Origin: Rhizoclosmatium globosum
Taxonomy: Eukaryota; Chytridiomycota; Chytridiomycetes; Chytridiales; Chytriomycetaceae
Assembly: GCA_002104985.1 (NCBI GenBank)
Contig: MCGO01000033.1
Span: 62,001 to 126,000, forward strand
DNA length: 64,000 nt
Direction: 5' to 3'
Positions 1-64,000 of this stretch are shown here, one piece after another. The translations under genes were made by a program, and so were the position numbers. Under the pieces are notes generated by a model. It saw nothing but the letters and a program-made list of their open reading frames with translations, searched no databases and had not been told where the DNA came from. Numbering within the stretch: position 1 is the first letter of the stretch; each line of letters starts with the position of its first letter.

Positions 1-204
1 TCCGCTCTATCTGAATAAGGGCCTGAATAGGCGTTGAGGAGGGTTCAATCCGAGGCTTCTTCTCCTGGCGTGGTTGTCTGTTGCAGAGAAAACACGTCCG
101 TCTGAGAGCTGCAGCTGCTACTGAGGCTGTGGTTTTATTGAAACCAGATATATTCTGCATGATCTCTTTTTCAGGTTTCTTTGACTCAGTTATGAGCTCT
201 GTCC
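1..204. other. Unassigned left edge
   Basis: No recognisable gene. Two pyrimidine-tract AG sites (near 97 and 170) could be splice acceptors of a gene running off the left edge, but the short open stretch between them matches nothing I know. Confidence 0.3.
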
Positions 205-880
205 CTTTATGAGCTCCCACTCCGTCCCAACATTTGGCTCCTACTCCGTCCCTACATTTGGCTCCTACTCCGTCCCATTTATGAGCTCCCACTCCGTCCC
301 TACATTTGGCTCCTACTCCGTCCCATTTATGAGCTCCCACTCCGTCCCTACATTTGGCTCCTACTCCGTCCCATTTATGAGCTCCCACTCCGTCCCTACA
401 TTTGGCTCCTACTCCGTCCCATTTATGAGCTCCCACTCCGTCCCTACATTTGGCTCCTACTCCGTCCCATTTATGAGCTCCCACTCCGTCCCAACATTTG
501 GCTCCTACTCCGTCCCAACATTTGGCTCCTACTCCGTCCCTACATTTGGCTCCTACTCCGTCCCATTTATGAGCTCCCACTCCGTCCCTATATTTGGCTC
601 TTACTCCGTCCCATTTATGAGCTCCCACTCCGTCCCTACATTGGGCTCCTACTCCGTCCCATTTATGAGATCCTACTCCGTCCCACTTATGAGCTCCCAC
701 TCCGTCCCTACATTTGGCTCCTACTCCGTCCCATTTATGAGCTCCCACTCCGTCCCTACATTTGGCTCCTACTCCGTCCATATATTTGGCTCCTACTCCG
801 TCCCATTTATGAGCTCCCACTCCGTCCCTACATTTGGCTCCTACTCCGTCCCAATATGAGATCCTACTCTGTCCATGAGC
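205..880 (+). repeat. 24-bp minisatellite with 48-bp higher-order unit
   Basis: About 27 copies of a 24-bp unit. Two variants mostly alternate: one starts ATGAGCTCCCACTCCGTCCC and the other TTTGGCTCCTACTCCGTCCC, making a 48-bp higher-order unit. Because 24 is divisible by three the array stays open as 216 codons of an octapeptide of the form (S/G)S(H/Y)SVPx(F/M). No promoter, intron or conserved flanking coding sequence is visible, so I treat it as a minisatellite that happens to be open, not as a gene. A translated low-complexity protein cannot be excluded. Confidence 0.85.
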
Positions 881-1019
881 TCCCACTCCACTGTGTTCTC
901 CCGCTCTTTCCAATTCTCTCTCCTCCTTTCTACATCTTCGTGAATAGAATAAAACAGTTAAAATAAGTAAAACACGCATCAATTTATCGTAACCAATTAC
1001 TATTTTTTTTGATTGTGCA

Positions 1020-1400
1020 GGGGTTTCTGGAAATGTGCTAGAAAGTCTGCTTCAACCTCGGCATGTAGAGTTTATTGACCTCAGTAACAATCCTGATTTG
1101 TCGTATGGAGCATCCGGAATTTATATTGACTACGGTCTTCACAAAAATCACAATTGTATGCTTCATTAGATGCATGCAATCATTCCATTAATAAAATTGC
1201 TTTTTCTTAACCTCCCAAATCTTTCAGTGCTTCTATTTCTTCATCAAGAGAAGCGCAGTAAACTCAGCAGAGACTGCATTGAATCAAATAGACGCGCTTG
1301 GAAAGTTGCGGCAAGTTTTCTAGTGAAGGAATCCAACAGGAATTGGGAGTCGTGTGTGTTCCACACTTTTCGACCTGAATATCCCGAGAATCACAATATT
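1020..1400. pseudogene. Degenerate duplicate of the LRR/SDR 3' junction
   Basis: Positions 1023-1110 on the plus strand closely copy the last LRR of the intact gene ending at 2428 (near 2305-2385), with the frame lost soon after. Positions about 1230-1320 resemble, on the minus strand, the last exon of the SDR gene (2620-2700), with indels and stops. The two relics lie in the same order and orientation as the intact convergent gene pair, so the block looks like an old tandem segmental duplication of that junction that has decayed on both strands. No working product is expected. Confidence 0.7.
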
Positions 1401-1468
1401 AAGTGAATATCCTCATCATTTGCCTTTCAGAAGAAAGGCTTCACGGTTCTTGATTTGAAGAAGAACTG

Positions 1469-2428
1469 ATGCTTGTGCAAACTGCAGAAAGGAAAGAAAA
1501 GATGGGGAGAAAACCAAGTCCCCTCTCATCAAGCATACCCAGTTACTCAGCGCTACTTGATGTACCGCGCTTATCATCTGGATACTTTCAGTCCCTACCC
1601 GCCGAGCTTCTCTGGCTGTTCTTCGCCTGGATAAAACCATCAACGGTCTTGAAATATCGTAGACTGTCCACTCGAGTTGACAACCTACTGATGCACCAGA
1701 GCTTTGCCCGTTTGAATATTGATCGATGTATTCAGAGCTCGTGTTTTAATGAGGGCACATTGAACTACATGCTATACGATTCCGTCGACATATGGTCCAA
1801 TCGCACAGGAACCTACTTTGACCATCTTTTGGGTCTGGCAACAAAGATTCGATGGAGAAAACCTTTTACTCGTTCTTGCTTGATACCAAATCAATTGGGC
1901 AAAGCAACGTTGCTCACGTATCTCAAACTCAACGTTGGAAGTTTGCGTGGCCAACTTCCCTCCAGCCTCTTTCAATTGACTCGCCTCGAACACCTGATAT
2001 TGAATGACAATAACTTGAGTGGATCTATTCCTGCCGAAATTGGACTACTTTCGAAGCTGGTTCAACTTGATTTGAGTTACAACAAGTTTACCGGTGTTCT
2101 CCCAATTGAGCTCGGGAGCCTCACAATGCTGGTGACGTTGAATTTGAGCCATAATGAATTTTGTAGCACTTTGCCGCGTGAGCTTGGAAATTTGGAACGG
2201 TTGACAGATCTGTGCGCCCAGTTTAATAGACTCAGTGGGTCCATCCCAGAAACCTTTGGGAACCTTAAAATGCTTCAGTTTATGCACTGTGAAAGTAATC
2301 TGCTCTCTGGAAATGTGCCGAAAAGTTTGCTTCAGCTTCAACACGTAGAGTTTATTGACTTCAGTAACAATCCTAATTTATCTTGTGAATTTATTGGGGA
2401 GCATCCGGGATTTCTTCTCAATTTATAG
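1469..2428 (+). CDS. F-box-like leucine-rich-repeat protein
   Basis: Single-exon frame of 319 aa, starting at the first ATG. Residues about 40-85 look like an F-box-type helical segment: LPAELLWLFF, a WIKP segment, then a basic RRLSTRV run and SFARLNI. From about residue 150 there are five or six plant-type 24-residue LRRs with the LxxLxLxxNxLxGxIPxxxxxL pattern (for example LDLSYNKFTGVLP and LNLSHNEF). LRR arrays bind protein partners, and an F-box would tie the protein to an SCF ubiquitin ligase; that role is inferred. No signal peptide or membrane span is seen, so it is probably intracellular. The 3' end lies 26 bp from the convergent SDR gene. A degraded partial copy sits just upstream at 1.02 kb. 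Confidence 0.75.
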   Translation: MLVQTAERKEKMGRKPSPLSSSIPSYSALLDVPRLSSGYFQSLPAELLWLFFAWIKPSTVLKYRRLSTRVDNLLMHQSFARLNIDRCIQSSCFNEGTLNYMLYDSVDIWSNRTGTYFDHLLGLATKIRWRKPFTRSCLIPNQLGKATLLTYLKLNVGSLRGQLPSSLFQLTRLEHLILNDNNLSGSIPAEIGLLSKLVQLDLSYNKFTGVLPIELGSLTMLVTLNLSHNEFCSTLPRELGNLERLTDLCAQFNRLSGSIPETFGNLKMLQFMHCESNLLSGNVPKSLLQLQHVEFIDFSNNPNLSCEFIGEHPGFLLNL

Positions 2429-2454
2429 TCATAATCAAAACAATCGCTTTCAAT

Positions 2455-3570
2455 TTACTGTTGGGACATTCTCAATAATCCTTCTTCTCTTGACATGCTT
2501 GCCTTGTATTCCAGTTCATTGTGCGCTTTAGAGCCATTGATCGTGTATTCTTGGCCGACAAAACACAAGAGCTCACGATTGATGGGCAAAAACTTCTTCA
2601 CGAACGGAATCCAATCCAAAAGCCAGAGCAAAGTGTAAAGAAAACTGAATGGAATAGATGCGCTTGGAAATTTGAGGCCAGGTTCCCGAGTTTGAACGTA
2701 CCTGTTCAGCGAAATCAGTGTTGTGAACGTAATTTGGACCCAACCAGAACTAACCGCTCAACAAACTCTTCAAATTGAATGTCCTGAGAGTCGATAACGT
2801 TGTATGCATGACCTGGGCGGCCATTCTTGGCAGCGAGAAGGAATGCATCACAAAGATTCTCAATCTACAACCAGAAGAATATTCAGTGCGACCAACCATA
2901 AATACACCAAAAACAAGCTACTTACATTCGTCGTACTGACAAAGTATCCACTTGGAGTAAATCTCTTCAACTGATTCTCTTTGATTGCCTTGATAAGACC
3001 AGGGAGCCACTGAGTATCGCCGATGCCCCAGACATGATTAGGTCTCAAAGACACAGTCTCAAACACGCCATCTTGGTTCGCTTCAAGCACCAAATCATCT
3101 GCGAGTTTCTTAGTGTACGCATAGCCAGCCCACGTGGGTGGATCCAGCCGCGAGTTCTCAGCGGCGCTTCTGACTGGGCTGTGTTCGTTGCGCAAGTAGA
3201 CGGCACACGTCGAACAGTGCACGAATCGCTTCACGCCAGCCAACTTTGCCGCCGCGACAATGTTCCGAGTTCCGTCCACGTTCGACTTGATCAGATCTGC
3301 CAAGTTCGCACGTGGGTCCGCGTGCGCCGCCAAGTGGTAAACAGTGGCAACTCCGCGCATTTCTTCGGCGAGGACGGCGGCGTCGGCGTGGAGGTCGCCG
3401 CGAACAAGCCGGATTGAGTCAGCGGCGCTTGGGTCGATGGCCCGGATTACCTCATCACTTGCGGGTGAACGGGACAGCGCAACGACTGGGATGCCCTTGG
3501 AGAGAAGGTGCGCGATGAGGCGGCCGCCAACAAACCCGCTGCCTCCTGTAACAAACACTGGTACACTCAT
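2455..3570 (-). CDS. Extended SDR, 3-beta-HSD/epimerase family
   Basis: Three exons (3570-2926, 2864-2755, 2701-2455) join in phase to 333 aa. The N terminus carries the extended-SDR nucleotide motif TGGSGFVGG, followed by GDLH, YHLAAHADP, NVDGT and VKRFVHCSTCAVY. The catalytic region reads YAYTKKLADD (YxxxK) and then SLRPNHVWG, the usual sequence of the 3-beta-hydroxysteroid dehydrogenase/isomerase family. The last exon gives a hydrophobic stretch and ends with SREEGL, like the conserved C terminus of that family. The likely reaction is NAD(P)-dependent oxidation of a 3-beta-hydroxyl or a related sugar/sterol group; the substrate cannot be read from sequence. The hydrophobic C-terminal stretch suggests membrane association. 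ATG at 3570 is chosen because the dinucleotide-binding motif follows at once. Confidence 0.85.
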
Positions 3571-3697
3571 TTTCTTGGAAATTGGAAAATTGAATTTGAA
3601 ATGGCGGAGAAATTGATTCAACAGAAAAACAATAAACGCAAGTATATGCAATGGAAGAGCAAGAAAAAATACGCAGTACACTTGCCAAGTTGCCAAT

Positions 3698-5276
3698 TCA
3701 TCTCGTACCGCAAGACCCTCCTTTCTCCAACACAACATCCCCAATTTGAAAACTGGCACCAGGCGTAACAGGTCTCTCAAGCTTCTCATCTTCATTCTCA
3801 GATAACTTCAAGCCAGAAGAAGAAGCAGCCGCAGCTAAATCTGCAGCAACAATCGGGGAATCAACACGTCGCAAAGGCGAACCAGCGCCCAAGCTCTCTT
3901 TTCTTTCGCGACGGATCGATGGAGCTGGAGGCATAGGGATTTGGTCTTGGATACGCGTTTCGTACGGTAGAATGGAGATTCCGGCGTTTGGGTATGCTGC
4001 AGGTGAAGAAAAAGAAACCGGTGCAGATGATTGATTTGCGGTAAGGGAACGTGGGATAGTTGAGCGTGAGAGGTTTGGGTTCAACGTTTTGAAGAATGTA
4101 CGGAGTTTGGGTGTCACAGTGGACAGTGGACGGGGTTCCGTCATGGATTGAGTCTTGAGAATCTGGATGAGCGTTAGAACTATTTTAAATTTGGTTAGTG
4201 AGAGGGAGGATACCTGGTTGACACGTTGAACTGATTGACAGACAGTGTCGAGGTTTGTGGTGATTCCCAGCATCTCATCAGAAATCGAGCCAGTTTCCTT
4301 GGATTCGGTGACAAAGGCCTCAGGCTTAGTGACACTACATTCTTGCTAAGTTCAAAAGTGAGCCGCAGTCAGAACGCATTTGTGAGTTTGAAACGCACCT
4401 TCACCTTAAACTTTTCAATCGCTGCATCTCTTTCGTGTTCCACGTCCAACAATTGATCTCTGACGTAATCAAGAGTATCAGCTAAAGCTCGATTGTCATC
4501 CTTGAGCGATTGGAACATGGTGACACATTCCTCTGACTCTTCCTTGGTTTTCTGGAGCTCTTGAACGTGCTTCTTTGATGCAAACGCCTCGGTTGAAAGC
4601 TATTGCCGCAAAGGAATCAGTCAACCTCAAAACATTGTTTCAAGATACAAACCTCAGAAACACGTCTCTTCAAATCGACAACCGTTTCCAACATCCCATA
4701 CTCTTCCTCTTCAATCTTTTCGAGATGATAGACCACAATATTTACACGAGCCAAAAGACTAAGCAAATCCGTTCTCTCTACTTCCAATCGATGAATCTCA
4801 ACCATCAAATATTCCACCTCTTTCTTCAAGTCTCCGTGCTCAGACTGCAGACGCCGAACCAAATCCAGAAGCTCCATATTCGTCTCATGCAGTTTAACGT
4901 TTTCTTTCGCACTGTTGGAACCAAAATCTGTCAAACAACCATAGATGACCCGAATACAAGCGACTTACAGCCTCGAATTCTCAGTAAAGGAGTCCTCGCG
5001 GTCAGAGAGGGACTGCTCGATATGATCCAAGTGTTTAAGGTCTTTGTGGAACTGGCTGAATCCAACCTGTCCCGTCTGAGTAGAGTAATAGGTATCCATC
5101 ATTGCGCCAGTCCTGATTCGCGAAGAAGTTTAGGTACGCGACCAAGAAGGTGGGAGGTTTGTTGTGTTTTACGTGTTGTGAAGTTTGTAGTATTCGACCT
5201 CCCAATCGACGTTCTTTGGATTCTTACGCGCAAGAGTTTCTTTGTGGCGGAGGACAGCGGTGTACAGTTCTTCCAT
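3698..5276 (-). CDS. Coiled-coil protein, unrecognised family
   Basis: Six exons (5276-5173, 5112-4969, 4911-4653, 4599-4399, 4345-4214, 4162-3698) join in phase to about 434 aa. Residues about 20-260 are rich in E, K, L, Q and D with heptad spacing, for example EVEYLMVEIHRLEVERTDLL and KKHVQELQKTKEESEECV, so a long coiled coil is likely. The C-terminal third is Ser/Pro-rich and looks disordered. No catalytic motif is visible. The last intron (51 nt) has no stop in frame, so it could be retained. The start at 5276 is the first in-frame ATG; an upstream exon is possible because an acceptor-like AG lies just before it. Cytoskeletal or ciliary coiled-coil proteins are common in zoosporic fungi, but I cannot assign a family. 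Confidence 0.6.
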
Positions 5277-5523
5277 TTGTTGGTGGCGGAGACTGAGGTT
5301 GACTTTGAAATATTTTTGACAGCCACTCGATTATCCATGCCAAAATCGACGAATTCGATTTAACCCTATTAAATATCGGTCATTCAGTAGTGTCATATGG
5401 CGCTTCGCCAATGTCATCAGATAATAATCTCAGTAGGATTCTTAAATGGATAAATGTTTAATTTATTGGAAGAAAGAAAAAGGAAGAAATATTGGATGGA
5501 TACTGTTCGCTGTTGAATTCAAC

Positions 5524-8445
5524 TTAGTCCTTGAACGTAGTTGTTTCTGGGAACACAACAGACTTAGAATTGCAGGTAGTAACTTGTGCAGCTATTTCGC
5601 GTTCGACAGCAAGTTTCTGGATACGTTCCTTCATATCTAGAAACTCTTCAAGTATACCATGAAAATCTTGGTAAGTGAGACGGTACAGCACCGAGTGCAT
5701 GATTGCTTGGACACTAGCAGTTCTCAAGACTTTACATATCAAAGCCACCTCTAATTTTTAGAATGTATGAGCTCTTTGACAGTGTTCAGATATATGTATC
5801 AACGAACCTCCGAAATAAACACCATCGTACAAAGAAACAACTTTCTTGTCACCCACATACACGTCGCACTTTCCCGATACAATGAAGTACATATCTGCTG
5901 CTGATTCTCCTTGTTTAGTAATAAAATCTCCTGGAGTGTAGTAGCAGGCGTGCAGCTTAGAAGCGATAGCACTGAAGAATATTTCATCCCGTCCATCGTT
6001 TTCCGATCTACGCAGAAAAGTAACTTTCTCAATCAGCCATCGCGTATTATGCAAAACAATTTCTTGTTTTAAAGAGTCATTCACAGTATTCAGCAATGTT
6101 TCTTCTTCAAAGAATTTTCCCCGATACTTGATTTCATAATAGCTGAAGAGTTTCTTTTCAATCTCGGGACTCAAGTTTTTCCACTTGACATAATCATTGA
6201 GTTCTTCAATTTTCTGGTTGTACAGCCGACCTGACGGATTGATTGACATTGTTGTCGAAGATATTGATCCCAAGAAAGTTGCGTACTATTGCTCAATTTA
6301 AGAAGAAGCTTTGACTTCAAAAGACTCACCAAAATAGCTGCGGTAACAATAAAAAACGCGGCGACAATTTGTTCAAGCTCCGTTTGAGGTCTGAAATATG
6401 TGAATAAGTTCTGGCAGAGTCAATACCAAGGAACTCACGTGAAATTGATCGGAAACATATTTCCTACAGCTTGATAAAAAGTCCAACTATAAAACTCCCA
6501 TATCGTAGCATTTTCTACGTCTGGCCAAAAAACTGACCACCCAACGAATCCTTTCAAAGAACCAAAGTAATACAGTGCACACGCATTATAGTGCATAAAG
6601 TAAAACATTCCGACTGTAATCGGAATAATATTACATATTGGTAAATCAATCGCAGCATCAGTTGCAGTCTGTAACTTTTTGTAGAATGCATTTGTTGACA
6701 AAATACGAGGGAGTCGATAAAAACGAATGCCATGAAGGAAAAGAAGCGTCGATCTTCTTTCCCAACTTGTCACTAAAAGCTCTAGTGGAATCTGACAAGT
6801 GGTTTAGAGTTTGTCAAAACAGAAATAGAACGCACTGTAGCCAAAATATCAAAAGGGATCCTTTTACGACCATTTGAAGAAATCCATGATGGCAGAATTG
6901 GACGCAAAGACTCATATTCTGTCAAGTTACAAAGCTCGTTTGATAGACTTGGCTCTGGGGTCAATTGGACCACAATAATATCCAGAGTATATACTATAAC
7001 TATTAAGATAGACCATAATTGGAGATTCGTTGCAGGCGTTAACGGAAAATCGTTACTATAACTCGCAGTAAAGGGAATCTCCCAAGCAAAAATCAAATAG
7101 AACACTAAACCAGTTATTTTAGACAATTATTGATTTAAATTAAGACTACTTTACAAGATATAATAAACTCCCAAGAGCTGATAAAATAGGAGCGAGGGTG
7201 AAGTCCGTTGTGAGCGAAAGTCACATGTTGGAAGTCGGTAATATTGAAATCGTTAAATTTGAGTCCTCGGCCTTTACCATCATATGCCGGAACTAAGAAT
7301 AGGATTGTAAACCAAGAGAGTGTGATATTTTTTCGTGATAAGGTAGGTGGTTTGCGTTTACTTCTGGACATCACACGATTTATCTTCTTTACAGAATCTT
7401 GGCTTTGTTTCTCCTCTTCTTTCACTTCGGTGGAATCTGATGCCGTCTCGTCCTTTTCTTCCACATTTACAACCACTTGACATCCACTGCTTTGCACGGA
7501 TTCAGAAACAGGGAAGTTTTTCTTTAAAGAGTCAGGGGGGGACATATAGGGCGGTGTAGCAACTTCGACAATATCGTAGATTTGATCTTGGCAATTTGCT
7601 GGAGAAGTTTGAGGTTGAGATGAGATTGGATAGGCATCTTCTGTGCTTAGTTTGGATGCTGTCGCAGTTGAACGGCGAGACTTACGCATTTTACTCTGAG
7701 AATCAGATCCACTTCCTGAATCTGTATCAGAATGCTTGAGAATGCTTTGTGAAGGTCCAACAGTCCAAGACATTGGACGAGCCATTGCTTTCGATTTACG
7801 TTCCCGTTTCTGGGCTGAAGGACTGGACGTTTTGACATCTTCAGGAAGAAGGCGAGGATTTTTAGTTGTTAAGCCCTTTGTTCCAGCGATTTTCAAACTG
7901 TCATCACTATTATCAATGCCTGAAGTCTTTATGTTTGTTGTGCCAACAACCATCTGTTGCAAGAGTGTCAAACTGGCTTCACTAACGTTGGAACTAGTAG
8001 GTTGAGTCTTTGATGTTCCTTGGAAATGTTGATCTCCATTATGTGACGCTTCCACGAAACCACGACTGGCGCGTCTTTTCATTCCGTCACTGAAGATGGG
8101 TATTGGCTTGCTACCTGATGACGCAACTTTATAGTCTCCGTCGTCCCAATGAATTCCGAGGTCCAAATGAGATTTCTTCAAATCGGCGTTGATTTGTGAA
8201 AATGTCGATGCAGTTTGGTGATCGGCTAATGAACCAAGAGTATATAATGGACAAGTTTGAGGTGCGGTGTTAGATTCTGCGATATCTATCGGTGCCTTAA
8301 TAGACGGAGCCCACTGGATAGATTTCCCTTGCCTTGAAGATAATTCGGCATTGATCTGTGAAATCAACTTGTCTGTTTGGTGCAGGACTTCATATCGCAA
8401 GGATATAATGTCAGCCAATATCCCCTCGAAAACGTGTTGAGGCAT
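5524..8445 (-). CDS. Cyclic nucleotide-gated / HCN-like cation channel
   Basis: Six exons (8445-7155, 7104-6836, 6791-6439, 6390-6330, 6285-5808, 5750-5524) join in phase to 892 aa. The first ~390 residues are low-complexity and Ser-rich. Then follow S1-S6: LHPRSYFISSWEF before S1, a PFDILATIPLELL S3 segment, an arginine-poor S4 (GIRFYRLPRIL), a short pore and a final S6. After S6 comes a C-linker of HCN type (YYEIKYRGKFFEEETLL), then a cyclic-nucleotide-binding domain with YTPGDFITKQGE, MYFIVSGKCDVY and, across the last intron, FGEVALICKVLRTASV, where the glutamate and arginine are the usual cyclic-nucleotide contacts. The pore lacks a recognisable GYG or GET filter and reads NMFPINFTPQT. 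The protein should sit in the plasma membrane and be gated by cAMP or cGMP; ion selectivity is uncertain. Confidence 0.88.
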
Positions 8446-8773
8446 GTTCGATACAAGTGTGCAACTATATGAAAGGGAATCGGAAGTTCTTAAATCACCA
8501 CGAAAATCTCTGACAAAAATTATTAGTAACTGAAATGTAATCTTGTTGTTCTTTTCCAGATAATCACATATTATAATTTCAGGAGATTAAGCAACAAATT
8601 CCAGAAAAGAATATTCTCAACCAAATGGTGGAAATGACGACGATTAAATTCCCAAACCAGAAACTTTCTCCTTCGCTGAACTCAATGCTTGCTTCGAAAG
8701 ACAGTAGTTATCAGTGAAATAATCACGATCAGATTCAAATTTTATATGAATCTTTATTTATGTTGTTCCTTGT
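8446..8773. other. Intergenic, possible orphan exon
   Basis: Separates the channel's 5' end from the CRAL-TRIO gene's 3' end. At 8580-8715 on the plus strand there is an acceptor-like TATAATTTCAG followed by a 45-codon open stretch ending in TGA. It could be the relic of a terminal exon, but no upstream exon or family match is visible. Confidence 0.35.
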
Positions 8774-9727
8774 TTATAACCCAGGTATAGTACCCCCGAG
8801 ATTGTGTTCTGTAACCATGCTCAACAAATTCGACACATTCGCCTTAACTCTCTTGAATATTGTAGGCCTTGCAGATTCATCACCGTCATTAAATGCGCGC
8901 TTTGTTGATTTTCCGTGATTCGCCACAACATCCACTTCCATGGCGTCACCCGACGTCTCCACCATTTCAACATCACTAAATTGAATCTGTGGCTCTACCT
9001 TTGGAATCCCACCCCATTCAGCTTCATAACGAGCACGAATAAACTCATCCACTTCAACCGCAACATGCCAATCTTCTCGAGTCCCGCCAAACTCCTTGGG
9101 CAAATATCGAGAATCGACATACAGCGATGCACGGTCGACAGGAACGGATTCAAAGTCAAGTGCATTCTCATTGAGGATTCCTCTAGCTTGCGACCAAACA
9201 CTCGATATTGCAAGCGTCTGGTGAATACACAGAAATCGAAGCGGCGATGGCCTCGCAGGATTCGTACTCGTGAAAAAGGCGTGAAGATTGGGTAGCCAGT
9301 GGAGGGGATCACAGGCAACATGTTGTAAATTGACGAGGACAAGGCAGCCAGTTTCGAGAGGCTGTTGATGAAACCAATAGGCGAAGTACATAAGAACCGT
9401 TTCCAAACTCTGCTGCGAGGTTGACGAGTCTGGAGTGAAGAGGATGAGTCTGTTGCCATGGCGATCGAACGAGTTTGGAAGTAGGACTAGCTGCCTTGTC
9501 CGTAATAATGAGTGAACATGTTTGATTGAGACTCTGGCGGATGATGAACCGAGCTTGGATTGGTGCCATTGGGCGAATTCAGTGAGAGAATCAACTGTGG
9601 CTTTGACATCACAGTCGTTTGCGAGCAACGACCGGGCGATCAAATGAGAACCTAAGTTCGCAGTGCTTAGAATTTGAGAACAGTCAATCTCAGACTGAAG
9701 CTGCGTCAAAGTGGTGAGGCTCGGCAT
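8774..9727 (-). CDS. CRAL-TRIO (Sec14-like) domain protein, tandem copy 1
   Basis: Intronless, 317 aa from ATG 9727. The short N-terminal helical part (LARSLLANDCDVKATVDSL) is followed by a CRAL-TRIO-like lipid-binding fold with NSFDRHGNRLILFTPD (the usual DRxGRPV strand) and YLPKEFGGTREDW (the conserved LPxEFGG end of the domain). CRAL-TRIO proteins bind and exchange phosphatidylinositol and other hydrophobic ligands between membranes. It is clearly a paralogue of the next gene, with the same order of motifs. The C-terminal tail has a short RPTIFKRVKANVSNLLSMV motif related to repeats in its neighbour. It lies 152 bp from the second copy on the same strand, consistent with a tandem duplication. 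Confidence 0.8.
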   Translation of the reverse strand: MPSLTTLTQLQSEIDCSQILSTANLGSHLIARSLLANDCDVKATVDSLTEFAQWHQSKLGSSSARVSIKHVHSLLRTRQLVLLPNSFDRHGNRLILFTPDSSTSQQSLETVLMYFAYWFHQQPLETGCLVLVNLQHVACDPLHWLPNLHAFFTSTNPARPSPLRFLCIHQTLAISSVWSQARGILNENALDFESVPVDRASLYVDSRYLPKEFGGTREDWHVAVEVDEFIRARYEAEWGGIPKVEPQIQFSDVEMVETSGDAMEVDVVANHGKSTKRAFNDGDESARPTIFKRVKANVSNLLSMVTEHNLGGTIPGL

Positions 9728-9879
9728 GGCTCGTTGGAAATTGGTTGTTTGATAGCTCAACCTTGAATTTCTGAATATGTCCTGTCATATGGAAACTCAA
9801 ACTGTGCTAATTTACAATGTATTGATGACGATAGAAGATCGTTAAGAAATCAGCGAAAGTTTTAAACTCGTTCACATAA

Positions 9880-10935
9880 TTATGATTTTGGTGGGCCACC
9901 TTGAACGCCTCCAACCACAATATCATGCAAAATAGACAAGCTTGACTTTGCTCTTCTGAAGAAAGTCGGTCTGGCGATCTCTCCGTCTGTTGATGTTTCC
10001 TTGGCGACTTCCGAAGAACCATCCACGTCCTTATCATTCGAAATGCCATCAAACACACTCTCCTCATCCTCCTTCAGACTATTCAAACTATTCATGCTGT
10101 TCAAACTGACACGCTTAGGGTTTGTCGGTCCAACAACCATATCCATCAAAATCGAGAGACTTGATTTGGCCCTTCTGAACAGTGTAGGAGGAATTTCAAT
10201 TTCAGTTGGATCCTCAGTGCCGCGATACTGCAATCCCTCTGATTGACATCGTTCACGAATGAAATCTTCCACCTCGGCTTCCACGTCCCAGTCTTCCCTT
10301 GAACCACCAAACTCAACAGGAAGATATGCGGGATTCACGAAATCTGGGACCTGCTCTATGCTGATAAATTCGTAAGATAAGGCTTGCTCTTTAATGGTGG
10401 CACCGAAAGCATCAGACTTGTTGTTTAGGCCCAAGAAACGGATATTTGTTGGTCTTGCTGGATCGACAGCATGTGTGTCTAGATGAGATTGGTAGTAGCT
10501 TGAATCGAGGTCTTCATTGCTTCCAAAGTTCTTGAAGTTGACAATGAAGCAGCATCCAATGTCCTGTTTCTGTTGATGGAACCAGTAGCTGATGTACATC
10601 TGGGTGAATGTGAGGCTTTCAGGCGAGATTGACGGGTCTGGAGTGAACAGAACGAGTTTGTTGCCTTGGCGATCGAACGAGTTTGGCAGCAGAACTAGTT
10701 GGCCAGTGCGCAAGAACGAGTGGACTTGTTTGATTGAGACTCTGGACGAAGAAGAGCCGAGGTGCATTTGGTGCCAATCGATAAAGGTGGTCAGCGAAGA
10801 GATGGTTGCTTCAATGTTGTCATCGTGGACTTGGAGCGAACGAGCGAGAAGCTGCGGATCAAGTTGCGCATCTTTCAAGACGGGCGAGTCGTCGATTCTT
10901 GCGAGAAGTTGCTCAAGGTTGGTTGCCTCGGCCAT
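9880..10935 (-). CDS. CRAL-TRIO (Sec14-like) domain protein, tandem copy 2
   Basis: Intronless, 351 aa from ATG 10935. Same architecture as the preceding copy: an N-terminal helical region, NSFDRQGNKLVLFTPD, then YLPVEFGGSREDW closing the lipid-binding domain. The C-terminal tail carries two copies of the motif PT(L/F)FRRAKSSLSIL(M/H)D(M/I)VVG, near residues 240 and 325, separated by an acidic Ser-rich linker. The repeated basic-amphipathic motif could be a membrane or protein docking peptide; that is inference. A similar short motif occurs in the neighbouring channel's N terminus. The likely role is intracellular lipid binding or transfer. Confidence 0.8.
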   Translation of the reverse strand: MAEATNLEQLLARIDDSPVLKDAQLDPQLLARSLQVHDDNIEATISSLTTFIDWHQMHLGSSSSRVSIKQVHSFLRTGQLVLLPNSFDRQGNKLVLFTPDPSISPESLTFTQMYISYWFHQQKQDIGCCFIVNFKNFGSNEDLDSSYYQSHLDTHAVDPARPTNIRFLGLNNKSDAFGATIKEQALSYEFISIEQVPDFVNPAYLPVEFGGSREDWDVEAEVEDFIRERCQSEGLQYRGTEDPTEIEIPPTLFRRAKSSLSILMDMVVGPTNPKRVSLNSMNSLNSLKEDEESVFDGISNDKDVDGSSEVAKETSTDGEIARPTFFRRAKSSLSILHDIVVGGVQGGPPKS

Positions 10936-11054
10936 AAGGGGATTAAATTGAGATCAAGTTTTGCTGAGAAACCCCACATTAAAATACGGGTTCGGCATAG
11001 GATCTTTATTTATCTGTCTGCCATTACTCTCACGTGCCTCACCGGTTTAGTAAC

Positions 11055-12635
11055 TCAAGCTTTCAACTCGTCGCGAACTTGGACAACAGTGTCCACAATA
11101 ATTCCATCCAAACCTGCCTTTTGTAGCGCTTTCGCATTTCCAGGAACACAATTCTTGGCACCATACGTAAATACAGCCTTGTCGCCACCCATAATTTCTT
11201 TTGCAGCGTTGATTCGCGAAACTGGATCCTCTACAACTGGTGTCGCATCAGAAACTATTCCATCAAGATTCGCAAATTTGGCGAATTCAGCCGCCGCAAG
11301 GAAAGAATTTGTTCGAACATCCCATGTAGGATGAGTTCCTCCCATTGTAAGGAAAAGGACAGGGTAACGCGACTAATTCGTATGACAAAGGACAAATCAG
11401 ACAGGCCCCAGTTTTAATTCGACAAGTAAAACGAACCTGCTTTAACTTTGCCATACGACAGGCTTCAGGATTAAAACATGAAAAAACGATGGGGCGATTG
11501 CCAGCATGATCCAAAGTGGTTTGCAGGATCGCATCAACAAAGGTATTGTATTCGATTGTGACGAGATTGTCGGCAGGAATCTCTTCTGGCATCGGGTACT
11601 TGATTTCAATATTAAATCCTAATTCCGGTGGAAGTGTCTGGAATATGTGGATTACAACTAGTGTTCGTTTGAACAACAAGAATCAAACCTTGAGAGCATG
11701 TTCAAGGGTAGTAAATGGACTGTTTCCATATTTTTGCTTCGTTGTAAGAAATTCTGCTTCTGTCAAGTCCTTGATTTCCGTATGTTTCTCGTATTCGCTC
11801 ACAATCGAATCATGGTAGAGGACAACTTTCAAGTCCTTGGACACTTGGGCATCAAATTCCACAAATGGAGCACCAACGCGGAAAGCTTCAGCAAACGATT
11901 CACACGAGTTTTCTGAGATTTGGGGAAGAGTGTCCTTGTTTTCGGGTGCAAATACGACCCTGTTCATTCCAATTCCACGGTGACCGACTAAAATAGTGTC
12001 CCCAGTTTTCAAAACAGTGTTTGTTGACTTGCTGCGGGCTAATTGGTGTTCAAAATGCGTGGATAGACACGTTTCGAGTGTAATGGTGCCAACAATGGTG
12101 TCCTTTTCAGTTAAAGTTACAGTAAAGCGACCCGCTTTTGGCTCAGTCTCTCCACACAATGATTCGAATTTACCAGTGAGGGGATACTGGCCAGAAGCAG
12201 AACCATTGGCGTGTGTTACAACAACAGCCAATAAAGAGTCTGAGAAGGAGGTCACTGGCACAGCGATTGAAACTTCTGCAGCACCGTATGCATTATTTAA
12301 GCTAAGTTTGAGAGGATGAAGAGGTCCTGTGAGGCATTCAGTCAAATGAACACCTCGTAATAATAAACCAGGTCACCTTCACTTCCATCTGCAGTTCGAA
12401 GCCCAACTTCCACCTTCAGATCAGACGGAATAGCTCCGACTGTCCACTGAATTACAGATTGATCGTGTCGGCGCTGGTCAAATGAAATGGCAGCCACGTG
12501 CAGAATGTGTTGACTTTGGCTCATCCAAACTTGCTTTTGGTTTGAAAAAGTTCGCATTTGTTGAACTAACTTGAAACTATTGTTTGGTGGGTAAAGGACG
12601 GAGCTTAGGCGCTGTGGAATAAGCAGTCTTATCAT
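11055..12635 (-). CDS. Glycerophosphocholine phosphodiesterase (GDE1/GPCPD1-like)
   Basis: Four exons (12635-12377, 12326-11689, 11637-11437, 11372-11055) join in phase to 471 aa. The C-terminal half is a GDPD TIM barrel: VGHRGIGMN, then ENSCESFAEAF, VEFDAQVSKDLKVVLYHD (metal-binding Glu/Asp and catalytic His), GFNIEIKYP, RPIVFSCFNPEACRMAKLKQ and VLFLTMGG. This sequence of motifs is close to the C-terminal domain of yeast Gde1 and animal GPCPD1, which hydrolyse glycerophosphocholine to choline and glycerol-3-phosphate. The N-terminal ~200 residues form a beta-rich region, but the SPX domain and ankyrin repeats of yeast Gde1 are absent. It is divergently transcribed from the GPD1 gene. The first intron (51 nt) is the least certain join. 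Confidence 0.88.
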
Positions 12636-12921
12636 CTTTCAATCCACAACAAACCCACACTGTCAACTTCATCAACAGCTCACATAGTTTATTCTATTTA
12701 TTCTCTGATTATAAGAAGTTAAAATAGAAGCCTCCACGAGTTCAAGTCGTAAAGTATTAATAACGTCGTTCGAAAACTTCCCGAAGCTTTCCGAAGGCAC
12801 TCCCACGAGATCCCGCACACCGCCAACTTTCCTATCAAAAAAAGCGCCTCCGCTCAGATTTCCGTCGCGTTTGCTTCCTGTTTCCACCTTTAAAAAACTG
12901 TTCTTGGAAAGATCAAAGACA
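12636..12921. promoter_or_regulatory. Shared divergent promoter region, GPCPD / GPD1
   Basis: About 286 bp separate the two divergent start codons, so both core promoters must lie here. No TATA box or known operator is convincing. The proximal GPD1 leader (12840-12921) is pyrimidine-rich, as is common for highly expressed fungal genes. Confidence 0.5.
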
Positions 12922-14318
12922 ATGGCCGCCCTCGAACGCATCGCCTCCATCGCGAAAACACTTGCCCCTTCAACTGCTTCGGCTTCAGTTCTCAACAGCG
13001 CTCCACTTCCCCGTGAGAAGGTCTGCCTGATTGGCTCTGGGAACTGGGGAAGCGTCATTGCTAAGATTGTTGCTGAGAACGTCAAGGCGCTTCCGGACTT
13101 TGACGATGAAGTTCGAATGGTACAGTGTCCCTTAATTTGCTATGATGGGGGTCACTAACTAGGTGTTTGATGTTCAGTGGGTCTTTGAGGAGGTGAGGCG
13201 TTTCCAGCGACACATCCACACGGGAGACTTACGAGCCATGATGTCTGCTCCAAACTCATATATTTAGATGGTCAACGGCGAACGGCTGTCGAAAATCATC
13301 AACGATAAGCACGAGAACGTAAAGTACTTGCCCAACATTAAACTTCCGACAAACGTGATTGCCCATCCGACTCTCCTCACAGCCGTAGAGGGAGCTACTC
13401 TCCTTGTGTTCGTGATTCCACACCAGGTACGCCTATCTGGTTTCTTTCCCAGGATATCTGTCGACACTAACATCTGACTCACATTCCTGTATCACTCACC
13501 CTGTTATCATCCACTTTCCCATTCGGCACCAGTTCGTGAAAGGAACTTGCGACCAAATTATAGGATCAGTGAGATCAGATGCACGTGCAATCTCGCTCAT
13601 TAAAGGCGTGGACGTGTCTAAAGCAGGGCTTCGTTTGATTTCTGATGTCATCAAAGAGAACTTGAACGGAATGGACGTATCTGTGTTGATGGGAGCCAAT
13701 ATTGCGAATGAAGTTGCTGAGGAAAAGTTCTGTGAGGCGACTGTTGGATACCGGAATGAGGCGAACGGATTGTTGTGGCAAAAAGTGTTCAACAAACCAT
13801 ATTTTAAGATTGCTGCTGTTGGTGAGTGGATACTGGTAATCAATGTTCGTTAATACTTTCGGGATATAGAGGATGTTGAAGGAGTTGAGCTTTGTGGAGC
13901 ATTGAAAAACGTGGTTGCAATTGCCGCAGGATTAGTAGATGGATTAAAGTACGGAGACAACACGAAAGCTGCCATTATTCGTATTGGACTCTCAGAAATG
14001 CGTCGATTCTCCAAACACTTCCACTCCTCAGTCAAGGACAACACATTCTTTGAAAGTTGTGGAGTTGCTGACGTGATTACAACCTGTTTTGGAGGAAGAA
14101 ACCGAAAAGTTGCCGAAGCCCATGTCCTCACGGGCAAATCATTTGAGGAACTCGAGAAGGAATTGTTGAATGGACAGAAGTTGCAGGGAACGCTCACAGC
14201 ACGAGAAATCTTTATGATTCTTGAGCCAAAGGGACTGACAAAAGAGTTCCCACTTTTTACGCAAGTTTATCGAATCTGTTACGAGGGATTGGATCCAAAA
14301 GCGATTATCAACCTGTAG
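12922..14318 (+). CDS. GPD1: NAD-dependent glycerol-3-phosphate dehydrogenase
   Basis: Five exons (12922-13119, 13178-13192, 13268-13426, 13533-13821, 13870-14318) join in phase to 369 aa. The N terminus has the Rossmann motif [13 protein letters not shown]. The join across a 15-nt microexon restores MWVFEE, a conserved block of GPD1. Further family blocks are [46 protein letters not shown] with the catalytic lysine, a [17 protein letters not shown] segment, [12 protein letters not shown] and an LQGTLTA end. It interconverts dihydroxyacetone phosphate and glycerol-3-phosphate in the cytosol or peroxisome, for glycerol production, redox balance and lipid backbones. No evident peroxisomal signal is seen. 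Its divergent neighbour releases glycerol-3-phosphate, its product. Confidence 0.96.
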
Positions 14319-14401
14319 ATTGTAGAATTTTGGAATACAGTCTTTAATAAGCCCAATTTATCGAAGTAGTTAAACAAAATCAATGAAGCACTGTGGAGAG
14401 T

Positions 14402-15345
14402 TTATGCATGGTTTGCCATAAAAGCCTTCCAATACTCGTTGATATTGAACACAAAGTTGTAGTCCCCTCCCAACTCAACAGGCAGCATTGATGCATCTAC
14501 AATATCAAGCAAACGTATCCATCCACCCGTCCCTTGTTCAGCTTTCTTCTCCTGTCGCCCATCTGAGGTCGCAAAACAAATCTTCGCGAGCGTTACAGGA
14601 TCCATGAAGGGTTTGACTAGTTTATACAAAACTGGAATATACCACGATGGATGAACAACCACACTCTGACCAAGCAGCTCTGGATAATGCTTCCCTAAGA
14701 TATCCAGATATTTAATCGTGACGCTCATTGGATATCCATTGAACATATTGGATCCAGAAAACTCTGTCAAGACGCAGACTTGAGAAACACCCTTTGGCAT
14801 AGCCATCATCGCACGTTCCATCAAATAAAGCGAAAATCGAACAGAATCGTCGTAATTCTTGACGCTTCCTGTTTGACGTTTGTCAGTATGGATGGAGATC
14901 GGAGGTTGCCAAACTCACCCCCCAGCCTCGCAACGTTCACAAGAAGGGGCCTTCCCTTCTTATCAAACCCATTCAAGTACTGCCCTCCAATAGCGCAAAT
15001 GGTCTTCATATCCTCCCACCGGTTCTCTCTTGGTCGGAAGTCTCGACGCCATTGTAACGTATCCTGCAACCGAACAACCGATTCATCCAGCTGCCATTTT
15101 GTTGCTTTCAAGTATCGGACGAGGCATTCATCGCTTAGGAAGTCTTGTTCTTCGGGACATGGTGTTCCTGTGAGCTCATTGAGGATCAAGGGGAGTTCTT
15201 GGTTGCGAAATGTGTCAAACATCCTCTTTTGTTCAGTCGAGAGGCCGTTGAAGGGGTGGTTTTCGGGAACTGGAGGGATTAGATTGGGTGGGATGGTGAG
15301 AATTGGGGTGGACGTTGAGTCCGCATTGGTGACAGCGAGCTTCAT
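14402..15345 (-). CDS. Sec14-type CRAL-TRIO protein with CRAL-TRIO-N domain
   Basis: Two exons (15345-14919, 14868-14402) join in phase to 297 aa. Residues about 60-130 match the CRAL-TRIO N-terminal helical domain (DFLSDECLVRYLKATKW, then LQDTLQWRRDF). The lipid-binding domain follows: GFDKKGRPLLVNVARLGG, YLMERAMMAMPKG, YPMSVTIKYLDILGKHYPE, HPSWYIPVLYKLVKPFMDP, then DASMLPVELGGDYNF. This is a canonical Sec14/CRAL-TRIO arrangement, more typical than the two tandem genes at 8.8-10.9 kb. The expected role is phosphatidylinositol/phosphatidylcholine binding and transfer in the cytosol or at Golgi or plasma membranes. The exact ligand is not readable. Confidence 0.9.
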
Positions 15346-15780
15346 CAGATTTTAAATATGGTCTGATTTTTAAATAGATAAGTATTAGTAACATGAAGGA
15401 AAAAGAAGCTCAGCGTTTTACTTCATTCGATTGATGAGTTAAGTTTACCATCATTATGAGATTGGGAACCCAAGGTTTACTTTTTCGAACCAGACTTAGC
15501 ACATTTCATACTATTATCGCTTGAGAAATGATCACCGTCAGAAGTTAGTTAGCCCCAACTTAATGATTTGCTAATTAATCAATTTCGTATTCATAAGGCA
15601 CTGAATACTATAATTCCTTAAATCAACCGCGGCCCTAATTTGATTTATCGGATTCATAATTTTCCTTTACAGATTTATTGCGTTGCTGCCTTCATAACTT
15701 GTGGCTCACTTTCGGATCATTGACTTCCATCACTTTTCGAAACTTGTGGCTGAAAAAACCAACCCAAAAATTTCACTCGA
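15346..15780. other. Divergent intergenic region
   Basis: AT-rich spacer between the Sec14-like gene (minus) and the split beta-trefoil gene (plus). No gene, repeat or RNA is visible. A missing signal-peptide exon of the downstream gene could lie here, since its first exon has no signal peptide and an in-frame stop lies about 30 bp upstream. Confidence 0.4.
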
Positions 15781-16583
15781 ATGAGTCTCTCAAGTCTCAC
15801 TTCTGGCTTCATTCAAGTCGCAGGTACCAATACCTGTTGGACTACCGCCGGCGGTGATGTCAGTACCGTCCCATGCAACCCACTCGGCACGAACCAAGTC
15901 TTCACCTTTCAAAGAGTCAACGGTTTTGTTCACATTCAACAGGGAACCAAGTGTGTTAACGTATTTGGTGGAGGAATCAAACCCGGTGGAAATGTCAAGG
16001 TAATGAAAGCTGTCAAACTTGATTACATTATTACTCATGGCGTCAATGTTAATACAGATGTATGATTGTGGTGCTGGAACTACCGCTAGTAACGAACTGT
16101 TTGTTCTGGGTGACACCAATCCAACATTTTTGAAGTACAGTCTTGCAACCAACCTATGTCTCGGGCAAAACGGTTTCCTGTACACGAACCAGTAAGTCGA
16201 TTTCCCTGATATTATTAATTTTTAATCGGCAAATGCAGAGATTGTCCTAAATCTGCCACGACTGGATTCCAATTCAACCTCCTCTCCTCTGTAGCACCAC
16301 AAGTGGCCACAATTTCAAGCGGCTTTGTTCAAATATCAAACAGTAACAATTGCTGGTCGACTTCTGGAGGCGGTATCAACGCCGTTCCATGTAATCCAGC
16401 TGACACAGCTCAAGTTTTCTCTTTGTTTGGATGAACGGATTCCTCCAGATTAAGCAAGGAAATAACTGTGCCAACGTTGCTGGAGGCGGCTACTCGCCAG
16501 GAGGAAAGTTGGGAGTAAGTGAAGATTAAATTTTTTGTTTAATTGACAGAAACGTTTCAGGTTTACCCTTGTAGCTCTGGAAC

Positions 16584-17674
16584 TGTCAGGAGTTCCTGAC
16601 AAGGAGTTTGGATAATTTACGTTTCGGCAATTTCGAAGTTTGTCGGAAGGGGTACAGGAAGCCAAACCTTTCTTATTTGAGTGGCTACTCAATTTCTTTG
16701 AGTGTCAGGACATGTTACTTGATAGCAAATTGGTTTTGCAAAAATAAAACAGAAAGTTCCCTCAAAAAGACAACAGTAGACTGTAGAGCCAACAGGTCTC
16801 TTTGAGGCATTCCAGAGGCCACTTGTCTGTGGATCATTAGGACATGATCGATTCAAGTCTGGATGCCGGCTGAGGACAACCCGTCCCTAGAACCCAACCA
16901 GGTTGCTGCCAGACAACAGTTGCCAGTTCGCTGGGAAAGCAAGTCAATCCAGGCCAGGAACCTCTTTTCACCATGGGGCTCTTTCCCGAACGGAGGGATA
17001 GTACCCTTGGGAACCGGCCCAACCACGGCTCCATGGTCAAGGGGATAGAACACCGGCGTGTGTGAAATCCTAACAAGCACCCCTAACCAGTGGTATGCAA
17101 GCCAGTACTACACCACTCTCTCCAGACTCTGGGCTAGGAGAAACCAAGGCGCGGGTCCCTAAAACGGATATACAGAGGCGACTGGTCAAGCTCCTTGGTG
17201 CCGATGAGCAAGCGATTCAAGCTGTCCAGTTGGGAATGTGTAAAGATCAACCAACTGAGTAGCAAGTACCGTGGTCCCAGGAAAGGATATTCGGGTGGAT
17301 CACAACGGACCGGAACGAGAGCAAGGTGGTGCAAGTGCAAGTCTCGATGGTGCTCTAGTGGTCATCGAGATGGCAAGTTTTGTGGTTAGGAGAACCAACA
17401 ACAGATTGCAAGGTGAGTGTAAAGGTGAGTGCGAGGCGGTGCCGTTGTTATCTTTCTTTATTGTTGTTTTATGTTTCTATCCCATCATTACTGTTAGTTT
17501 TCTCTTTTAGATGTTGATGCAGGTATAGTGCTCGAGTCCTCATGGGCTTGTAGTGGCGACGTCCGGGGCCATCGGAACTGTTGTTTACAGTTCTGGTGAA
17601 ATTGGCGGCTACAAGCGAGGGATGAGGAGCGCTGCCGGGAAGATACCGGCGAAAAGACCCCGCAAGTCGTGACA
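16584..17674 (+). repeat. 5' LTR (1091 bp)
   Basis: Matches 26554-27644 base for base at an offset of 9970. It starts with an 18-bp palindrome, TGTCAGGAGTTCCTGACA, and ends CGTGACA. Short open frames inside (such as 16837-17076) recur only because the LTR is duplicated and are not genes. Confidence 0.97.
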
Positions 17675-19286
17675 TTTTGGGGGCCTCACCTCATTATGGG
17701 GATGATGGCCGCTGTGACCTCTACTAGACATGGTAAGGTATATGTGAACATCCATTCACTTTCTCGCAACTCGTTGCGAAGATCGCTGGTTTATCCAGTG
17801 ATAGCTCAACCCAGAGCTTTGGCCACCCATAGCCTTCATTTCATTATTGTTAATCGTATGATCACTGTATAATAAAGCTCGGGAGAGCACCAAACTCAAT
17901 ATAACTATATTAGGATTCCGTAACCCACCTGAGGGAAGGAAACGTTACTCCCTCGTCTTTCGAAACCTCCGTTGTTTGTTTGTTGGGCGGGACGGATCCC
18001 GAACACCTTTCAAAACCTCTTGTCAAAAGTAAACAACTGTTCAAAGTTGCCCTAAATCCTCTCGCTCTCCGTCGCAAACTGGTGCTGTTGTCTGGTTTCT
18101 GCTGTATGGCCTGCGGCACTTATATCCCAAACACCGGCTTAAACTCCAGTAGACATTGGAGCGACGGGAACAAGGGCTCAACGAACGACGAAACTCAGAA
18201 TCGAAAGAAGGTACCTTCCTCCCACATCCCTCTTCTTAAAATCTATTCGTTTTTCTTCACTCAAAACCAACGACCAACCGACGACTGTTCGAGCGATGAC
18301 GCTCGAAACCACGACAACACTCGGAACTACGGCAATACTACGAAGCTCAAAGCCGCTTGTAAGTTGTTCTTGAAGCTGTCTCTAGTTCTCTAACTCGCTC
18401 TCGAACCATACAGGAACTCACCTTACGAACTACGTGCCTCACCCCACCACCAACGTCCCTGTTACGTTGCCGCAACGCCCTCGCCGTTGCGGGCTGAGCA
18501 GAAACGAAGACTTCAAACCGGTGAGCCACGTATGAACGGAGAGCCCCTCACCCTTCATCATATCTAACCTACTGAACCACCAGTTCAACGACGGCCAACT
18601 CCGAATAACGACGCCCAACTAAACAGCGTGGAACACCAACGAAGCCAACGACGAATGATTCGTCAGGTCAGTTCACCCTTGCCAACGACACAACTGATCT
18701 AACTGCCTACTCGCACTCAGAATGTAGCACCAATGTCGCATCTATGCTTGCAAGACTCCTCTCATTGTCGACGAACTGGACTTTATAATGAAGGTAACTA
18801 TCATTCCACCCCCTCTCTCTCGGGTGTGGAAGATCCCTCGGTGGAGAGCTCTTCGCGCTATTGACTCGTCGGTGGACGAGCAATAGCAGCGCACCACACC
18901 TTTACCCAACTCCCTCTGTATAGTTCACTCACTCAGTCTTGTACTCAGACGACCGTTCACGCGAACCCATTCGACGACGAAACAATACCAGAACGATCCA
19001 ACCCTCAATTGAATCAGGAAAAGCTGGTCGCTTTGTTGAATACGAACCGTAACTAGGTAACTGTATGATGTATTATTGATGTAGAGACTTCTATCACTCC
19101 CTCCCATTCCCACGGATGATAATAAACATTATTTCTCACATTACTTTCATTTCGTTACTCTGAATCGTGTAACAAAATTGGAATACAACGCAGACGTGCA
19201 AAAAATCCACCAAGAATCGTGCCGTACAACTACCGACCTCAGACGTCGAAAGGAGCGTAAGCAGCAGGCTCACGTCAGACACATGC
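17675..19286 (+). other. Retrotransposon leader without a recognisable gag
   Basis: 1.6 kb between the 5' LTR and the protease frame. The first bases, TTTTGGGGGCCTCACC, could hold a primer-binding site starting at TGGGGGCC (17678), but I cannot match it to a specific tRNA. The longest open stretch (17980-18393) shows no capsid or CCHC zinc-knuckle motif. Gag may be degraded, spliced, or absent in this lineage. Confidence 0.5.
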
Positions 19287-22200
19287 ATGCCGAAGCCAAG
19301 CGAACGCATGTACACCGTTGCAAGGATATCTGGATGGGTTCACGGAGTTTTCATCAACCGACTTATGCAGGATACTGGAAGCAATCACTCGGTCGTAACT
19401 ATGACATTTTTAGACCAATTAGTTAACCCACCTAAGATAATCAAGCTCGATCGACCAACATTCAACAGAGGAGTAACAGGAAAACAAAGAATTATCGGAT
19501 TCTGTTATATGAGACTACTGCCGGGACAATACACGCCACATACTCTGGGCTTTATGACGCGTTTCACTGTAGTACAAGATATGCCAGAAGACATAATCAT
19601 CGGAACACCAGAAATGAAAACTTTGAAAGCGACGATTTCCTTCGAAGACGATATGTTTTACTGGAAGTCACCAAGTAAACCACACGTCACACTAAAAATA
19701 CCGCTATATTCTTACGTTGATTACCCTGAATCCCAAACGGAGAAGCTTTCAAACCTCAATAAAAGAACGGAGAATATACCACTAACCCTTTGCAATACAA
19801 CCATCCTCCAACCAAACCATACACACACAGTAAAAATCCAAGCATCGAAAATCCCGGACACAGAAATCACAACGTGTACAATCAACGGCTCCTCCGGACT
19901 CGGCGACAAATCAGTACATGTAGCATCAACAGTATTCGACTTCAAAGATATCGCAAAAGGGCCTGTGCCATTACAAATAACGTATTTAGGATCAAAACCT
20001 CTCACCCTAAGGGTAGGAACAACAGTAGCGTTCCTAACGGACACAGAAGCCGGAGACTTACCAATATTAGAAGTACCAACGGAGATTTCCGAAGATGACA
20101 AGCTTGCACAAGACTTTGCATTGCTAGTGAATGCATACAACCCATCGGATCTTGAATCATTCTATGAGAAGCTAGGTTCACCAAACCTGACACAACAACC
20201 TCTCCCGAACCCGCAACAATCACCATTGCAGAATGATATCATAATGGGCGCAGCTATCAACCAAAATTATGGAGAAAGTAATTTAGAAAGTGATGAAGAA
20301 TTCTTCGAATTTGTCGACGAAGACGTAGACGAGTCCTATGAATTGTACCTTAACGACAACGAAAGCATTTCAACAAGAGATGCAACAATAAACGACATAT
20401 TTAAGAAATCCGAAGAAGATGAAATCTTTGACCTATATTATGACCCTCTTGAGGACCTACCCAAAATGCACCCTTGGACGCCACGTCGCAAAGGAAAGAA
20501 ATATAGGAAACCACGCGTAAAACGCGAGCGAGGCACCGCTTTTAAGAATGCAACCTTCTCAAACGAGTTCTATAAGAAATACACCATGAATACTGAACCG
20601 GACGACATCCCCAACTATGGTTGGGAGAGGGACACATCAAAAGAAGATAAAATGGACTATTTCCCTCCAGAAAAGAATGTCACTATTGAAGACATTTGGA
20701 ACCAAATACCCAAAGAACATATTGTACAATTACACGGCGCTGAGGCACTCAGGAAACTACGCTCGATCATAGAAAAATGGGCAGATATCTTCAGACCAGG
20801 AGTTGTAAAAGGTACACAATTTGTTCCCCCACACACTATCCCCTTGAAAGACGGTGCAAAACCACCCCACACAAACCCGTACCCAGAAGGAATGGCAAGA
20901 GCAGAAATTATTAGATCACACATTAAAGATATGCTTGAAAACAATGTTATTCGACGCTCTCGATCACAGTATGCAGCACCTGTCGTTCTGGCCAAAAAGT
21001 CAGACGGTAGTTGGCGCTTCTGTGTTGATTATAGAAAACTAAACGCAATTTCAATCATTGACAAGTATCCTATACCAAATATTGCCCTTATTTTTGAGAA
21101 ACTGGCTGGACACGCATATTTCAGTTCAGTAGACTTACTGAGTGGATTCTGGCAAGTACCCATCGCAGAAGAAGACAGACACAAGACAGCTTTTGTAAGC
21201 TCTGCCGGACTTTACGAATGGAATTGTATGCCATTTGGATTGGTAAATTCACCAAGTACGTTCCAACGAATGATAGATCTTGTCCTTGCTGGACTCAAGT
21301 GGGTACATTGCCTTGTTTATATAGACGACGTTGTAATCTACAGCGAGGATTTAGACTCCCACTTTGAATACTTAGATATGGTCTTTGGACGTTTCCACGA
21401 ATTCAATCTAAAAGTCAAACCCAAGAAATGCAACTTACTATTCACGTCTTTACCTTTCCTAGGCCATGTCATCTCAAAAGAAGGACTCAGAAAAGATCCC
21501 AAGAAAATGGCAGCTCTTGAGAACTGGCCACGCCCCAAAAACGTCAAAGACCTACAGAGATTCATTGGTTTCACCTCATACTTCAGACGTTTCCTCCGTA
21601 ATTTCTCTGAAACTGCTAAACCACTTTATGAATTACTTAGAACAGACCACCCTTTCATTTGGTCAGAGGAACGCGAGAAAGCGTTTCAAATCCTAAGAAA
21701 CCAATTACGCGATGACCAACTCCTAGTTGAACCAGATAAAGACTCACATCTCCTTATTGAATGTGACCCATCAGGAACCTCAATTGGAGCTGCATTGTAC
21801 ACGTATGACCCAAAGAATGTCTGCGACAGAAAACCTGTTGCATTTATTTCTCGAACACTGACCAGTGTAGAGCAAAGATATAGCAATACAGACAGAGAAG
21901 GCCTTGCTGTTGTATGGAGTGTTGACACTTTTGCTGGTTATCTTATAAATAAACCTGTCCGAATAGAGACAGACCATATTGCCCTTCTACCACTTTTCAA
22001 AAATGGTGAACTGACTGGAAGATTTGCACGATGGTGTTACGCATTACAAGACTATGATATCACACTTGTCCACGTAGCAGGAACAGCTCAGATTGTAGCT
22101 GATTCCCTTTCAAGAATCAACTTCCGCCAGGACAACATTGACAAACGTGAGACAGAAAACGTCCACATTGGAACGTATTTCCATCAAAATAACGGGGAGA

Positions 22201-23417
22201 ATGGTCAAAATGACCAAGAAGTTGAATCAATCTACTTGAATCTACAAACGTTCACTCTTGCATTCGAAGATAGACAGAAACGCGATGGAGCTATCATTGA
22301 AGGATTGATAAAGAAAGTAGGAAAACACATCCTTAAATGGAACTCAAAGAAAAAGGTGGACAGAATCCAATCTGTGAAAGACTTATCAAGAAATAAGCCA
22401 AAGCATTTCCAAACAAATGAAGAGCAAGAAACAATAAAAGATTCCTACCCCACTTTAAACATTACAAGTTGGAATATCAATGGCCTCCGGGGCCTTCTCA
22501 ACAAGTACGCGGGACAGAATAACCTGTCCAGAAAACAAGAAGACCAACCACAATTACTTGAGCATTTCCTGCAGTCCTTCAAAAGCAGTGTAATCTGCCT
22601 CCAAGAAACAAGACTGGGAACAGACAGGAAATCAGTACAACTCATTGAAAACCTGAACAAGCTCAAAGAATGGAATCACCAATTAAATGATCCCAGAACA
22701 GGACATTACGGAGTCCTAACACTCTGGCGCAAGTTTGAAGGACTTGAATCAGAATCTGACAACCACATGCCTGGAAACCCAAAACATTCAAGTGAAGGAA
22801 GGATCACCAACCTCCACTTACCAAACCTTACAGTTGTTAACACATACTTACCAAGTGGTAACAGGACTGCTGATAGACACAACTACAAACTTGAGTTCCA
22901 AGATGACCTTAAAACCCATTGCGAACAACTTCGCATTACACGTGATGTCATCCTGGTTAGTGACTTCAATACTATCCGAAACTACACTGATGTCCTCCAA
23001 GGTCTTGAGACAGACATTGTTGACCAGTTCCCATCAACCACAACTCCAGACGAGAAGACGTGGCTCAACTCCCTTGAAACATTGTTCACAGATAGTTTCC
23101 GTGAAAAATACAGCCAAACTGGAGCAACATGGCTCATCAAGGCACCAAACCAACAGCACTACCCTTTTTGGCGTATTGATTACATATGGGTTGATAAAAG
23201 AATACCTGTCAAAGCATATGACACGAGGGTTGAAGCCCCAGAACAGGAGCCCCTCAGTGATCACCTTAAAATCCAAATAAATATCAATTTCAACTACCTC
23301 CTTGAAGTAGCAGATGAACCCTATTACCCCCACGGACTTGAATTTGATAACCAAACTGGGACGATGATGACAGTGAGAAATACACCTATCAAACTTCAGC
23401 GGAATACATCCAGTTAA
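19287..23417 (+). CDS. Retrotransposon polyprotein: protease, RT, RNase H, EEP endonuclease
   Basis: Open frame of 1376 codons. Protease: LMQDTGSNHSVVT with catalytic Asp29. A ~350-residue acidic linker follows. Reverse transcriptase about residues 535-780: RFCVDYRKLNAISI, SSVDLLSGFWQVPI, CMPFGLVNSPSTFQRMID and YIDDVVIYS (Asp680/681), clearly Ty3/gypsy. RNase H about 815-945: Asp827, Glu871, Asp896, Asp939. Then about 1055-1335 an endonuclease/exonuclease/phosphatase domain of the ExoIII/APE1 type: SWNINGLRG (Asn1063, Asn1065), CLQETRL (Glu1107), TYLPSGN (Tyr1187), SDFN (Asp1226, Asn1228), WRIDYIWVD (Asp1298) and LSDHL (Asp1325, His1326). All metal and catalytic positions of that fold look intact. 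The frame ends TAA overlapping the next ATG (TAATG). Confidence 0.93.
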   Translation: MPKPSERMYTVARISGWVHGVFINRLMQDTGSNHSVVTMTFLDQLVNPPKIIKLDRPTFNRGVTGKQRIIGFCYMRLLPGQYTPHTLGFMTRFTVVQDMPEDIIIGTPEMKTLKATISFEDDMFYWKSPSKPHVTLKIPLYSYVDYPESQTEKLSNLNKRTENIPLTLCNTTILQPNHTHTVKIQASKIPDTEITTCTINGSSGLGDKSVHVASTVFDFKDIAKGPVPLQITYLGSKPLTLRVGTTVAFLTDTEAGDLPILEVPTEISEDDKLAQDFALLVNAYNPSDLESFYEKLGSPNLTQQPLPNPQQSPLQNDIIMGAAINQNYGESNLESDEEFFEFVDEDVDESYELYLNDNESISTRDATINDIFKKSEEDEIFDLYYDPLEDLPKMHPWTPRRKGKKYRKPRVKRERGTAFKNATFSNEFYKKYTMNTEPDDIPNYGWERDTSKEDKMDYFPPEKNVTIEDIWNQIPKEHIVQLHGAEALRKLRSIIEKWADIFRPGVVKGTQFVPPHTIPLKDGAKPPHTNPYPEGMARAEIIRSHIKDMLENNVIRRSRSQYAAPVVLAKKSDGSWRFCVDYRKLNAISIIDKYPIPNIALIFEKLAGHAYFSSVDLLSGFWQVPIAEEDRHKTAFVSSAGLYEWNCMPFGLVNSPSTFQRMIDLVLAGLKWVHCLVYIDDVVIYSEDLDSHFEYLDMVFGRFHEFNLKVKPKKCNLLFTSLPFLGHVISKEGLRKDPKKMAALENWPRPKNVKDLQRFIGFTSYFRRFLRNFSETAKPLYELLRTDHPFIWSEEREKAFQILRNQLRDDQLLVEPDKDSHLLIECDPSGTSIGAALYTYDPKNVCDRKPVAFISRTLTSVEQRYSNTDREGLAVVWSVDTFAGYLINKPVRIETDHIALLPLFKNGELTGRFARWCYALQDYDITLVHVAGTAQIVADSLSRINFRQDNIDKRETENVHIGTYFHQNNGENGQNDQEVESIYLNLQTFTLAFEDRQKRDGAIIEGLIKKVGKHILKWNSKKKVDRIQSVKDLSRNKPKHFQTNEEQETIKDSYPTLNITSWNINGLRGLLNKYAGQNNLSRKQEDQPQLLEHFLQSFKSSVICLQETRLGTDRKSVQLIENLNKLKEWNHQLNDPRTGHYGVLTLWRKFEGLESESDNHMPGNPKHSSEGRITNLHLPNLTVVNTYLPSGNRTADRHNYKLEFQDDLKTHCEQLRITRDVILVSDFNTIRNYTDVLQGLETDIVDQFPSTTTPDEKTWLNSLETLFTDSFREKYSQTGATWLIKAPNQQHYPFWRIDYIWVDKRIPVKAYDTRVEAPEQEPLSDHLKIQININFNYLLEVADEPYYPHGLEFDNQTGTMMTVRNTPIKLQRNTSS

Positions 23418-26092
23418 TGGGATTCTCCTCCAAAAGGATCTGTGAATTACAAGAAAAGGATGCCTACCTTGGACCTTTGAAGAAATTCAGGCAGGCAGGA
23501 GTTATTCCTGAAGGAGCCACAGCAAAAACTCTGACAGCAGAAAGTAAGTCAATGATCATAAGTAATGATTTATTGTACAAGGTATTTAATGCTTCATCAT
23601 CTTCCGCCCGACGTCTACCAGCCAGAGTTGTCCTCTGTGTTCCCGATGGAATGCGCCGCGAAGTCCTCCAGTGTGCACATGACGACCTATACTCTGGCCA
23701 TGCTGGATTTGGAAAAGTAATGCGCAGACTGTTAGAAAGATTTTGGTGGCCACAAATGGCTGCAGATTTAAAGAATCATATTGATTCTTGTGAGACATGT
23801 CAGAAATCAAAAGACAATATACGAAAACAAGGTTACACCCACCCAATACCCATTGGACATTACCCTTGAGAAACAATTTTGTTAGATTTTGTAGGTCCCC
23901 TGAAACCAGACGCAGATGGAAATGTGTATATCCTTGTCCTAGTTGATAGCTTCTCAAAATGGGCAGAGGCACTACCAATCCCAGACACTAAGGCTGAGAC
24001 AGTTGCTCGCATCCTGATAGAACAAGTATTTTGTCGCTATGGGATCCCTATCTTTATCCACACGGACAATGGTCCCCCATTTAATGGTAAACTCATGGAA
24101 TACCTGAGTAGAGCATTTGGCTTTGAGAAGACATTCACAGCCCCCTACCGCCCAGAGGCCAATGGACCAGTTGAAAGACTTATCAAAACCCTGTCCCAGA
24201 AGCTGCGTGCTTACGTAGACAAAACAGACTATGATGATTGGAGTGCATACCTCCCTTACGTTCTTTTTGCTTACCGCACACAGGTCCATGCCTCAATAAA
24301 AGACACACCTTTTTTTGTAATGTTTGGACGTGAAGCCAGAGTACCAGCTGATTTGTTAATTGGAGTCAGTCCCCTCCAAGCACAATCTGCAATTGAGAGC
24401 CAACACAAATTGGACCTGTTAGAGAGCAATGCCAGCTATGAAACAGTTGAACCAAACACCAAGCATGAGGCCAGAATTGGAATTGCAAAATTCAGAAGAC
24501 TAGCACCATTCATGTGCAAGACTTTGGGAAAGCTGCTGTATGGTGTTGAAACAGATGTGCCCAAACATGAGACTCTCAAGCGCCTGTTTGAGAAGGATGA
24601 TTTGGACATCCTTTACTTACAGTTTGACCCCTTACTCATATCAAAGAATATACCAAAAGAGCCATTTCCCTCTTGCTTTTACCTGAAAAATGGAGAGCGT
24701 ATAGATAGGGTTGGAAAAACATACTTACTGGACTGGAGTTCTGGAGAACTCAAACTCAACAACTTCAGGAAACCCCAACCGATAGTCACAGTCTTTGCAA
24801 GGAAAGGAATGTACCAATTTGGTAGTGATAGCCTTGAAGATATAGATGACTCTTTTGAGTTACCAGCTATCTTCCTGGGGCGGGATGGAACTCTAAGAAG
24901 AGTCACACGTGACAAAGGAGTTACTGTAACTCAAATAGTTGTGGACCCTACCAAACCCCCAGGTGGAGTGATCATACCAAGAAAGATACTCAAACCAAGG
25001 ACAACAGATCACCTGCGAACAAACCTGTTGAGGAATAACCTACTCCGCTCCTTGAACCTAAAGACATTCAATATTCAGCTCAATAAAGAACTTACTAGAA
25101 AAGAAGTTGAAGCCATGAACGAAGCCATTAAAGACCAGATTAGAGAAGGACAATCAATTGCGCAACAGTTCATCAGAGATCATGTTGCCCAGGAGCAAAA
25201 GAAAGCAATTACCAAAACGCTGACTACTGACAATGCCCCACATGAGTTCAAGAAAGGAGATCGGGCTTGGTTAGCTGTCCCACTCAAGAACGTTGCACAA
25301 CAGATGAATGTTGGAACCAAGTTCCTCTTCCGTTGGATTGGACCAGTGCGAGTAGTAGAGAGATCTACAGGAACCGCAGCCTCAAGGTATAAAGTTGTTG
25401 AAAACTTTGACAACATGGACTTGATGGTCAGAGAGTGTCATGAAAGTAGACTCAGACCATATGTTAATAGATTGCCAGTGGACAGTGCAGAGAATGCAGC
25501 AGTGCTAGCAGGAGATGACTATGCTACAGAGTATAAGGCATGGAGTGATGCTGTGCTTTACTCAAAACGACCCAACCGGGAGCCCAAGAAGGCACTTGGA
25601 ATGCACCCCCTTTTGTTAAGGAAGTGGGATCTAGAGTTCACTGAGGAAGACGTTACACGTCCACTTCTCTTAATCCACTCAATTGAAGATGCAGATGGCA
25701 GTGCAACCAGAGGATTCCGGTATAAGACACGTTGGATGGGACGTGACAATAAGCCAGCTGCTAGAAAACATGATTCTTGGCAGGACGAGATTGACATGCC
25801 TGCTCAGATGATTGCTGACTATTGGGAGTCTGTGAAAACAACCAAGGCAAGAGCCTATAAACAGTACCAGAATTGGCTGAAACGTGAGACCGAACGCGCC
25901 AATACTGTTTTTACAGAAACAAGGACCTTGGATAACCCCCAAGTTTTGAAAAACAAAAATGCTGATCCAGAGCCTGAACCAGCTCCAGAAGAAGCCCTGA
26001 CTGAAACACAACAAGAAGATGTGGTTGTGCCAGAACCAATCCTGACACCAAGAGAGCAGCGTGCCCTCAAATTCAGTCAGCTTAAGAAGTAA
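23417..26092 (+). CDS. Retrotransposon integrase with chromodomain-like C terminus (interrupted by TGA)
   Basis: Frame continues across one in-frame TGA at 23867-23869. Before it: the H2C2 zinc-binding domain (HDDLYSGHAGFGKVMRRL, then CETCQKSK). After it: the DDE core with LDFVGPL (Asp near 23885), IHTDNGPPFN (Asp near 24065) and NGPVERLIKTL (Glu near 24172). About 270 residues without recognisable homology follow (24370-25185), then the usual post-core KKGDRAWL, FRWIGPVRVVE (GPY/F-type module) and a chromodomain-like segment, YKTRWMGRD...DSWQDEI...MIADYW (25674-25830). The TGA sits where related integrases usually have a Trp before Glu, so a point nonsense change is likely. The frame is open upstream to 23351 with sensible codons, so it may be fused to the RT frame. 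Confidence 0.85.
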
Positions 26093-26534
26093 GATTATTG
26101 ACAGAACATCAGACAGTGACAAAAGAGCCATGACTTTGTACTTGCCCAAAGAGTTATTAACAGAGAGTTGATTGCTTACCCAAGGCTATTTATTTGGGGT
26201 GCACAGGCAAGGGCTCAGGTCATGGACTGAGTACTTGTTTGAGCGGAGGAGGAGGTGTTGGAGTAAGTGGAAAGGAGGCGGAGGATGGAGGAAGACCATG
26301 CTCATCTAAAGCCAACAAGACCAAGTCTCCACAAGCAAACAACAAGTATCTTGAGTTCGTGCATAATGCATTTCACAGTTCTGGGTTTCTGTGTTTTAGT
26401 GGGTGGGAGTCCCACACTGTTCACAAGTTAGGAAGAGTTCTTGACCCAGGAGGGCAAAAAGAACCAACAAGGATCAAGTACAAGACAAGACTACACATAG
26501 AATGAAGGATGCCTTGGTCGATGGTACAACCAAG
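26093..26534 (+). other. Retrotransposon 3' untranslated region
   Basis: 440 bp between the integrase stop and the polypurine tract. No conserved domain. One short open frame (26194-26505) is Gly/Ser-rich and matches nothing I know. Confidence 0.6.
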
Positions 26535-26553
26535 ATTTCAAAGAAGGGGCCAA
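26535..26553 (+). other. Polypurine tract
   Basis: AAAGAAGGGG immediately before the 3' LTR, the normal place for the plus-strand primer of an LTR element. Confidence 0.7.
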
Positions 26554-27644
26554 TGTCAGGAGTTCCTGACAAGGAGTTTGGATAATTTACGTTTCGGCAA
26601 TTTCGAAGTTTGTCGGAAGGGGTACAGGAAGCCAAACCTTTCTTATTTGAGTGGCTACTCAATTTCTTTGAGTGTCAGGACATGTTACTTGATAGCAAAT
26701 TGGTTTTGCAAAAATAAAACAGAAAGTTCCCTCAAAAAGACAACAGTAGACTGTAGAGCCAACAGGTCTCTTTGAGGCATTCCAGAGGCCACTTGTCTGT
26801 GGATCATTAGGACATGATCGATTCAAGTCTGGATGCCGGCTGAGGACAACCCGTCCCTAGAACCCAACCAGGTTGCTGCCAGACAACAGTTGCCAGTTCG
26901 CTGGGAAAGCAAGTCAATCCAGGCCAGGAACCTCTTTTCACCATGGGGCTCTTTCCCGAACGGAGGGATAGTACCCTTGGGAACCGGCCCAACCACGGCT
27001 CCATGGTCAAGGGGATAGAACACCGGCGTGTGTGAAATCCTAACAAGCACCCCTAACCAGTGGTATGCAAGCCAGTACTACACCACTCTCTCCAGACTCT
27101 GGGCTAGGAGAAACCAAGGCGCGGGTCCCTAAAACGGATATACAGAGGCGACTGGTCAAGCTCCTTGGTGCCGATGAGCAAGCGATTCAAGCTGTCCAGT
27201 TGGGAATGTGTAAAGATCAACCAACTGAGTAGCAAGTACCGTGGTCCCAGGAAAGGATATTCGGGTGGATCACAACGGACCGGAACGAGAGCAAGGTGGT
27301 GCAAGTGCAAGTCTCGATGGTGCTCTAGTGGTCATCGAGATGGCAAGTTTTGTGGTTAGGAGAACCAACAACAGATTGCAAGGTGAGTGTAAAGGTGAGT
27401 GCGAGGCGGTGCCGTTGTTATCTTTCTTTATTGTTGTTTTATGTTTCTATCCCATCATTACTGTTAGTTTTCTCTTTTAGATGTTGATGCAGGTATAGTG
27501 CTCGAGTCCTCATGGGCTTGTAGTGGCGACGTCCGGGGCCATCGGAACTGTTGTTTACAGTTCTGGTGAAATTGGCGGCTACAAGCGAGGGATGAGGAGC
27601 GCTGCCGGGAAGATACCGGCGAAAAGACCCCGCAAGTCGTGACA
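26554..27644 (+). repeat. 3' LTR (1091 bp)
   Basis: Identical to 16584-17674 by eye. It is followed by GAAC, the target-site duplication, and then by the resumed host exon. Confidence 0.97.
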
Positions 27645-30079
27645 GAACAGGCGTCAGCAATGATAAATTTTCGACAAGCGGCATCAATCCAGTGACTCTT
27701 CAATACAGCATATTGCCAAGTCTTTGCATTGGTACTTCTGATGCAGGGTTCACCAATCAGTTAGTCAAACAAACTGTTTGTATCAAGGCAATTTTAGTAA
27801 TCACACGTTATAGGTTCTGTCCAAACACAATCAATTCAGCTTTCCAATTCAATTTTGTGTCTACCCCAAATCTGGTTTTAAGCTGTCCTGTTGGTTCCAC
27901 CATTTCAACTTCCACCACTAATGTCGGCCAAGCTCGAATCGGATCTCTTTACGGAAACCAGCTCTATGATCCGAAAAATGAAGTTAATAACACCTACGCG
28001 GTTCAGCCCATCACTGTCGTTGTTAAAAATGCTCAGGGAGTCGTCCAGCCTTGGTGCCAAGTATACTGGACTCCCCGTGTTTCCTCTGACTTTTCAAGTG
28101 GTTGGGTTTATCCCAACTCCAAATTTACAGATCAAACAGGGTCTGTCGCTGCTTCTTGGATGGCTGGAAACGGGCCCTCGCAGTTTTTGGATGTTTCCAT
28201 CAAAACTGATGATGGAAACACTCAATCTTTGACTATTACGGGAGCTGGAGTTCCTCACAGTACACGATCGAACTCAATCCATGTCACCTATGCAAGTCCA
28301 AACTGGGAAAAATTCTCTGTCGACCTTATTCCACATTCTTGGCCACCAACTACATATTACATGGCGATTGGAACCACCCACATGTACTCTGGTATTCAGA
28401 ACAAAATGATCCTCTTTTCTATCTGGGAAGTTGGCGGAAAAAACCCAGATGTGATTACTAAGCACAAAGACGCCACTTGCAAAGACTTTGGAGGTGAAGG
28501 AACCGGTATTCAATGTGCTATTCCTTTCTCTCCTCAACTTGATGCCACTTACACATTTGTAATGAGTGTGGTACCAGCAGGGAACTTGCAAGACTATACA
28601 GTTCAAATGATTGATCAATCTTCTGGCCAGACATACGAAATCGCAACTATGAGACTGCAAACAAGTCAGGAGAACCTTGGCGCGTACAGTTTCACAGAAG
28701 ACTGGGCTACATACAATTCTTCTTGTCTGCAAACTGACCAGCGCCATGTCACGGTGCAGAATGTCAAGTACTTCAAAAACGGCCAATGGAATCTTGTTGA
28801 TCCCAGTCTAGTTTACGGAGACGCGGTCTTTACTCCGAATCACAACGAAGTTTGCACCAATTATGACTTCAACTTTGCTGATGGAAAATACTGGATGAGT
28901 AACGGCGGTATGTCAATCGGAACTCCTCTCAATATTCCAGGACGATCAAGAAAGTATTATGCGCCACCACCTTCACCCTCAACAACTACGAGTACTTCCA
29001 GCTCTACCAGTATTCCTGCGTCATCCACCGTTATTCCAAATGTTTTAACTACAGTCAAAGCTCCACTGGCAAGCTCCACTAACGTGGTTTCATCAACTGT
29101 TGACAAAGGCATCACAACAGCAGCCGTAACTGTTCCAGGAGCGACGTCTATCGCCAACATTCCTCCTGCAACAGTGTCAAGTACCTCATCAAGTGTAGCT
29201 GTCACAGTTCCTTCTTCATCACCACTTCCAAATGCTCCTCCAGCGGTTGTTGCCAGCACTATGAAAGATATTCAAGCCGCTATTACCGCAAACAACAAAA
29301 CCTCCCCACTTTCTGGCTTGAAGATAGATTCTTCCGCGTTGACTAATTCTTTGGTGAGCATAAGCTTCACCTTGGCTCCTGGGTCAAAGAAACAATTCGT
29401 TGCTCCTACTGTTGCTGCTAGCTCTGGAAATGGCTTCAATATGGGTGTTGTTGTTGTCTCCTCTACTCAGTACAAGTTCACAACAGTTCCCATTGCAATT
29501 CGTAACACTACCAACTCAATTTTCGCAGCAACTCCTGCGACTGGAGGCGGTGCACAGCTTTTGTACACTGTTGCAAATACCGTATCTCAAATTTGGTATG
29601 AGCTGGTGCTTAGTGTGGATGGTGTGAAGTTGACGGTAAATGTTTATGGTGGGCAAACTCTTTTGTTGAGTGTGGACTTTGGAGTTGCTTTGGGACAGAA
29701 AAGACAAGACGGCGGATTTTCGCTTGTTGCTGGAATTGCGCCAGTTATTGATTCTGTTGTTTTGGCAACCGAGTCTGCTGGTAGCAAGGCTCCACCTTCC
29801 ACCACATTGACCACTGAAAATTTAATTCCTACTGTGCCTTCTATTCCAAACTACGGTGCTCCTACTACCGCTGCTGCTGCTGCTGCTGCTGCTGCCGCGC
29901 CTTCCAAGACCCAAGCTAATGTTCTTTACTCTGGTTCGCGTCAAAGCGCTATTGTTTCTGTTCTTGGACTTTTGTTTGTTTTGATTATCTGATTCTATTA
30001 CTCCCCTTTCTTCACTTGAATTGGGATTGGTAAATAATTGAAAGACCTCTTTCTCTTCTATCCATTTTTCTTGACACTA

Positions 30080-31451
30080 ATGCCCATCATTGAAGAAGTG
30101 CTTGATCGACGAGTGCACGTCATCACCGGCTCCAACACGTAACGTCACCCACTTGACTGAATAAGAGAAGCGAAGCTGACTAACTTGATTATTTCAGCGG
30201 CATCGGCTTCGCAACGGCGGCCCGACTCTGCGCGGCCGCGGCCCAGGCAAAGCAAAGCGCCGTCGTTGTTCTCGCGTGTCGAAATGCGAAGAAGGCGAAT
30301 GCGGCCAGACTCGATTTGCTGTCGAAGTTGGGGCCTGCTGAGAAGGACTTTGTCGAAGTTGAAGTCCTCGAATGCGACTTGGCGGATTCAAAGGCCGTTT
30401 TGGAATCAGCGAAAGTGTTTCGGAAAAGGTGCGTTTGATTGGATGGGTTGATTGATTGGGTGGTTGGTTGGTTGGTGTGCCAGGGAGTGGTGAGATGGTC
30501 TGATCACAAGGTTATTAGATACAACCGCCTGGACTCCCTCATCTTCAATGCGGGTATGATCCCGGTCGAATCTGTAAACATCTTCAAGGCGGCAATTGCG
30601 CTTCTCAAAGACCCTGCCAACATTGCAAAGACAACAGGCGAAGTCATGGTTCAATCAATTGGTTCCACGACCAAAGACGAATTTCAGTTCGGAGAAGCCT
30701 TTGCGGCCAACTTTCTTGGACATTATTTGCTCTTGAAGGAGCTTGAGGGTGTTCTGGAAAAGACTACAAAACTGTTGAAGGATGAGAATCGGGGCTGGGA
30801 AGGCGCTCGTGTCATTTGGTTGACCAGCGACACTGCTGAACATCATATGTTTGATCCCAACGATATCATGTGTTTGAAGGGGTTCGTATATTGCAGCTGC
30901 GATGCTCTCCCGCCAACGTTTTAACATTATCACATGATACAGAGCTTACCCATATGAATCTTCGAAACGATTGATTGAACTGATTCATTTGGAAACCGCG
31001 GCTCGTCTTCGCGAAAAAGGAATTTATAGTGTTGTGGCAAACCCTGGAATCAGTGCAACAGACGTAATGAAAGGAACTGTACCAACATGGTTGATTCTCG
31101 TCGCTCTCTACTTTGTATGTTTGTTTTATTTCTAGTTTTTCGATGCACTAACACTGATGTTAGTTCCGCTTCTGCTTCTTACCGGCCGTTTGCATAACAC
31201 CATTCAATGCATCCCGATCTGAAGCTTATCTTGCTATAGAAGTGACTGATCCAAATGAACTGAATCCCAAGACTGTTTATCAATCGGATGTCACATTTTG
31301 GGGAACGTCGAGAGTTCGCAAATTGGTTTTGAGGAGAGAAGGTGTTATGGACTGTTCCGCTGACGTTTGTACGAATGGAAACGTTGATTTGACAAAAATT
31401 CGGGAGGAGGTGGATGCGATTTATAATCGCGTCAAGAAGGTTTCTGCTTGA
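30080..31451 (+). CDS. ERG27: 3-keto-sterol reductase, ERG27/HSD17B7-like SDR
   Basis: Five exons (30080-30138, 30198-30428, 30519-30881, 30943-31114, 31164-31451) join in phase to 370 aa. The cofactor site reads TGSNTGIGFATAARL across the first intron, followed by LACRNAKKA, YNRLDSLIFNAGMIP, FAANFLGHYLLLKEL, VIWLTSD, then the catalytic YESSK, ANPGISATDVM and an ITPFNASRSEAYL block. The spacing, including the long insert after NAGMIP (NIFKAAIALL...), matches the ERG27/HSD17B7 family, which reduces the C-3 ketone during C-4 demethylation in ergosterol synthesis at the endoplasmic reticulum or lipid droplets. A hydrophobic segment (WLILVALYFFRFCFL) fits membrane attachment. The gene lies 88 bp after the split lectin gene. 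Confidence 0.85.
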
Positions 31452-31583
31452 ACTATTTCAATGACAACGGCAATCTTTTGCAGTACTTTGTAATAAATCC
31501 TGACAAACAATTCACTTAATCTCCAAAATGCAGAGAGCAAACCCCGCCACATTCTCTCTGCTCTTTGCTCTCAATTGAATGTG

Positions 31584-32222
31584 ATGAGCACTGAATTTGT
31601 AATTGCTTTTAAATCAGAGTTCGTTCCAACAATCAAACACTGTAAATCAACTAGAATGCAAACACCAAACATGACTCCAACGATGCTGCCTGGAACCTAC
31701 GAACAAGACGCCCACCAGCAATCTCAATCCTACTACCTGAGCCCATCACCCCCAACGCCTCCTCCATCAAAACACCAAAAGCAACGGCATCAGTGCCCAG
31801 AATGCTCACAATCATTCACAAACATCTACAACCTACGAACCCACAATTCCACCGTCCACGCCGGCGACAAACCGTACGCGTGCACACAATGCCCTGCTCG
31901 CTTTGGGAAAAGATTTAACCTGAAACGGCATGAGGTCGTGCATGAAGCTGAAGGGAGTAATAAGTTTGTGTGTGGTGAATGTGGGAAGGGGTTTTCGCAG
32001 AAGGGACATTGGCGGGGACATGTTGTGCAGAAACATGGTGGTGTTGGGTTGGATGCAGTTAATTTGGAGAGGAATGTGAAAAGGGAAGTTGTGGAAGCGG
32101 TTGTTGGGCGGAGGTTGGTGGTTCAAGCTTTTATTTGGAGATGCGAGACTTGCGGATGTACCTTTGCATCAAGAGGTGGATTAGAGTTTCATTGTGTTAT
32201 CAGTTCATGTTTAGAAAATTAA
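31584..32222 (+). CDS. C2H2 zinc-finger protein
   Basis: 212 aa from the first ATG; a second candidate start lies at MQTPNMTP. Three classical C2H2 fingers follow one another: CPECSQSFTNIYNLRTHNSTVH, then CTQCPARFGKRFNLKRHEVVH, then CGECGKGFSQKGHWRGHVVQKH. A more distant CETCGCTF...FH unit near the C terminus is an atypical fourth. The linker GDKPY between fingers 1 and 2 is of the TGEKP class, typical of sequence-specific DNA binders. The N terminus is Pro/Gln/Ser-rich. Probably a small nuclear transcription factor; the targets are unknown. Confidence 0.88.
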   Translation: MSTEFVIAFKSEFVPTIKHCKSTRMQTPNMTPTMLPGTYEQDAHQQSQSYYLSPSPPTPPPSKHQKQRHQCPECSQSFTNIYNLRTHNSTVHAGDKPYACTQCPARFGKRFNLKRHEVVHEAEGSNKFVCGECGKGFSQKGHWRGHVVQKHGGVGLDAVNLERNVKREVVEAVVGRRLVVQAFIWRCETCGCTFASRGGLEFHCVISSCLEN

Positions 32223-32398
32223 AATGAGATTCGTTGTTGTATCTCATGATTTTTAAAGTAAGGGAAGAACGCATTCATTCACAAGTTCACAACACGCACT
32301 TGAAGTCCTTGTTTTCCGATTGGAATCATTGTGTCGATAGATTAAAAGGGATAGTTTCTTTTTCAGTCAAATCCCAGGCTGATCCCACTGCCACGCGC

Positions 32399-33422
32399 AT
32401 GGCCTTAACCTCGGAATCATATGGCAGTCCGTCATCGCATATTCTCCTGTCATCAGACTCCAAGAAATGGTTCTCACGGGTGAGTGCAATGGATCAATCC
32501 AGCCACAATCCGCTTGCACATAGCTCTTACAAATGCTCAACAGGGTTGCCTTCTACTGGCGAATCTCATGCTCTTTGTACTATCCGTGGGAATCGTCTTT
32601 GCGGGATATGCAATCCAGACTTGGTTGACTGACGATGTTTGGGTTTGTGTTTGCGGTTGTGACACTCCTTTTACTGATCGTCAAGGACAGCAATTCGTTA
32701 GTGACAACATCATGATTACGAAAGGAGTTGCTGTTGCAGTTGAGTTGCCTTTGGGTGTTTGATTGATGAGGTTAGTGTGACTCATACGAGTATACCACAG
32801 TTCCTGTTTATCGGATCCGTGATGCTGATTCTGTCGCTCGTTGGAGCTATCGGTGCATGTACAAGACAGAAACGAACTTTGATGGGGTATTTCTACGCCA
32901 TTTTATTCATGGGCTCTGCTGTGATTATTTGCGGTGTTGTTTTCTTGGTCAAGCTGTCTAACAACTTGAGGACGTGGGATGGGATGCAAATGTCGGATTG
33001 GATTAGTTATTCAAATTATGAGAAGGATCGGTACCAATCGATAGTGAGTTTCATCTATTTACACGCTTGTCGTTTGTCATACTGATATACTTCATGAATA
33101 GTATGCATGCTGCGGCTATGGATCATTAAAAGCCAATGCCTACACTGGTCCAGTGCTCTTCAATCCATCTGCTAGGAAAACGGGAAATCCATGTTTGGAT
33201 ACAATATACGTTGCAAATTCCCCAGACTGTCTGAACGGAGGTGTTTCCTGGTACAAACTGTATCTTTCGCTGTCAGGCGCCTTGTTTGCTGTGACGGGAA
33301 TCTGTTTGCTTACGTGTGTGACTGCGTCAGCTTATTTGGTATTCCGTACCATTGACTCACCGGTGAAAAAGGAGTCCATGGAAGATCTGCAAGCACCTTT
33401 TTTGCAAAATCATGGCTCGTAA
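32399..33422 (+). CDS. Tetraspanin-like membrane protein, tandem copy 1
   Basis: Five exons (32399-32479, 32544-32636, 32691-32738, 32801-33043, 33102-33422) join to 261 aa. Four hydrophobic spans are visible: LANLMLFVLSVGIVFAGY, FLFIGSVMLILSLVGAIGA, GYFYAILFMGSAVIICGVVF and LSLSGALFAVTGICLLTCV. Between spans three and four lies a loop with YACCGYGS, the CCG signature of tetraspanins, plus further Cys for disulphides. Tetraspanins organise plasma membrane microdomains. The N terminus shares the SKKWFSR segment with the next gene. The last residues are polar and cytosolic. It differs from animal tetraspanins by a short large loop, as in fungal members. Confidence 0.82.
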
Positions 33423-33630
33423 CTCTTGCTGTGTATTTATTTCTTGGTTTCTCTCATATTCGTTATTCATTCACGTGCATCTTAATTCTAAAGTATATGT
33501 CCTCTTCCTCTTCTAATATTATATGGCTGAATCTGTTGAACTCTTGGGCGGCAGAACATCACCGAAAGAAAACACCAAAACCACCAAACCTTTTGTCTCC
33601 TCCCTTCCCACCCAGCATTCAATCCCCAGC

Positions 33631-34603
33631 ATGTACCAATACGCACAGTACCGACACGAGTCCAAGAAGTGGTTCTCGCGGGTGGGTCCCCCTCGCTGTC
33701 CCGTCTGATGTGTCTTCTAACCTTGTGCAGGTGTACCTCGTCCTCGTCAATCTTGCGCTATTTGGCTTCGCAATCTCACTCATTATTGCGGGAATCGCTG
33801 TGATGAAAGTGGCCGCAGGCGGTGCTGATGTGAGTTGGTTTCGGTGTTGCGCACGTGGCGGACTGACGCCAAATCCAGACAATCGGAAGGAGCGTCATTT
33901 CGATTTCGCGGGAAATGGGCATTGCGGTGAGTTGTGTGCTCTTGATTGGATGGCTTGGGGCTGTACTCATCAACCCCAATCCCACCTACTTACCTAGGTC
34001 ACTGCCGTCGGTGCCATCCTGATACTCTTTACTGTCGCCGGAACTATGGGTGCCATAACCAGGCACAATCTGGCCCTCAAGTTTTACATCTTTGGAATCA
34101 TGGTCGGGTTCGTCATTGTGTTGGCTGGAGGTATCTGGTTCATCATCATGGTGCGAAACAACGCAAATAAGTGGGCGAATCAGAACTTGGGCGACTGGAA
34201 AGCATACACGGATTTCCAAAAAGATACATATCAGGTTTTGGTGAGTACCCATCTTTGATTGTGGCTGGTTCCTGCCAAGTTCTAGAGTCATTTATGCCAC
34301 CATTAGTATACTTGTTGTGGGTATGGACCAGATAAAAATGGACCGTATCTTGGAGCGCCATTGTTTGATGCGAGTGGACGAACAGATGGAAATCAATGCG
34401 CACAAAAACAATACTTCAAAGATGCAATGAACTGTTATGATGGAGGAAATGCATGGCATCACGTCTATACCGTTGTTTCTAGCGTCTTATTGGCTGGAAT
34501 CTCCATCTTTCTCTTGACTGCTGTGGGTGCTGCTGATAATGCCAAGATGAGAAAGAGTGATATTGGATATCAAGTACAATATGAGCAGCTTCCTGTGAGA
34601 TAA
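33631..34603 (+). CDS. Tetraspanin-like membrane protein, tandem copy 2
   Basis: Five exons (33631-33681, 33731-33829, 33879-33926, 33998-34240, 34307-34603) join to 245 aa. Exons 3 and 4 are exactly as long (48 and 243 nt) as in the preceding gene, and the intron phases agree, so this is a tandem duplicate. Four membrane spans (VLVNLALFGFAISLIIAGIA, AILILFTVAGTMGAI, IFGIMVGFVIVLAGGIWFI, VVSSVLLAGISIFLLTA) frame a loop with YTCCGYGPD. The two proteins share SKKWFSR near the N terminus and a similar NCYDGGNAWH / DCLNGGVSWY segment before span four. Probable plasma-membrane organiser; partners unknown. Confidence 0.82.
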
Positions 34604-34713
34604 ATTTCGATGGTGCAAACGTGATCGTTCTTAATCTGTTTGCGTGCACTTAAATGGTTCGAAAAAGCATTCAATAAATAGTCAGTTGTGAATATATTTT
34701 TTCTATGAAGTGA

Positions 34714-36230
<1,517 letters not shown>

Positions 36231-36294
36231 TTGAAAGTCTCACATTGTTTGGATTTAAAGCACCCTATCAGTAATCTGACAAAATCACTTCCAA

Positions 36295-37989
<1,695 letters not shown>

Positions 37990-38092
37990 CTTCCTTCTTA
38001 TTTTTATTATTATTATTATTTAATTTGACGTTGGCGGTTTTGTTTGACAGGTGGGTCTCAATTGACCCACCAAATTATAGTTCAACGAACGA

Positions 38093-39756
38093 ATGCACAT
38101 TATACTATCCCTCTCAACTATTTCTTTTCTTCTCGCTGTCCACGAGGTTGCTTCTCGTCCAATTGGCCTCGGGCATCGTCAACGTCGTGGAAACCAGCCC
38201 ATTATTCCAAGTGGGGACGTCGGATTTGTTCAACTCGCAGAGTCCAACTATTGCTGGTCTCAGAATGGCGGCCTTACTGTTGCTGTTTGTAATCCGTCGG
38301 ACTTGGACCAATTGTTTCGAGTAACAAAAACAAAGTTGGGAATAATCATATCAGACGCACCCGTCCGGAAATGTGTTGGGGTTTTGAAAAGTTCAATGCA
38401 TGACAATAGTCTTGGATTTGTCGATTGTGATGAAGGAAGTCCCGCACAGACTGTAGTTTTCAGTTCCAAGTCCACAAATCCAACGCTCTTGCAATCTGTC
38501 TCAGATCCTCAACTCTGCATAAACCAACATGATAAAATCCTTAAAGCAGGGTACGTATGGTTCAAATTAGTATTTACTGTGTTCAACTATTATTCAGGGT
38601 GTGTCCAAAAGATAACACGGATCAGTCAAAATTCCAGTTTCGTCTTATAAATAATCCAGTTGCCGTATCAAATTGTACATCTGCAATGGATGCGGTTGTC
38701 ACGACTACGTTTATCGGAAATGGACGTATTGGATCGCTTTATGGAACTCCAAATTTCAATCCTCTCATTGACGTTTATGGAAACAGCGCTTTCACTCCTC
38801 AGCCTATTCATATTTCAGTCGTTGACGGATCTGGGGCTCCTTTGTCTTGGTGTCCAATCTCGTGGAATCCGCGCAATGGGAGTTCAAGTGGATGGGCATT
38901 TCCACAGTCACTGGTTACGGATGCGACAGGTTCAGCCAGTGCCTATTGGGTATCGGGATATGATTTACTTCAGTACCTTGATATTTTACTTGGAGGCGAA
39001 AACGGCAGTACAACTGTTTCTGGAGTTGGGTTTCCTCTCAAGACCACCGCAACGACTGTGAATCTCACATGGAATATTCCTGCTTGGAAAAAGTTTTCAG
39101 TCGACGTGGTTCCTCATTCCCTGCCGCCGTTTACATATTATGAAGCTATTGGACTTGAAAAAAGCTCAGCGGGTATTCGTAACGGCCTAATTGCATGGAC
39201 TGTACAAGACAAGAACCCCAGTGTAGTCGTCTCAAATCCCAATACCACATGTATTATTGCATCATCGGACGATGTTGGACTTCGCTGTGCTTTTAACCAG
39301 GTCGTCAATATCAATCAAACTTACACATTCGAAATGGAGTCTTTGATCGGGAGCTCAAAGCGTCAAAATACCACACTGAGAGTTCGAGACCATGTCACTG
39401 GTCGCACATTCGATATTGCCACAGTTGAGACAGATGCTCATAGTACTCCGTCCACCACACGGGCATCGATTCGTGATACTTCCATGATTCCCGAGTTTTC
39501 TTGTTTAAGTACTGACCAGAGGTATGCCAGTTTTTCAAAGGTCAAATACATTGGTTTAGATGATGACAAGTGGATCGAAGTTCCGAAAACGAAAGCAGCG
39601 GGCACAGCCTCATTTAACCCTGGATCGAATCAAGTTTGTTGGAATTATGGGTTTGACTTTTCGGGTGAAGGGCAGTATTGGTTTAGCACTGGGGGTTCTT
39701 TTGTTGGAACTCGTCCCCTCAATCTTCCAGGAGGTGCAACCTTGTTTGTAACATGA
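38093..39756 (+). CDS. Secreted beta-trefoil / DUF3472-like protein (paralogue D, divergent)
   Basis: Two exons (38093-38550, 38598-39756) join to 538 aa. Signal peptide IILSLSTISFLLAVHEVAS. The lectin-like module is recognisable but diverged (FVQLAESNYCWSQNGG, LCINQHDKI). The Ig-like part keeps GRIGSLYGTPNFNP and TDATGSASAYWVSG. The DUF3472-like part keeps HSLPPFTYYEAIGLEKS, but [11 protein letters not shown] is replaced by AWTVQDKNPS and FGGEGTG by SSDDVGL, so it has lost the most conserved block. It may have a changed function. It follows paralogue C directly on the same strand, closing the cluster. Confidence 0.82.
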
Positions 39757-39997
39757 TTCAACATATTATATTATCTATTTATTCATTATATTAGCGTCAT
39801 ATGTATAAATACTTTTCTGAACTTACATGGATGACGATGCAACCAGTTTTATACTCACAACGCGACCAGTGGCATATGTGCTGTGGCAGATATCTCTTAA
39901 GAAGCATAGACCATTGGTGCGCGTTTGTGTTGGCAAACCTCTCTTTTTTGTTTTTTTCCCAGTTTTCTTTTTCATCCAACACCCTCTCAACCTCAAC

Positions 39998-41776
39998 ATG
40001 CTCGTCTTGTTTGAGACCCCAGCGGGATACGCCCTCTTCAAGATGAAGGACGAGTCGAAACTCGAAGATCCCGATTCGATCTTCAAATACTTTGAGTCTC
40101 CTGACGCTGCCGCAAAGACGTAAGCCCCAAACCCACTTCTCCTTCTTTCAAGTTGTTGAACAGGCCCACTCACCATCGTCTTTACCAATCGCAGCCTCAA
40201 ATTGAAGGCCTTTTCCAAGTTCGAAAACACAACCGATGCCATGAGTGCCGTCACTGCCCTTGTCGAGGGTAAACTCTCAAAGTCACTGAAGAAGTTTTTG
40301 GAGGGAGAGCTCTCGGAACTGGATTTGAAGGACAAGCTGGCTGTCGGCGATTCTAAGCTTGGTAAGATACAATCGAGACAGACCAAAATGGTCTTGAAGC
40401 TCCGTTGTCTCCTCCTTTTCCTGTCGCTCCCAAAATACTCTGTGAAACACAAACCGTGATCTAACATCGATTACGCCAAATAGCTGCCTCTATCGCAAAG
40501 AAGTTTGAAATCAATGTTGTCAGCGATTCTACAACGCTCGAATTGATGCGTGGAATCCGTTCTCAAATCACCACCTTGATCAGCGGTCTCCCTGAAGCTG
40601 ACATGAACGCCATGGTCCTCGGTCTCTCCCACTCTCTTTCTCGTTACAAGCTCAAGTTCTCTCCTGATAAGGTTGACACCATGATTGTTCAGGCAATCGC
40701 GTTGCTCGATGACTTGGACAAGGAACTCAACACCTACGCCATGAGAGTCAAGGAATGGTACGGCTGGCACTTCCCTGAAATGACTAAAATTATTGTGGAC
40801 AATTTGGCCTACGCCAAGGTTGTTAAGACTATGGGATTCAGATCCAACGCTGCTGAAGTTGACTTGAGCGCGGTTTTGCCAGAGGAGTTGGAAAAAGAAG
40901 TGAAGGATGCTGCTGAAATCTCTATGGGTACTGAAATCAGTGACGAGGATATCGACAACATCAACCACTTGGCCGACCAAATCATCAGCATTACCGAATA
41001 CCGTGTTCAGTTGTACGACTACTTGAAGAACCGTATGGCTGCTATCGCTCCTAACTTGACATGTTTGGTTGGAGAGCTTGTTGGTGCTCGTTTGATTGCC
41101 CACGCTGGTTCTCTTTTGAACTTGTCAAAGCAACCTGCTTCCACTATTCAGATTTTGGGTGCTGAGAAGGCTCTTTTCAGAGCTTTGAAATCCAAACACG
41201 ACACACCAAAGTACGGTTTGCTGTACCACGCGAGTTTGGTTGGTCAAGCTGGACCAAAGATTAAGGGAAAGGTTGCCAGAACTGTTGCTACAAAGTGTGC
41301 TTTGTCTATCCGTGTCGATGCTCTTGGAGAACACGACGGTCCAACTGTTGGAATTGAATTGAGAGCGAAGATGGAGGCCCGATTGAGGCAGTTGGAGGGT
41401 AAGGCTAAGGGTGCTGTTGGTTCTGCCACCAAAGGAAAGAAGGACGGAAACAAGAAGTTTGAGTTCAAGCAAACCAAGGCCTACAACCCATCAAGCGATG
41501 TTGCCGTGACTGAGGAGGCTCCAAAGAAGCGTAAAGCTGAGGAGGCGACCGAAGAGGAGGAGAAGCCAAAGAAGGCTAAGAAGAGTGAGGATGCTGAGGA
41601 AAGTGGCGAAAAGAAGAAGAAGAAGAAGAAGTCAAAATCCGAGGACGATGAGGGAGCAGCCGCTGGTGATGAAGGTTTGTATTTTTATTCTCCTACTTTC
41701 TCCTTTCTGATCCATTCTTTCTTCAGAGAAACCCAAAAAGAAGAAGAAGAAGTCAAAGACCGAGGACGACGAATAA
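39998..41776 (+). CDS. NOP58: Box C/D snoRNP core protein NOP58
   Basis: Four exons (39998-40119, 40195-40361, 40484-41674, 41727-41776) join to 509 aa. The start [16 protein letters not shown] is the hallmark of NOP58/NOP5. The NOSIC and Nop domains follow: [30 protein letters not shown], then [51 protein letters not shown] and [14 protein letters not shown]. The C terminus is a KKKKKKK/acidic tail typical of fungal Nop58. It binds box C/D snoRNAs with fibrillarin, Nop56 and Snu13 in the nucleolus for rRNA 2'-O-methylation and processing. I looked for a C/D snoRNA in its introns and saw none. Confidence 0.97.
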
Positions 41777-42049
41777 ACAGGATCTCTGTGGAATGCATGA
41801 AGGAAGTTTGTTGTTGGTCTAGAGTTCGTTGTTATTTGTTTCTCTTTGTGTTTTTAGCATATGTAATGGAGGAGGGAAATGGTTGTTTTGAATCAAAGAG
41901 TATGCTCCTATTGATTGACGAGTGTGAGGGAGTGTGGTTTGCAAGAAACTCTTTCCAATTCAGACAGCACAGTGGCGGCACTCACCTCCACGGCCCAGCG
42001 CATTCCATCGAACCCTCACATCAAAACCACCTCGAAACCAAGAAACCAA

Positions 42050-44070
42050 ATGGCTGTGACGCCACTCGCCCCGAGCACCGTCCTTGGCCAAAGTGCCCAA
42101 TCCGCAACAAACAACGATCACCAGTTCGCAAAGGACTCCGATTCGGTGAATGGAAGCTATCCACCATCGGCTGTCGGTGTGGCCAGCGACGACAAAGAGG
42201 TGTGTAGTGTGTGTGTTGCGTTTCATCTGAACTCCAACTCCAATTTGAACCTTCAATGTCAACAGACAGCTGAGATTCTGACCCTCCCAGTCTCTATTCT
42301 GGGCTCAAACTTCTCTCAATACTCAATTCAGAGCTATGGAAGCTCTGCCATGGCTGCAGAGCCCGATTCCTATCCTGCAGACACTTACACCACTCCCGTC
42401 TACCCAACAAAGACTCCTCCAAGGCGATCTACTTACCATGTCTGGGAACAAAACAATATCGATGGTGTCATTGTGGAGGAACAGGTCGAAGTCAACATTC
42501 CATTTAGAAACTCGTTCAGGCATTCCTTGATGCGAAGGTCTCGTCATAGCACTGGGGAAGGCGGAACATCAACTCCTACTTCACCGAGATGGGGACCTTC
42601 AGATAATATGGCTGTTGGAACCCCAGTGAAAGAAGGCCACGCAAATTATCTTCTCATGTGAGTGTTGTTGGAGTGTATGCCGATTTCTAATTAACCTGCC
42701 TGATAGGTACGATATGCTCACTGGAATTCGTGTGTCGGTGTCTCGAGTGACAACGAGACCGGATAGATTGTTGGAGGATGCCGATTATTCAGCGGCTCAT
42801 AAACTTGCCTTTGACGTTGCGGGTAATGAAATGATGCCAAAAGCTATCTACGACTTCAAGTTCAAGGACTATGCGCCTTGGGTTTTTCGTCATATCCGTG
42901 ACATTTTCATGATTGATGCACCGGAATATTTGGTACAGTACTGCATTGCAATCCATATCTGGTCTAACGCAACATTGCAGCTATCTTTGACGGGAAAGTA
43001 CGTTCTCTCCGAATTGGGGTCTCCTGGAAAGAGTGGATCCTTCTTCTACTTCTCACAAGACTATCGTTTTATTATCAAGACAATCTCAAAAACTGAGCAC
43101 AAATTCTTCCGTCGAATTCTCAGGGCATACTATGAGGTGGGGAATCATCAAAGCAAATTACGATCGGACTTAACTCCATTACAGCATGTCAAAGCAAATC
43201 CAGACACTCTTCTATGTCGTATTCTTGGGCTACATCGGGTTAAAGTTGCAGGAGGAAAGAAAATTCCTTTTGTTGTGATGGGAAATGTTTTCCCAGCCAA
43301 CAAGGATGTACACGAAACGTTTGACCTGAAAGGGTCAACAGTCGGACGTGTCGTCAAACCTGATCAGATTAAGCCTCATTCAACACTGAAAGACCTGAAC
43401 TTCATACAAATGGGAAAGACGATCCATTTAGGACCTCATAAAAAGGAAGCATTTCTCCGACACTGGAGAGGGATACATTGGTGAGTTTTGTTAACCGTAC
43501 TCAAACCTTTGAATCTCATGTGCATGCATAGTTCCTTCAAATGATGAATATTATGGATTACTCGTTGCTGCTGGGAATTCACAATTTGGAAACTGGAAAT
43601 CGGGAAAACATTCGTGACAACACGTTGGCGGCATTTGAACCAAACCCTGAAACTTTGGTTCGACGACGCACTGTGCGAACTGGAACAGGGAGCCGATCAA
43701 GATCCAATTCTGGTCACCGAAGGGCTGTCACAGATCCCGTTCTTGAGCCTACTCGAGCCATTTTGCCGGATGATTCACCTCCCGAACGACAGTACTTTGC
43801 CTTCTACAGTGAATTGGGTGGTATTAAAGCAGCTGATGCTGACGGAGAGGAAGAAGGAGAAGTGTATTTCATGGGCATCATTGATATATTCACAGAATGG
43901 AGTCCGTACAAGAAGGTGGAACATTTTTTCAAGAGCTTATTGGGCAATGGGGTAAGTGAGCTTATTGAGCGATACCGTGTCTGATTTGTTAACAGCGTAA
44001 CATCTCCGCTGTCAACTCTGTTTCTTACGGTCGGCGGTTTATGGCCTTTATTGAGAAGGCGTGTCGATGA
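42050..44070 (+). CDS. MSS4: Phosphatidylinositol-4-phosphate 5-kinase
   Basis: Seven exons (42050-42199, 42266-42657, 42707-42932, 42981-43136, 43185-43480, 43532-43951, 43996-44070), about 571 aa. The kinase region has [20 protein letters not shown] and [19 protein letters not shown] (PIPK ATP-binding lobe), [32 protein letters not shown] and GSTVGR, then LERDT joined to [18 protein letters not shown], and [19 protein letters not shown] near the end (activation loop and C terminus). It makes PtdIns(4,5)P2 at the plasma membrane. The frame slips by one base near 43460, where the family needs three codons between FL and ERD. Since the gene is expected to be essential, an assembly deletion is the likeliest cause. 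The second intron (66 nt) has no frame effect, so retention is possible. Confidence 0.95.
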
Positions 44071-44886
44071 ATTCATATTTTGTTGTAAGCATATTCAATA
44101 CATAACTTTTCGCTTGTTGATATTGAAGTTGGTGGCGAAGCTTGGCCCAGTTTTGAAAAGGATGTTCTTGTTCTCTGCTTTTCCCTTTTTGTTCTCTTCG
44201 CAAAACGAAAGGAGAGCCACAGAAACCAACCGCACGCCCCCTTCTTTGCCGCTTTACAACTTTACGGAGCCTCAACCGTTCTGAAAGTTCATTAAACCGC
44301 ACAAAGGTTTGGCATTTGGAAGTCCGTGATTTGGTTGAATCTGACCCTTGCTTCGGTACTCTGCTGTGCCTCTTCTTTCGTGCGCAGGAGCCCCTTTTTT
44401 AGTTTACAACGTAAGAAGAGATGAGACGTTTTGAGAGTGGAACGCTGCTGAAGTTGATTGCTAAACTCAACCACTCCCCCAATACCAATAAATACCAACC
44501 GCCCTCCCTATCGCTTCCTCCGAACAACACAATCAATAACGTATCCTCGCTACGACAATCCCTTATCTCCAAATCTTGTCCGAACGACGTACGACTCCTC
44601 TTCACTTCGAATCAACAGTTATTTCAGTCTCTTGTATCTACTTGCTTGGCCCTGTGATTTGGCCCACATTTTATACCAGCTTACTACCGTAGCTATTGTT
44701 CTTGACTTCAGGTAGCGTCAGACAGCCTTGTTGCGTGGATGTTGTGTTGGTACTGACGCCTTGACCACACAGTTTTTTCGCTTTCACCCCTTCAACCAAC
44801 CAAACAGCAAACAACCACATCAGTTTTTAACTTCAGTCTCTAAATCTACAAAACCGCATCAAAACATTTTTTATATCAGTTTTATT
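44071..44886 (+). promoter_or_regulatory. RPB1 upstream region
   Basis: 816 bp, the longest non-coding gap in the gene-dense part. Pyrimidine-rich stretches (44490-44560, 44770-44860) precede the RPB1 start, as expected for a strong constitutive fungal promoter. No TATA box, upstream gene or RNA is convincing. Confidence 0.45.
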
Positions 44887-50833
<5,947 letters not shown>

Positions 50834-51037
50834 TGACATGACTGCACTTTATTTTCTCTTTGGTGTTGTTGCCGTGCCCTGGTTTGTGCTTTTTTCCGTG
50901 ATGATGAAATAAACAGAATTGTACGTTTTGGATGAAGGTTGGAAAGTATTTTAAGGGGTTAAAACTCCTGGGCCAATATTGTGCGACTGATGCTCTCCAC
51001 CGTTTTCCTTCTCTTCTTCATAGTATCTCTAGAATGG

Positions 51038-52549
51038 ATGGAGGATGACAGATCCCAAGCGGTATGCAAATATGAAGCGCCAAAAATGTTCGATGATCCA
51101 GAGGCGCAGACTTATCTTCTCCTCCTGTCACTTCTTCCCGAAGCAATCACGGAAACAATGCTTCGGCCGCTTGTACCATTCATGATTCGTATGCTAAGCA
51201 AGGATTTGGACGGGGATAGGCTTGAATCTGAAGTTGGGATTCGAGCCGGTGAGGATGTTTGCTCAACGGCTCCGTTGGCTAATAAGTTGAAATAGGTCTA
51301 TTTGGTGGAGTGTTTTACATGCCTTTGTTGGTTATGAATATCGTGTGGGGAGCTGCGAGCGACAGCTTGGTAAGTTAGATAACCTCGAGTAAGGAGAGAA
51401 GGGTAACCTTGAGCACAGGGTCGTAAACCGATTCTTCTAATGGGACTGCTCTTTGGAGGATTGACTACGATAGCTCTTGGTCTGAATACTTCCTCATTTC
51501 AACTTGCACTTGTTTGCCGGTTTCTTGCTGGCATCTTTGGAGGGAATTCAACTGTTGCAAAAGGAGCCCTTGGAGAAATCCATTCGGACGCGAAAGGACG
51601 AAGTTGGGCATTTTCGCTGTATGGGTCGCTCTATGCGTTTTCGGGGATTGTGGGACCTCTGATTGGTGGTGTTTTGGTGGAAATGGCTGGGGAGGAAAGA
51701 AGCCCCTACTTTGGTGTTTGTCTTTTGGGGGCCATATTAAGTGCATTAGCGTTCTTTGGAACTGTTGTTTGGTATAAGGAGGTAGAGAAGCATCGGGTGG
51801 ATGAGAGTGTAAAAGTGAAGGAAGGAGCAGAGGATTCAGCTCCAATACCTCAACAGGAAAAATGGGTTTTGTCTCCAGCCATCAAGCCATCAAAACTCAC
51901 TATCAGTATCGTGCTCTACGTCACACTTGCATTTTGTAACATGTTTTGGGCAAGCACTATTCCATTGATCTTTGCATCATCCCTTGAACTCAGTGGACTT
52001 GGTTTCTCAGCAATGGATGCTTCATTTGCAATGACAATTCCATCTATTTCAAAGCTATTTTTTCAGAGTCTGTTCTGTGAATGGATTGTGAGGAAACTTG
52101 GCGCAAATCGAAGCTATTGTGTGGGGATGGGAGCCATTGTTCCAGCTATGTATGGACTTGGGTTGCTTGGTGGAACAGCAGGTTCACATGTATTTCCTAT
52201 TGTGACTGTTTGTCTTATTACACTTGGATTTGTAGAGGCGTTAGCATATTTAAGGTACAAAGTCAATTGATTCTTCTACAAAATAACACTTCATTTGAAT
52301 AGCATGACAATTGTTATATCTGAGAGTGTTCCTTCAACATCTTTAGGAAGTGCCTTTGGTCTCACGTCAACGTTTGCTGCATTGGTGAGGTCTCTGGCCC
52401 CTCCACTTGCAGGAACAGCATGGGAATATGCAGTTGAATTGAAGGCTCCTTGGGTTGCTTTTTTGGTTGTTCAAGCTGTGGCACTAATTTCTGTGGGCAT
52501 TGCATTCCTTACCCAACCCACAGAAGAGTTGAAGGAAAAATCAGAGTAG
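51038..52549 (+). CDS. Major facilitator superfamily transporter (ZIFL/TCR-MDR type)
   Basis: Four exons (51038-51248, 51296-51369, 51419-52254, 52303-52549) join in phase to 455 aa. About 12 hydrophobic spans are visible. The MFS signature between spans two and three is formed across an intron: WGAASDSL joined to GRKPILLMGL. Span four-five has RFLAGIFGGNSTVAKGALGE, a pattern of the zinc-induced-facilitator/multidrug H+ antiporter group common in fungi. A polar loop (residues about 230-270) separates the two halves. The N terminus LLLLSLLPEAITETMLRPL is typical for this group. A membrane exporter of small molecules, driven by protons, is likely; the substrate is unknown. The start at 51038 is tentative; ATG 51086 is an alternative. 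Confidence 0.85.
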
Positions 52550-52696
52550 ATTTGTTTTGTAAAGGTTCAACTTTCGCATTTTCTTGTATTCTATGAGCTT
52601 GTTTTAATATATCATACCTCTTCTAAAACCTTCAAAAACAAAGAGTTTTGGAACAAAAAATATTCAGTGTGTTTCGATTTCTTTTTTTTTTTCAAG

Positions 52697-53053
52697 TAAA
52701 GCAAAGAGCGAAAAAGTTGCTCCTTTCATTCAAAATTCAAATTCAAATTCAAAATTCAAAATTCAAAAACCAAGACAAATTGCTGTTGTTGATGGGCTGA
52801 AATAGACACAAATAAATTGAAAAAAGTGCCTTTTGTTGATGCGTCCTTCCAATTAATTGCACTGTTGTACAATCACCATTCATCTACTTCGTCAATGTGG
52901 CAACAAGAAGGCCCTTGTCAAGACAATCAATGATTATCTCTCAAACCTGGCTGTTGACTTGAGTGCTGCAAATATGGAAGGTCTGGATTAGAATTTGAAT
53001 TTGAAATGTGAATTTGAAATTTGAAAGGGGCAAGTTTTTCGCTCTTTGCTTTA
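52697..53053. mobile_element. MITE-like element with terminal inverted repeats
   Basis: About 355 bp. The left end reads TAAAGCAAAGAGCGAAAAAG and the right end is its inverse complement with one or two differences; weaker complementarity extends to about 50 bp and includes ATTCAAA runs. Both ends abut TA, as in Tc1/mariner-type MITEs with a TA duplication. No transposase inside. Confidence 0.75.
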
Positions 53054-53139
53054 ATAAGCTTTCTTATTCAAATATATCTAAATATCCAAGATCAAATATT
53101 CCTCAATAGTAAAAATCTTCCTCCATTTTGCTGACTATA

Positions 53140-54175
53140 TTACAAGCCAAAGTATGCTGAAGCGTAAATAGTATACGAACAGCTACTGACACAGATTCTC
53201 AAATAACTTTCCGCTCCATCATCAATCCACGCAACTTTTTCTAAGAACCGTATAGAGCTCTTGCCCAACCCACCAGTAGTATCCAAGACAAAGGGGACAA
53301 ACTCTAGGCCAATAGACTGACAACCAGACAAATACTTTTCATTCTTTGTAGATTCCTGTCCACGAACAGCATTTCCAACCTTAAATCCCACCAGGCCACG
53401 TGAGGTGAGTGGATGAACAACACTGATATCCACACAGACAGTTTTCCCATCATAAAAGGCATAGACTAGAAGATTAGCTGGCCAAAGATCTCCTGAACTT
53501 GAAGGCAGGTGTACTTCGCCATTCTCCCAACGAAGGATTCCAACTTGACGAACCAGAGCAGCCAAAGTATCTCTTAAGAAATTATGTCTACTCCAAGAGC
53601 CTGAGTGACCCCCACAGCAGAAAGCATGATCACCAAACAAAGTCATCACATGTTCACAATGAGGACAATGACAACGGCCTGTATAGAGCGGCATGAGAAG
53701 GCGATAGCGGAGGATAGCACGGTATTCTACAGGAGACATAACCAAGTGCAGACCTTCCATTGGAAGAGCCAACAAGAACGACAATGCATGCTGTTGGGTA
53801 AATGATTGAAGTAAAGCCTGATTACGAGGAAGAAACCATCCTGTGGACTTGTCAAACCAACGCAAATTATTTCCAGATGTTGCCAAGAACTCCTTGTGAA
53901 GAACTAAATTGAAGACTCCCGCCAAATGTTTTTGTGTTGGAGAGGTGGAGGATGAGACTTCATTACGGAGAACATTGACAGAGGGGTAAGACAAGCAGGA
54001 TGAAAGAAAGACAAGTACTGGATCAAACATAGGACCAAAAGGAGACAGACCAGATGATGACAAGATGGCAGACTGAAGAGGGGCTGTAGATAGTTTGTTG
54101 TTGATGTTAATTTTTGGAAAGACTTCATTTATAAAGAGTTCTGAGAAAAGGAAGTCTTCATGAACTTCAACAAAA
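53140..54175 (-). CDS. C-terminal fragment of a non-LTR retrotransposon-type protein
   Basis: Open frame of about 345 codons from an upstream stop at ~54176; the internal start at 54063 is the conventional one. It contains CHCPHC followed by GDHAFCC and RHNFLRDTLAALV, then E...LWPANLLVYAF..KTVCVDISVVHPLTSRG. This C-x2-C / H / RHxxLRD / PAD-like / VDxxVxxPL series is what I know from the region downstream of RT in certain non-LTR retrotransposon proteins, where it may form a restriction-like nuclease. The RT itself is not visible next to it, so this is probably a 5'-truncated copy. The alternative is a domesticated gene. Family assignment is from memory and moderate. Confidence 0.5.
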
Positions 54176-55458
54176 ATCTATCTATTTCATTGTTTTCTGA
54201 TGTGTCAGTGTTGTCTTTATCCAATCAGGTTGGTGTTTTCCTATTCTTGTCTGTCCTCTTGGTCTGTTCCTTTGTCCTTTGTTATTGTGACTGGGTTGTA
54301 GAAGAACCTTTGATACCATTTTAATGGCTCTCATATCTGTTGTGGACCGAGCAGTCGTGTTCCTTTGTTTAGCTCTCTGTTGTCTTGTGTTTCTGTTTCC
54401 TTTTTTTGGTTTGTTTCTGGGTCCCTCATGCTTCTGTTGTGTGTTAATTTGTCTGACTTTTTTCATTGTTAGATTACCTAATTTGTTTATATCGTTTTTT
54501 CAATTCTTGGTTTCCAGATTTTTCCCTACCAAATTTCCTTCTGTGTTGTTACTGTTGTGTTTGAGGTTTCATGATGCCACGTTTCTACTAAATTCTGAGC
54601 ATTACGTTTGGTTTGAGGCCATATCACAACATATGTGAATGTCAGTTTATCTGCTTGAGGGAAAGTGCGCTTCGTTTAAACAATACAAAATATTAACAAG
54701 AGTACTAGATTATAACAAAACATATAATAACAGGAACCTCCATTTCCTTGTTCCTACTAATCCAAACACGCACACCTACTAAAAACCCTATAATAATTTC
54801 CAGAACAATATACTTAACGAGTTGCAGTGATGCAGAATACGTCAAACCATTTATGCTGGTTGGGTGATGTGAAATAGAACTCAATTTTCCCGGACAGTGC
54901 ACAAATGCTCAATTTCAGCTCAATAACTACAAGTGCTACAGAGACGAGGTTAGCATCAATGTAACTCAAAAATCCAGGATATAAACATACTAGTTTTTTT
55001 GGTTTTACGCAAGAAATATCGGTCATCTCTTGAAAAGCCCTGATTCTGATAGCCCCGTTTCAGTGCTTGCCAATGATCATTGAATGTGCTTGATATTGCA
55101 AACTGATTGCGTAGCAAGGCATGCTTGAAAAAGTACAAAATCATCCGGGAAAACATTACAAATGACCATGCCGCCATATATCGAACCTGCCTTGCAATAT
55201 AATACTAACAAAATAGAATCGCATAGTAAAATTATAATAATACATGGCGACTGTAGTCTCTGACTTGTTTTCCCCCCTCCTTTTTGTTCCAACTTCATTG
55301 AAGGAAAAATGCTCTGCTGTTAATCTTTTCTTACATTAATTTACTTGATTGGTTTATTTTCAAAAAAATGGTCATTTCCCGGATCCTCCTGCCTATTTCA
55401 TCTCTTGGATTTTGATTTTGTTGTCTTGTCTTTAATCTCTGTTTCATTCTGTTTTCTC
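54176..55458. other. Gene-poor AT-rich stretch
   Basis: No convincing gene. A basic open frame on the minus strand (54466-54182, rich in K, R, N, Q) directly precedes the non-LTR-type ORF and might belong to the same element. The rest has short random frames only. Confidence 0.45.
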
Positions 55459-56109
55459 TTACAGCTGATTGCAAAAAGAATGATCCACCCACTATTTTTT
55501 GGAGTGAAAATGTGCAATAAAACAGATGGAAAGTGAAGGGAAAAGGCCTCATCTCCAATTGGAAAACCGTTGTATTTCGAATGAAAAGCTTGCGCAGGTT
55601 TGTGGCTTGGACAACATGTGAGATACGCTGCATGCCCTGCCAGTGCTGCGTGTACTGTCTTCATGTATCATATTTTGACATATTTGCTTCAAATTGACGC
55701 AAATGACATACAGAAAGGACATTAGTCACGCATTCATACAATTCAGGGCTCTGAACTGCCATGATTTTATTCATTTTGTCGACAGTTAGATAGGGTAAGA
55801 AATCTTGTCAAGACAGTCGATGCAGTTGGTAGGAACCAACCAACTACTTGGATAGAGCTGTGCCTCACTTTCTTTGTGATTGCTCGCAATTAAAATTTAG
55901 CCTCATGTAAGGCAGTGCACGCAGCATCCGCAGGGCATGCAGTGTCTCACATGTTGTCCAAGCCACAAACCTGCGCAAGCTTTTCATTCGAAATACAACG
56001 GTTTTCCAATTGGAGATGAGGCTTTTTCCCTTCACTTTCCATCTGTTTTATTGCACATTTTCACTCCAAAAAATAGTGGGTGGATCATTCTTTTTGCAAT
56101 CAGCTGTAA
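55459..56109. repeat. Foldback repeat, ~190-bp inverted arms
   Basis: Positions 55459-55652 recur inverted at 55918-56109 with a few small differences, around a ~265-bp non-homologous centre. Both arms encode the same short open frame (SHKPAQAFHSKYNGFP...) on opposite strands, a direct sign of the inversion. Arms run from ACAGCTGATT at one end to CTGCGTG at the other. It could form a long hairpin and may be a foldback transposon or a local inverted duplication. Confidence 0.85.
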
Positions 56110-57208
56110 TTTACGTCTTGCATTGTAGTACAAGAAGTGTGATCATTTTTCTCCCGTATCTTTATCCTGGTTGCTTCAGTTTGCACACAGCTACATAGAT
56201 GGTCATTTATTTCTACCTCCTTATGGCGAAAACCATGTTCCATTTGGGTAGGCTTTTTGGTGTTTTTCCTGGTAGTAACTGATGCTGTGTATCATATCTT
56301 GCATAGGATTGACGTCCTCTTTTCTGTCGTGACTGTGAGTTTCACTGGTGGCAATTGCTGTCAGTTTGTGGTTTCTTTGTAGTAGTTTAAATATGAGTCC
56401 AAAGTTGATACTACATTGTTATGGCTTTGGAATGCAATGAATAGGTACATGGTTGAGTTAAAATAGATACTGCGGACCCTTGTTCACCTTACGAGGAAAT
56501 GCGGTTGCAAACATGCTGTACTAGATTATCTGAAGGTTTGCCATTCTAATTCAGATAGCACAGCAAAGTAGGTCACCTGATTTTATCTATACTTTTATGT
56601 TTGTGCACAGGTTTGGTGTGTATAGGTCGTTCCAGTTCTTGAGTCCATAGAGTTTGGATTGTTCCAGGAGTGAGTTGGCAAAAGTTTATTTCCTTTACTT
56701 AGTGTTTTATCTTCCTATAAATGACAAATTCAATCTACTTTACAAAGATGATGCCTGCAAATACAACAACACAATGCTAATTGACAGGGACACGGTGGAG
56801 GGTGTCCAATGCTTGACTGAATTGAATCTTCACTGACTTTCTGCACCGCTGAGCTTGGGATTGGCAATTTCCAGAGTCTATGACTCACTGTTGGCGATTC
56901 TACAAAGCTCTGCATTGATCACAAGGAACAACTCAAAGAATTCTGCAAACCTCTAAGACGCAAGTGAACAGCTGACAAGGGAGTACTTCCAGGTCAAGTT
57001 CACACCAATGAGCAACCTATTACTGGTGTTTCAGTTGATTCTGACTACGACGTGGACACTCAAGCAGACTATCAAGACAATGAGGAAAACTACTGGTCTC
57101 CAATGACTATTCCTGTCACTCTCCTTCCTGGAATCGGACGGAAGCCTACTGTTCTGTTGTATGAGGCACGTGGAGAAGAGGACGCAGACAAAAGAAAGAA
57201 GGGGACCC
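56110..57208. other. Unassigned region with one coding-like fragment
   Basis: Mostly AT-rich with no gene. From 56970 to 57258 the plus strand has one coherent open frame with DSDYDVDTQADYQDNEENYW and VTLLPGIGRKPTVLLYEARG. Its composition looks protein-coding, but I recognise no family; it may be a transposon relic. Confidence 0.35.
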
Positions 57209-57314
57209 AACTTAACCAAGGTCAGGGACTGAACCTAAGAAAGTCAGGAGCCTCCTAACCTAACCTAACTTAACCAAGGCCAGGGACTGAACCTAAGAAT
57301 GTTAGGAGCCTCCT
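57209..57314 (+). repeat. Direct repeat, two ~48-bp copies
   Basis: AACTTAACCAAGGTCAGGGA...GGAGCCTCCT occurs at about 57209 and again at about 57267, separated by CCTAACCTAAC-like sequence. A small local duplication. Confidence 0.7.
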
Positions 57315-57779
57315 GAGAGGGGCAAGTATCAACAACAAAATTTTGTCATGAAATTGAGGAACAAGTACTCATCCAACAAAATACTCCTTGAAAGCAGAAC
57401 GCTTATATTTGAGTTTGGGCATTGTGATCAGTGGGTTTTTCACTTGGCAGAGCAGAAGGTTGGCGTGGCCTTGGATTCTCCCCCTAATCTCCCAAGGCAG
57501 ATAGGCTTCAATCAAGACTTGTTCCTTGTCTTTCCAAATGGAGATGACATTTAGGTAAATCTGTCTAAGCAAATAAGAGTTGTTTTGTGAAATTGTGATA
57601 GGAGTTGTACATGATTAGTTCAATTGATATAGCTTTAACAAACAATACAAGAATCTAGACCCTTTAATAGCTGTCACTGGGTCCTCTTGATTGTCAACCC
57701 AGTCTCAATTCTTTCTCAGCCAAGAAGAAAAGCATTGCTCTATCTGGAACAACTTCAATATCAAGAACAAGTTACAACA

Positions 57780-58640
57780 CTCACAGGATTGAAATCCGGC
57801 AAAAACGGAGAAAGATCAAAATAACATCATGCTCATCACAAATATCTTGCTTTTGATCTTGTTTGTGAATGGAGCAGTTATTAAGAACAAGAACACTATG
57901 AGGCGTTGGGTAGGATTATTGCCTAAGACTCACAAGCTCGTCCTCGACCCAATCTGTAAACTCATTAACCCTCATGGACGTCATAAGCCAATAAGCCTTC
58001 AGGGACACAAGCTCCAATTAGAGTACACCTTGTGCCTCTTACAAAGTGTCCTCGTAAGCCGATTCTCCAGTGAGTGCCCAACCATATGAACATTGCACTG
58101 TTTTCCAATTATTGCTACTCTCATCTACAAACACAAGTTGATTGGATTGATATCTGGTAATAAAAATAGTGAAACCAGCACATTTGGATTCATTACGCTC
58201 CTGAGCTTTCTTGGAAAGCTTCGATATGACATATGAGTGAAAGTACACACAGCAACACCATACCTTCTTGTGTGAGATGCCCATTTGCAAGTCCCGTTAT
58301 AGAGTGTAAATGTTGATTTCCATGGCAAACGCCTCGGATACCAAGGCTGCAAGCTCAGCAAGATACAAAGAGGGGACAGCTCTCAATCTCATGATATTGT
58401 ACTTTGGAGAGAGTATTATTTAATGTATATAATGTCAGGTTGAATGTACTCACTGTTCGAGCAGCTCGGCTGATACTGCATGGTCTGCCAGACAAGTTCT
58501 GCGTTGTGTTGCCATAGAGCCACAATTTGTTTGATGGATGTGAGAGATACTTCCAGGTGTTCCTTTATCACATCTGGGTCAAGGCCTGCAAGGTGCTTGT
58601 TGATGACCAGTTCTCTGATCCGGGATTCCCTTCATGGAAT
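57780..58640 (-). pseudogene. Degraded DDE_3 (Tc1/mariner-like) transposase
   Basis: Pieces in order on the minus strand, in shifting frames: a helix-turn-helix part (RELVINKHLAGLDPDVIKEH, near 58620-58450), then LVFVDESSNNWKTVQCSYGW (second catalytic region, near 58140-58080), then VRGTRCTLIGACVPEGLLAY, then LVLNNCSIHK (near 57890, where active copies have LVLDNxxIH) and a PDFNP motif near 57800. At least two frame changes and the D-to-N change show it is dead. This is the DDE_3 superfamily of IS630/Tc1 transposases frequent in fungi. No terminal repeats were found around it. Confidence 0.72.
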
Positions 58641-60295
58641 TCATATGTGATGGATACTTAGGTATCTAAGTAAACATTGCGTACTATTTATCAAGAAGAT
58701 GCTCTGCTGTTGCGGTATTTGTTTTGCATTTTCCATCAACACCTCTCATCATAGAACAGTAACCAGAAACATACTTTCCTTTATTCAACAATGCAGAACT
58801 GCTGCATTGAACCAAAAAAACACAACTAATAAACCAAACTCTTGCAAGATGGATCCATTTGCAACAGATCAACTCACTGCAAGCCAAATAATTATGTGGA
58901 CTGGGCAAAACACAGGAAATTGTCACATGACAACATGATGGGGGAAATCATACAGAAATAAAATGTCCATTTTTTGTTGGGAACAAATTCTGAACGCCTA
59001 GCATGAAGCATGTGGCGGAGTTGTTGAAGCAAATACTGTATTGGAATTTGCTGAAGAAACAATACAGAGAAATGTGATTGACACTGCTTGCTGTTGGTTT
59101 GCTACTTGAGAACACCTCATTCAGTTAAAAGATCACTAGATCACAATAAATCTTTTGAATAAAAAAAGTTTCAAGTATTAATGTATGCAATTGTCAGTGC
59201 ACCAAATTCAAAAACTAAAATGAGAATAAACTATCCATACATGAAAATTGGAGGACTACAAAAGGAAAATTCTATTGGACCAGTGCTGAACTTTTCTGGT
59301 GCAGAAGGTGTTCTTATGCACCAACATGAAATGAAACATGTGGTCTAAATTGGGGAAGTTGGTAAACAACTGATTTCAATGGGTCTCTTCTTCAAACAAA
59401 GTAAAATTGCGAATTTCCTTTGCAAATAATTTAAAATCATCAGCTTCTTGAATCAGTAAGAGTTATAAAATGGGCTTAGAGTTAGATGGCAGTGGAATCT
59501 CTGATTACTTGCAACTATAACTGAGTGGTAAATGAGTTGGGAAGAGAAAATTTGTGGCATTCTTATGACAAGGTGTCTGCCTGGAGTTACAGCTCTGTAT
59601 TTGTTCAAAGATGAGATACACAACAACTAGCCAAGGACGCTGGTGGACCATTTTTAGATCCTGAGATACTTGCAATCACAGTGTGACAACAGAGCAGCAG
59701 TGTCAAATGCATTAGGAGTTAGAGGTAGTGGGAGTTTGTGGCTGGAGAAGAAAGCAAGCATTTTGCATGCCAACTCCATAGAAAATTGGACTTCCAAAAA
59801 CGTGGGGGCCTTTTGCAATATTCTCTCTTACAATTGACTCCAAGCCACTGCCACGCTATGACAGCGTCAACTGGCGTCAAGGGGTGTTGTTTCACAGTAC
59901 CAATATGGATTCGGAGGCACTCGCTGCCAGGCTTGAGCCGCTTGGATTGCAAACTAATATGGCAAGAATGGATTATGCACAGGTCCTTCAGCGCTACACT
60001 TAAGCAGAGTTCAACAGTATGATTTCACTACAGAAGGAGCAATCACTGTTAATATTTTTTTTTGCTGGCCTTGTGAATGATGAGTGCAACATTGTATATA
60101 TCTGAACAATTCTTTGGAAGAATGCCAAGGAAAAGCCGAAAAATTTGGGAGGATTGCACTTGGATGGAGAACAATATGGACTCCCAAAGGTCTTAAACAC
60201 GCCAACATTTTTGTGGATTGATGCTATTACGTATGTGCAAGAAAAGCCATTGCAGAACTCTGTTCTGTTGAATAACTGGTTTTTGGTTGGAGAGG
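58641..60295. other. Gene-poor region
   Basis: Short frames only. On the plus strand 59800-60002 reads as a coherent open stretch (VNWRQGVLFHSTNMDSEALA...VLQRYT, stop TAA), perhaps a relic of a mobile element, unrecognised. Confidence 0.35.
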
Positions 60296-60378
60296 GAAGT
60301 GGAAATGGAAGTGAAAGTGGAAGTGGAAGCGGAAGTGGAAGAAGTATAGACGTGGAAGTAGAGGTGGAAGTGAAATGG
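60296..60378 (+). repeat. GGAAGT-type hexanucleotide microsatellite
   Basis: A purine-only strand of imperfect GGAAGT/GGAAAT units, strongly strand-asymmetric, so it could adopt triplex-type structures. Non-coding. Confidence 0.85.
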
Positions 60379-61973
60379 TTGACTATCATCCTGGGGTATC
60401 AATTCTTTCAACTCTCTTTTTTCCATAAGGACATCTTGCTCTTCTCAGAGAACCAGCTTCTCTCTTTTTTTTGAAAAATTAATCCAGAAAGTGACAGCAG
60501 CGTATTGTTCCATATAAATGTCATATATTGCTCATTACTTGGTTGTCTCCCAATGACATTCCCTCAATCTCCATTACCAGTTGAAATCAGAAACTTTTTC
60601 ATAGTTATACGGAATTTACTTGTTTTATTAACTGGATTTGAGCTTCTTGTGGACATATATAGAGAAAAAACAAAACATTTTCTTCTCATTTTTGTCCAGA
60701 ACGGCGACCTATATAGAAAACATCAGCCTAGTTGAATACTGAGGCTTGATTCAGATACAAAAACCAAACATAAAAAAATAAATGATAAGCATTTTTTTAA
60801 ATTATGAAATAGTAACAAGCCATAACCAGTCTCCCAACTGTGTTTTTATTCAAAGGGAAACAACCTTGCTTCATTCTTGGAGGAGTCAACAAATTCTTCT
60901 TCCTGTTTTGATTCCTTTTTTCTTTGATTTTCTTATCTTGGGTTTCAATAAAATAGTTTGCACTGCTGTTCTAACTTCTAACAGAGGGAATCAAATCGCT
61001 GCATTGAGGGTTCTCACTGCTGGATTCCTTTCTTTCATCGACTTGTTGAATCACACACTTGTTGATTAAGAAGGTAGGGTGTGTCTCCCACACAGTTGCC
61101 TCCCCAATAACACAACATTTCTCCAACCAACAAGGGAGCACACAATGCGTTATGGTTCCACCTTCCTTTCCCATTTAAAAAGGCTCTGAATAACACTTTA
61201 CGATCTGATCAACCACAAAAGTAACCATATTCTGCATCAGTTTGAATCATTAAATCTGACAACTTTTTAAAAGCTGAGCAATCATCTCGTCACCCACCCA
61301 CAATTGGAAAGCAAGCCGAACTCCTCAAACTCCCTCCTTTTCAAAAATAGTTTGACAAGCAGCCTGCAATTATGAGCCAAAATTGGTAGTGTTAAAAGAA
61401 GAAGGTAGGTATGGAAGTAATCTACACTGGTGAGCCCAAAGACACTTTAAGTCTTGTGCTCAGAAAGGTTCATTATTTTGAAGAAAATAAGGGGAGGGAC
61501 ACAATTGCGTAATGTTGTGGTGATAAGAATTTTTTATTACAAAGCACAATTTCTATCTTGATTTGATTGATGTGTGAATAAAACATTGAGTGTTACAATG
61601 CAATCTTGAAGAAAAATGAAAAAGCAGTCAAGCAACATCCTAATGAAGTTTACTATGTCTTGCCTCCTGGGCTTACTTAGCTTGAATATTCAATATTTGT
61701 TGATCATGCCAACACATCTATGGCCAGCATATTATTAAAGAGTCTCCTGGATGGTGATCGGGATGACAACATTTCAAGCACATGGACACAATGCCCAATA
61801 AGACAATAAGCCACAATGAACTCCAACATTTCTCAACAACATGAAACACAAAAGAAATAAAACATTTATTCCTTCAAGATCCTTTCCAAATACATTCCAA
61901 ACCTCACAGATTCTATAATCTGGCAGTTTGTTGTCTAATCACTAATACCCAATTTTAAGTCGTTTCCCAATAC
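60379..61973. other. Gene-poor AT-rich region
   Basis: No gene, RNA or repeat that I can support; only short frames. Confidence 0.45.
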
Positions 61974-63945
61974 CCAGCTAAAGCTGCGGCGTGATCCTGG
62001 CTGGGTTCCTTCAGAAATGAATAAACGTTTTTATTTAATGTTTATTTAAAAAGTCGACAAAGGAGCTGAGTTATACCAATTACTTTGGAGACGTTGCAGT
62101 AGTTCTGCACGATTGCATCTCAAATGAAACTAGATATTTTAGACAGGGGTCTCGTTTTTGTTAAACAATAGAAAATATACGTTTATTAATACTTTTTAAT
62201 AGTGGGAATATTTGGGCAGAGTGTAGAATATGCTGGAAGGTTGTGGACGAGAACCCAACTTCAGTCTAAAAAAGTTAAGTATTTTTTGAGTTAATCCAGA
62301 ACGCGACGCGGACGTAATAAATCCACAAATGAATATTGTTTTATTATATAGAGAAAGTATAACGTTCTATGGTCTTGTATTTAGACCAGGGTTGTGGTTT
62401 GAGTTTTGGGTTGAACACCACTTGGCTGCGACTCGTGAACGGCTGAAGCGATTTGGCTGAAACTTTAGTGAACAATTAATAAAACTAATTTATATTACTG
62501 GTTAAAATATCGAAACGATCGAAGAAAGAATAAAGGAGCTACGCGGAGGCCCACACCTCGAACCCAACACGCGCAACTCGGGACCCTGAGCCGTTATCGA
62601 AAAAAACGGCTCTAGGTTGCCTTTGGATTTTGTTTTTTCATCATTTAATAAAGTTGGAGGGAAATCAGGAGAAAATTGAGGGAGGAGATAGGTTTTGAAG
62701 GAATTGGGTTCTGCCTGCCTCACGGCCGCCACGAACGCACCACCGCCGTCACTCCACTCTTATTTTTATAATACTTTTGTTCCGGTTTTGTCCTCGGAAA
62801 AAGCAGGACCGTGGAAAAAGCCTGGGCAAAAAAAAACACAGAGCTTCCCACGGTTGAGGTTCTGCCGAAAGGTTCGACTCTCGCCTACACATACATACGC
62901 AGAAGAAACCCCTGACTGGGTAAACCCAGCCAGGAAAACCCAGCTAAAGCTGGGGCGTGATCCTGGCTGGGTTCCTTCAGAAATGAATAAACGTTTTTAT
63001 TTAATGTTTATTTAAAAAGTCGACAAAGGAACTAAGTTATTCCAATTACTGTGGAGACGCTGCAGTAGTTCTGCACGAGGGCATCTCAAATGAAACTGGA
63101 TATATTAGACAGGGGTCTCGTTTTTGATAAACAATGGAAAATAAACGTGTATTAATACTTTTTAATGGTGGGAATATTTGGGCAGAGTGTAGAATGTGCT
63201 GGAAGGTTGTGGACGAGAACCCAACTTCAGTCTGAAAAAGAACAAGTATTTTTCGAGTTGATCCCGATCGCGACGAGGACTTAATAAACCGACAAATTAA
63301 TATTGTTTTATTATTAAGAGAAAGTATGACGTTCTATGGTCTTGAATTTAGACCAGGGTTGTGGTTTGAGTTTTGTGTTGATCACTACTTGCCTGCGACT
63401 CGGGAACGGCTGAAGCGAAATACCTGAAACTTTCGGGAACAATTAATAAAACTCATATTACTATCTAGTTGAAATATTGAAGAGATCGAACAAAGATTGA
63501 AGGAGCTGCGCCGGGGTACACACCTCGAACCCAACATGTGCAGCGTGGGAACCTGAGCCGTTATCGAGAAAAACGGCACTAGGTTGCCTTTATAATTTGT
63601 TTTTTCATCAATTAGGAAAGTTGGAGGAGAATAAATACAGGATTGACGGAGGAGATAGGTTTTTAAGGTTTTCGTTTCAGCCTGCCCCGCCTCTGCGGCC
63701 AACCCGCAACTGCCACTATCTCACTATTAATGTGCTTTATTAAACTAGATCTACACGCGTAATAATAGGAAAAGCTGTTTTATTTGGTGGTTTTTGATCC
63801 CGGTTTTGTCCTCGGAAAAGTAGGAACATAATGAATAGACACCCAAAAAAAAACAGGGAGCTTCCCACGGTTGAGGTTCTGCCGAAAGGTTCGACTCGCC
63901 TACACACACATCGCAGAAGAAACCCCTGACTGGGTAAACCCAGCC
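61974..63945. repeat. Tandem ~0.96-kb repeat, two diverged copies, continuing past the edge
   Basis: Sequence starting CCCAGCTAAAGCTG at 61974 starts again at 62940, and the block is followed end to end with clear but imperfect identity. Each copy has AAACGTTTTTATTTAATG near its start, a minus-strand open frame beginning MAA and ending in a shared SFI/SFN...SIF tail, and a CTTCCCACGGTTGAGGTTCT segment near its end. A third copy may start at the window edge. At the junction (62926-62972) AACCCAGCCAGGA and TCCTGGCTGGGTT form a stem around CCCAGCTAAAGCTGGG. Confidence 0.82.
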
Positions 63946-64000
63946 AGGAACACACATACATACGCAGAAGTAATCCCTGACTGGGTTCCTTCGGAAAGAA

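Follow-up and report, generated by a model that had tools for sequence, protein, structure and literature searches.

An ExoIII/APE1-type endonuclease domain in the pol polyprotein of Ty3/gypsy elements of the chytrid Rhizoclosmatium globosum

Structure of the element and its additional domain

The window analysed here, a stretch of 64,000 nucleotides of the Rhizoclosmatium globosum genome, holds a Ty3/gypsy LTR element at positions 16584-27644. The element is bounded by two LTRs of the form TGTCA...TGACA, identical along their 1091 nt (5' LTR, 16584..17674; 3' LTR, 26554..27644; both on the plus strand), and is flanked by a GAAC target-site duplication (left copy, 16580..16583; right copy, 27645..27648; neither assigned a strand). 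The two LTRs with a short duplication, and the order of RT, RNase H and integrase with a gypsy-type RT, identify it as a member of the Ty3/gypsy (Metaviridae) elements, with which it has in common the LTRs, the order of RT, RNase H and H2C2 plus rve integrase, and the 4-bp duplication.

An open frame running from stop to stop (19173..23417, plus strand, as are the features that follow) encodes RT (PF00078, 20994..21473, Pfam E 4.3e-33), RNase H (PF17919/PF17917, 21660..22055, Pfam E 7.8e-24 and 4.1e-25) and, according to profile and structural matches, an EEP domain of the ExoIII/APE1 type (PF03372; TIGR00633 xth; 22467..23264). A protease-like DTG motif was recognized by eye in the same frame. 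The zinc-binding domain of the integrase (PF17921, 23639..23815, E 4.8e-21) follows in a frame that differs from that of the EEP in the window copy, and the integrase core (PF00665, 23882..24154, E 2.6e-13) lies downstream of an in-frame stop. A chromodomain was suspected by eye in the C-terminal part of the integrase frame (24155..26092); Pfam called none in the window or in the related locus L042, and the match in L039 reached 13.6 bits with a cut-off of 25.1.

The window copy is defective: its integrase frame contains a stop codon at 23867-23869, and the frame is broken at about 23351-23417, between EEP and integrase. L010, a second copy, is free of both and has a gap within its EEP. Despite the identity of the LTRs along 1091 nt, neither gag-like sequence nor a CCHC knuckle was found in the window copy at 17675-19172; zf-CCHC was found in the relatives L039, L041 and L042 by a Pfam scan of these three group A frames. 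This result suggests that the copy was mobilised in trans or became defective recently. With a longest match of 7 nt at the primer site, self-priming was unsupported, and the window gave zero matches when scanned for tRNAs and against Rfam.

The additional domain comprises about 280 residues between RNase H and integrase. The first-pass annotation had placed an EEP at this position, a claim confirmed by PF03372, by structural matches and by a significant profile match: TIGR00633 scored the window EEP at 115.2 bits, above its curated cut-off of 99.05, and three narrower ExoIII models scored it below their respective cut-offs. The best structural match was Mth212, a uridine endonuclease; LINE endonucleases are not among the 50 structural matches listed, which carries no information about them. 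Among 11 aligned EEP domains, selected from the fetched loci of three groups of elements (A, B and C, described below), 26 columns are invariant and include NxN, QE, Y, DxN, RxD and SDH. The motif columns presumably correspond to the named catalytic residues of APE1, and the catalytic set is complete in all 11 domains. The NPKxN stretch of 5cfe and APE1 appeared by eye not to be conserved. The element EEPs thus share the fold, the catalytic residues and a TIGR00633 score above the cut-off with the ExoIII/APE1 (xth) AP endonucleases, from which they differ in belonging to a retrotransposon polyprotein. Judged from sequence, the element EEP may have AP-endonuclease or 3'-exonuclease activity.

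Recurrence, lineages and selection

A search with the window EEP gave at least 53 matches in the genome. Integrase lies 3' of the EEP in all 30 fetched loci and RNase H lies 5' of it in 29; the exception is L037, where the EEP match starts at base 1782 of the contig. We also mapped at least 60 loci with an integrase zinc-binding (H2C2) domain by their coordinates. At 49 of the 60, the EEP is in the same cluster, at one of them as a remnant only. The map resolves into 39 loci with the order RH-EEP-INT (including the one with the remnant), 3 with EEP-INT and no called RNase H, 7 with EEP-RH-INT, 10 with RH-INT and 1 with INT alone; these counts are lower bounds, as the lists of EEP, H2C2 and RNase H matches hold the best-scoring candidates. 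Second pieces of listed domains were left out of the map (5 of 67 EEP and 3 of 66 RNase H matches), and one EEP remnant was added. The distance between RNase H and integrase follows the position of the EEP: 1375-1852 bp where a full EEP intervenes, 499-829 bp where it lies upstream (seven loci) and 349-552 bp where it is missing (ten loci).

The open frames that contain the EEP reach 3901 aa. Three group A frames (L039, L041 and L042), which end at the edges of their loci, run free of stops through zf-CCHC, RVT_1, RNase H, EEP, H2C2 and rve. In Ty3/gypsy elements of this fungus, the EEP has become a stable component of pol. The alternative of a nested insertion in one copy, for which other copies would have to lack the segment, was rejected on the 49 of 60 H2C2 loci with an EEP (one a remnant) and the 30 of 30 fetched loci with integrase after it. 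A copy at C384:148998-151434, whose RT is 100% and whose integrase is 99% identical to those of the window, retains only an EEP remnant, with a gap of 515 bp between RNase H and integrase, and indicates that the element can be copied without the EEP, at least in trans. Three further group A RT places have no EEP match (one in C181, two in C346); matches to RNase H, H2C2 and the integrase core are likewise missing there among the best-scoring candidates, and we therefore took these places to be truncated copies.

The elements fall into three groups. Group A, to which the window element belongs, and group C (C383:219847, C90:239481, C387, C13, C203, C397 and C54) have the arrangement RT-RNaseH-EEP-INT, and group B (C368, C412, C146, C347, C411, C301 and C383:78629, with L048, L051, L055 and L056 among them) has the EEP upstream of RT. 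Compared with ordinary Ty3/gypsy elements, the chytrid elements add the approximately 280-residue EEP either before the integrase (A and C) or upstream of RT (B). The arrangements rest on Pfam scans for three of the seven group C loci (L061, L072 and L047) and two of the seven group B loci (L048 and L055), and on coordinates for the rest. In L048, the EEP is followed by a weak RVT_1 match (E 0.0019, below the cut-off) and then by RNase H; the sequence of L055 stops before RT. For C301, C383:78629, C368 and C412, the EEP, RT, RNase H and H2C2 matches all report a frame of equal length.

A tree of the RT-RNaseH region (104 rows, quick method) took in 95 of the 102 public proteins, the remainder having no span of at least 300 residues. 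Groups B and C fell in a 46-row set that includes 42 public proteins belonging to no group, and group A fell among the other 58 rows, split from the B/C set with full SH-aLRT support; the branch of the sole B row is very long. Rows without PF03372 in their Pfam column stand on both sides of this split. The EEP hence sits in two distant gypsy RT lineages (A and C) and, at a second position, in a third set (B). The nearest RT relatives within the genome, at 37-38% identity, have no EEP match by coordinates (C77, C201, C226, C338, C365 and C399).

Selection on the EEP was assessed from raw proportions of differences, synonymous sites being saturated in old pairs. In three recent copy pairs, the ratio of synonymous to nonsynonymous differences in the EEP was 15:1, 10:2 and 23:4 (48:7 in total), where site counts give a neutral expectation of about 1:4. 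The EEP is thus kept under purifying selection in recent copy pairs. In two old pairs, pS was 0.85 and 0.79, and the pN of the EEP was 0.17 and 0.10, close to the 0.07-0.14 seen for the integrase parts and higher than the 0.03 and 0.07 seen for RT. The EEP accordingly evolves faster than RT.

Public relatives and the source of the domain

The best public relatives of the elements are two proteins of Obelidium mucronatum, likewise of the Chytridiales, Chytriomycetaceae. P0072, a gene model of 759 aa, is 56% identical to group C across the end of RNase H, the EEP and the integrase; it is degenerate, being gapped and missing the first EEP motif. P0001 has a partial EEP and groups with group B. 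PF03372 is in the Pfam column of none of the 102 public proteins, a column that is imperfect as a negative because P0072 has an EEP unlisted there; two public rows were checked by alignment. P0074 is collinear with group C on either side of the EEP and has about 30 residues in the interval that takes up about 320 in L072, which we read as the state before insertion and as marking the insertion point for group C. A window-type EEP was found in none of 1047 candidate public polyproteins at E <= 0.001, among eligible lengths of 0.55-1.75 times 1414 aa, a range that excludes polyproteins of 3300 aa. A scan of viral contigs yielded three loci at 24-26% identity.

A LINE and a host repair gene had both been named in the first-pass annotation as possible sources of the domain. 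We compared a profile of the 11 element EEPs (A1) with known structures and matched 69 PDB chains, many of them human APE1 variants. Among the best 60, from which the figures are taken, the top 44 scored 129-169 bits, and 13 further ExoIII/APE/Crc chains scored 68-113 bits, with E. coli ExoIII (1ako) at 92; LINE-1 EN scored 49 bits. Since ExoIII/APE1 chains outscore LINE-1 EN, a repair-type (ExoIII/APE1) source is likelier than a LINE, and the earlier proposal of a LINE source is not supported. The LINE-type family PF14529 did not match the window frame at E 0.01 and gave a weak match in L048 (0.034), and none of its 14 places in the genome is among the 67 listed TIGR00633 matches. We disfavoured a LINE fragment as the origin of the EEP on the scores of 49 versus 129-169 bits and on the disjoint places of PF14529 and TIGR00633, the trees containing no LINE rows. 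The APE endonuclease of LINE (non-LTR) elements belongs to the same superfamily and is likewise encoded by a retroelement, yet it is set apart by its score with the A1 profile and by the lack of integrase and LTRs in LINEs.

In an EEP tree of 69 rows, made by dropping 22 of the 85 rows of an earlier tree (near-duplicate, short or redundant) and adding six PDB rows, group A forms one clade (100/100) and groups B and C form another (100/99). The two stand together against 53 other rows, vertebrate APE1 included, with 96/89 support, a value to be read with long branches and a bootstrap that had not fully settled. Holding group A with the ExoA/APE1 clade gave a p-AU of 0.035, which is weak. The placement of B relative to C varies: they are sister groups in the 85-row tree, and C lies inside B-type rows in the 69-row tree. 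Long branches and odd letter make-up were flagged in the EEP trees, also for the window row, and for this reason the trees are compatible with either history: the EEP may have been captured once and later transferred between lineages, or captured twice.

Possible roles of the EEP in replication

The general view is that LTR elements and retroviruses depend on their host for DNA repair. The presence of a selectively maintained EEP in several old element families suggests that they carry a tool of their own to finish or protect the DNA copy before insertion. With moderate confidence, we propose that the EEP would serve as a Mg-dependent AP endonuclease and 3'-end cleaner of the element cDNA before integration. 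The EEP would be made within the polyprotein, packaged along with RT and integrase, and act on the element's own cDNA, where it would cut at the abasic sites that arise when uracil or damaged bases are lost or removed, and would restore 3'-OH ends. RT could then finish the copy or fill gaps, and integrase would receive intact, correctly ended DNA. With the EEP, the elements would supply for themselves a repair step for which others draw on the host, and integration proper would remain the work of the element's integrase. The sharing of one polyprotein with RT and integrase, the complete catalytic set and the selection on the domain support cDNA repair. Its plausibility gains from two lentiviral parallels taken up below, the dUTPase encoded at the corresponding place in pol (PMC4531489) and the reported effect of host APE1 on HIV-1 autointegration and integrated DNA (PMC2644782). 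Against it stand the faster evolution of the EEP relative to RT, the defects of the window copy, the C384 copy with only a remnant and the unconserved NPKxN stretch. Moreover, folds of the APE1 class also include 3' exonucleases, uridine endonucleases (Mth212) and proteins with other roles, so that homology does not fix the substrate.

Another candidate is a role in shaping cDNA ends, in which the EEP, working as a 3'-5' exonuclease and/or an RNase H-like nuclease, would trim off what is left of the primer or surplus 3' nucleotides. The exonuclease role of APE1 has been studied as well, as PDB titles attest, and in groups A and C the EEP comes immediately before integrase. We consider this role unlikely, since RNase H and integrase domains are both kept, and the position of the group B EEP upstream of RT implies that closeness to integrase is not required. 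Retention of the integrase in the same polyprotein likewise weighs on the idea that the EEP nicks chromosomal target DNA in the manner of LINEs, or steers integrase to DNA with nicks or abasic sites. Many LINEs do nick their targets with an APE-type domain, but the one readable insertion shows the clean 4-bp duplication and full LTRs that integrase leaves, and the EEP is nearer to repair enzymes than to LINE-1 EN, which makes target nicking improbable. For the same reasons, namely the kept integrase domains and the ordinary 4-bp duplication, the earlier suggestion of integrase-independent insertion found no support.

A guard against autointegration, as reported for APE1 in the SET complex with HIV-1, or an action on the host repair response is a further candidate. 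In the available text of the HIV-1 study, knock-down of APE1 increased autointegration and decreased integrated HIV DNA, and knock-down of TREX1 or APE1 raised autointegration as well (PMC2644782). The same text reports MLV and ASV to be unaffected by APE1 knock-down, so a need for APE1 is not general even among retroviruses, and itself suggests a base excision repair route, by which such a guard overlaps with cDNA repair (PMC2644782). The analogy being lentiviral, we regard it as improbable. Scarcely credible is the view that the EEP is a passenger or a structural spacer whose catalysis is dispensable, or that it is a nested LINE fragment: the defective window copy and the near-identical copy that lost its EEP would fit it, whereas the invariant catalytic residues, the 48:7 ratio in recent pairs, the dozens of copies across several lineages and the relatives in a second species speak against it.

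To return to cDNA repair, the occurrence of the EEP in two distant RT lineages and at two positions permits a broader proposition, which we offer tentatively: these LTR elements may encode a base-excision-type repair nuclease, with repair of the cDNA, or else damage-directed integration at abasic or nicked sites, being integral to their replication. If a selected APE1-like nuclease is carried in distant lineages, cDNA damage or end quality can limit the replication of LTR elements, and the EEP families would offer a natural setting for studying how APE1 serves DNA of the retroviral type, a question also raised by the reported role of host APE1 in HIV-1 autointegration.

Several known elements offer parallels, each described here from the available part of its source. 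The dUTPase of non-primate lentiviruses is also a DNA-quality enzyme located between RNase H and integrase (PMC4531489); it is an unrelated enzyme that acts on nucleotides before synthesis, whereas the EEP would act on DNA afterwards. Gypsy elements of Phalaenopsis have captured AlkB, another nucleic-acid-modifying enzyme, in an additional ORF (PMC9289625), and retrotransposons bearing DNMT have captured a different one again (PMC5890265). Nearest to our elements is a remark on Kuafuorterviruses, animal LTR elements in which Exo_endo_phos is mentioned as sporadic and possibly host-derived; the comparison is by description, the domain order not being given in the available text (PMC11673190). 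Within the titles, abstract openings and passages of the open-licence literature, we recognized no description of the order RT-RNaseH-EEP-integrase. Judging from these partial sources, the capture of an extra enzyme by Gypsy elements is known (AlkB, PMC9289625), and an ExoIII/APE1-type EEP adds to such captures. Annotation pipelines may misread a domain order containing the EEP as a LINE inside a gypsy element.

Other matches were observed in the genome and in the window. At C360, C380, C410, C377, C212 and C405, an EEP scoring 64-71 bits (TIGR00633) has RVT_1 about 1.2 kb downstream and, among the best-scoring candidates, no RNase H or H2C2 match beside it; by their sequence, these loci are probably LINEs. 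In the window, a scan of 8 of the 21 ORFs of at least 250 aa found three DUF3472 matches within 12 kb, at 27692-29992, directly beside the element, at 36874-37989, and at 38557-39756, the last with 24.1 bits, just under the cut-off of 24.8.
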